Positions 1 through 64,000 of a DNA stretch of 64,000 nt are shown piece after piece. The notes under the pieces were generated by a model. It had not been told where the DNA came from and ran no database searches. It saw only the letters and a list, made by a program, of their open reading frames with translations. The stretch spans positions 4,651,501 to 4,715,500 of the forward strand of contig JAPNXP010000013.1 of NCBI GenBank assembly GCA_028753945.1. Direction: 5' to 3'. A program made the position numbers and the translations under genes. This stretch comes from Hexactinellida sp. DTS-2022. Taxonomy: Eukaryota > Porifera > Hexactinellida. Position 1 is the first letter of the stretch; each line of letters begins with the position of its first letter.

Positions 1-1331
1 AAGGTGCCCATCATGAGGTCGATCTCCTTCAGGTCGCAGCCCCAGTACTCCACCACACCCCTGCCAGTGGGACCCATGGCCCCGATGCTGTGCGCCTCGT
101 CCAGCCAGATGTAGAACTTGTACTTGTGCTTGAGAGCGATCAGAGCCGGGATGTACGAGATGGTGCCCTCCATGCTGTAGATGCCCTCCACTATAACTAT
201 TATCTTCTTCCAAGGTCTCCGGGTCTTCGGCTGTCCATCAATCACAGCCTACAAACGGTACAGACTATAAAATACTCAGTTTGATACTACATATACCAAT
301 GTACTCACTTTACGTAGCTTCTTTTCAAAATCCGTCATGTCGTTGTGGCGGAAAGATTGCACTTTTGCCCCGGACAACTTGGCGCCTAGGACTATGGATA
401 CGTGGTTTAGCTCGTCACTCAGCAGGAGACATCCTTTGCCTAGCAACGCTGGAATGTTACCAGCATTTGTCATGAATCCCATTCCGAAGATAACCGCGTC
501 TTCTTTGCTGAGGAATTCCGCAATCAAACTTTCGAGTTCTGAGTGCAGTTGGATGGTGCCCACCTCCCCTCTGGGAGAGCCCAGGCTCAGTCCGTTCTTC
601 TCAACCGCGGCTTTTGACGCCTCGGCACACGGGCCTTTGTTTTGGGCAAATCCTAAAATGTAACATAGGTAGGTATATATAGAAATGTATATTAAAATTA
701 TATACAAAGTAAATAAACGCCAGTGAACTAGTACATTACCATTTTATTATACTACTTAGTGTAACAGATTGTACTATGTAAAGTAATACTTTTACTTCTA
801 GTATATTGTAAACTGAGATACATGCCATACGGGAGTTACTGTATTATGTTACCAAACCAAGCAAGTACAGCTTTCGAACTAACCTAAGTAATTGTAAGAA
901 CCGAAGTTGAGAGCTCGTATCTTCCTTCCCGTAAGTTTGTAATCCAGATGGAACTGGGAAATCCTTTTTCTCTCCATAATTTCTATCTCTGGGCCTGGAA
1001 TCGAACTCAATGGTCTATTTATGGTGTCCGAAGCGACTATGAAAATTGAACGATAATAATATGCGGTAAAACCATCGAAAAGAGGTTGGATTTTAGCATC
1101 TAGATTCTTCTGTGTGTCTGTTTTGGAGTCGTATGTTAGAAATCCAAAATATCGAAGGATATCACGAAAATAAACAGCCACGAATATAATTCCAAAATTT
1201 ATTAATGTTATGGATACTAAGAAATAAGAGACTCTCACTATGAGCTGTCTTATTATTTTGGGCACTTTCACAGTCTTTGACTGATTATTGCTTTTCCCAT
1301 GTATATGCGCATTGGTCTGTGTCTTTTCCAT
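1..1331 (-). CDS. SPTLC2: Serine palmitoyltransferase subunit 2-like, copy A (3' end outside window)
   Basis: This is a PLP-dependent alpha-oxoamine synthase; with SPTLC1 it condenses serine and palmitoyl-CoA at the ER, the first step of sphingolipid synthesis. Three exons are visible with GT..AG ends: 884-1331 (ATG at 1331; a hydrophobic segment near residues 33-56 looks like the membrane anchor, and the exon ends in the family motif NFGSYNYLG), 309-652 (GFMTNAGN and LSDELNH motifs) and <1-248 ([16 protein letters not shown]). The sequence stops at the GTF that should precede the PLP-lysine motif, so the catalytic lysine lies off the left edge. Exon 3 is almost identical to that of copy B while exons 1 and 2 have diverged. 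The family is clear; whether it is orthologous to SPTLC2 or SPTLC3 cannot be told. Confidence 0.9.
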
Positions 1332-2641
1332 TGGAAAGAAATGAATCGAAAGCTTACATAAATATTTACCTAACTAAAATATAATAAATCAATGTAATCA
1401 TTATATATTAGTCTGAGGTAAGGTGATCAGATCACGTGTTTATGTGCAGCCATTGCTTTAGGAACATTCTATCATGAAGCATGAACATTTCATGTACCTA
1501 CTGGCATTAGGAATCCATTTTATTCAACTACGCACCTGTATTTGGTAGAGCTAATCAGTTGAGGATTCCTAAAAGTTGTTAGGGATTTTAAAATAATATT
1601 ATTAAGTCACAAATATGTTGAGCGAGTTTAACATTTGTAATATGAAATACGCCCTCGAGAAAGTATCCATAACTTTTATGATTAGTCACTGAAGCCAGTA
1701 GTCCGTTCTAATATAATTGTTCGTTCTTCTGTTATAAAATTTAGAATGATACAAAATCTTATAAACTACGTATTAAAATAGAACACATCAAACACATTTG
1801 TTCTAGATCCGTGTGGGCTGTACAATTATCGTTTATTTTGCTTAGTAACCCTAACTAATAACCGGTTATTACATGTAACATTTCAGTCCTGCAAGATTAT
1901 TTTGAGAATTCGCCCAACGTGATTCTGTATCTTTAATGTAAATAACATTATACAATCGTCATCTATGTAAGCATAGCTATGATGTAAGGTAATTAAATTC
2001 TTACTCAGTAAATATTCCAAATGATTCAAAAATGCAAGAAATGAATACTAGGTTTATATAAGATAACAAATTCGTTTATAAGTTGCAAAGTAAATGGCTT
2101 TCGAAAATAATTTATGTGAGGTAAACATACAATTAATTTCTTGCATTTTTGAAGATTTTGGAAAATTATTAATACAAAAATTATACTATTATTATACGAT
2201 CATCAAATGATGATTTTTGAATGGAGTTTATAGGGAAAATCAATAGCCTCGGTTGGCAACCTCTCAAATTAATCTTATTAGAGGTTTGAAATTTAAATCA
2301 TAGCATTATCGAATGCTATGTTTAAATGCAATCCTAACTAAGCAAATACGTAAATAATATTTCTACAGCTCACACGAATCTAGAACAAGTTTCTTTTGCG
2401 CCACCTTAATCTATAGCTCAATTTAAAGTGGAAGGACTGATTCTAAATACTCAAATGTTTAATGAATACAACAATAACAAACATCTATATGAAACTATAG
2501 ATAAGAGTTCACAACTAGTTCAAGGATTAATGAATAATAAGATAAAATAACACAAAATATGTGGATTACAAACTAAAGTAGAAGCTAAATTGTAGAAAAA
2601 ATACAATAAATTAATAATCATCTTTAGATGACACGAAATAA
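1332..2641. other. Intergenic between SPT copies
   Basis: About 1.3 kb of AT-rich sequence with no convincing open frame, RNA gene or paired terminal repeats. It should contain the promoter of copy B's upstream neighbour and the 3' UTR of copy B, but I see no distinct motif. Confidence 0.5.
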
Positions 2642-4504
2642 TCACTGTTCAGATGATAATCTGTTCCTAATTTGCTCGTGAGGAGTCAAATAAGGTATTG
2701 GGGGTATGGGCTTATTCTTCAGGAACGCAATACCAAAAATATTACCCATATCATCCAGGATACGCAGGCAGTAGTCAAGCATTTCCTTCGTGTGGGCAGC
2801 CGACACACAGAATCTCATCCTGCACTCCAGGAGCGGAGTCGCAGGGTACCCAACCACCACTATTCCTACCCCCATTCGTAGGAACAAACTGGATATCAGC
2901 TCCAGTTTGTTTGGCGTGAATGTGAGTAGCGGAACAACAGGAGAGTCGTCCCCTCCGAATATCACGTATCCTCTCTTGTAGAGCTCGTTTCTGAAGTAGC
3001 GCGTGTTCTCTGCCAGCTGTCGGATGCGCCTGGTTCCCTCGTTCGGGTACCGCTCGTCCCTCCCCATTATTATCCGCAGACTCGAGTAGATCTGCATGGC
3101 CACCCCCGGGGTCATGGCGGTCGCGTAGTTACTGTGGGACTGCTTGCGGATGTGCGAGACCACGGCTCGAGTTGACGCGATGTAACCGCCGTGTGCCCCG
3201 AAGCTCTTGGAGAAGGTGCCCATCATGAGGTCGATCTCCTTCAGGTCGCAGCCCCAGTACTCCACCACGCCCCTGCCAGTGGGACCCATGGCCCCGATGC
3301 TGTGCGCCTCGTCCAGCCAGATGTAGAACTTGTACTTGTGCTTGAGAGCGATCAGAGCCGGGATGTACGAGATGGTGCCCTCCATGCTGTAGATGCCCTC
3401 CACTATAACTATTATCTTCTTCCAAGGTCTCCGCGTCTTCGGCTGTCCGTCAATCACAGCCTACAAACGGTACAGAATAAGTGACAAATCTCAAACAAAT
3501 AAGAAATTCAGATAAATACCCTTTTCAGTTTCTTTTCCAAATCGTGCATATCATTGTGTTTGAAGGTTTTGATTGAGGTTCTTCCCAGCTTTGCTCCCAG
3601 GACTATGGATGCATGGTTTAGCTCGTCGCTCACCAAGAGAGAGCCTTTAGTTAATAAGGCCGGAAGGTTTCCAGCGTTTGTCATAAATCCCATTCCGAAA
3701 ATGACTGCTGCTTCTTTCCACAGAAACTCTGCAATCAGGGTCTCCAGGTTTATGTGCAGCTGGCAGGTGCCTAGCTCGCACCGGGGCGAACCCATGCCTA
3801 TTCCATACTTCTCAATCGCGGCTTTTGACGCCTCGGCACACGGCCCCTTGTTATCAGCAAATCCTAAATATACACTTGTTAAAACGAGGAATTACTTTAA
3901 CACCTTTTGTAATGTAATTTTCAGGAACTAGAAAGGCTATTTTTACCAAAAAATTCCTACGTAAAGCCGGCTTTTTAAATTGAAAATGTGTGGGCCAAAT
4001 TTCTAAGTAAGTCCATATACGAAAAGTATGAGGTAAAATAACTTAGAAAATCCGAAAAAACTTACCTAGATAGTTATAAGAACCGAAATTCAATGCCGTT
4101 TGGGTTTTGTCCAAATACTCAAATTGTGTCGAAAATATGTTTTTCCTTCTTCTCTGTTTGATTTCGACTACGGCGCTGGGAGCACACACCAGCGGCCTTC
4201 GGAAACAGGTTAAGAGCGGCATGAAAACGTTCCGGAAATAAAAACCAACATAACCGTCCAAACAAGATTGAATACCTGCTTTTATGTTTTTAGGTGTATC
4301 AATTGGAAAGTATAATTTGCTTTTTGGCAAAAATAAGTGTGCGAAATCCCTTGCATATCCAGCTGCGCATATAAACGCATATGTAATGCAAAACCGGGCG
4401 AGATACAAAATATGCATTTTAGGATAACTTTGACGAATCATTGGTTGGAAATCTCTTCGTTTATCTCTGTTCGGTTCAGCGCAATCATCCATCTTGGTAG
4501 CCAT
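2642..4504 (-). CDS. SPTLC2: Serine palmitoyltransferase subunit 2-like, copy B
   Basis: Complete three-exon tandem paralogue of copy A. Exons are 4066-4504 (ATG at 4504, a second ATG four codons later), 3520-3863 and 2642-3460; phases are consistent across both introns. The PLP-binding lysine lies in GTFSKSFGAHGGY in exon 3, preceded by [16 protein letters not shown] and followed by the conserved SPVVPLL and CVSAAHTKEML segments. The N-terminus has a hydrophobic stretch consistent with ER anchoring. Both copies have the same intron positions, so this is a DNA-level tandem duplication rather than a retrocopy. Exon 3 appears to have been homogenised with copy A. Confidence 0.93.
3911..4012. 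repeat. MITE family A, degraded copy in SPT-B intron 1
   Basis: It shares the stretch gtaattttcagg with the copy at 5511 and ends in a degraded form of the family-A terminus (ggccaa...ctaagtaagt). It lies inside the intron between SPT-B exons 1 and 2. Confidence 0.5.
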
Positions 4505-5801
4505 CGTTTCGCGTGTATTTAATTTATCATTTAATTATAGTCTAAATAGCTTGGTTTGCTATTATTGAATGAAACAAACAATGGAAGTATTAAATTTGGA
4601 TTACAATTGGGTACAATTATTTACAAAAGTTAGCATAGGATTTCAAAACTGGAGTTTACAGGAGTGTACATTCGTGTAATTTATTATATTGTCAGAATAA
4701 CTGTAGCATATTAATACAACGTGTTTGGTAAATTCATTTCTCACAAAATGACAGACATAAGTATTATCGTAAAATGGACTGAATCAATGCATACAAAAGC
4801 CAAAATTAAAATATTTTAATTGTTAATTTACAGACGAAATAGCAGACGCGTTCATTAAATAACTAAGAAATGTTTAATTAATTAACAATTTGATGATTTC
4901 TCCATTTCTCGTAAAATATTAGTAACAAGAAATAAACATTGATAATAATAGTTATACTGAAGTTAATATTAATTATAGATATTTTGCTTTTGCCCTCAAT
5001 TAAATTGGCTTATGAATATTCATTGCGAGGCTCCATATGTAATGACTATCTGTGAACTGGAAGGAATGTTTGAATGTTTGGCAATCATTTTAATCCCCAC
5101 ACATAGCATGCCACTTATACAGACGGACCAACCCAATACATAATACATAATAGTAATCCCATTAACTGTTATAAGAATTAAGTAAGTGAAGAGGAGTGTA
5201 AGATTCACAACATATTTTGAGGTAACAGAGTATGCAACAGATTCTGTGTCTCCATTACTTATCAAGATATTATTAAATATATCAATTTACAGTACATACA
5301 TAACTTTACTATCAAACTCATATTATGTGGGAGGAGATAGCAGCATCAAAGATAATAATTTAATTGTAAGTTTAAGGGATAATTGTGGGATATTTGAAAC
5401 TCCTCCCAAAAGGTCTGGAATCTTAACTTGGCATTTATATCAATTTTGAGATTATAATTTGCAGAAATAATTAATTAGATATGGAGATAAATCAGTAAAC
5501 ACATTCTAATGTAATTTTCAGGCCGGCGAGGTCGTATTAAAAAAATTCACCTTTGGTACGCCGAGTTTTTATATTGAAAGGTGTCGGCCGATATACAGTA
5601 AGCCCTAATTAAATCATACAAAATCGATTCCTAAAAGGCATGAGACATAAATAAAAGAATTAGAATATAAAAAGAAATTCGATACAAGAATTTGAAAAAA
5701 AAGAGAAAATTATAAAAACTAAAATAAATAATATAAATAAATTGTCTCTAGCGACCAATAAATAGCAAATATCTAATAGAATTCAAGTGAGTATAATTGT
5801 G
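4505..5801. other. Intergenic, SPT-B promoter side and transglutaminase 3' side
   Basis: AT-rich, with short overlapping open frames on both strands that show no domain similarity or coding-like composition. A family-A MITE fragment sits at 5511-5606. I see nothing else. Confidence 0.5.
5511..5606. repeat. MITE family A copy
   Basis: Non-autonomous inverted-repeat element remnant. Its right end (gaaaggtgtcggccgatata, then cagtaag) matches the right terminus of the more complete copy at 8332-8465. Confidence 0.6.
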
Positions 5802-7934
5802 TTAGTTTAGCCCAACGGCCGCTACAACACTGAGATCTGCCAGGGAGGAAGAGGGAGGGAGTTCTTTGCTATAAACAGTAATTATCATTTTGTGTCTGCC
5901 CTCTGTGAAGAACTTTAGATAATGTATTTCATTCACAGACTCGCCAGCCCCTAACTCTCCAACCACCAACTCGAATCCCTGAGTTGTACCCTTGATCCCG
6001 TGTCCAACTATCTCCACATCGTGCAGTGCGGTTTTCAGCGGGTTCTTAAACGAGAAGTTAAGGTTGAACGGCTCGTAAGCTCTCACTGTATCCGGAACTG
6101 ACACTTTAGGCACAGGCACAACAAAGTGGGATTTGCAGTCTCTCAGCACCTTCTGGTTAGTCTCTTTCAGCTGTACATACACGTAGGTCATTATGAATGG
6201 TTGGTCGTTCAGATATTCAATGTAATTCTGTGGAGTCAGAGAAAAGTCCATAGTAACCAAATCCCGAGCATGGAATTTCTTCCAGGGATGCTTGGCTTCG
6301 AATATCTTCTTTATAATCTTCCCATTGTGTCGCACCAGGAACGCTTTAGCCAGCACCATGGCCTGGAACAGCTGAGGCGAGGAATTCGAAACTTCAATGT
6401 GTCCAACGAACTCTTGTCCCACCGTCACGTCTTCAGCTAGAAACTCGATCAGAACTTTCTGGCTAATCACAGCCAGCTCCTGCGAAATACTTTTGCTGTG
6501 AGCCTTCTTGAAGCGGTCTCTCTCCTCGAAGGAACCCTCTGAGTATTTATAGAGTCCCGTTATGTCGCTGCTGTCGACCTTGCCCACTGCTTTAGTGGTA
6601 ATCCCCTTTCCCACGATGCTCGTGTCTCGGTAGATCTCTTTGAAGCTGCCGTCCAAATTCTTTATCAAGAATACGCGGTCAGCATTAACCCCTCCATAGA
6701 TACAAGCTGTGTCAAATGGAATTTCGATGCACCCCTCCTTGACAGCAGAGATGCTAGCAGGACCAATAATGGACCTCCCTGACTCGTGGGGAGTGGCGTC
6801 TATCGCCTGCCACCCGACCAGTGCCACCGCGTGTCCACTGGGAATAGAGTCAGCGAGGTCGGTTCTATTCAGCCATAGCTCAGTCCAAGTGTGAAAGTTC
6901 CAAATAAAGTCTCGGTTCTTCTCCTCTATCGGGTTGCCGTTCTGGTCCAGAAAGAAGTCCACCTGTAGATCTCCGGTATCTGTGAGCGCAGCAGCTACGT
7001 CATGCGCCGAATTGTAGTTCGTAACGGGGCGGGCGGGTATCCCTATGCCCCTCAGCAGCGAGCAGAGCACCCCCGAGAAGGCCCAGCATTGTCCGTAGCG
7101 AACTGAGTGGGAGGTCTTCAAGTATTCCTTCAGAATCGGGACCGTCCCCCTCCAGTACCCGGGGTCCGTGCCGTGTCCATAGTCCCCGCTCCACTTCCCG
7201 ACGAGGATCTTGTCCACCAGCCCCCTGGCCAGGAGCCTGGACACCTGCACCGGGCTGCAGAGCTGCTCGCGGGGCGCCTCGCTCTCTCGCAGCAGCCGCG
7301 AGAGCATCACCAGCACCGCCTCCTGGTGCTGCGCGAAGAACCATGGACGCGGCACCAGATTAGACAGCCACATAACCCCGCGGTCGTTTTGCACATACTC
7401 GCTGCGCTCCGCTTCGTTGTCCATAAACACCAGCTCGTCCTTGCTCCACGGGTTGAACACGACGAATATGGATAGTCTCGCGGTTAGGGTTATTTCCTCC
7501 AGCTCCGAGTCCTCTCTCGCAGGCGTCAGTCGCACCTGCAGCTTCTCGTAGAGGCCCACCGGCGTGGCGGGGGAGAGGGGCGCACGGGCCTTCAGGAGGA
7601 ACTTGCTGCTGGTCTCTACCTCGAATTCCAGCGGGAGAGTCTCCCCCTCTGAGAAGGCAAGCCAGGCCTCGGCTAGCTTCATCCGGGTGAGGTCAGTGTT
7701 GCGAGACTCTATGTTGAACTTGAGTGCAAACCCACGTCTGACAACCAAGTAGTCATTCTTTAGGAATTCGGTTGTGGACTTGTAGTCGGCAGTGTGGTGC
7801 AGCTTCTTGAGCTCGTCCAGGTCCAGACGCAGCTGAATGCTCTCCAGCTGCGCCTGCTGCTGGCGCTCCTTCTTCGTGCTGGGCGCGTAGGCCCCCGGCC
7901 GGCGGGCGCGGGACTTGCTCTGTCCGTTGCACAT
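5802..7934 (-). CDS. Transglutaminase (TGM/F13A family), intronless
   Basis: Calcium-dependent protein-glutamine gamma-glutamyltransferase that cross-links proteins through isopeptide bonds. The ATG at 7934 gives 710 residues, close to vertebrate TGMs; the frame extends 11 codons further upstream but has no ATG there. Order: N-terminal beta-sandwich, papain-like core, two C-terminal beta-barrels. Catalytic triad by position: Cys283 in RYGQCWAF, His348 in NFHTWTE, Asp379 in GWQAIDATP. The His-Asp spacing (31) is longer than the 23 known for TG2 because of an insert before GWQ. No signal peptide is visible. Vertebrate homologues have many introns whereas this is a single exon. The specific paralogue cannot be assigned. 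Confidence 0.93.
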   Translation of the reverse strand: MCNGQSKSRARRPGAYAPSTKKERQQQAQLESIQLRLDLDELKKLHHTADYKSTTEFLKNDYLVVRRGFALKFNIESRNTDLTRMKLAEAWLAFSEGETLPLEFEVETSSKFLLKARAPLSPATPVGLYEKLQVRLTPAREDSELEEITLTARLSIFVVFNPWSKDELVFMDNEAERSEYVQNDRGVMWLSNLVPRPWFFAQHQEAVLVMLSRLLRESEAPREQLCSPVQVSRLLARGLVDKILVGKWSGDYGHGTDPGYWRGTVPILKEYLKTSHSVRYGQCWAFSGVLCSLLRGIGIPARPVTNYNSAHDVAAALTDTGDLQVDFFLDQNGNPIEEKNRDFIWNFHTWTELWLNRTDLADSIPSGHAVALVGWQAIDATPHESGRSIIGPASISAVKEGCIEIPFDTACIYGGVNADRVFLIKNLDGSFKEIYRDTSIVGKGITTKAVGKVDSSDITGLYKYSEGSFEERDRFKKAHSKSISQELAVISQKVLIEFLAEDVTVGQEFVGHIEVSNSSPQLFQAMVLAKAFLVRHNGKIIKKIFEAKHPWKKFHARDLVTMDFSLTPQNYIEYLNDQPFIMTYVYVQLKETNQKVLRDCKSHFVVPVPKVSVPDTVRAYEPFNLNFSFKNPLKTALHDVEIVGHGIKGTTQGFELVVGELGAGESVNEIHYLKFFTEGRHKMIITVYSKELPPSSSLADLSVVAAVGLN

Positions 7935-8628
7935 TGCTAGATCTACCGGGGACCAAGGTATAAGCAAATCGCTTTAGTTACTTATAAGCGGAGTAAATTC
8001 AGGTACTTTATCAGTCTGGGGGGGGGGGGGATATAAATAACTTTGCAATTCGAACGTTAGGTAACAAATCCAAGGGGGGACATGCTTTTTATATTGCAAC
8101 ATGGTCAACAAAGTATGATATATAGAAGGGGCTGTCTAATTATCGCGAATTTGCGTTACATAACGGTGGAACGGCCATTAAGCATGCATTTCGATATAAC
8201 GGGAGTTCACTGTTTAGTAACTTCTGGAATTTGCTTTTATTAGTAGGGATCTCTAAGCTTACCTGCTGTACACTATAGATTCTAATTTCACATTTGAAAC
8301 TGTCCTTTCCCTATGCTAGAATAATAAGGGCTTACTTATATATTAGCCAACACCTTTCCAAAATATAAAAACCCGGCTTCGCAAAGGTGAAATTTGAAGT
8401 CAAAAATTACTTTTTGCCAGTGCCTGAAATTACGTTAGAAAGGTGTTCGCCGATATACAAGTAATTTCAAAAATATAATGCATAGCAGTACAGGGAATAT
8501 TCAATACCTCAGAGCATATACATAAGTACGATTCATAACATATCAAATAAGTACAACTGGGATCTAATATAACAAAGTGTGATATAAAGGCTTCTTGTTC
8601 ATTCAGTCACTGGGTTAGTAGTTAGGAG
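7935..8628. other. Intergenic, transglutaminase to RUNDC3-like
   Basis: Contains a run of about 13 G residues near 8018, upstream of the transglutaminase start, and the family-A MITE at 8332-8465. Otherwise featureless. Confidence 0.5.
8332..8465. repeat. MITE family A, best copy
   Basis: Terminal inverted repeats of about 28 bp: the left end reads cttacttatatattagccaa followed by cacctttc, and the right end is its inverse (gaaaggtgttcgccgatata then caagtaa). The interior carries cccggcttcgcaaag, also seen at 24115-24258. No coding capacity, so it is non-autonomous. It lies 3' of the RUNDC3-like gene. Confidence 0.75.
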
Positions 8629-9969
8629 CTAGTCATGTGAGTTACCGTTATGCTGGGAATAATCTAGGTTTATCATTCCTACTCTGTCCACGTGTTGTGT
8701 CTCAGTGGGCTCTGTGGTTGGTGTATCCATGGTATTAATAGGGTTCTCTTGAAGGAGTTCTAGAGGGGAGAGTGGCTCAGAACTGGGAGAGGTTTTAGCC
8801 AGCTTCTTGCGAATCGGATTCTCCTCGAGGGGTCTGCTCCAGAGGTCCGGGTCCTGCGGAACTTTCCCTGACGTGTAGGCTCCGAAACTAACGAAATCGC
8901 TGTTGACGTCATCTCTGTTATCAGCACTGTTCTGCGTGTGGTCCGACCCGCCTCGCATGAACGCGAGACTCGCGAGAGTGGGTATCCATGGTTTCTTGTC
9001 CTGGTGGTGGTGGCTCTCCCTGAGCGAGGCCTGCGTCTGGTCCAGCAGCCCCTGCAGCTCCAGGATTATCTGCTGCTTCTCGGAGCGATCAGCTGACAGC
9101 TCAGAGTTCTGCTCCTGCAGCGACTGAATCTCCTCGTCCTTGGAACGAATCATTTCTTCGTAGAACAGTTTCTGTTCCCGCTCCTTCCGTAGCAGCTCTG
9201 CTAGGTTGGAATCGTCGCGTAGGCTCGGATCTGCAAAGCGGGCCCTCTCGAGCTCGTCAGCTGCTCTGCTCTCAGCTGTCTGCGAGTATATAAGGTACGG
9301 AGAGAAGTTTATAACCAGGTTGAGCTCCCCTGGACACGAGAAGTCCTTCAGACACAGGAGAAAGTCAATCGAATTCAGACATTTGAAATTCTCGCCCAGA
9401 ATCTGACCGTCTTCTCCATCGAAACAGGAATCCGATTCGTAGTAATGCGAAATTAAACTGCGGTTAGCAGAGAGAACGCTGTAATATTCCGCGAATCTCT
9501 TCTCCAGCAGAGCCAGTCTGAGCCAGGCTCTGAACTTAGTGATGGGAGGCGACCCGACGCACATCTGCTCTATCGTCTGGACGGACTGCGTCTCGAGTTT
9601 CAGAAGCCGGAAGCTGTTGCCCGACTTCTTGAAGGAAGAGACGACTGTCCAGGGGGAGAAGGGCTCCTCGGGCCCAAACCAGGAGTTCTTCTTGTGCGGC
9701 AGAAGTCGATACAGAAACAGGTACTCAACTATAACGCAGAAGTTATTCAGATGCTCGTTGTCATCGAGAATACTCTGGAATGCAGAAGCGTCGACCAGCG
9801 ACTTTATACACATTCGACAGACGTCTATGAGGTTGTGCTTATGCACGTTGCATTGTGTTTGTTTTAAATATATCAGTTCGGACTGAGTGAGGGACCTCGG
9901 ACCGCTGCTTGGCGTTAGCAAGCCAGCCTCGTGGTTAGGCGTGCCGTTACGGATACTGTTCGTATCCAT
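8629..9969 (-). CDS. RUN-domain protein, RUNDC3-like, intronless
   Basis: 446 residues from an ATG at 9969. The N-terminal half looks like a RUN domain (roughly residues 45-225) with the segment FRAWLRLALLEKRFAEY, which closely matches RUNDC3A/B, followed by NFSPYLIYSQ at the domain end. A charged coiled-coil region (about residues 250-320, KEREQKLFYEEMIRSKDEE) and a Ser/Pro-rich tail follow, the same order as RUNDC3. RUN domains bind Rap/Rab-type GTPases and motors in vesicle traffic; in mammals RUNDC3A interacts with Rap2. No introns are seen, unlike vertebrate RUNDC3. Family assignment is good; orthology is inferred. Confidence 0.8.
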   Translation of the reverse strand: MDTNSIRNGTPNHEAGLLTPSSGPRSLTQSELIYLKQTQCNVHKHNLIDVCRMCIKSLVDASAFQSILDDNEHLNNFCVIVEYLFLYRLLPHKKNSWFGPEEPFSPWTVVSSFKKSGNSFRLLKLETQSVQTIEQMCVGSPPITKFRAWLRLALLEKRFAEYYSVLSANRSLISHYYESDSCFDGEDGQILGENFKCLNSIDFLLCLKDFSCPGELNLVINFSPYLIYSQTAESRAADELERARFADPSLRDDSNLAELLRKEREQKLFYEEMIRSKDEEIQSLQEQNSELSADRSEKQQIILELQGLLDQTQASLRESHHHQDKKPWIPTLASLAFMRGGSDHTQNSADNRDDVNSDFVSFGAYTSGKVPQDPDLWSRPLEENPIRKKLAKTSPSSEPLSPLELLQENPINTMDTPTTEPTETQHVDRVGMINLDYSQHNGNSHD

Positions 9970-10003
9970 CAGCTATTATAATCAAGTTATACATAAACTG
10001 AAT

Positions 10004-10196
10004 AGGGTCAAGTTCCTTCATTATGAACATTCAAGGGATCAAAATTGTTCATAATAGAGAGACTTTCATAATAAGCGAACTCAACTTAATACAAACCCTA
10101 TGTAAGTTGTTAAATTGGGACCATAGGGATTGTTCATAATAAAAAAACTTCATATTAACAAGACGAAAAGTTGTTCACAATAAGCAGGCCTGACTG
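10004..10196. repeat. MITE family N copy 1
   Basis: Inverted-repeat element built on the phrase ttgttcataataagc, ending in gcaggcctgactg before TA. The interior tatgtaagttgttaaattg is shared with the copy in the SYK-like intron 4 at 38731-38887. Confidence 0.65.
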
Positions 10197-10373
10197 TATT
10201 ACACTGCTCCTTATAATGTAGTTAGTTTCAAGCAAATGCTAGCTTGAGAGAGATTGTATTCTAAACAATAGCAATTTTGCTTTGTTTCGTAAAAATTAAT
10301 GTTCAATAATTAAGTTATGCAGTTATGCATTTTTAATTATTCATTTTTAAGGAAGTATTAAAAATTTAAAATA

Positions 10374-10537
10374 CAATGAACTCCCGTTATAACGAATATC
10401 CGGATATAACGAAATACCCACTTATAACGAAAAGGAGATTTTCCCCCAGAGCTCTAAATGCATGAATTTAATTATTATCCTCTTATAACAAAGGAATTTA
10501 CAGGTCCAAAGCACTTCGTTATAACTAGAGTTGAATG
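10374..10537. repeat. MITE family H copy 1
   Basis: Left end gaactcccgttataacgaat and right end cttcgttataactagagttg form degenerate inverted repeats. Nearly the same element is found at 43261-43397, including the interior ggagattttccc. Confidence 0.65.
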
Positions 10538-11027
10538 TAATTATTAGCTATGCATTTGTAGCAATATTTATAACGGAAAATGCTCAATCAAACTAAGAGA
10601 ACAATTCAAAACCTGCAAATAACGAATAACCGCATGCAAAAAACCCGTAAACTCTTATAGGGAACACCTCTAAAGAACGTATTATCACAAATGATTACAT
10701 TTACAGACGGCCTATAGGTTATAGTAATTAATTAAGGGTATAGCAGTATTTAAAGAGACAATACTGAATCAATAGTATAGTCAGTTGGAAGGTAGGAATG
10801 TATTATTCTTCACAATTCACATAATTATCAGAAACAATAAGTAAATATGGATGAGCTACATAGCCACTATTCATCAACTATGAAACCTTTTAGCAATAAA
10901 TTAAGGAATTTTTCCAAATGATTTCTTATAAACTGTTTAGGTAAATTCCCGAAAATCACCACCCTCCCTATGTCACACCTTTTGACTAATCATAATTATT
11001 ACAAAAATATAGTTAGTGGCTACCCCC

Positions 11028-11205
11028 AAGGAATTAGCCAGGAGCGCGAGACGCTACTTTTGGAGTATGATTTATATTATTAATTATTACCGTGAAAATT
11101 TGGAATCTTTTCCTATACCGCAACATTAATTTGTGATTTAGGCGTATGAAAATTGGATCAGACCGGGATTAGGAGCGTATTTACAAATGGCTGTATAATA
11201 CACTG
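11028..11205 (-). repeat. Repeat family O copy 1
   Basis: This stretch (caaggaattagccaggagcg through ggcgtatgaaaattggatca to the ggctgtata end) recurs in opposite orientation at 41073-41260. Terminal inverted repeats are not obvious. Confidence 0.65.
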
Positions 11206-11276
11206 GTTACCCCCTCCCTATAACGCAACTAGCGGGCATATATATTAATGAGATATAAGCTCAGCAGACAGCAGCA

Positions 11277-13712
11277 CTACTCGGGCAGGAGCTCCTCCCC
11301 CAGATCCTCGTCTCCGAACTCGTCCTCTGTCTCGGGTCTGTGCACCCGCGCGGAGGTCCGCGGTCTCTGCGGGGACTCTCCCAGCGGATCCGTGTAGTGC
11401 GAGTCCATGGTCCCCCCGTACTGTTTCCGCTGTCGCTCCGGCGTGTCCACCAGTGCCGGCCCAAGCGGAGGCTTCACGCCCTTGGGAGCCCCGCCCCCGG
11501 AGAGCACGCGCCCTACGATGTCCCCGGACCCCTCGCGGGAGCCGCTGCCGCCCCGCTTCCCACTCAGCTCTCGCTGCTGCTTCAGCTCCTTCGCCCTCTC
11601 GGCCCGCTTGAGTCGGGCGGCGTACTCCGCCCCCTCCTTGAGGCCCAGGTCCGTGCAGAGGTGCACCAGGAACTTGAGACACTCCGTGTTCTCAGGGAAC
11701 TGCTCGTTGATGTCCTTGTACATCTGCAGCGACAGCTGGTAGTTCCCGATCCGGCGGTGGCAGCTGGAGACCATCAGGCGCCACCGGATCTCCCCAGGCT
11801 GAATCTGCGTTGCTTTCTCAAAGAATATAATAGCTTTCTCCACAAACTGAGACTCCATGTAGTAGGCCCCCAGCCAGGATATGTTGGCTATGTCTGAGGG
11901 GTAGTACTTGTAGGCTTCGTAGCGGTACTGGAAGGCTTGGGACATGTCATGGTCCCTCTCAAATATGTCTGCGAGACGCGTGAGCACGTCTGGGTCCGTG
12001 GGCGTGAGGGAGAGCAGCTGCAGGAACCACTCCATCGCGTTGGGCAGGTCGTCCATGCGGTCGTAGAGGTCCGCTATCATGAAGAACACGTTGGGAGAGG
12101 AGGGGAGTAGCGAGTGCAGCTTTAGGAATATCTCGAGGGACTCGGGGAATCTGCTCTCCTGCTTGTAGGCTATGCCCAGGTTGTGCAGCGCCTCTGTCAG
12201 AGTGGCGTCGATGCGTAGCGCCTCTTCGAAGTGGGAGGCCGCGGCCCTGTAGTCCCCTCTGTGGAAGAGACAGCAGCCCTTGTTGACCAGTGCGTGTGGA
12301 TTGTACCTATCCTCCTTAACAGACTTGTCGGCGTATCTCTCCGCCTGAGTCAGGTCGCTCTCGTGGTAGTATAAGAAAGCTAGGTTGTTAGAAGCAGTGC
12401 TGGCCATGGTACTGTCCTTCTTCTCGAATATCTTTAGAGTCTCCATTGCCTGTTGTACGTCTCTGCTCTTCAGGAAGGCCAGGGCCTTACTGATCTCCAG
12501 CTCACAGGAGAGATGGGCATATGGGGACAGCTTAACCTTCTCAATGCACCAGTCGTAACCGGCTGCGAAAGATGACGCAATGACCGGCGCGATAACTTTC
12601 CCAGCTGTCAGGATGAACCGCTCCACTTTCCCTTTCTTCTCCTTCTCCCATTTCGCGAGGCTGTCGTCCTTAATCGCGTCCAGCAACAGTTTCTGCTGCG
12701 CGTCCGCGTCCGTGGCGAGTGCGTACTTTTCGTCGTTGTCGAGTCCGATGGGGATCTTAACCAGTCTCTCGAAGGCTCTCTTCATCTTGTCGGGGTCCCC
12801 CACGGCAAAGTAGGTGAGAATGAGGTTGTACACGGAGGTGTGACAGGGCACCTCCTCCATGGCCTGCTCGAAAGAGGTGATCGCGTCTTGGTACCGACCC
12901 ATGCGCAGCAGCGCCGAACCGATGTTCTTAAGAATCTTTGCTCTGATGTGTTTATGGTTCTGCTCTGAAATAAGGTCTAACGCCATTTGGTACATCTTCA
13001 CTGCCTGGAGATATTTCTTCTGAGCAAAATACACATTTCCCATGTTAACCCTGAGACGGCCGCCGTGGTTGAATTGTTTGTTCTTTACAATCATTAGGTA
13101 GGCGTTCAGAGCCTCGGGATACAGCTCGTTTGACTGGTACTGGTTAGCCAGGTTGAAGAGCACGTAGTAGGTCAGGTCTAAGTTGATCTGGTCGCTGATA
13201 GAAGCCTGGTCACGCTGTGTGCAGAGAATTCGTTCCTTCTTCGCGGCTTCTTTCGCCTTGTCGAGCGCATTCTTGTGCTGGCCCTTGGTCTCCAGGATGG
13301 CGCTCTCCTCCAGCAGATCCGTGATCTTCCGCTCCAGCTGTTTTATAGCATCCTCGGGCGTCTCGTCCGACTTATCCCTGGTTGGTGCCATAGTCTGTTC
13401 GTGGAACTGAGTCAGTGCGGATTGGCTTGAAGTGCTTGTGAAGCCTGCTCCCCTGATGGCTGTCATTGGCCGCGCCTGGCCGTCCCTCCCGCCTGCGGCT
13501 GTTCCCTCAGCAGCCCCCTTCATCGCGGTTGGAATTCCGCGAGTCCCTATAGTGCCTGGAAGAGGGGGCCTATTCGCGTAGCTGGTCTTCACAGCTTTCT
13601 GGAATCCCTCATCTTGGTCCAGCGTCTCCAGGTCCAAGTCCTGTGGATGGGAGTCCTCGAATTGGTACAGGTCGTTCTCGTCATTGTCCGGCGCTAGATG
13701 CAAGTGCTGCAT
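11277..13712 (-). CDS. IFT88: Intraflagellar transport protein 88 (TPR), intronless
   Basis: Core IFT-B subunit needed for anterograde transport and cilium assembly. The ATG at 13712 (MQHLHLAPDNDENDLY) matches the start of animal IFT88 and gives 811 residues, near the usual length. Other landmarks are RPMTAIRGAGF, the segment NLDLTYYVLFNLANQY, and about ten tetratricopeptide repeats between residues 190 and 680. The C-terminus is acidic (ETEDEFGDEDLGEELLPE). The vertebrate gene has more than 20 exons; here the whole frame is uninterrupted. A GC-rich shadow frame opposite its 3' end was ignored. Confidence 0.96.
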   Translation of the reverse strand: MQHLHLAPDNDENDLYQFEDSHPQDLDLETLDQDEGFQKAVKTSYANRPPLPGTIGTRGIPTAMKGAAEGTAAGGRDGQARPMTAIRGAGFTSTSSQSALTQFHEQTMAPTRDKSDETPEDAIKQLERKITDLLEESAILETKGQHKNALDKAKEAAKKERILCTQRDQASISDQINLDLTYYVLFNLANQYQSNELYPEALNAYLMIVKNKQFNHGGRLRVNMGNVYFAQKKYLQAVKMYQMALDLISEQNHKHIRAKILKNIGSALLRMGRYQDAITSFEQAMEEVPCHTSVYNLILTYFAVGDPDKMKRAFERLVKIPIGLDNDEKYALATDADAQQKLLLDAIKDDSLAKWEKEKKGKVERFILTAGKVIAPVIASSFAAGYDWCIEKVKLSPYAHLSCELEISKALAFLKSRDVQQAMETLKIFEKKDSTMASTASNNLAFLYYHESDLTQAERYADKSVKEDRYNPHALVNKGCCLFHRGDYRAAASHFEEALRIDATLTEALHNLGIAYKQESRFPESLEIFLKLHSLLPSSPNVFFMIADLYDRMDDLPNAMEWFLQLLSLTPTDPDVLTRLADIFERDHDMSQAFQYRYEAYKYYPSDIANISWLGAYYMESQFVEKAIIFFEKATQIQPGEIRWRLMVSSCHRRIGNYQLSLQMYKDINEQFPENTECLKFLVHLCTDLGLKEGAEYAARLKRAERAKELKQQRELSGKRGGSGSREGSGDIVGRVLSGGGAPKGVKPPLGPALVDTPERQRKQYGGTMDSHYTDPLGESPQRPRTSARVHRPETEDEFGDEDLGEELLPE

Positions 13713-14506
13713 GTCAGTCAATAAATGCTGTGTCTCTATATGTGGAACCAGGAATAATTATGTATCAAACACAGGAAGGAATGAATATAAATTGCAACAA
13801 ATGAACTGTCCAGATTGTAAATTAATTATGTAATTACTTTCTGCAAACATCGACTTTCTGCCCCGGTAAGAGCGATACTACAACCCTATGTCGCCTATAC
13901 TATGTTTTTCATAATTACTACTACAAAATGATTTTGTGAATCTACCAAGGGCAATTACAAATCATTTTCTGTAGCGTAACGAAAGAGACAACAATAATTA
14001 CTATGACATTATATATTCAAACTTCTAAAGGTTGTAATAATTAACTAAGATTGTATAAAAATCGTACTTGAAGTTTGCACTAAAAGGATCTATAAAAGTA
14101 TTCAGGTTTCGCAAGCCATCTAACAAATTGGCTTATCAATTTGCATGTAAGTGAAAAAATGTATTAATTTCAAATATTTGGACGCTTGAAAAGAAACTCA
14201 TTAGCTTAACAAATAGTGTTAAAGTCCTTAATTAACAGGTGCCACGTAGTCCACTCAAATTAATAAATATCTATTAGAATTAATTACCAAAATACATCAA
14301 ATTATGTTTGTCATGTAACTATGTACCCCCTGTGATTAGTCATGACAACCTATGTAGAGTTAAGGTATTTTTAGGGATTGAATGCATTAAACAGAATAGT
14401 TGCATAGGAATACAATCGCAAATACAACAATGATTTAGTATACAGTCTTTGCCTGTATTATAGGACACAATCATTCAAAGTTAAAATTGGGAAAATATTG
14501 AATAAG
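13713..14506. other. Intergenic, IFT88 promoter to YJU2B 3' end
   Basis: AT-rich; no open frame or clear repeat seen. Confidence 0.5.
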
Positions 14507-15382
14507 TTAAGACTTGGAAGAAGAGGCCAACACGAGTTGGGATCGTTTACTCTTGAGTGAATGAAAGGAGGAATTCTTCCGGGATATTTTATTATGTCGC
14601 AATTGAAACTTCAAATTCTTCTCATCTCGATTTCTACCGAATATATTCTGTGATTTAAAATGCATTTTCCGTTTCTTTATTTGGCCGAACTTTATAGTTT
14701 TCGCTAATTTAATATCGTGCTCATTCTCTGGAACTAAAGGAATATTGATAGAACATTTATCTTTCAAGGCTTGATCAATTTTATCTCTCGCTTGTATTTC
14801 TTTCTTTTCAGTCCTAAAATGCTTCCTAATTAGAGAATTAACAGAATAGTCTTTGTCCATACACATCGAAGATCTATAGATCTCCTTCAAACTTGGGTTG
14901 TAAGATTCTCCCTTGGTTTTATCATCAACTACATGCTCTAGTGCATACATTGGATTTGTATTCGCTTTTTGCTTTTCTTCGGTATCACCTATCGCGATTG
15001 TTTCACCATCAACATGATCCCATCTCTCGTTTTTCCGAGATGCACCAGATAATACCTCGTAGTCGAAGTTCTTCGGGTCAGTCTGAATTTCAAAATGGCT
15101 GTCACATAAATGACATTTCATACGAAACTTATAAATGGCTGTTGTATAGTAGAACCCCGCTCTGGTTTTCTCCGCATTATATCTCACACCCATAGCCACA
15201 TGGCTGCCACAGCCCTCACACCATATGTTGTATGGCAACTCGAAACGGACGATGAGAATTCCTTTGTGGAGTTTACGTGCCCTGTCTCCGAGAGGGTGTG
15301 ATTTTCTAAATTTATTAATCGAGCCTTTACTCGGTGACCACTCGGGTGGATAGTATTTGTTCACAGCTTTTCTCTCAGCCAT
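14507..15382 (-). CDS. YJU2B: YJU2B/CCDC130 (CWC16-family splicing factor)
   Basis: Nuclear CWC16-family protein related to the yeast step-1 splicing factor Yju2. 291 residues from ATG 15382. The N-terminus AERKAVNKYYPPEW, the segment PYNIWCEGCGSHVAMGVRYN and FRMKCHLC give the family's two Cys-x2-Cys zinc-binding pairs; the sequence YNAEKTRAGFYYTTAIYKF is typical of CCDC130 rather than of YJU2/CCDC94. The Lys-rich C-terminal third is poorly conserved. Single exon. It stands alone between two AT-rich gaps. Confidence 0.93.
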   Translation of the reverse strand: MAERKAVNKYYPPEWSPSKGSINKFRKSHPLGDRARKLHKGILIVRFELPYNIWCEGCGSHVAMGVRYNAEKTRAGFYYTTAIYKFRMKCHLCDSHFEIQTDPKNFDYEVLSGASRKNERWDHVDGETIAIGDTEEKQKANTNPMYALEHVVDDKTKGESYNPSLKEIYRSSMCMDKDYSVNSLIRKHFRTEKKEIQARDKIDQALKDKCSINIPLVPENEHDIKLAKTIKFGQIKKRKMHFKSQNIFGRNRDEKNLKFQLRHNKISRKNSSFHSLKSKRSQLVLASSSKS

Positions 15383-18300
15383 TTACGTTGCAAAAGCAAT
15401 TATCTCTACGTAAATAACTAAATTATATATATTAATACAAACTCTCTTTAGAAATTGAGAGACCTTACATGTATGTATCTCCATGATCTCAAAGCTACGA
15501 TTGTAGTCTAAAATATTCAGGAATACTTTGAACAGGTTTCTAATCAACTAAGTGCATTTGGAATAAATTTTCTTCTAACATTCTGTAGTCAGAATTTGGC
15601 TAAACTATGTTAATACTCAGAAACGAATGTACTTATTTGTTATAGACTGCAACACACAGGACTTTAACATTAGATAGCTATTCCTAATTGATACTTTACA
15701 AATACATACCAAACTAACAACTTATTTGAATAGAGGTGAATAGATAATGAATTATCTACTAATTCCCATAAATCACTTTTGTTATGAACAGATATCCAAT
15801 AAAAGATTGTACGAGAACAAAACTGGAAGCTTTCTACGTACATCCAGATAACAGATGCCTCATAGAATTCCTAACTAACATGAGACGATCTCAGTTAATA
15901 TATTAAGAGTCATATGTCAGTTCAATCAATGAGCAAGATGTTCAAGAATAATGTGAATTCAACGAAGCATAATTATAATAGAAATGTGATTATAAGTATC
16001 TGAATAAAGCAATTTAAATTCAATATGAACACAGGTTATCTGCCTGATTTAATCTATAATTAGGTTTTACTAATTAAGAAATTAATGCATCTGGTATGAG
16101 ATTGAAATTCTGGTTGATTTAATAGGGTGATATAAATACTTAACATTGGTTAAAACCTTTTCTGATTTGATTATCAGACACTGGCAAGGTCATCTTTAAA
16201 CATAAAATTCGCCTATTCGAAGCCGGGTTTTTGTATTGATAAGGCCGATGTAGTGAGCTCTTTGCTGAAAAAGATTAGTTTAAATGAATCCCCTGAATGA
16301 ATGAATGAAGACTTTATTTTTTGGAGGAATTTTTTGTTAAAGTCCCCTGACTTATGAGAATATGGTTGTAAAGAGGTATAAAAATGATACCATAAAGCAT
16401 ACGCCTTACCAATGTACGTATATTGTTCAAATTATTTGGGTATTACATAACTAGGGTATACAGTGTAGTGAATGAAGAGCCAGAAAAAAATCACAAGATT
16501 ATAAAGACAATGGAAGGTATTTACACACCGTGATGAAAAATGTAGGGAAATACCTCATGCAGAAAATATTAATCTCTGAATAAGAATCCAGACTGTGAGA
16601 TTGGGAATCAAATTACCATGCAATTTTAGCCTTTTTTGCGTAGGTTAAATTAAAATATAAAACATTTTAGTCTGTATTGAATATGGATCAACTGGGGAAA
16701 CGAATGTGTTATTGGCAAAGGTTGATGTAGGTTTTTAGCATGTCTCCTAAAGACTTATTACATCCAAATATAGACTGGTTTTCTGATAAAAACAGACGCA
16801 GGTACCAGAGGATACCAGACGAAAATATAAAATTAAAAAATTAAATGGGTAATAAACATGTTTTTTTAGGTACTCCTCAGACATAACAAACATTCAGTTC
16901 TTCTATTCAACTTGTATTCAACAATCACTTCACACATATTTCAGACAATAGGAATTCACAGATGGAAATAGCGACTAATAAAACAACCATTCATGGGAAA
17001 TGTAATTACCGTTTGTATATAGTGGAGTTCTCGGTAAGCCAAACAAATGAGTGATAATGCGTTAAACAAGTGAGAAATATGGCCGGTTGGATCACCATTA
17101 TTCACAATTTATCAGTGCAAATTAAGTATCAACCAGTCGGTACCATGTAGCATAGATTTATAATATTTACAGTAAAATATTAAGAATAATTGTGTCGGGT
17201 ACATGTGTGTTAGTGACACGTAGAAACCCAAAAATGTTTTTGACAACAAAGAAACAATGGATTTAAATAGAATATGTAAACAAGAGTAAATTAACAAAAA
17301 AATCTAAGTACAACACGCAACATGAAGCCAGTTAAACTGACAGTTTTAATCAATTTTTGTGAATTTAATTGGGTCATACTATGTACCCTAGATCGGATAA
17401 GGAATTGATAGGAAATATAATTTATATTTAGTTAATTAAACAGATGATTACTGTATTTCGATATTTGGAGTGTAGATTCATTATCTGATTGGAAAGGAAG
17501 AATGGTTAGTAATTAATGGTTTGTTATTCACGGCAAGATCGCTATTCAATTTAGAAGTGGAAATTCATCTATTTACCATATGGCAATCTACTGAGTATAT
17601 CTACAAATTACAATCATTAATCTGGCAAGTGTAGTGCGTTGGTAGAGATTTGATTGTCAAGTAAAGTTTATCTTTATAGTACATAGTAAAACACCTTCTT
17701 TATATAGTACCATTTAATTAGAAAATTAGCAAATTAATTTGAAAATATTCCTATAATTTGGTCTGTGAATGTTTTAATAATCAAATTACATACCATAATT
17801 TCAATATATTGATTGCACATAAAATAATTAATGAAGGTACGATATTTAACCCAAAGTATGTAGGTTTATTTCTTCAGTTTGAATTGCATAAAACTTTTAT
17901 CTATTATTAAGCCCTCGAGACATCAGTTTCTTAAAATGTTTTATCCGTACTTTTTCAATAAATAAAAATATTATTGTGCGGTCTCAAATACTACATCAGG
18001 AATTTAGAAGAATTCAAACACTGATTAAATAGACATTAAAAGAACCAACGAGGCCCAACAAAATCTAAATCTTAGATATCATAATTACCGGGACCAGCCA
18101 GCAGATTTATGGATTTAATGGATTTATTCAAATTAAATCAGAATCCCTAATTTACTACTAGTATACTATACTAACAAATTCATGATTTGTATTCATAAAT
18201 ATTACAAAAATACAACAACAAATTATCATCTGAATAGTTTTTATAAGACTGCGTTTTTCATAATAATGGAAAATATTCCTCTACAGAAATTTAATTATCT

Positions 18301-18859
18301 CAAAACGAGTCTGAAAGGTCTAGAATTAGATGGATTGATGGGAATAATGAATGGATTTGACAACGAATTTAATTTACATAAATCAAATCAGAATTCATTA
18401 AAATGCCGTCAAATGAAATCAACTCAGATATTAAATAACGAATTGTAATTCTACAGCTACACGGCAGCCAGTTACATGACATTTAGGAACGTAAGTTAGA
18501 TTCCTAAGAGTACAGTTAGTTTCCAATGGCAGTGTGAAACCTAGTAACAAGTAGAGTTTAGATCTCTTATTAAGTGCTGAATTCTTGTAAGGATAATTAT
18601 TAATAAAAATTAAGTAGATGGTAAAAGCACAAAGCCATATGCTCTGAAGAATCTTAAATTACGTGCGATAAATGTGGGAAATATCACCCACTCCGACTGA
18701 ATGCACAATTGGCGTAAATAGTGCAAATAATAAGAATTCTAATTAAATACGTAGTATAATGCATCATATTTTGAAAAAATCTAAGTCAATGGAATAATTA
18801 AATATACATTATTAAACAATGGAGAAATCCTCCTATACCACTCCTATTTAATTGTGAGG
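15383..18859. other. Long gene-free interval (3.5 kb)
   Basis: The longest gap in the window. It holds a degraded family-A MITE at about 16180-16260 and a tgaatgaatgaatgaa microsatellite near 16298. Short frames at 17112-17297 and 18182-18448 have AT-driven composition and no domain similarity. No RNA gene was recognised. Confidence 0.5.
16180..16260. repeat. MITE family A, degraded copy
   Basis: Shares the interior cgaagccgggtttttgtatt and a partial right end (aaggccgatgta) with other family-A members. Confidence 0.45.
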
Positions 18860-20086
18860 TCATTGAATAACCTTTTCTTCAATAAGGTTATCCAAGTGGC
18901 TTTGTGAATAATTCAATAGATTTGTCAAAACCTGTCTAGTGTGTTCGCCTAAAATCGGTGGTGGTGTGGCAATATTTTTCGAATCTTGTGTGTCAGTGAA
19001 TTCTTGATTTTTGCTATCATATAATCTGATAGGAGAACCCACCATTTTAAATTCACCAGCAGTTGCATGTGTGAAAGTTTTCAACAAATTCATTTGTAGA
19101 ATGTGTGCATCAGAAAACACTGCTTTAAAATCATTGACAGGTCCATGGGCAAAGGTTGCCTCTCTCAGGGCTGCTTCCCATTCTTTATTACCTTGTATTA
19201 CCATTATACCCTCAATTAGTGGGATTAGCTCCAATCTATTCAATACCCGATCCTTATTAGTTCTAAATTTAGAACTATCCTTAACGTCTTCTAAACCTAA
19301 CACTTCACATAATTCAATGAAATTATCATTGCTAATAGCAGCCATTACGTAATAGCCGTCTGCTGTTTTAAAAGCTTGGTACGGTACAATACTGGGGTGT
19401 CCAGAACCAAACTTCTGGCCTACCTCTCCAGTGTTGAGGTAGTTAGCTGCCACAGTTGATAGCACTGCGAGCTGCGAAGAAAGGAGGTTACAATCAATCC
19501 ATTTTCCGCTACCGTTATTGATTTCAATATCCCTAAGAGCAGATAGTATCGAAATATTCGCGTAGAGCCCAGTTATCAAATCGATAAGAGCGACCCCCGA
19601 CCTACAAGGTTCTCCCCCCTCCGGTCCAGTTATGTTAAGCATACCCCCTAACCCCTGGGCTACGAGGTCGAAGCCAGGACGGGCTTTATAAGGACCGGTC
19701 TGACCGAATCCACTCAAGGAACAGTAGATTAAACGCGGGTTTAAGTCAGCTATTGAGTGGTAATCAAGTCCAAACTGTTTCAATTTGCCAGGAACAAAAT
19801 TCTCTATTATTACATGGGCTTTCGTGGCTAACTCTCGTATAATCTTCTGACCTCTATGGCTGGAAATATCTATCGCAACACTCTTCTTATTCCTATTTAT
19901 CGACAGAAAGTAAATACTCTCGGGGCCAAGGAAGGGAGGGCCCAGCCTCCTAGTCTCGTCTCCCACAAATGGCCGCTCTATTTTAATAACTTCAGCCCCG
20001 AGGTCCCCTAGTATCATGGCTGCATATGGGCCGGCTAGAATGCGAGTGAGATCTAACACGCGTATCCCCGTTAATAACTTCAGCAT
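18860..20086 (-). CDS. SUGCT: Class III (CaiB/BaiF) CoA-transferase, SUGCT-like
   Basis: 408 residues, single exon. Class III CoA-transferases move CoA through an aspartyl-CoA intermediate; the catalytic Asp is in RPGFDLVAQGLGG. The start GIRVLDLTRILAGPYAAMIL and the segment GAEVIKIERP are the family hallmark. Closest by pattern is mammalian SUGCT (glutaryl-CoA formation in lysine/tryptophan catabolism, mitochondrial). The visible start has almost no residues before the conserved core, so no mitochondrial presequence is seen; an unrecognised upstream exon or a different location is possible. Bacterial homologues are common, but the codon and base make-up resemble the neighbouring genes. Confidence 0.85.
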   Translation of the reverse strand: MLKLLTGIRVLDLTRILAGPYAAMILGDLGAEVIKIERPFVGDETRRLGPPFLGPESIYFLSINRNKKSVAIDISSHRGQKIIRELATKAHVIIENFVPGKLKQFGLDYHSIADLNPRLIYCSLSGFGQTGPYKARPGFDLVAQGLGGMLNITGPEGGEPCRSGVALIDLITGLYANISILSALRDIEINNGSGKWIDCNLLSSQLAVLSTVAANYLNTGEVGQKFGSGHPSIVPYQAFKTADGYYVMAAISNDNFIELCEVLGLEDVKDSSKFRTNKDRVLNRLELIPLIEGIMVIQGNKEWEAALREATFAHGPVNDFKAVFSDAHILQMNLLKTFTHATAGEFKMVGSPIRLYDSKNQEFTDTQDSKNIATPPPILGEHTRQVLTNLLNYSQSHLDNLIEEKVIQ

Positions 20087-20626
20087 TAATTAATCTATAA
20101 GTGGACGCATATGGCAACGCCATATGTAGGAATCTGTTAAAACACGAAAATAACTAGATAGTATATATTAATTTTATTGCAGTTGTGAGGATAAATATAA
20201 TTTATTACTAATTACTAGCATATAAAATAGATCCAATAATTTGCCGGTCAGACATCATAATTATAACGTCAAATTAGTAGCTAGATTAGCTTAGAAACAA
20301 GACTCAACTATGCTGATAGTCTCGAACGAACCATTGTAATCACTCCAACATATGGACAGGGAATTCAAATGGAATGTAGCATATTTACAGATGGAAATAT
20401 CAAGATGTGTAATCGCATTATTTACTATTTAAACTTGTTAAACATATAATATAGTATAATGGACATGATATAGGATGATTTCATGTGCAAGGTAGAAATA
20501 GATTTTTAAGTGAATTGAATTTGAGATAAATAAAATTTAGTATAAACTGCCGATAAACATCTGATGGTATCCAACTAGCTCAATTAGCTAAATATTCCAT
20601 TGAAAGCGTATTAGATTAAATTCAGA
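20087..20626. other. Intergenic, SUGCT-like promoter to PH-protein 3' end
   Basis: AT-rich; nothing recognisable. Confidence 0.5.
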
Positions 20627-21838
20627 TTAAACCACTGTCTCCTTTCTCTCGAATGGTAGCGACACTTGGCGCAGGTGTTTAGCCCGACACACTCTCGGAC
20701 TATTCTTGACAGATAAAGCTATGCCTTTATTCTGGAGCTCAGCCTCTATTTCCCCTGTAAAATAACCTTTGGGTTCGTTCGTGTTCGTGTTATTAATTCC
20801 TTCGATAATCATTCGGTTTTGAGAACGCCCTGAGGAGGTGGTGGAGTAGTAGTCTCCGAATGATGGAGCGCGAGAGAGAGTCGAGTGTCCGGAAATACTA
20901 CTGTCACGGTTATCCATGTTCATTCTAGCTCTGGTCCGTTGGTAGGTGTGCTGGGAACTAGAAATTGAGAGCGTCTCATCGGTATTAATTTCGTCAGAAG
21001 ATTTGTAGTTCCTGAGTTTCACGAGAAGAGGAGAAGTATCAAAAGACTTTCTGTTGATATTGTTTGGTGGAAAAGTGTGGACATTTGAATGCGCCCTATC
21101 AACATGGGGACTGTTCCCTCCGAGACAGGAGGACTCAGAAGGGGAGGAGCTGTTGGTGGAGATGGAGCTTCCTCTCCGTGTCCAGCTGGGGGAGGTATGC
21201 CCCTTCCGACCAGTGCGCCTTCTACTGGTCAGACGCAGAAAGTTATTTTCTTTCTGCAGAATCTCTTCTTCCTCTCCGTCGCTATCCTTCCCGTACATGA
21301 GGGAATAGAAGTTTATTTTCGGAGTGGGCTGCTTCTCCCCGATAACCGCACCCCTTATGTCTTCAACCCAGAATTCACAATTAGCCTCGCTTTGCGTTAG
21401 AACTAACAGCCGTTTCGTTTCATAATTCTCCTTGCAAATAACTTCGTACACTTCCATGCCGCGTTTGCGAACAGTAGCGCCTCGCAGCCAGACTATTCCT
21501 AGCGGCGTATTGGCCGGTTGGGCTTTGAAGGGACTACAGTCCTCTTCGGGATCAGTCTCCTCACAACTGAACCAAGCGAGGAAAGGAGAAGACTCGTGGT
21601 TGACGAATAACTCCAGCTGGCATTGGGTAAGCGTTGGTTGTCGCAAATGGTCTTTCTTTGAGAAGTTAGGACTGCTGCCCGGTTGGTAGCTGTTGAAGTT
21701 CCAGAATTGTTCAGAGAGTTTTACTGTTTCCTTGCGAAAGCTCTCGCTTAGTCTTGTTGCGGATAGAACGGTCTGCCGTAATTGCTGAACCTTTTCACGA
21801 TCGTCTCCCGATTTTACGATTCGTTTCAAAGTTTGCAT
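20627..21838 (-). CDS. Uncharacterised PH-like-domain protein with Ser-rich tail
   Basis: 403 residues from ATG 21838. The first 50 residues look helical and charged. Residues about 75-170 resemble a pleckstrin-homology fold: strand-like segments, then KRLLVLTQSEANCEFWVEDI, where the Trp of the final helix is typical of PH domains. The remaining 230 residues are rich in Ser, Thr, Arg and Asn (SSISTNSSSPSESSC; SISGHSTLSRAPSFGDYYS) and look disordered, with many candidate phosphosites. I cannot assign a named family; it may be a phosphoinositide-binding or scaffold protein. No introns, like its neighbours. Confidence 0.7.
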   Translation of the reverse strand: MQTLKRIVKSGDDREKVQQLRQTVLSATRLSESFRKETVKLSEQFWNFNSYQPGSSPNFSKKDHLRQPTLTQCQLELFVNHESSPFLAWFSCEETDPEEDCSPFKAQPANTPLGIVWLRGATVRKRGMEVYEVICKENYETKRLLVLTQSEANCEFWVEDIRGAVIGEKQPTPKINFYSLMYGKDSDGEEEEILQKENNFLRLTSRRRTGRKGHTSPSWTRRGSSISTNSSSPSESSCLGGNSPHVDRAHSNVHTFPPNNINRKSFDTSPLLVKLRNYKSSDEINTDETLSISSSQHTYQRTRARMNMDNRDSSISGHSTLSRAPSFGDYYSTTSSGRSQNRMIIEGINNTNTNEPKGYFTGEIEAELQNKGIALSVKNSPRVCRAKHLRQVSLPFERKETVV

Positions 21839-22264
21839 TTTCAAGAAAATATAGATTATTTTAGAATAGTATGAGAATAAAGTGTACTAAGAACTTAGTT
21901 GGCTCCAACTACAATTCCTTTCTATTTATATCTGAACAGAGCTTGCAATAACCATGGAAAAGTGAAACTATATCAGTATGGGTTTGATAATTACGTAACT
22001 GATGTGAAGAAACCATAAAATAGCGTAAATAATGATTGCTGTTCTTTGCATTATCTTTTAGTTCCAATATTTCATAACATAAACTAATAATCACAACGAT
22101 GATTATGAGCCAAAAGCAGCATAGAATGAAATCTTACATTTCATACAAATAATCACCAAATCATCAAAACACATACTTTAGCATATAAGTGACTAGTTTG
22201 TAAATAATTTAATTAATTGCATAACTACAAGGATTGGAGCAAATTGTCAAAAAACACTTGCAGG

Positions 22265-22360
22265 GCCAGTGGAAGCGGTCAGGTCATTGTCTGGCCGCTC
22301 TTACGTCACTAGTTAAGCCGGTCAAGCCATGGCCTTCCACACTATATAACTGCTTCCTGA
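22265..22360. other. Possible structured element with nested hairpins
   Basis: Perfect pairing is possible between gtggaag (22269-22275) and cttccac (22334-22340). Inside it gcggtcag (22275-22282) can pair with ctggccgc (22291-22298). cactagt (22307-22313) could alternatively pair with actagtg (22353-22359). The + strand also has ttacgtcac (CRE-like) and ctatataac (TATA-like). It could be an ncRNA, a promoter or a decayed transposon. Confidence 0.3.
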
Positions 22361-24114
22361 CTAGTGTAAAATAAAAGAAATGAATAAGCGCAGGTTGAAT
22401 AAAAATTGCATTTGTATGATAAAACTAATAACCATTAGTTGATAACTGAAATGTTATTAAATTGATTTATGCAATATCGCTATGTTACTATCACTGAGAC
22501 GATTAGAAGCCAATATTATTTTCTGTAATGAAAATAATTGAGGGTAAATTTGACTCATTTAAACAACAAGCACATTCGGGGAAATATGGTATACATTTTG
22601 AATTTGAGTGTGTAATTAACCGATTTAACCATTAACTTCGGAATTAGAGTTAATGACTAATGATTCTGCTTACACATTTAACTTAAAGTTCTATTCATAT
22701 TTATACAGTTGTATAATGCATTAAATAAACCTCCTGCATTTGCAAATAGTTACTAAATATATTAAAAGTGTATGGTTCAACCATTAAGTCAGCACTAGGC
22801 CAGTTGGTCCCTCGAGTATTCATGATGAAATTGTCTACGAATAACTAAACGCAATTAACTCAATTAATATATATAATTACACAACAAATAATTCTTTCAC
22901 TACACTGAGATTATTCTTCAAATTGTACAGTCAGGTGGGTGGTTGATCCAGTTTGTTCATAAATTGCAATTGCATCAAATAAACATTATGCTGTCTACAT
23001 ATCAATAATGTGTTTGGAATATGCGAGGGCGGTAAGTTAACCTATTGCAAGATATTAAAACGCCCTTAAAGCGAAATGAAACAATCTAGTATGACGGGAC
23101 AAATGTATAGGATCGCTGTAAACGAATACGTATATTCTTGTCAAATTGAAACAAAGAGCTTTCGCATAATAAAGGAAAGTTAGTAAAGGGTAGGCTTCTT
23201 AAAACGAAATATTCATAAACAATTGAGTATAATAAATTAATTAAGGGTAATGCATTGGTTATAGAGTAAAATAAATATATAATGGCTAGAGGAAAAAAGG
23301 GTTCAAGGTTAATGCTAATTACAATAAATTTCTGTCTTTCCCATTCCACCTAGAGCAGCCAATAACTCGTCAAACAATGTCCTTCTATATTCAATGTAAT
23401 TGCCCTGTGATAAGATGTTAATTAATAACCTTAGTTAATTAAAATGTTAGAAAATAGAGTGGCAAGAACCGCGAGTGTATCGCGCAGGAATTCTCGGTCA
23501 GCTGGAATTGAGAACGCGACTTTTAGCTCAGGAGAAAGGAGGAATAAGTTATCAAAAACTTTATACCGGATTCGTCACGCTATCAATATTTAGAAGTTTT
23601 ATTGATTGGGTCATAAGTTCTATTTCAGATACGTGAAGTCTCAAACTTATCAGATTTATCGCAATGACGAGATTCACAGGGAAAGTCTTCAGCCATTTAA
23701 AATAATAATTAGAATACAAGAATTAACGATCTCAATTGCTCAATATATAGCAGTGCCATATAGTCTGCAAAGCTTGTGTTTAAACAAGTCAACCAATACA
23801 CTGCAAAAGATATAAAAGATGTCTACAGGAGTCTGTAACCTCCTACATTCGTGGAGACATTTGAAAGACTCATTCAAAGAATCCTTTTGTGTGTAGAAAA
23901 TGGAGGAAGAATATATAAGACAACAAAAAGACAACTTTATTTTGTGGTAATCGTGTGGCGGAAAAGAATAGGATGAGAGTCAGGTGAGTGGGAAATTCTG
24001 ATTTTGGAGGTTTCAATAAAACAGTTTAATTAATCTAATTATCATTTGGAAGATTCATCAGACAAAGTAAGTAATATTTAGAAACGGCAACGTGCAGTTT
24101 ACACTAGAAAAGGG

Positions 24115-24258
24115 TTTACTTATAAATTGGCCAACACATTTCAATATACAATAAAACCAGGCTTCGCAAAAGTTAATTTGAAGTATAAAATTACCCTGCC
24201 AATGCCTGAAAGTAACATTAAAAAGGTTGTTGGCCAATATATACACGATATAAGTAAT
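24115..24258. repeat. MITE family A copy
   Basis: Left end tttacttataaattggccaa with cacatttc and right end ggttgttggccaatatatac then aagtaa form inverted repeats. The interior ccaggcttcgcaaaag and tgcctgaaagtaac match the copy at 8332. The 97-codon + frame across it is a by-product of the repeat. Confidence 0.75.
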
Positions 24259-24567
24259 AATTTCGCCTTGTTAGTTAAGGAAAATTTGTGTTTCGTTTGC
24301 ATCATAAAATATTTAATAAATATAATTAAATCGATACTCTTGGGAGAGATTATGAATAAAGTAAATACGTACACTGTATACTCAAATGTATTTGCAAGAA
24401 GCAAAATATTAAAGTCTTAATAAAATTTCACTAATATTGAATAGAGAGTCTAATCTAGATCACTACTACCTACCTGATATTACAGATATATACACTGTAC
24501 AGAACAGAGCATGTCTCATATCCGCTCAGACGCGTATTGTGACTAAATGTATTTAGGAACTTCTTAA

Positions 24568-27500
24568 CTAAACCTTTCCTGATGTTATAGGTTGCGCAGT
24601 TTCCCCATTGGCAATTACTATAGGAGGAGGGGGTGTGAAATAAGCTGCCAGGGGGTATAGCGTTCTACACTTCTCTTTATACTCATTCAGCTGTGAGCTG
24701 CATTGACCGAAAGTTTTACTCTCAAGTAGTTTACAAACTCGGATGCAAATCTCAAGCGATATCCCCTCTAGATCGTCATCTAGCGCAGTAATATTCTCTA
24801 AGTTCTGTTCAGGATTGTCCGGCTGTAACTGGTGCATCGATTGGATACCGACTACAATGTGTGGCAATGAGAACTGATGCTTAATTAGGTACTCACTGGT
24901 GTAGGTGAAGGGATCGGATCCGGATAACATGTTTGACTTTTCCATGGTTAGAATCTTCATAACAAGCGAGTTTTCCTGCTCGCTGAGTGAGGATATTTGC
25001 AACACAAAGTCTATGATGCAGGTGTGCACAGCTGGATCGTCAGGATCTATTTTCATTCCTCGCTTAATGGCTTGTGCCATTAACAGGAATTTTTGCTTAC
25101 GTTTGTACAGTTCGTATGCAAGAGTGTGTGTTTGTATGCGTCTCACCGCAAAGTTCTGTAGATTCGTAAGTAATTTCATCGCTTCGCCTAGCGGATCAGT
25201 GGTACTAGCCAATGTGTTCGGATCGAATTTATCAGGTTCCTTATCCTCTGAGAGAGAAGCCTCGTTCTTTCCGACTTCCTGACTAACCCCTTTCCCCAAC
25301 TGTTTCTTCTTAGCTTGTTCTTTCAGCTGTCTCTTCTTCTTCTTCTTTATCATGTCAGGAGTCATGTGTTCGTCGATATCTCCCTCCGACTGCGACTTGT
25401 AAGCTCTGTCATACAAACTCAAGTAGATCTCAATCGCCATTGTTGCAGCCTACACACAATATTGTCATATAATAGAATTATTAACTGACATGCTAAGTAA
25501 TCATTTCTAAGTACAGTGGAGTTCGCTCATTAGCAACCTGTGTTTGCCACTAAATCTGGTTGCTAATAGGCAAAGTTGCTAATAGGAGAATAAATTAGCA
25601 GTATTATCACGCTTTGGACCCGAAAAGCGGTTGCTAATATAGCAATAATGCTAATAGGGGGGTTGCTAATAAGCAAACTCCACTGTACTGTAAGCTCGTA
25701 CGTACTTCGAAATAGAACTTGTGGCTGCGGAGATTGTCCTTTAACTTCAGCATGTTTACATAAGATGTCAGAGTTGATTTGCGGATGCAGTAAGCATGGA
25801 AGTCGAGCTGGTCTTCAAAGAACTCATTAAAATGCTCTGCGATTTGTTGACAGGACCTTAGGGCGTGTCCCCGCTTGTCCATGCGTTTATAGGCCCTTGC
25901 CATCTCCAGCTGGAACCAGCTGGTCTGGTAGTCATTCAGGTGCTCCAGCGTGCTGCGGCCCTCTCGGATAAACTCAGCCATGCGTTCGATAGCCAGATCG
26001 ATCTGCTCGGTCCTCAATAGGTACTTTGCGCATTTGCTGTTAATAAACCGATCAGCTGTGTCGAGAGTGCGGCCTTCGTCGATGGCCTTAGAAGCTTCCA
26101 CGGGGTCCCCGGCCCGCTTTAGGATGCGAGCCTTGAGCATGTACGCCTCCACATGTGTGGGCGTGTGCTCTATCAGCTTGTTAATCAACTCAAGAGCAGA
26201 CGAGTGCTTTTCCTAAAACAACAATATATTATAAACACATTCCTATTGGAGACTCCGTTACTATGAATAATTATGACTTTTCTATAGACAAGCAGCTCGG
26301 AGATCTAAACTAATCAATATTCTTCAGACATGAATAATAGTAAAGTAATAACTGATTAATACAGCACAGCTAATCGTACCATATACCTCAACAGGTTAAT
26401 CATCGAATGATAGTTATACGTATACTTATATTTATGATCAGTATTAATTAATTAAATTTGAACTGGATACAATTCTACAACGTAATGTTAATAAAAATAG
26501 ACAAAATAGCAACAATCATGAATCATAAGATTAAAGTAAATGCATTTTTCCTCAAACTTTCAAAATACTACTACATAATCAGGTAAAATATTTTAGAATT
26601 AATTTTCCAAAATTTAAGGAGAATTGTTAATAATTAACCGCCTCAAAAGGTAGTGCAGTAAATAACTATGTAAACTTGGAATCAACTTTCACTATTAGGT
26701 TGCTACAGTCGTTAATAAGAACAATACAAAATATTGGTTAAAGAGTACAAGGTTTAATTCCCTTAGCCATACAATTTCAAGCAAGTTGCTCCTTAATACG
26801 AATTTGTGGATAATACGAACTAATTTCTACAGTCTCCTGATGTTTATATTAACGAAAGCTACTGTAATAACATAGTTCAATAAATAGTGCAGTAGAACCT
26901 CGTTAGAGCGAAAACCAGGGGACTGTCAAAATGCGTTCGACTTATCGAGAATTCGTATTATCTATTAGCATTTGTGTTAAAAAGGCTTTGAATGAGACTT
27001 AATAGTGTTCGTACTTACGATGTTCTACTGTACAAATACATACCCCTATCACATAACTAACTACAGCCTATACCTACCTGCCAATCTCTCAGTCCCGCTA
27101 TGAAGTACAGCGTCCACACGTAGGTGGTGGGAGGCTCGTACTGGGTGTCCTCTGGATGGAACTTGTATTTCTCCTGCAGAGTCTGCATATACCCGGCGGT
27201 CAGTCTGTCCACAACTGCGACCTTCTTGGGGTCGCTAGCGCACATAAACTTAAGCGAATTCCAGAGAGGAGGCACCCCTTTGCTGAGATTCGTACGCAGG
27301 AACGTGTCGAGCAGGCCCTCTAGCTCTGAGCCAATCGGGAGTATGGACATTGTGTGGATTAGAATAATCTGAGAACGGCTGTGTTTCTCCTTCAACTGGC
27401 GATAGAGATCTATTCTGGCCTCTGGGCTGAAAACCTCTATGCACTTCCCTAGACCCTAGAGACATTTATATTGGAAATATAAATTTAATCCCTTTTGACA

Positions 27501-29380
27501 TTCTAAGTAACAAGTATGCTGATTTCAATTTAAAACGATAACTGATTTACAAACAATGGATTAATAAGGTGGAATATCTAAAGTATGAATATTCGTCTGT
27601 TTTTTTATTTTTAACTTTTGTCTGTTTTTAACTGGCCGTCTGATCATATTACAGTAGAACTCGGTTATAACGTACCCCCTGGGGAAAGGAAAATAAGTAC
27701 GTATTATCCGAGTGTACGTAGTAACCGAGTTACCCTACATAGAAATACATACTGCTTTATAAACTTGCTTAAAACAATTTGTACGTACTAATCCGAAGTG
27801 TGTACTAACCCAGGTACGTTATAACCGAGTTCAACTGTAGTAGTATAACTAGAGACTAGGTAACAGTGTATCACCTCGACATAAGCGATGTTATCCGGAT
27901 TATAGTTGAGCAGCTGTGTGTAGAGAGGCTGGGCCTCAGAACGTCTGTTCAGCTCGATCAGGAGCTCAGCTTTCGTCTGCCAGAGCCACACCTTATCTGC
28001 TATGTGCTTAGCCTGCGACTCTATGAAGCTAAGCGCTTCTTCTCTCCGTCCGGATTCCATCAGCAGCATTAGCTCGTAGCATCTCATCTAATTAGTATGC
28101 AGTAAGTATATGTAGTCTCAACTTACTGGAATTGTATAGGAGGACTTAAAGATATAAATTTGGGGCTAATTATCCTTGTCAATTACTTACTAAGGTACAG
28201 TAGATGCTGTATAAAAGAATTCCGGTTATATAAGAGCATTCTACTGGAAACCAGTTGCCATTATACCCTTGTATAATTTATGCCGGTTATAAGAACATTA
28301 AATACAGTTCCCGACGATGTTCTTATAACCGGCATCCACTGTATAATAATAGAAATCATATAAATTCTGTATAGCATAGTCAAACACCAACATATTCCAT
28401 GGCAAATGTTGGCGATTCAACACATCTCCCATAGCATAGTTATAGTAGAGACCAGGAAATTATCCATATACCATGTCTGTACAATACACTACAGTATAGA
28501 CCTATAGAGTGTGTATAAAGGGCGTGTTACCTCGCTGGCCTCGGGGTCGGGTTTGTTGGGCTGTGCGCTCTGCTCCCCCTCGGTGGCTCGGCACGTGGAG
28601 AGCACCTGTAGAGCGGTGTCGTAGTCGCTAAGCAGATGGCAGGCCAGAGCGTAGGCCACCCAGGAGCCCCTGCGGCCCCCGTTCTGCATTAGCAGCTTGT
28701 GTCGCGTCTCGCAGAAACCTTCAAAGTCACGTGTGTGCACCTTAGGAATGTACAGTATAATAAGCCGTATATACTGCTATATGATTCCCAAATGTTAGAA
28801 ATATTGATATTGTTTTCAACAAAAAAAATGTTTGAGCTTGTTCAAAAACCGCTGAGTTTTCAATTCTAGCACTCATATTAGATGAGTTAGGTTTTTTTGC
28901 TTTTGAGATAGAAGGCCTCAAATGCCAAATAATTCCCTGGTTGATAATTTCCAAATAATACTATGTATTATAATATCTAGCTAGCTATGCAATATAACAA
29001 ACCTGTAGAATAGCTAGATCCTTGAGAACAGTCTGGTTGTCCCTCTCGATGCGCAGCGAGTTCAGATACGCCTTTATCGCGGGTCCGAACTCCTTCTCCG
29101 CCCGGTGCACCAGTCCGTACACGTGCCAGCACACGTGGCTGTGCAGATTAGCCTTGAGGCCCCGCTTGGCGTTCTCCATGGCCTCGTCTTTCCGGCCGAG
29201 GTAGCTCAGCAGAAGTCCCTTCATGCAGAGGGTCTCTCCGTGCTGCTCGCAGCGGGGGTTCTGCAGAATCTGCTTTGCGTGCTTCAAACCGGTTTTGTAC
29301 TGTTTCTGTTCGTAGGCGCGTAACACCTTCTTGAAGAGACCCGCCTCTTTCTGAGGTAGCTTTTGATCTGCTGCGGACAT
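24568..29380 (-). CDS. NAA15: N-alpha-acetyltransferase 15, NatA auxiliary subunit
   Basis: TPR-type scaffold that anchors the NAA10 catalytic subunit to the ribosome for N-terminal acetylation. Six exons, all joined in phase 0: 29003-29380 (ATG; FKKVLRAYEQKQYKTGLKHAK), 28531-28740, 27875-28087, 27078-27455 (PTTYVWTLYFIAGLRDWQ), 25706-26212 (LDTADRFINSKCAKYLLRT, the family signature) and 24568-25449 (basic KKKKKRQLKEQAKKK stretch, then the C-terminal domain). About 853 residues, near the human 866. Introns 2, 3, 4 and 5 each contain one or more short inverted-repeat elements. NAA15 versus NAA16 cannot be distinguished, and an unduplicated ancestor is likely. Confidence 0.96.
25514..25685. repeat. 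MITE family F copy in NAA15 intron 5
   Basis: Bounded by TA: starts cagtggagttcgctcattag and ends gctaataagcaaactccactg. Internal phrases of gttgctaatagg repeat in both orientations. It fills 172 of the 256 nt of the intron. Confidence 0.8.
26890..27030. repeat. MITE family B2 copy in NAA15 intron 4
   Basis: Starts cagtagaacctcgttagagc and ends cgtacttacgatgttctactg. A further degraded relative may lie just upstream at about 26742-26870. Confidence 0.7.
27652..27837. repeat. MITE family E copy in NAA15 intron 3
   Basis: TA-flanked; starts cagtagaactcggttataac and ends ggtacgttataaccgagttc then aactg. A related copy lies at 47056-47244. Confidence 0.8.
28198..28341. repeat. MITE family B copy in NAA15 intron 2
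   Basis: TA-flanked element, cagtagatgctg ... ccggcatccactg. The interior gccggttataagaacat and gttcccgacgatgttc are shared with 29930-30083. Confidence 0.8.
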
Positions 29381-29699
29381 GTCTCTTCACACTCTCATAA
29401 GCAATGCAAACTTATAATTGTAAATAGTGCCACAAATATAAATTAGTCTAATTAGACAGGCAAACACCTTATATCTGAACTAAGGATACGATATAGTATA
29501 GTAGTAGCAAATATAACATTATCGATTTAATTAGAGTACTATGGACCAACAAATGTGCAATATGTGAGAGATTATACATAAATATTCAAATATACAAAAA
29601 TATACAAAAATACAAAATACAACTTGCAACAAACAGTATATACAATGTGCGTATTGTTAAAATACTTAGTGCATATAAAGACGTAAAAATCGCGAAACT
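29381..29699. other. Intergenic, SYK-like 3' end to NAA15 promoter
   Basis: About 320 bp of AT-rich sequence with tandem-like aaatatacaaaaatac repeats near 29580-29620. No other feature seen. Confidence 0.5.
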
Positions 29700-41036
<11,337 letters not shown>

Positions 41037-41368
41037 AAACAACAACAACAACAACTCACATAGGGTATATATTAGTGCATTATACAGCCATGTGTAAATA
41101 CGCTCCTAATCCTGGTCTGATCCAATTTTCATACGCCTAAATCACAAATTAATATTAAGTTATAGGAGAGGATTCCAAATTTTCGCGCTCCTAAATTCAA
41201 ATTTTCCAAAAATCATGCTCCAAAACGAGCGTCTCGCGCTCCTAGATAATTCCTTGGTATATATAATAATGATGTAATTAATTAACACTAATAAATGAGG
41301 AAACGACGTAAATATAACTCTGCTTAGTTCAATAGAGAAAGATTTATAAGTTAAGCGAACGGGTTGGA
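41037..41368. other. Intergenic, DNAI4 3' end to SYK-like promoter, with repeat O copy 2
   Basis: About 330 bp. A caa/ttg microsatellite (41038-41054) lies just upstream of the SYK-like ATG. Positions 41073-41260 are the second copy of repeat family O, inverted relative to 11028-11205. Confidence 0.6.
41073..41260 (+). repeat. Repeat family O copy 2
   Basis: Shares tacgctcctaatcctggtct, ttttcatacgcctaaatcac and gagcgtctcgcgctcct with the inverted copy at 11028-11205. Confidence 0.65.
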
Positions 41369-44300
41369 TTAGTTAGTCTCTTCCAACTCAGTTCCAGTCA
41401 ATGTCTTCAACATTGTCTCGACCTAAAAAATAGATAATTTATGGAAACTTTGTCAAATAATGATTACTCAAATATATACTGCCGTAAACCTACAGTTGTT
41501 TAGCAGTTAATTCAGTAACGTAGGTTATAAAACCAAAGGTATTTTAAACAAGTAACAGTACACGGTATGTTGTTTATAGGAATAATGCAGACTCAATCCA
41601 TATGGCATACACGTGTAAGCCAGGCTTTCATCCAGGCAAATTTTTTGTGTGCCTAGATTTAGTTTGAGCTCGCTCACACGCCTCTAAAATTCTCAATTTG
41701 TAAGACGTATATCGGAACATCTCTCGATTTTCGATTTTCGTCGCTTTAGAAAAAATTTCTTCAAAAATATCCGCCCGGATGAAACCTGGTAAAAGCTACT
41801 CACGGTCTGAACTGGAGGCATCTGCTGCATCTTGAAAACATGGACGTCTCCTCTCGAGTCTCCAAGCAAGATACACTAAGGATAGTGCACAGATAATACA
41901 AACATCATATCAATTGTAAATACATTATACTGTCTAAGAAACTTACTATAAAGAAATATTATACTAAATACGAATATTTTTCAATCCACAGGTATTCCCT
42001 TCAAAAGATTACATAAAATTCATACTCCATTAGTATACGATATAAGAATATATTTCTCATCCCAAGGTATCAATATACACTGTGTAACCACTATCCACTG
42101 TGCTTACCTCTGAATTGAGAGCGAAGTTAAAGCAAGAGATTCCGGCACCGCCAATAATCGGGTTGGAGCAGTAAATAGGATCCAAGCTAGATAGAGATTG
42201 CATTACCAATGACCTGTATAACCAATATAATTATAGGAACTTACACAGAAATAGACAAGTCCCATAATGCGAGGGAAGATTCCGTGATTGAAGCGAATAG
42301 CGTGGGTCTTAAGGGGGACCAGTGCGTATCAAATGTGTCTTCCTAAAGTATGTACACTCGGATAATAGGTAACTTATTTCCATTTCAAGGTAATATTATA
42401 TAACCGAGTAATACTGTTACTGTATTGCACGTTATATAAACTGTATAACGGATATACTAATGACGTACTTGCAAGTGTGAGAATGTGAACAGGGAGGCCG
42501 GAGAGGAGTTGTGCCAGATCCTGAGAGACCAGTCGGAGCTGCAGGTTAGGAAGTACTCGGGGTGCTCGGGGTACCATCTGATGCGGGAAATGGGGCCCTG
42601 CGGAAGAACATAATTAGCATATAACCTGTGTACTGAGAGCTAAGTTAGTTACAGAATGTCCTTCGAAGGATTTGAGATACTGCTCTGTGTACGAACAGGA
42701 GCAGCGATGAACCAAACCGTCTTCTGTCCCAGCCAAGTAGCTATGTAATACAAACTGTAATAAAGTGGAAACCTCGAATTACGGCACCCTTGAGACCGAT
42801 AAAATGGTTATAATTGTGGAATAAATAAGTGTTAATATCTATTATATGAAGTCAAACAGGACAAAAGGGGAAGTGCCCGGAATATCAGAGTTCCACTCTA
42901 TATTAAATTGAGTGTTTAAAACTACGTAAATAACTGACATGTTGGATGTCTCCTTAGAGAACGCGAATGCGAGTCCGGGAGTGAATCTTGAGATGAGAGC
43001 GCTGCTCTGCTTGCTCCTCCCCGGAGCTCTCTTGTCAGCCTGTTTGCTCACTGATCTCTTCAGGGACATCAGCTCTAAGTACAGTATACGCTCGTTAATA
43101 CGAACATGGATAATAAGGAGTTACAAGGTTTAATTCCCCTAGCCTATATAAACGTATGCAAGTGACTCTGATTAATAAGAATTTCGGTATTATACGAACA
43201 AATTTAGACGGTTCCCTGGTGTTCGTATTAACGAGTTTACTGTATTAAGGAAGTATCATACAGTAAACTCCCGTTATAACCAAGTCGAATATAACGAAAT
43301 GGAGATTTTCCCAAGAGCACTAAATGTATTATTATTATCTGCTTATAACGAAGGGATTTATAGCTCCCAAGCACTTCGTTATAACTAGAATTAACTGTAG
43401 TAGAATAGCTAGAGAGAGTATAAGCAGATAACCTGTGCACTCGAATCCCTTCCTGATGGTCCATTGGGAGATACGCCCGTCCGCAGCGCAGGACACTAAG
43501 AACTCAGACTTCTCCTCTCCGGTCACAGTCTCCCTCTCGACCCACTCAACCTGCCACACAGTGCCCGTGTGTCTCGCCGCACACGTGCTACAAGCGATAC
43601 ATTATAATAGTATCATTCCAATAACCAGGTGTAGTAACTAAGTACCTGGAGTCGATAGCAGGGAGGGGGTCTGTCTTCCTTATGTTGTATATTGCTATCA
43701 ATCCGTTAGTGAGCCCAGCCTGGGACAAACAATACAAATACAGCGAAACCGGGATTTTCTAACCAAGTATTTGCATGTAATAAAGTAAGAAAATCCGATA
43801 GTTAGAATAAACCAATTGAAATAAAATAAAATAGGAATTTCTTACACATTTAGAATAAATAGTTAGTTATAAAAAAACGATTAATTAGAAAAGATCGGTG
43901 TTAAAAACCCGGTTTCTACTGTATTAGAATACAAACAGAACTAATTAAACTAACCGCTAGTATGCTAGGGTGCACTGATGAAAAGCTGAGCGAACAAACG
44001 CCTGCATTTGACTTGTAGAATCTATCTGGAAACTAACACAGCGATAATAAGAAGATAATACTTAATTGAGTTTAATTCTTACCTCGGGATTCTTGAGGCT
44101 CCAGCAACATACCAACCCGGTATGTTGGTTGTCAAGGTCTGGGGTAGCGCTTATATAACCAACAGCGATAATATCCTATAAATGCAAACAAGTATAAATT
44201 GAGTAAAGTCAAAACCGATTTTTTCTAAACTAATCGGTTTTTATAACTATTTATTCTAAATGTGCAAGAAATTCCAATTTTGTTCTATTATAAATCGCTT

Positions 44301-47300
44301 TATTCTAACTATCGTATTTTACTTTATTTCCACGCAAAGAATTGGTTAGAAAAACCGGTTTCGACTGTACATAGCTACATAGACAGGTGTTACAAACCGT
44401 GTTCTCTTTATTAAATTCAATACACAGTGGAATGTAGCCTTTCACAAGTTTGCATCTGAAGGTCCACAGCAGCTCCAGCTTTGGAGATACCTCCTCTCCC
44501 CTGGCCCTATCCTTCGTGCGCGGACGAGAAAGCCCCATTGACTCCAGCAACAAGTTCTGTTCTGATTTCGTACTAGCCTCCGTGTCCTCAGGTTTCTTAA
44601 CTGACGCGAAAGTATAAATAGAACTGAACACACTACAGTGGAACCTCGTTAATACGAACACGGTTATTACGAATTTCCTGAATAGACGAAGAAATATTTA
44701 AACAAAATGAGGTCCCTACGATGGTTATTAAATGGGTATTACTCCGGTTAATACAAACTCCGGATAAAGCGAACAAATTTTGACCGTCCGTTGGTGTTCG
44801 TACTAACGAGGTTCTACTGTACTTAGTGCTTATTGGCTATAAAAGTACCAGGGAGTCCAGCTAGGTCTCTGAACACGGCTTGCTTGGGTTGGTAGGAATT
44901 CATCATTATTGCTTTCTCCATCACAGACAGGGAGCTCTTCAGAGCATCGGACTGTTAAGAATAGTTAACTTGAAATATGTGGATTAATTGCCTTACAACC
45001 TAACAGTTTGCCAAATAGCAATTACACATAAGTAAGATTGCCACATGAACAAATTGGAAATATGACAGTGTACGTATATACCATATCCAGGGCCGTACAT
45101 TCAGGTGTAAACCGTGCTGACTGTATTAACTGTAGCCAAGTGGGCCAAGTTGAAACCTGAACAAACTGACCGTCTCCTACGACCATTTAAAGTTTACACT
45201 ATACGTACATATTATGGCGAATAAGAAATTAGTCAAATAACAAGTATTACATTTAGTATTTCCATAGCATGACTATCTGGCTCTGTAGAGTCGAAATTCC
45301 TGCTTCTCTGCTCTGGCCGCGTCTGCTTCGGCCCGACAGCAACATTGCTCTGAAGGAATGCGTTGCTCACGAGCAGAGAAGAGGCTACACAATATAGCAC
45401 ACTTTAATATACCAATACAGCTCATTAGTAATATATTCATATAGCGGAGCGTCTAATACAGGGGCTCTCAATTTGTCCGAAACTAAAGCATATATTACTT
45501 ACGAATCCTCTGTACCCAACCAAAACAGTACATTACTGTTGAGATCCCATTGTGACATTATGTGGACCTTTTGAAAACAGTTAACGGTCCCCTAGAGCAT
45601 CAATCCCAAACTATTTCAAATGTGGACCACCTATAGCAAGTACCCACATTATGTTAACCCCTCCCTTATCGCCGTCCGTGGACCCCAGTTTGGAATCACT
45701 GATCTAATAGCTTATAATAACAATAGCAATGCACTCACATATTTGTGTCAAACTCCCGGTAGCAGTTACTGTCTGCGGCTTCTCCATAACGGAGGGAGCT
45801 CTGCTAGACTGCAGACTGGCCCTGTTGGCCTGTTTGCTGGTCGTGCGACTCGCTACCTTGCTGGCTGCAGTGCTGCCGATTAGACTAGGGATCACACTGC
45901 TGGCCAACTCCGCCTCCTCTGGGAACAGATAACTCGTGGTAAAACTTGTAAATACAAACAAATCATGAAGTATTTGCTACCTTCTTCCAAAAGTCTGACT
46001 CTTTCAAACTGATCGTAGTTATCCCATGAAGTGGCCATTACTCCGACATTCTACATATTTATATAAGAAATTCCATTTACAATAATACAAGCAAATACCG
46101 AGTTAAAGTACCTGTGTGTTAATTTGTGAAGTCTGGAAGGATTTGTCTTTCAGATCAAAGTTGAATGTCTGCATACTACGAGCTACATATCTATCATTCC
46201 CTTCTTTCATGCGTTTCAGCTAAATTCCAGTTAATTAAAGTTCAAAATTAAATATTCATAGTATATAGATTACCTCTAGGTATTTATCGTTAGCTTCTTG
46301 AATACTGGCGGCCTCTTCTGACCCAGTAGAGAACACTGTAGGCGCCAAGTCAAACAGCCAAATGGACTCCGTCTCTTCGAGGGAGATTTCGACCTAATAA
46401 CAGCATTATATACAGTTGTGTTTGCGTAATAGCAAGTCGCATTTTTTCATGAAATTTCCTTGCTAGTAGGCGAACTTGCTATTAGAGGAAGAGTATTGAC
46501 AATAAATGCTCGCTTGGGAATGAAAATAAATTGTTAATAAAGCAATAGACCAAGAGTATTAGACGAAACACCACTGTAGGCTAACTCATGTCGCGACAAG
46601 TAACAATAAATATGCAAAATGGTTAAATAATAGTAAATAAAACTACTGACCAGTTTCTCCAAATCATCTTTAGTCAATTCTTCCTCAACCTCGTCTTGTA
46701 CCAATTGAACTGCTATTGAATTAAATCACATTTATACGCTAAAATTCAGTGATAAGGAAATTTTTCCTTGAAAAAATATTATATTAGAGTTAGATTGCTA
46801 TTAATTCAATGATTATTAAGGAATCACAGAGATAAAATATTTTGTTTGACTATCAATTCGAGAATCGGACTAACATGTAGCTCCTGGCAATGTGGTTTGA
46901 ATTTTTCCAACTAAATCGTCTCCGTAGTAGGAATCCTGGAAAGCAACAGTGCCTCCATCTGTTACACTCGAGGTTGCGCCATACACGGAGCCTCTATAGA
47001 AAATATTAATTTCACCATTGTGAAACTTATGATTACTATAAAGTTAATAATGATACAGTAGAACTCGATTTGTACGTAACTGATTTAGTACGTACTTCGG
47101 CTTAGTATGTACTAACTTGTATTACAAAGTTTGTCAATTAATAAGTAGTATCTCTATGTAGTGTCAACTCGATTAGTACGTACACTTGGATAATAAGTAC
47201 TAATTTTTCTCCCCGAGGGGGTACGTACTAACCGAGTTCTACTGTAGTACGTATATACGCAATAATATAATCCAACATAGGTAATACAATGAAATATACA

Positions 47301-50300
47301 TGCGAATATAAATATTACAAACACTGTAGTATAAACTAGTGTGGAATAGCGTTTAGTAAGATGCCATTACACTATTCCACTAAAAATAATTACGATTAGC
47401 ACAACCAATAATAGAAAGTGTGAGACCCCATCCAGGCCCCCAGCTGATTCTGTACAGTTAACAAACACGCCATGGGCTACCTTGACATAATTATCCAAAC
47501 ACCGACAGGTATACGCTCCCAGGTTATTGATGCAAATCTGATCACAAGGATTGTTAACCGTGCACTCATCAATATCAATACACGTGCTTTCAAAGTTCAT
47601 TTCGTAGCCGATATAACAGGCACAGTAATAGCTACCTTTCGTATTGAAGCAGTACTGAGAACAGTTGCCATTTGATGTCGCACACTCGTTTAAATCTTCG
47701 CATACGAACTCATCATCCGTACCAACCTGGTTATAACCAGGTGAACACCCGCATTTATAACTACCCATTGAGTTCTCACAGCCATATCGACACACGTCAG
47801 ATTCACACTCGTCAATGTCAATACAAGTTTGATTCACAAAAGTATACCCGTTATAGCAGCCACAGAAATAGCTGCCATAAACATTCGTACATTCCTGATT
47901 ACACTCACCGTTGTCAAGGAAGCATTCATTAATATCTATGCAAGTCGTATCGGTATTCAATTGAAACCCTTCGAAACAACCACACTCAAACGAACCCATG
48001 GTGTTATTACATTCCTGATTGCAACCACCGTTGTCTTCCATACACTCATTATTATCCAGACAGCTTGTCCCCTGTGAGAGGTACCCAACAGTGCAGGAGC
48101 ACGTATATGAGTCCAGTGTGTCCGTACACATCTGATCGCAAGGATTCCCCTCTGCGCACTCATCTATTATAATAATGCAATCTCTCGCAAGCTGGGAATA
48201 CCCGTAGTTAGCGCCGATATGTGCACACGAGCAGAACGCGCTCGTGGCAGTGTTAGTGCATTGAGAGCTCCCCATGCATAGGATGGAGTGATTAAAGCAC
48301 TGGTAAGATGAGGACTGTATGCAATCAGTGTAGGGGGTAGAATTTGTTATCGCGAGGCCTTGGAATTCTTCTGGGGTAGAACATACAGCATCGACAAAAG
48401 ATATAAATATTTGAGCAATATTAGCCCATTGGAGGTCACAGGTACAGTTGAATGGATTGCCTTTTAAATTGAACGCAAGGAAGTCCAGGTTGTAAAACAA
48501 GACAGGGGATAGATAAGTGTATCCGTTATTGGCAAGGGTTAGGGACTGTAGGCTTGTTATATTGACAAGAGTTTGCAATGGGAACAAAGGGTTGCTGTCT
48601 AAATATAGCGTATTTAAAACTAAGCTATCGAATGCTAGGTCATCGACTTGTGAAATGTTATTTCCGATAAGCCAGAGGTAGTAAAGTGTGGGCAGGTGTT
48701 CTCCTTGAAAACTGAACTGTCTCAGGTGATTAATGTTGTTATTGGAGAGTTTCAAACTGCTGAGTTGAGGCAAGTTTGAAAAAGCTCTGGGAATTATTGA
48801 CGTAATAGAACTATCGGTCCATTGGAATATTCTCAGCTGCGCTAGTCCACTAATAAATTCATTGGAAATAACGTGATCGCCGTTAGTTGGTAATTCAGCA
48901 TATTTAACAGTAATCGAGGTCAGTTTGTCGTTTTGGCTGAAGTTCGGAAGTTCTGAGTAAATAGGATTCTCAAAATTAACAGCCAGCAGATTAGGGAAAT
49001 ACTCAGTGAAATTTGTAGAACCAGTGAAGTTAAAAATAACGTGAGAGTGTAGGATCGATGTTACAGACACACTAATAGAGGAAGCGTACAGTGCGATTAT
49101 AGTTGGGGCTGCAGTTGAAATAAACTGGACATTCTCAGAGCTAGATATTCGCAGATCCAATTGGATACTAGTCACGGAAGAAACGTCTATGGAGACAGTA
49201 GATCGATGGCTGCAGGTGAAGATACCCTCCGAGACAGCTGTGCCATTCGTACTCCTGACATGGCACTGGACTATAGCACCGTAGTCCAAACACTGGATAT
49301 GGGCGTTATCGATACACACTTCTATTGCTGAGGCGTAGAAAGCGAATAGCAACAACGAAATTAATAATTTACTGAAACGATCCATTTATTGACTATTCCC
49401 TTCATTCAATATTAAATAGACTAATGAATATACGTATATTTGTATAACGAAGGAATATCTATGAAATCTGATCTCTTCACCTAGCAGAGGCGGGGGTAGA
49501 AATTCCTTAGCAGTTAGGACTGCCTATGGTTGGGTTAAGAAAGGATGAAATGGTTTAATTATTAGAAAATCGATATACAGTAGAGCCTCTGAACAACGGA
49601 CACCTTGGGACCGGAACCGTTGTCCGTTATTTAGAGGTTGTCCGCTATTTAGAGGTTGCTTTTCTATTAGACATATGCTAAATAAATAAATCCGTGCCAC
49701 GAAGGTTGTCCGTTATTTAGAGGTTGTTCGCTATTTGGAGTGTCCGTTATGGGAGGCTCCAGCTCCACTGTATAATGAATTTGACTAACAGAAATGTTGA
49801 AATAATAATACTCACTTATATGCTAACTTGTTCGTAGTGCCTGCTTGAGGGGGATTATATATAGACTGCAAGTAGAGTGCCTCACCGAACTAAATATTAT
49901 ACCATTCGTTAATTAGTCCCAACAGAATAACAAATGAAATAGGGTCGTTGTTGAAAAATAACGAGCTGGGATAAAAGGAATCCCATTCATATCGAAGTTA
50001 TATCCCCCAGACGGATAAAGTAATCGATTTTACTCCGCCTAAACGAATTCCGCTTATATCGAGTTGACTGTAGATATAAATACCGTTTGATCTGTTCTGT
50101 TCCTAAGGAGTAGGTATGTAAATAATACAATTTATAGATTCAGAAATACTAGTAGCATACTCACCCCAGATAAGGCTCAGCACTCAGTTGCAGGTTCTGA
50201 GGGGTCAATTCATTTCCCACACTGTCTTTAATCTGTAAGTGAGTAAATTAACATAATAATAATCATAAATAGTATACAGCAGACCCTTGTAAATAACAAC

Positions 50301-50656
50301 ACTTATTTACCTATGCATACAAATGCATGCAAGTAACTCCGGTTAATACGAATTCCGGAAAATAAGAACAAATTATGACGTATTAACGAGAGTCTACTGT
50401 ATTTACAAATTGCATTACACACGGTAAGGACCTGAGGTGGGACGAATAGCTTGCTTTCGGCTCGTAGGATGGTTGGTTTCTTCGTTCCCGTGTACATTAC
50501 ACTCGTCTGCTTCATGATGGAACTGGTAATGTAAGAACGGTTAGCTTTTATGTTCGATGGTTTGAGGAAGTTTTGCCTGCTAGAAGTCAACTTCTCCTTG
50601 CTAAGGGTGGGAGGTGTAGACAGTTGGTGTCGACTGGTGGTTGTTGGCGTGTTCAT
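41369..50656 (-). CDS. DNAI4: Axonemal dynein intermediate chain DNAI4 (WDR78)
   Basis: WD-repeat intermediate chain needed for ciliary inner-arm dynein assembly. 22 exons: 50423-50656, 50165-50232, 46875-46993, 46651-46712, 46274-46372 (or from 46395), 46112-46219, 45981-46050, 45739-45918, 45251-45384, 44849-44951, 44398-44600, 44083-44175, 43955-44032, 43646-43719, 43433-43587, 42939-43074, 42653-42740, 42469-42597, 42245-42342, 42108-42213, 41804-41875, 41369-41422. They join in frame to about 820 residues. Markers: VGNELTPQN, ESIWLFDLAPTVFS, GLVCCWSLKNPE, SCAADGRISQW, HRCSCSYTEQYLKSFEGH, CSSDWSLRIW, SPLRPTLFASI. The match to WDR78 is consistent from end to end. The 5' edge of exon 5 is ambiguous. 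Intron 2 contains a complete LRR-EGF gene; many introns carry MITEs. Confidence 0.9.
41620..41788. repeat. Inverted-repeat element in DNAI4 intron 21
   Basis: ccaggctttcatccaggcaa at the left and its inverse gcccggatgaaacctgg at the right, with A/T tracts just inside. Confidence 0.65.
42214..42244 (-). other. 31-nt intron (DNAI4 intron 19)
   Basis: Between coding WDLSIS and SLVMQSL the minus strand has GTAAGT, then an AT-rich core, then TATACAG: 31 nt in all. Reading through gives a TAA in the first codons, and removal restores the phase with exon 20, so it must be spliced for the gene to be intact. Confidence 0.75.
42763..42898. repeat. MITE in DNAI4 intron 16
   Basis: agtggaaacctcgaattacg with gcaccc at the left; gtgcccggaatatcagagtt then ccact at the right, as inverted repeats. 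It fills 136 of 198 nt. Confidence 0.65.
43082..43242. repeat. MITE family B2 copy in DNAI4 intron 15
   Basis: TA-flanked; cagtatacgctcgttaatac at the left and gtattaacgagtttactg at the right. Its left terminus lies 7 nt from the exon-16 edge. Confidence 0.85.
43261..43397. repeat. MITE family H copy 2 in DNAI4 intron 15
   Basis: TA-flanked; cagtaaactcccgttataac to cgttataactagaattaact then g. The second element in the same intron. Confidence 0.85.
43741..43921. repeat. MITE family C copy in DNAI4 intron 13
   Basis: TA-flanked; cagcgaaaccgggattttct at the left and aaaaacccggtttctactg at the right. The intron is 235 nt, the element 181. Confidence 0.85.
44206..44367. repeat. MITE family C copy in DNAI4 intron 11
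   Basis: Left aagtcaaaaccgattttttc, right gaaaaaccggtttcgactg. Related to 43741-43921 but inverted (shared tttattctaaatgtgcaaga). Confidence 0.8.
44636..44819. repeat. MITE family B2 copy in DNAI4 intron 10
   Basis: TA-flanked; cagtggaacctcgttaatac at the left, cgtactaacgaggttctact then g at the right; good inverted termini. Confidence 0.9.
45459..45701. repeat. hAT-type non-autonomous element in DNAI4 intron 8
   Basis: Left caggggctctcaatttgtcc, right ggaccccagtttggaatcac then tg: hAT-like termini. Flanked by gtctaata and atctaata, an 8-bp target-site duplication with one mismatch, as hAT transposases produce. Confidence 0.75.
46415..46576. repeat. MITE family F copy in DNAI4 intron 4
   Basis: TA-flanked; cagttgtgtttgcgtaatag to agacgaaacaccactg, with cttgctagtaggcgaacttg inside. 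Confidence 0.7.
47056..47244. repeat. MITE family E copy in DNAI4 intron 2
   Basis: TA-flanked; cagtagaactcgatttgtac and gtacgtactaaccgagttct then actg; related to 27652-27837. Confidence 0.8.
47367..49385 (-). CDS. LRR-plus-cbEGF membrane protein, nested in DNAI4 intron 2
   Basis: 672 residues, single exon. Signal peptide in the first 20 residues (LLISLLLFAFYASA). Leucine-rich repeats at about 150-310 (LPQLSSLKLSNNNINHL; LNTLYLDSNPLFPL) end in an LRRCT-like cap (NPFNCTCDLQWANI). Next come one EGF-like and six calcium-binding EGF modules with D/N-I-D/N-E-C starts (CIDINECFLDNGECNQECT). The C-terminus VSHFLLLVVLIVIIFSGIV is a hydrophobic end with no cytoplasmic tail, which suggests a GPI anchor or tail-anchored surface protein. 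Adhesion or receptor role inferred. I know no named orthologue with this order. On the same strand as its host. Confidence 0.85.
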   Translation of the reverse strand: MDRFSKLLISLLLFAFYASAIEVCIDNAHIQCLDYGAIVQCHVRSTNGTAVSEGIFTCSHRSTVSIDVSSVTSIQLDLRISSSENVQFISTAAPTIIALYASSISVSVTSILHSHVIFNFTGSTNFTEYFPNLLAVNFENPIYSELPNFSQNDKLTSITVKYAELPTNGDHVISNEFISGLAQLRIFQWTDSSITSIIPRAFSNLPQLSSLKLSNNNINHLRQFSFQGEHLPTLYYLWLIGNNISQVDDLAFDSLVLNTLYLDSNPLFPLQTLVNITSLQSLTLANNGYTYLSPVLFYNLDFLAFNLKGNPFNCTCDLQWANIAQIFISFVDAVCSTPEEFQGLAITNSTPYTDCIQSSSYQCFNHSILCMGSSQCTNTATSAFCSCAHIGANYGYSQLARDCIIIIDECAEGNPCDQMCTDTLDSYTCSCTVGYLSQGTSCLDNNECMEDNGGCNQECNNTMGSFECGCFEGFQLNTDTTCIDINECFLDNGECNQECTNVYGSYFCGCYNGYTFVNQTCIDIDECESDVCRYGCENSMGSYKCGCSPGYNQVGTDDEFVCEDLNECATSNGNCSQYCFNTKGSYYCACYIGYEMNFESTCIDIDECTVNNPCDQICINNLGAYTCRCLDNYVKVAHGVFVNCTESAGGLDGVSHFLLLVVLIVIIFSGIV
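49578..49770. repeat. MITE family G copy in DNAI4 intron 2
   Basis: TA-flanked; cagtagagcctctgaacaac to ggctccagctccactg, with gttgtccgttatttagaggt repeated inside. Lies upstream of the LRR-EGF gene. Confidence 0.75.
49925..50070. repeat. Degraded MITE in DNAI4 intron 2
   Basis: The right end ccgcttatatcgagttgact then g before TA is a family-type terminus; the left end is unclear. The interior cattcatatcgaagttatat fits family H-like elements. Confidence 0.5.
50277..50399. repeat. MITE family B2 copy in DNAI4 intron 1
   Basis: TA-flanked; cagcagacccttgtaaataa to gacgtattaacgagagtcta then ctg. 123 of the 190 nt of the intron. Confidence 0.8.
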
Positions 50657-51505
50657 TCTAACCGGCAGTATGCTACTCTTTTTCGTATAGAAAGGACATT
50701 AATTTTACACAAACGAGGACTCAATATATGTAAGTTAAGTAAGATAGATGTTGACTCGGCGAATTTCTGGCATTTGAAGGATTCTGGATAAAGAAGTTGG
50801 TGTTATGAGTTTCACAAAGGATTATTTTCTGTACGATTCATTTCTGTATGTAGTTTTACAGACTGTTGAGTTTATTTATTTATAAGCATTATTGTTGTTA
50901 ACATACCTATTATGCAATAATTATTTAATATAAATAATACTTTAAATTCCAAAGTTTGGCAGCATGCCAACTCACAAACTATCGCAAATTAGAAACCACT
51001 TTGTTCTCAGTATTATCATTCGTTCTAACCGAATTAATTAAGCTTACATAGAAATACATAGAGGTTTACAAACTAAGCATTCGCCAGCTATGGTCAGATA
51101 CTACTGACCCGCCATTAACGATACCATCTTAACCATATGATTGAGGGTTGACGAAAGAGTGCCACCTAGAATTAAGGGTAGCGAACTGACTAATAGCTCA
51201 TAGGCTGACATATGTCATTTCTTTTATAAATTTGAATTACAAATATATCTACAGTTCCCTTCTGCATCTAGCTCACAAACTGTGTTGTTATCTCTTTGCA
51301 ATTAATTAAAGCACTGATCTCAAGGTTTCCTCATAGCAAGAGGTTTCTGGGACAAATTATGGAATCGCTAGAAGCAATGAAAATGAAAAGTTTAGGCATA
51401 TTCTTGAAGCGTTAAAAATACAAGCAGGTTAATTAAATAGAAGAAATAGAGCCGACGGGTGATAATCTGTTAAAATTTGCTACATATTCTGACGTTTAAT
51501 ACATA
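50657..51505. other. Intergenic between DNAI4 and GAL3ST-like 1 (divergent starts)
   Basis: About 850 bp, AT-rich. Should hold two divergent promoters; no clear TATA box or repeat seen. Confidence 0.5.
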
Positions 51506-52789
51506 ATGGAAAGAAAATTGAAGAAGAGGTGGCTATTTATACTGTTTGTACCAATAAGTATAATGCTAACATTGTTATATTATGAAAACAGTTACTCAAC
51601 AAACGAGAGAAATGAAATCAAGAACAGTCAATATGATTGGGCGACAATAAGCTCGAAGGAAATTAATGTTCAAATTATTGATAAGAATGATATAAAGGTA
51701 ATTCCTGAAAGTATAATAATGAGCTGCAAACACCCAGCAATTGGGAAGGCAGCTACCTCTGTTGCTCTATTGAAAGTGCACAAAACAGGCAGTACAACAC
51801 TATCTAGCATTCTCTATCGATTTGGCGTTCGAAGGGGATTAAGTTTTGTCATGATGCAAGATGACACACATCAATTCTACCCTGAGACGATTGATAAAGC
51901 GTATAGAAATTTCTACCCACCCTGTCAACAGAATAAGTACGATATTCTCAACATCCACTCCAGATACAACGGGAGGAGTATTCTCACTGCCTACATGCAG
52001 AAAGATACTTTTGTAGTAGCGACTCTGAGGCACCCAATGGAGCAAATTATGTCTGGATTCAATTATTATGGATATGCGAAACAGGTTAAATTGATGGGCA
52101 AAACATACGAAGATTTCTTAGATAATCCCAAACCGTTTCTCATAGGAATGGAACATAAATTTCCAAATCCAATAAACCTAATTTGGAACTCCATGTCGTA
52201 TGATATTGGACTGAATGAATTCAAAATACCCATAGGAATAAACAAGAGGCAAATTGAGAGCGAACCGAAATATGTTGCAGAAGTGGAAAGATTTCTGAAT
52301 TGGGCAGAAGAGCAAATCGACTTCTTTGTCATTTCAGAAGACTTTGACGAGTCGCTAATCCTACTGAAAGACAGGTTGCGCTGGGAGATAGAGGACGTGG
52401 TGTATTTTCCGCAGAACGCAGCAGCTGATCCTCCGAAAGAAGAAATTGATGAAGCAATACTGAACAAAACGATAGAATTCTCCTACATAGACTACCTACT
52501 GTATGACAGAATGAGACATAAGCTAGATTTGTTGAAGGAGGAGAAGGGAGAGCAACTAGCGATTGAAGTGAAAATACTACAGAGTTTGAATAAGAACTTT
52601 TCGGATTATTGTTTGGAGAAAAGTGAAGTTGATCCCAAACTATTCGGAGAAGTGAAAATACTCGGCAACAAATTGAGAAAGGAAAGAGAGAACGACAGAT
52701 GTTGTTTGGAAACTGCAATTGACGAAATGAAGTATGTAAAGGATATAAAGAAATATATGGCGAATTCTTGTCATTTGCAAGATAACTAG
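51506..52789 (+). CDS. Galactose-3-O-sulfotransferase-like, copy 1
   Basis: 427 residues, single exon. Type II Golgi membrane topology: basic KLKKR then anchor WLFILFVPISIMLTLLYY. PAPS 5'-phosphosulfate loop LLKVHKTGSTTLSSILYRFG and 3'-phosphate motif VVATLRHPMEQIMSGFNYYG match the GAL3ST family, which sulfates the 3-OH of galactose on glycolipids and glycoproteins (GAL3ST1 makes sulfatide). The family is clear; the acceptor is unknown. Tandem duplicate of 53732-54973, diverged mainly in the stem and around residues 205-225. Confidence 0.88.
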   Translation: MERKLKKRWLFILFVPISIMLTLLYYENSYSTNERNEIKNSQYDWATISSKEINVQIIDKNDIKVIPESIIMSCKHPAIGKAATSVALLKVHKTGSTTLSSILYRFGVRRGLSFVMMQDDTHQFYPETIDKAYRNFYPPCQQNKYDILNIHSRYNGRSILTAYMQKDTFVVATLRHPMEQIMSGFNYYGYAKQVKLMGKTYEDFLDNPKPFLIGMEHKFPNPINLIWNSMSYDIGLNEFKIPIGINKRQIESEPKYVAEVERFLNWAEEQIDFFVISEDFDESLILLKDRLRWEIEDVVYFPQNAAADPPKEEIDEAILNKTIEFSYIDYLLYDRMRHKLDLLKEEKGEQLAIEVKILQSLNKNFSDYCLEKSEVDPKLFGEVKILGNKLRKERENDRCCLETAIDEMKYVKDIKKYMANSCHLQDN

Positions 52790-53731
52790 TTTATACCATA
52801 ACTATAATACACTTATATTGTTCTAATTATAGATTTTTGAGTCATTAAATAACCAGAAAGAAACTGAACTTATTTAGTATGTTGAAGGCAAAAACGCGTT
52901 TTGTAATTAAGCGAACTTGACCTGCAACATGGCTAATAAGAACGAGCCCTTTCCCACGGTAGCTTCGCAACGGAACACTCAAATGCTATTAGGTCACGCT
53001 TTGTCATTAAAACCTCTATTTATACTTTGTAAATTATTTCAACCTAACAACAACAAATGGGATACGGACAGTTCGCTAAATGGACAATACCGCTTACTAG
53101 TAACGCATCGAATTCAAAAAATGCTTAAAACAGATCAGAGTACTATATAGTCCAAACTCCAAAGCAAGCCTAGGGAGGTAGATTGGAATTATTAATGGAT
53201 AAAACGGGAGTTTGTCTGAAGTAAGGATGAGCTAAATAAAAGTGAAAACGTGTGCTAGGTAGAGCCAATGTGTAGGTAAGAATAGGGTCAAACCTCCATG
53301 CATTCCAACGTATGTTGTATGGCATGGAAAAGAGCTGGGACTTTAAAGTGTGGCATATGTAGCATATGGAACTATTAAATACTTCCGTGTAGCGAAGTGT
53401 CCGTATTCCATTTTCTTATAGATTGCTATACCCTGATTATTCCAAAACTATAATTATTACATTAAATGTCACAGTGGATGGTTAGTGTATGATGATCCAT
53501 TGTAGAATGTTATCACGAAGCGAAAAGCTGTGTAGAATCGGTTCAACGATACATAATTTCTAAGTAAGAAGGTTTCTCTTAGCAAGTAGTCTGATTCACT
53601 AATGAAATACAATTCCAAAAGGCATATAACTTAAATAGGAAATTCAAACTAGTGTAGAATACACAACATGCGTTAATATTTCTAAGTAGATTGGTATAAA
53701 TAGCACCTGTAATTCTTGCGAACTTTGGATA
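52790..53731. other. Intergenic between GAL3ST-like copies
   Basis: About 940 bp, AT-rich. A GC-richer patch at 52935-53015 loosely resembles one at 59990-60050. A TATA box lies at 53695. The 77-codon + frame at 52917 shows no support. Confidence 0.5.
53695..53702 (+). promoter_or_regulatory. TATA box of GAL3ST-like copy 2
   Basis: TATAAATA 30 nt before the ATG at 53732. With usual spacing, transcription would start only a few nt before the ATG, giving a very short 5' UTR. Confidence 0.5.
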
Positions 53732-54973
53732 ATGGAAAGAAGATCGAAGAGGTGGTTATTCGTGCTGATTATCCCAATCACAATAATACTAACATTCATA
53801 TACTATAAAAACAGTCCATCAACAAACGAAAGTGAGAATGATTGGGGCACAATAAGCTCAACAGGAAATAACGTTACCAAGTTAATTCCTGAAAGTATAA
53901 TAATGAGCTGCAAACACCCAGCAATTGGGAAGGCAGCTACCTCTGTTGCTCTACTGAAAGTGCACAAAACAGGAAGTACAACACTATCTAGCATTCTCTA
54001 TAGATTTGGCGTTCGAAGGGGATTAAGTTTCGTCATGATGCGAGGTTACGTACATCAATTCTACCCTCAGACAATTGATAAAGCGTATAGAAAGTTCTAC
54101 CCACCCTGTCAACAGAATAAGTACGATATTCTCAACATCCACTCCAGATACAACGGGAGGAGTATTCTCACTGCCTACATGCAGAAAGATACTTTTGTAG
54201 TAGCGACTCTGAGGCACCCAATGGAGCAAATGGTGTCTGCATTCAATTATTACGGATATGCGAAACAAGTTAAATTGATGGGCAAAACATATGGAGATTT
54301 CTTAGACAATCCTAAATCATTTCTGAGTCCACTGAGTTTTATAATTTCTAACCCAATGAACCTAATTTGGAACTCCATGTCGTATGATATTGGATTGAGT
54401 GAATTCAAAATACCCGTGGGAATAAACAAGAGGCAAATTGAGAGCGAACCGAAATATGTTGCAGAAGTGGAGAGATTTCTGAATTGGGCAGAAGAGCAAA
54501 TCGACTTCTTTGTCATCTCAGAAGACTTTGACGAGTCGCTAATCCTACTGAAAGACAGGTTGCGCTGGGAGATAGAGGACGTGGTGTATTTTCCGCAGAA
54601 CGCAGCAGCTGATCCTCCGAAAGAAGAAATTGATGAAGCAATACTGAACAAAACGATAGAATTCTCCTACATAGACTACCTACTGTATGACAGAATGAGA
54701 CATAAGCTAGATTTGTTGAAGGAGGAGAAGGGAGAGCAACTAGCGATTGAAGTGAAAATACTACAGAGTTTGAATAAGAACTTTTCGGATTATTGTTTGG
54801 AGAAAAGTGAAGTTGATCCCAAACTATTCGGAGAAGTGAAAATACTCGGCAACAAATTGAGAAAGGAACGAAAAAACGACAAATGTTGTTTGGAAACAGC
54901 AATTGATGAGAAGAAGTTTGTAAATAATATAAAGAAATATATGGCGAATTCCTGTCACATGCAAGATAACTAG
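53732..54973 (+). CDS. Galactose-3-O-sulfotransferase-like, copy 2
   Basis: 413 residues, single exon, tandem paralogue of copy 1. Same anchor layout and PAPS motifs (KVHKTGSTTLSS; LRHPMEQMVSAFNYYG). The stem is 14 residues shorter and the variable segment after FLDNPK differs. From about residue 226 to near the C-terminus the two proteins are almost identical, with few silent changes in the DNA, which points to recent duplication or gene conversion of the 3' half. Divergence in the acceptor-side segment may mean different acceptors. Confidence 0.88.
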   Translation: MERRSKRWLFVLIIPITIILTFIYYKNSPSTNESENDWGTISSTGNNVTKLIPESIIMSCKHPAIGKAATSVALLKVHKTGSTTLSSILYRFGVRRGLSFVMMRGYVHQFYPQTIDKAYRKFYPPCQQNKYDILNIHSRYNGRSILTAYMQKDTFVVATLRHPMEQMVSAFNYYGYAKQVKLMGKTYGDFLDNPKSFLSPLSFIISNPMNLIWNSMSYDIGLSEFKIPVGINKRQIESEPKYVAEVERFLNWAEEQIDFFVISEDFDESLILLKDRLRWEIEDVVYFPQNAAADPPKEEIDEAILNKTIEFSYIDYLLYDRMRHKLDLLKEEKGEQLAIEVKILQSLNKNFSDYCLEKSEVDPKLFGEVKILGNKLRKERKNDKCCLETAIDEKKFVNNIKKYMANSCHMQDN

Positions 54974-55220
54974 TTTATACTATATCTCTACGTAATATAT
55001 TATATTGTTCTATTTATCGACCTATTGACACTATCATATACGTACCATTAAATCTGCTCAACATCAAATAAACAATTCTAGCTTAGATTTTTGGAATATT
55101 TTTACTTTTCTCACTCAGAAAAAATAGCTAAAATATTCTATTCATAAAGTAATAAAACATTGGAAAAACAAATTAATTATAGTTTGAAATAAATTACTTC
55201 ACCTTATGAAAACGAAATTT

Positions 55221-57203
55221 TCAACTATCAATAGCTTCGCGATGTTCCTGTACCTTATTGTCCAAGGAATCATTTTCAACTAATACTTCTGACAAATCAC
55301 TCAAAATTCCTTCAGTTTCAGGGACATTTGGGGTGCATTCATCGAGTGTACACTTATCAGTATGTATATTTGTATTGTCTTGTACAACACTGTCAATTGA
55401 TACAGTAGAAATTAATGGATCGTTTTTTAATATTTCCTCACTTTTTTGGTAAAGTTTTTCTCCAAGTTCCAATAACTTTTCTTTGTACTCAATGTTATCA
55501 TAATTAACTTTATGAGCTTTAAAACCGAACATAGCTCCCCATATAGCACCTGAAATAATGCCAGTGCTGTCGCTATCTCCACAGTGGAACATCCCAAAGG
55601 CACACAAACTCTCCCAAGCTTTAACTATTCCTTCTCTCTCCTTAACTCTCAGAGCGAATAAAACTGCGTCGTAAGCAATCATGGGAGCGTCATGTCCGCT
55701 ACTGCCGCCAAAACCGGAGTAAGACACCTAAATTAATTAAACCAGAATAAACTCAATAAATTAAATAAGCCATCAGTAGCTACCTCAGTAACAAACTTAT
55801 CGTGATTTTTATAAGAAGGGCTATGTGGACTATTTTCCTCCCAATAGTCACATTGGAAGTTAATTGGGCCATCAGTATTCAGTATGTTTCTCCTGGTGAG
55901 GTAATTATCCCAGCTTGTCTGAAAGAAACCCCAATCAGAAGAGACAGAGGAGAAATCATTGTGGTACTGGTCGTTGTCGGAACAGTATTGGTACACCCTC
56001 TCGGATTCCCTCAAGACGATCCGACCCCAGCTGAGAGGGGGAACGCCCCTTATAGCCAGGTGCACTAGTAGGGCCGTGGCCAACGATCCGAGGAATCCAG
56101 TGGTCTGATTATGAGTCATGCGGCCAGATTCGATTGACACCTAATCAAGGTAAACAGGCAACAAAACAATATATACTGGGTTAGAACATCGAATTATAAT
56201 TGAAAAATGAGAAATATAATACTATGGCCCAGTGGCGCAACGGTTAACGCGTCTGACTACGAATCAGGAGATTGCAGGTTCGAATCCTGCCTGGGTCGTT
56301 TCTTATTGCATGTTTTCCTACATAATAGTGTTTATGTGATTGTAGAAGCTACTAGGATTTATTCAATTCCTAAATTGTTGAGACCAGTGTATAAACAAAT
56401 TAGGATAATTTCAAAAACTGTGCTATAAACCAGTGAGCAGGCTTGTAATAATACTTTTGTTACGCAACCTCTAATGCAGTTCGATATAAGCGAGTACGGA
56501 TAATATAATACTGCCTGTATACCTTCAACAGCTGATCCAGTTGTCCCTCGTGTGGGTACAGCAGTCCGATGGGCGCACTCCTCATGGCAGCCCCGCAGCC
56601 CCCTCTCTTTCTCCCATACAGAGTCACGTAGGGAGGGTGCTCCTTGTCATAGCGTCCCATCTCCAGGGCTGATGCGATAACACGCGCTCCGCTGGTACAA
56701 GAGCCCCCCGGGGCACGCCCACTCATGTCACTCATGCATTCAACATACTGCTTTGCAATTCCCAACAGAAGTTCATACTCGTTACTCCAGGTGTTTGTCA
56801 GAGCTTCTGCAGTAGCAATATGCATGATGCTGTCATCTGAGAGCATGAATGCGAGGTTCCCGATTGGTTCTAGGTTAGCAATTCCGTCATACACCCTCTC
56901 GATCTCCCTCATTATCTGCTCTCCAGAATTGCAGAACTCCCATCTACCCTCATTGTACCCCAGAGCGTCTCCCGCGGCTCCCAGCACCATACAGGCCTGG
57001 TACCTCTCCAGGAGAGTAACAGCTGGGCTCGCAGGTTCTGTATTATCCGTAGTTTCAGTTTTATCCATAGTTTCAGTTTTATCTATAGTTTCTGCTTTAT
57101 CCATAGTTTCTGTTTCTACATCTATTGGTGTGGTTAGTAAGGGGCTCTCTAACTCTACTTCCTTGGTTACTGGATCGCGGAATACATCATCATTTTCAGC
57201 CAT
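55221..57203 (-). CDS. ADPRH: ADP-ribosylarginine hydrolase
   Basis: Removes ADP-ribose from arginine side chains (DraG fold, two Mg ions). Three exons: 56523-57203, 55784-56140, 55221-55727, joined in phase 0. Metal-site motifs: LSDDSIMHIATAEAL in exon 1 and FHCGDSDSTGIISGAIWG in exon 3; APGGSCTSGA, GGCGAAMRSAPIGL, GRMTHNQTTGFLG and GSSGHDAPMIAYDAV are typical of ADPRH. An N-terminal extension of about 65 residues carries tandem 6-residue units (TETMDK/TETIDK type) encoded by an 18-bp repeat, and an acidic C-terminal extension follows the enzyme core. A tRNA gene lies inside intron 1 on the other strand. Confidence 0.94.
56226..56298 (+). tRNA. tRNA-Arg (anticodon ACG)
   Basis: 73 nt. The acceptor stem GGCCCAG pairs with CTGGGTC (one G-U), discriminator G. 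The D-arm region GTGGCGCAACGGTTAACGC holds the A box. The anticodon stem TCTGA/TCAGG encloses CTACGAA with anticodon ACG. The T arm contains GGTTCGAATCC (B box). No intron. TTTCTT follows as a weak Pol III stop. Nested antisense in ADPRH intron 1. Confidence 0.95.
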
Positions 57204-57616
57204 AAATATACACTAATAAATTAGTCATTTCATTAGTTATTTTTCCAGGGCTCTTAAAACCATGGGTCGCCAAAATATTTTTTGCTAAACTAATTTTGGG
57301 TAAGTTGGATCTCCAAAGTAGTCGACCCGTGAAAGAGAGTCGCGAAAGGAAAATGAATGAATACCTAGGTTATACACGTGTTTTCATTACAGAAGATTAA
57401 TATAATTCTAAACAAATTAATTAATTAATTAAAAAGCTGATGTATACCATTGTAGTAATTGCAATTGACAAATCACTAATTAGTAAAAATAGAGGCAATA
57501 TAAAAGAAATATACAAACAACTACTAAAGTAGCTGAGTTAGATAACAAAATAATGTTATTTGTAAGGAGCGCTATAAAATAGGTTTTAAATTAATTTGAG
57601 ATAAATACGTAATATT
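57204..57616. other. Intergenic, GRK 3' end to ADPRH promoter, with hAT-like fragment
   Basis: About 410 bp. From 57246 the sequence cagggctcttaaaaccatgg with gtcgcc resembles a hAT 5' terminus, but no matching 3' end or duplication was found. The rest is AT-rich. Confidence 0.4.
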
Positions 57617-59451
57617 TCAGTTCTGCGAATCACCAAAACAACAACAACACAGAGCTCTCCAGTTGTTGCCCCCTCTGCTCCGAACCTTCCGATACGCCAC
57701 CGGCATCAGAGAGCCGTCCGCGCCGAATTTATTCAGATCGTGGTACACGCTGGTGTCAATCACTTCTCGCTGCCAGGCGTACGGCACCGCTCCGATAGCG
57801 AACTTCTCGTAGAAGCGGTGGTCCGTCTCGTCCAGGTTAATGCCACGCACCGATGAGAACTGGTCTATGTCCATAACGTCCTTGGCGTAGATGGCCCGCG
57901 GGTCTATCAGGTAGGGCGGCTCCAGCTTCCCCGACTCCAGCTGCGGCCAGTGGATCGTCTGGAAGAACGGATCCTCGAAGACATCCTTGGTCCCGCGACC
58001 CCTGACCCCCAGCCTCTCTGCGGGGTTCTTCTCCAGCAGGTGGCTGCATATAAAGCTGGCCTGCGCGTTGAACTTTGCACTGTACTGCTGCTGTTTGTGG
58101 AGAACGCGGTCGTCGAGTGTGTCCTTGCTGACTCGCTCCTTCTTCTCGCGGAACGGGGGTCTCCCGGCGATCATCTCGTATATGACGCAGCCCAGGCCCC
58201 ACCAGTCTATCGAGAAGAGATAGGTCTCGTTCTTGAGAACCTCGGGCGCCATGTACCCGGCGGTGCCCACGCGACCTTTGACCTTTGTACCCTCCGGGAT
58301 GCGGATCGCCAGACCGAGGTCGGAGATGCGGACGTGGCCTCTCTCGTCCAGCAGGATATTCTCCGGCTTCATGTCTCGGTAGAGAATTCGCTTTTCGTGC
58401 AGATGCCCGAGTCCAGCTGCTATTTCGGCCGCGTAGAACACAGCGCGCTCCATCGGGATCCCCGCGTGTCCGATCTCGTATATGTGGTACTTAAGCTCTC
58501 CGCCCCCCATCAGCGTGACCACCATACAGAGACTGTCCTTCGTCTCGTACGCGTAGGCCAAGTTAATCACAAACCGGGAGTCCACAAGTTCTAGAATCTT
58601 CCTTTCGTTGAGAGCCAAATCCTCGGCTTTCTTCTTCTTGACGCGCTTTTTCTCCAGCTTCTTGATGGCGTACATCTTCCCGGATATCTTAGACTGGCTC
58701 GCGTAGACCTCTCCGAAGCCGCCCTTCCCGAGAACGCGGAATAGCCGGAAGCGCTCCTCCGTGACGGGCTGTCGCTCCAGGTGCTTCCACTGCAGGAACC
58801 GCAGGAAGTACTTGCTCTCCAGGAACCGCTGAAAGGGCTCCCCTGTCAAATGCACCTTCAGTTCATTCTCCAGTCTGTCGAATGAGGAGGAGTTGGCGCT
58901 GTCGGATATCGCGGCTTTTGTCTCTTCAACCAATTCGCACGACACGATCTACACAAAGGCTATAATACCTACGAACAGTGATACAGCAGACAACTAACCT
59001 CAAGGAGCGACGGCTTGATTGCATCAGGGTATTCCTCCGCCGCAGAATTGTTCACAGCCTCTATGGAGTCCAGATCAGCTGGGGGCAAACAGGGCTCGGG
59101 CCTCTCGGGCGCTTTTCGCGGTATGAAGAATTCCGCGAATATTTGCTGCGCGTAATCCTTCAGCTTAGCATTGGGGAGAGTCCGGTAGTCCTCTAGCCGT
59201 CGTATGAACTCCCAGCAGGGCCCCAGCAGCTGATCCGTGTCGCAGAACTCCTCGAAGAGACTCTCCCCGATCGGCTGTTGTTCCACAAGAGACGCGTAGC
59301 TGAGGTCCAGTCTCTCTCGCAGGTACTCGCAGTCCTCCGGCTCCGAGAACCCGAGCATGGTGCGCCACCGCTTGCTGCGCCCCTTGCCGTCACGCGTGCT
59401 CTCCTTAGCCTTCATTAGCACCGTGTTGGCAACTATGTTCTCCAGCTCCAT
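57617..59451 (-). CDS. GRK5: G protein-coupled receptor kinase, GRK4/5/6 type
   Basis: Phosphorylates active GPCRs at the membrane. Two exons, 58999-59451 and 57617-58948, separated by a 50-nt intron; 594 residues. The N-terminus MELENIVANTVLMKAKE is nearly that of vertebrate GRK5/6 and forms the receptor-docking helix. An RGS-homology domain flanks the AGC kinase (about 185-455) with LGKGGFGEV, YRDMKPEN (YRD as usual in GRKs) and SDLGLA (DLG, also family-typical), then the AGC tail. The end RALCCCCFGDSQN has four Cys likely to be palmitoylated, as in GRK4/6. GRK5 is used for the subfamily; it may be ancestral to GRK4, 5 and 6. Confidence 0.95.
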
Positions 59452-59466
59452 TCTCTAATGTCCTAT

Positions 59467-59793
59467 GTGCGTGAGCTAGGGGTTCGTATATACGTGTGAG
59501 CTAGGGGTTCGTATATATGTGCGAGCTAGGGTTCGTATATATGTGTGTTAGCTAGGGGTTCGTATATATGTGTGAGCTAGGGGTTCGTATATATGTGTGA
59601 GCTAGGGGTTCGTATATACGTGTGAGCTAAGGGGTTCGTATATATGTGCGAGCTAGGGTTCGTATATACGTGTGAGCTAGGGGTTCGTATATACGTGTGA
59701 GCTAGGGGTTCGTATATGTGTGAGCTAGGGGTTCGTATATACGTGTGAGCTAGGGGTTCGTATATATGTGAGCTAGGGGTTCGTATATATGTG
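59467..59793. repeat. Minisatellite, 13 units of about 24 bp, just upstream of the GRK start
   Basis: Unit consensus gtgtgagctaggggttcgta then tatac/t. I count 13 units, most 23-25 bp, with gain or loss of single G residues and one gtgtgtt variant. The array begins 16 bp upstream of the GRK ATG, so it lies in the 5' UTR or core promoter. Confidence 0.95.
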
Positions 59794-60616
59794 GATGTAT
59801 AGGAAGTTACGCAATAGGTTGTGGACAGGGAGATAGGAGCTGAATAGGAAATTGTATAGAGTAATTACTCTTTTTGAATTAATATCCTATGATTCCTATC
59901 CTATCCAAATATTAGGTCACTTGAAACGAGATAACGCTTGTTAGGAAACTTGTGACGAACCCATTCACTACATTAATTAATATTTATTCTCTTACGAACC
60001 TTTTGGTCTCAGTCGCGTCGCGACGGAAAACTCAACCGCTATACGGTCTCGTTTTTTTGAATAGACAATAAATATTTTGGATTCGCAAACAGCACACATT
60101 GTATACCTTATCTACCTATGGAAGCCAGCCACTAGATTCATTTAGAAATTTTGCATAGGCGTCGCAGACCACCCGGGAACATTGAGATATCCGTGTAGCC
60201 CAAGAGGAGATATATCATGAAATGGAATTTCAAATAATGAATTACATGGTAGTAAATTTCAGGAAATTGAATTTTATGTAAATTAAAATTCGTGGCCGTG
60301 AGCAACTAACATTAGGAAGTTTGTCTCTATTTTCATTATACTACATGCGGTTTTATTCCTTTAATACTATCCGGACAAAAAACAAACAAACAAACACACG
60401 ACAAATTACGCTTTGATAATATCACCCCATAGGGTTCGCTCGCTTCGCGACATTTGTACGTGCTAGACACTACGCAGCACAATTAATGGCCTTACCCTCC
60501 TCAAAACCTGTGACTCGTAAATGGCACGTACTTAATATATAGATAAATTAACAGGCAAAAATAACGAATAGTTACACAGTTCTAGAGCTAAAAATAAGTC
60601 AAAACGATAACACCAG
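59794..60616. other. Intergenic, ARF-fusion 3' end to GRK upstream side
   Basis: About 820 bp. Patches rich in cgcgtcgcgac (near 60016) and tcgcttcgcgac (near 60440) may be repeat remnants. No gene seen. Confidence 0.4.
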
Positions 60617-62146
60617 TTATTTCTTGGGAATAACAGAGGGCAGCTGCTTCTTGTCCGGGAGTACAAACTCGCCGGCTGCCCTGGGGTCGTCATACAGAAC
60701 CTTACTCGAGTAGTACTTCAGAGGAAGCTTGCGGTCCAGAATGGGAGAGTACTTTTCTATAAAAACAGAGAACTCAGTAGCCCCATCACTCCCAGAGATC
60801 TGGTCAATTCCCTCCACACACATGTAATACCAAACCATTTGAATCCAGAAGTAGGTGGCAGTCAGGTTGTACCCGCCCCCTTGGAACCTCTCCATGCCAG
60901 CGTGCACCAGTTTAGTTCCCTCCCTCCGCCCTCTCGACACCAGACACACGTACACCGCCCGCAGCTCGTCCTCCAGGCCCCAGCGCTCCAGGGACTTATC
61001 CTCGAACTTCTGAAGAAACTCTGAGTCAGTGAGAGCTTTCTTCTTGACAACAGGCACCTCTACTTTGGAATGCAGAGTCGTGGAAGAAATAATGCTAGGC
61101 AGCTGTTTGATGTCGGGCAGTACAACTTGCTGGCGACTCTCAATCTTCATCAACATTAAATCCTTTGTGAAATACTCCAAGAACAGTCCTCCATTGGCCA
61201 GCTGGGGGTTCATAAGCAGAAATCCTTTGAAGTCGTTGGTTGGATTTTTGGTTGCTACAATTGCATAGTGCACCATATGCGTCCAGAAATAAGTCATTGT
61301 TTCGTGGAATGTAGTTTTCCTGGCTCGAGGACTATTGTCAATGAAGTTCTTAATGCAAGAGAATATCTTCTTCATTCCTTCTCTCCTCCCTAGGCGCGTG
61401 AGGAATATCCAGGCTAGTCTCAGGTGGGTTCTGTGGTCCCAGGTCTCGAGTGAGTAGTCCTCTAATGCGGCTACGAACGCGTCATCGGGCCCGTCTTCTA
61501 TCTCCAACCAACTCTCCAGAATAAAATCCAAATCCTTCTTCCTGTCTTCCTCAGGCCCCTTACTTATACTTACAGGCTTACCAACAGCTGGCTTTTCAGA
61601 ACCGTGTTTACTCAAAACACTTATAATCCATTCCATTCCCTCATACAGCCCATCTCCTGACGTAGCCACACAGGCCTGTATGTACCAGGGACGGTCTCGT
61701 ATCTTCTCCAGACTGAGCTTATCGGTCACTTCTTTCACACTCATAGCGTTTGGCAGGTCTTGTTTGTTCGCGAATACCAACAGGGGAACGCCCCTAATCT
61801 CGTCCTCTGTCATCAGGAGTCCGAGACTCCACTCACTCTCGTCAATACGCTCCCTATCGTTGCTGTCCACAAAGTAGACTATGCATTGTGTGTTCTGGAA
61901 ATAATGCCGCCAAAGAGGCCGTATCTTGTCGCAGCCCCCCACGTCCCAAAACGTGAATGAATGGTCTTTGTAGACAAAAGTCTCAACATTAAAACCAATG
62001 GTAGGGATGGTGGTTACTACCTCTCCGAGGATAAGTCTATAGAGGGTGGTTGTACGCCCGCTGGCATCCAGGCCCAGGAAGAGAACTCGGTACTCCGCAG
62101 GGGACCGGTGGAACACCTTGTTCAGCCAGCCTTGAATTGATGACAT
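60617..62146 (-). CDS. ARF-like GTPase domain fused to two copies of an uncharacterised domain
   Basis: 509 residues, single exon. Residues 1-181 are a clear ARF-family G domain ([51 protein letters not shown]), but the P-loop Lys is Arg31 (GLDASGRTT) and the catalytic Gln is Cys72 (DVGGCDK); there is no Gly2 for myristoylation. Residues about 208-352 and 372-507 are two diverged copies of one domain: FEDxSLExW-like start, LR, GRREG, TYFWxxMVxY, ending VLPDxKQLPSxI. Copy 1 keeps HRTHLRLAW and FHETMTYFW; copy 2 lacks these His residues. The H-x2-HL / HET pattern recalls a bacterial family of hypothetical proteins (from memory, not searched). Function unknown; possibly a nucleotide-sensing or pseudo-GTPase scaffold. 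Confidence 0.88.
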
Positions 62147-62585
62147 TCTTATTATATTATCGAGAATGTAATGTGTAAGGAAAATGATATTGGTATATTA
62201 TTTTAGAAAATTAAATTGATATCTAGTCAATCTATGCGACAGATCAGTACGTACTCGAACAGCATTCTTGGCAAAAAATGTGGAGTATGTTTCAAATCTG
62301 GAAGGGGTGTTATCTTTGTAATTTGATACGGAGTGTATGTAAGTCTGGTGTCAACTGTCAATGCCAATTTGTAAAATTTCAAATTTTTTAGTTTTTTTAA
62401 TACTACATGTTAGTGAATACTAATTGCGAATACACAAGTATGCAAATATATGGCTACCAATTCAATATTACTCTCAATAATATTGTATGGTTACTTTTGC
62501 CACATAAAGTATTGATATGATTCCCTTCAATAAAAGTAGCCTTTTAAAAAATATTCTAGTTCATTATGGTGTCACATAAAGTTAA
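62147..62585. other. Intergenic between ARF fusion and galectin
   Basis: About 440 bp. AT-rich; could hide a short upstream galectin exon, but I see no clear one. Confidence 0.4.
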
Positions 62586-62987
62586 TATTCACAATTAAAT
62601 GTCGGATATTCCATCCAATGTACCTACACGGCTCCCGACAAAGGAGTAGTTGCTTTGAATCTGGAAGGAGACAACGACGTTGTGTTCCATGTCTCAATCA
62701 GATACGATTCCCAAACCCTCGTTTTAAACACTCATAAGCAAGCTTGGGGTTTGGAAGAGAGGCCGCCTCACTTCCTATTCGCTCCGACATATGACACTAC
62801 TGTGAGGATAGACATTACGTACGGGGGCTACGGGCTGTATTGCAACGGGAAGAGTATAGCTTTCTACCAGCACAGGATGGGTGTAGGCAGTGTTAAGCGG
62901 ATAAGCTGGGCATTCCATGATAACGCAGCTGTCAACAAGGGGGTTCTGAAAAAGATTGAAATAAACTATCCTTCTCTACCCGTGTGA
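62586..62987 (+). CDS. Galectin carbohydrate-recognition domain, 5' end unresolved
   Basis: The frame is open from 62586 and ends at 62987. It encodes a galectin CRD: DNDVVFHVSIRYDSQTLVLN, then WGLEERP, RIDITYGGYGLYCNGK and the closing HRMGVGSVKRISWAF. Sugar-contact positions read H, S (usually N), R, N, W, E, R, so one conserved Asn is replaced. There is no ATG in this frame before the domain. An ATG at 62599 in another frame reads MSDIPSNVPTRLPTKE then TAG, which looks like a galectin N-terminus. Either a first exon lies upstream or a small indel broke the frame. Galectins bind beta-galactosides, usually as secreted lectins without signal peptides. Confidence 0.75.
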   Translation, partial: YSQLNVGYSIQCTYTAPDKGVVALNLEGDNDVVFHVSIRYDSQTLVLNTHKQAWGLEERPPHFLFAPTYDTTVRIDITYGGYGLYCNGKSIAFYQHRMGVGSVKRISWAFHDNAAVNKGVLKKIEINYPSLPV

Positions 62988-63190
62988 TTTACAATCTTAT
63001 GAACTTATTAATTACTACGTGTATGTGTTGCTTTATAGGATGTCAGTATATTGTACTTACATTTAATTCCCTAGTTACTGCCAATAGGAATTCAGTGTCA
63101 GACTGCTCCTAAATATAAATTTAGGAGCAGTCCCTTAAGTGGGGTATGCTTAAGGAGATTGCGGCTAGCAGAATTCCTTCAAAGACAATA

Positions 63191-63380
63191 CAGTAAACTC
63201 CCGTGATAACCAAGTCGGATATAACGAAGTCGTTCAATGGTCCGGAAATCCTTCTATCTAAATATCTTATTACGTTAATAAACTTCGGTTACAACGAAAT
63301 GGATATAACGAAATTCCGCTTAGAACGAAGTCATTTATTTCCCATATAGCCTCTAAGCTAATAATTTTACTCCGGTTACA
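63191..63380. repeat. MITE family H-like element, right end unclear
   Basis: Starts cagtaaactcccgtgataac after TA, as at 43261, with ggatataacgaa phrases repeated. The right boundary is not clear. Confidence 0.55.
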
Positions 63381-63522
63381 ACGAACTCCGCTTAATAGAG
63401 CCACCGGTTAATAGATTTCTGCGCTTAATGGAGTAAAAATTTCACAGGATTTATAGGACGGAATGACTTTGACTTAAAATATTTTCGGTTAATAGATTTC
63501 TCCGCTTAATCGCAGGGTTGTC

Positions 63523-63600
63523 AACCTCTAGAAACCAAAAAGCGGGAGGTTTTGCCATTTTGGCGGGAGTTTTACCAAAAAATCGGGAGGTCGAAGATAA
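63523..63600 (+). repeat. hAT-like transposon 5' end
   Basis: cagggttgtcaacctctaga with gcgggaggttttgcc is a typical hAT terminus and subterminal sequence. No 3' partner found inside the window. Confidence 0.5.
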
Positions 63601-64000
63601 AAATATATCTATTTTTTGATGCTATCATGAATAGAACGATATATTATCATTATTTAGTACGTTTGGATATCTACAAACTACAATTTAGGAAACGCTTATT
63701 TTTCTAGTATTATCTATCAAATTTCTTCCCGCGTATCTCGTATTGACCCAATGTATGCAATAATACAACAAAACGAAATACATAGCTAGATTACATGTAT
63801 TAATGAATTATAATTTTCAAAGTCTCTACAAATTAAGTTTTTTATTTGATACACGTAGATGTAGCAGACTTAATAGAACCAATGAATAAACAAATAATAG
63901 ATAAAACAAACAAATTAGAAACATTGCAGAGGATAGTTAGGATTCTTAGACACAACACAAATAGTTCCTAATTTGGAGATACAAACACCATAGAGATCAA

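Follow-up and report, generated by a model that had tools for sequence, protein, structure and literature searches.

What might a small GTPase domain contribute to a protein when its P-loop lysine and its catalytic glutamine have both been replaced, and what is the domain to which it is joined? The question is raised by a gene of the glass sponge Hexactinellida sp. DTS-2022, which lies in the 64,000-nucleotide stretch of contig JAPNXP010000013.1 analysed here (the window) and encodes an ARF-like domain followed by two diverged copies, c1 and c2, of a further domain. This arrangement in a single frame, first put forward by a reading of the sequence alone, is confirmed by our analysis, which places the gene on the minus strand, a point that the sequence-only reading left unstated (Table 1). 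The frame contains no methionine between residues 171 and 258, and c1 with its first histidine pair therefore cannot start on an ATG of its own without splicing.

Table 1. Features of the Arl17-type gene and its protein (positions in the window)
Feature	Position	Strand	Basis
Arl17-type protein P0001, single reading frame, 509 aa	60617..62146	-	Opens with ATG, free of internal stops
ARF1-like GTPase domain, residues 15-178	61613..62104	-	Pfam Arf and PDB ARF1/ARF3 matches
Codon 2, Ser (TCA) where the myristoyl Gly is expected	62141..62143	-	Codon reading
Arg31 (CGT) at the P-loop Lys position	62054..62056	-	Codon reading and comparison with other ARF genes
Cys72 (TGC) at the catalytic Gln position	61931..61933	-	Codon reading and comparison with other ARF genes
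Met-free linker (residues 179-220) with a predicted helix, ~201-215	61487..61612	-	Sequence and AlphaFold2
c1 (residues 221-350), copy 1 of the bacterial-family domain, with its site residues kept	61097..61486	-	HMM 61-65 bits; mean AlphaFold2 pLDDT 90.8
c1 HxxH, His238 and His241	61424..61435	-	99% and 98% His in 84 bacterial rows
c1 His281-Glu282 of (F/Y)HETxT	61301..61306	-	86% and 83% in 84 bacterial rows
c2, copy 2, residues 372-503, site residues replaced by L, E, N, L	60638..61033	-	HMM 25-30 bits; mean AlphaFold2 pLDDT 91.0
AATAAA polyadenylation-like signal, ~260 nt past the stop	60352..60357	-	Consensus match only

The genome that carries the gene yields two zf-C4 nuclear-receptor matches, and 14 control genomes yield none. 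Nuclear receptors are an animal family, represented by one or two members in sponges and by many more in rotifers. The matches thus point to an animal host, and their small number favours a sponge over a rotifer. Wnt (PF00110) gave no match in this genome and none in the 14 control genomes either, and is therefore uninformative. Elsewhere in the window we observed a kinase with an RGS stretch, an EGF/LRR protein, a tandem pair of closely similar galactose-3-O-sulfotransferase-like genes (51506-52789 and 53732-54973, plus strand) and an 860-residue protein (35629-38211, minus strand) whose single open frame encodes Spondin_N along with six TIL stretches.

The C-terminal domain and its bacterial relatives

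The C-terminal domain of the window protein has no match in Pfam or NCBIfam. A search of 84,980 species genomes with a motif pattern (W-T-H-x-x-H-L-R followed by Y-H-E-T) recovered 36 loci (L003-L038), all 36 in open frames and distributed over many bacterial phyla. A profile built from these 36 bacterial rows only scores c1 at 65 bits and c2 at 30, against 2.8 for the reversed protein, and a Chthoniobacter protein compared with the whole 112 Mb sponge genome (E up to 10) finds c1 (2.7e-6) and c2 (8.1e-4) and nothing else. At the level of sequence these matches show that the c1/c2 domain is homologous to an unnamed bacterial family of patchy distribution, whose members share with it the HxxH, YHETxT, YS, AR and PD motifs. 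Profile-positive genomes (E up to 0.001) number at least 114 of the 1,822 in the sampled bacterial groups, centred on Chthoniobacter, a Xenococcaceae cyanobacterium, Solimicrobium, Myxococcales, Isosphaeraceae and Acidobacteria. The individual counts, which are lower bounds as only the best candidates were scored and which include the source genome of each group, are 2/288 for the phylum of L031, 8/292 for that of L026, 6/369 for the class of L016 and 22/282 for the phylum of L003 (alignment A2), and 25/294 and 51/297 for the phyla of L005 and L011 (alignment A3).

Conservation was read from 84 bacterial rows chosen by profile rather than by motif (L181 by tblastn, and L182-L185 for their long frames); ten rows that scored below 60 bits and four that repeat seed genes were excluded. 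In the 84 rows, 25 of which also belong to the profile's own alignment, itself rich in motif-chosen rows, the two histidine motifs (Table 1) are accompanied by Tyr/Phe280 (100%), Thr283 (100%), Thr285 (96%), Tyr326 (93%), Ala337 (98%), Arg or Lys338 (95%), Pro344 (98%) and Asp345 (95%). These residues make plausible, as a putative activity, the enzyme-like module proposed by the sequence-only reading. The putative cluster of His238, His241, His281 and Glu282 would probably bind a metal or take part in acid-base catalysis.

Known families offer little to which the domain could be assigned. When 61 members were scanned, ten Pfam families appeared, none through more than two matches and all of these weak (the best, EST1, 6.5e-4, in 2/61), NCBIfam gave one weak match (0.1) for four bacterial members, and a PDB sequence search had no significant match, its best E being 0.23 (7twa, haem-oxygenase-like). 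Likewise, PADLOC returned one weak match for the 61 members (BrxA, 0.005) and PHROGs one for six proteins (to c2, 0.032). DinB-like, haem-oxygenase-like and TPR-like folds were considered, and none was convincing in two fold searches, where absence by itself proves nothing. One structural likeness is viral, unlike the host of c1: the predicted fold of an uncharacterised 295-residue protein of Tupanvirus soda lake in BFVD (A0A6N1P216) is that of c1 (Foldseek E 6.6e-6, probability 1.00, TM 0.66 of the query, 25% identity). Among mobile elements, motif patterns found nothing in IMG/VR and another pattern yielded three loci, none of which matched the profile; none of the 10 pattern matches from a single-protein virus search was confirmed as a relative, and phage searches with the c1 stretch and with L026 gave nothing. 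A plasmid search with c1 gave none, and one with a bacterial member a single Streptomyces gene, located after a MarR gene.

Judged by length, the bacterial members mostly stand alone, since 46 of the 63 listed frames do not exceed 240 codons. The longer frames include several fusions. A GNAT acetyltransferase lies in frame with the domain in L021, L104, L106 and L111 by Pfam, and in L029, alike by eye; these fusions occur on either side of the domain, and their repetition suggests a shared substrate or pathway. Further Pfam partners are glyoxalase (L130, L184), MOSC (L131), PTH2 (L132), flavin reductase (L185) and CDP-alcohol phosphatidyltransferase (L182, with L183 alike), and in L119 a response regulator with a LuxR helix accompanies a weak, partial match to the domain (28 bits). 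The remaining long frames were assessed by eye. No GTPase partner occurs among the scanned bacterial fusions. The domain has thus joined several small enzymes, as a mobile module would, and no single pathway is implied. Conserved gene-neighbours were sought among 57 proteins adjoining the domain gene in L003-L038 (the 60 nearest listed, after proteins above 900 aa were filtered out, less three omitted), and no Pfam family recurs in more than two of them. The domain gene of L031 shares 4 bases with an overlapping GNAT gene.

The two tandem copies

Copies c1 and c2 are homologous: they share 29% identity over 140 columns (BLASTP E 8e-20 in a one-sequence database; 29-32% across comparisons), and their Smith-Waterman score is 157, whereas 2000 shuffles reached 52 at most. 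As the sequence-only reading claimed, HRTHL and FHET are present in c1 and missing from c2. More generally, c1 holds the conserved residues of the family or close ones (Phe280, Phe326, Ser337). In c2 the four positions of the putative cluster are occupied by Leu, Glu, Asn and Leu and Arg338 has become Ala, while Tyr280, Thr283, Thr285, Ala337, Pro344 and Asp345 are kept, with Tyr at 326. Since c2 has lost Arg338, and since in the 84 bacterial rows His281 varies in 14% and Glu282 in 17%, a clean division between catalytic and structural residues is weakened. The copies were modelled separately, because in a full-length alignment every one of the 59 bacterial rows had fallen on the ARF region, and AlphaFold2 predicts both with confidence (Table 1). 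On these models c2 looks like a folded copy that has lost its site. The earlier proposal of one active and one degenerate copy is therefore upheld as regards the intact site of c1 and the lost site and predicted fold of c2, with the activity of c1 a putative further part of it.

A second trace of c2 is present in the same genome. On contig C2 a 157-bp fragment (L002:1525-1681) is 96% identical to c2, with six differences, one of which alters the protein in a by-eye comparison. This bias suggests purifying selection on c2, if most of the changes arose in the gene rather than in the fragment, as the argument assumes. The fragment is surrounded by repeat-like, non-coding sequence, which gives the impression of a piece that was picked up and transposed. 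In a quick tree of 90 rows, a part of those available, c1 is nearest to L168 (35%) and c2 to c1 (32%). As the tree rests on few columns and its c2 branch is long, it supports no claim as to a donor. Two bacterial genes, L006 and L027, also have two domain copies in one frame, and copy 1 of L006 keeps the first His and YHET and has Leu at the second His.

The GTPase domain and how it might act

The GTPase domain matches the Pfam Arf profile at 4.5e-65 (218.8 bits against a cut-off of 22.3, residues 15-176), its best PDB sequence match is ARF3/ARF1 (1.2e-71), ahead of ARF6, and it is 62-63% identical to three ARF1-like genes of its own genome. Judged by this similarity rather than by an ARF tree, it appears to be derived from Arf1. 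The P-loop reads GLDASGRTT and the catalytic-Gln motif DVGGC, with NKQD, switch-I Thr49, PTIGF, DxxG and the ATSGDGL loop all kept. Having the family profile and lacking the P-loop Lys and catalytic Gln, the domain is a divergent relative of the ARF GTPases and a putative, rather than a demonstrated, working enzyme. The replacement of Lys by Arg, that of Gln by Cys and the loss of the myristoyl Gly, all noted earlier, are each borne out by the codons (Table 1). As CGT differs at three bases from both Lys codons and TGC at three from both Gln codons, single sequencing errors are no explanation for Arg31 and Cys72. The Gln loss is not peculiar to this gene, because seven other ARF-family loci of the genome (L049, L052-L054, L058-L060) also lack it, and the Gly2 usual in Arf1 is likewise absent from 40 of almost 450 Arf1 genes in the accessible text of PMC8358228. 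The ARF-family loci L040-L060 include many single open frames, several of them close together (contigs C4, C5, C13).

The altered residues are set in a domain whose partner-binding surface has changed little. Compared with the ARF1 gene L040, switch I is identical at 13/14 and switch II at 14/15 positions, the sole switch II difference being Gln to Cys, against 8/13 in the interswitch, 6/8 in the P-loop and 53/96 in residues 83-178. Switches are conserved in ARFs generally, so that their 27/29 (Fisher p 1.4e-4 against the interswitch and residues 83-178) shows only retention like that of a working ARF. The domain has dN 0.37 and dS 2.7 against L040, and 0.35 and 1.7 against L041, with dS near saturation; for L043, L044 and L046 dS could not be used. 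For the N-terminal helix the hydrophobic moment is 0.41, close to the 0.42-0.60 of three ARF genes of the same genome but a value reached by 11% of all 14-residue stretches of the window protein; membrane contact of this helix is possible, if unproven.

The pairing of a switch surface like that of a working ARF with changed catalytic residues suggests that the domain docks but does not cycle. We tentatively prefer, with somewhat less than even confidence, the reading that the protein is a non-cycling, switched-on ARF dock which carries an active c1 and a non-catalytic c2. The ARF part, presumably without myristoylation, would most likely hold the switch-on shape, with GTP bound and hydrolysis very slow or nil, and its intact switch I/II surface may dock on partners of ARF1, for instance GAPs, coat proteins or exchange factors. 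Once docked, it would carry c1 as a helical domain of bacterial type, and c2 may be kept for structure or regulation.

The P-loop can also be read differently. Among the 20 listed ARF-family P-loops of this genome, 19 have the Lys and the window gene alone has Arg; with 30 of 40 ARF-like matches retrieved, the comparison covers a part of the family. Arg31 might block phosphate binding, making the ARF part a nucleotide-free pseudo-GTPase that acts as a pure scaffold or as a decoy for exchange factors. We regard this as a somewhat unlikely alternative, for the Lys-to-Arg change retains charge and the other nucleotide motifs (NKQD, switch-I Thr49, DxxG, ATSGDG) are present. Changes of this type in other P-loop ATPases often keep binding but stop hydrolysis. 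Class (i) PseudoGTPases that bind no nucleotide do exist, as the accessible text of PMC5593906 describes; those of class (ii) bind nucleotide but lack catalysis. Of the pseudo-GTPase proposed by the sequence-only reading, the part that stands is the probable loss of hydrolysis, to which the Lys and Gln changes point, whereas with NKQD, the switch-I Thr and DxxG intact, binding may remain. Rnd, p190RhoGAP pG1/pG2 and CENP-M, as presented in the same text, likewise combine the small-GTPase fold with altered G motifs; the window protein differs from them in being of ARF type, in having Lys and Gln changed rather than whole motifs, and in its fusion to a bacterial domain.

It is improbable that the ARF part cycles normally, its substitutions compensated, and regulates the attached module by its GTP/GDP state: the high switch identity to ARF1 and the other ARL genes here that lack the Gln are in keeping with such an enzyme, but Lys, Gln and Gly2 have all been lost, and their codons depart from the usual ones at two or three positions. 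Decay of the gene or an assembly artefact, which the fragment on contig C2 and the degenerate c2 site might recall, is very improbable: the 509-codon frame is open and lies on a contig of 5.4 Mb, dN falls far below dS in both comparisons that could be used, the codon changes span several bases and c2 retains its predicted fold.

Relationship to Arl17

The fusion architecture is not new and has already been published as Arl17. In the accessible text of Vargova et al. 2021 (PMC8358228), Arl17 is an ARF1-derived GTPase that carries a novel domain in one to three copies, not identical to one another. HHpred detects no relatives for this domain, which also occurs in bacteria, alone or with other partners, and in other opisthokont proteins. 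The window protein has the same order, with an apparently Arf1-derived GTPase first and non-identical tandem copies after it, a domain that is stand-alone or joined to partners in bacteria and has no described relatives, and a similarly divergent GTPase and patchy spread. The published domain is given as ~100 residues, against ~130 here, and the two were likened by published description rather than by sequence. On this likeness the window gene most likely belongs to the Arl17 group. The earlier reading had asked whether the domain might already be well described with ARF fusions; in that text the fusion is described and a function is not, so this holds in a weaker form.

According to the same text, Arl17 is patchy in protists and fungi, is traced back by inference to the last eukaryotic ancestor, has no assigned function, and is represented in Holozoa by a rotifer alone, where horizontal transfer was inferred. 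With the hexactinellid gene, a second lineage of animals thus probably has Arl17. The words sponge, Amphimedon and Porifera are absent from the main text of PMC8358228, from which the sponge sampling cannot be read. A literature search for Arl17 and sponges returned no title on an ARF of sponge animals, and later Arl17 work is possible. Papers on human ARL17A/B we take to concern another locus.

Fusion to other domains is known elsewhere in the ARF family. In TRIM23 the ARF domain lies C-terminal. TRIM23 and other multidomain ARF proteins (PMC8358228, accessible text) resemble the window protein in joining an ARF to other domains and differ in their partners, and TRIM23 is linked to ubiquitination. 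A second ARF fusion is present in the sponge genome itself: the 360-residue frame L042 (L042:1486-2565, minus; contig C4, ~717888-718370) joins a glutathione S-transferase (GST_N, GST_C) to an ARF1-like domain, which is canonical, with Lys and Gln, and it adjoins the normal ARF1-like genes L040 and L041. The word glutathione is absent from the main text of PMC8358228.

The composite picture of an early-branching animal Arl17 in which the ARF domain serves, permanently switched on, as the docking arm of an enzyme from the bacterial family with an undescribed fold, and c2 is a pseudo-domain, we consider unlikely to be right in every part. The value of the gene lies in its being a probable second animal lineage, in its unusual P-loop and in the bacterial comparison that it affords. 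To the published account our analysis adds a bacterial reference set, a conserved four-residue site, a confident predicted fold, recurrent bacterial GNAT and glyoxalase fusions and the split between an intact and a degenerate copy, and with these additions the function of the C-terminal domain becomes testable. A second, unrelated animal lineage with Arl17 would reopen the choice between vertical descent and repeated transfer.
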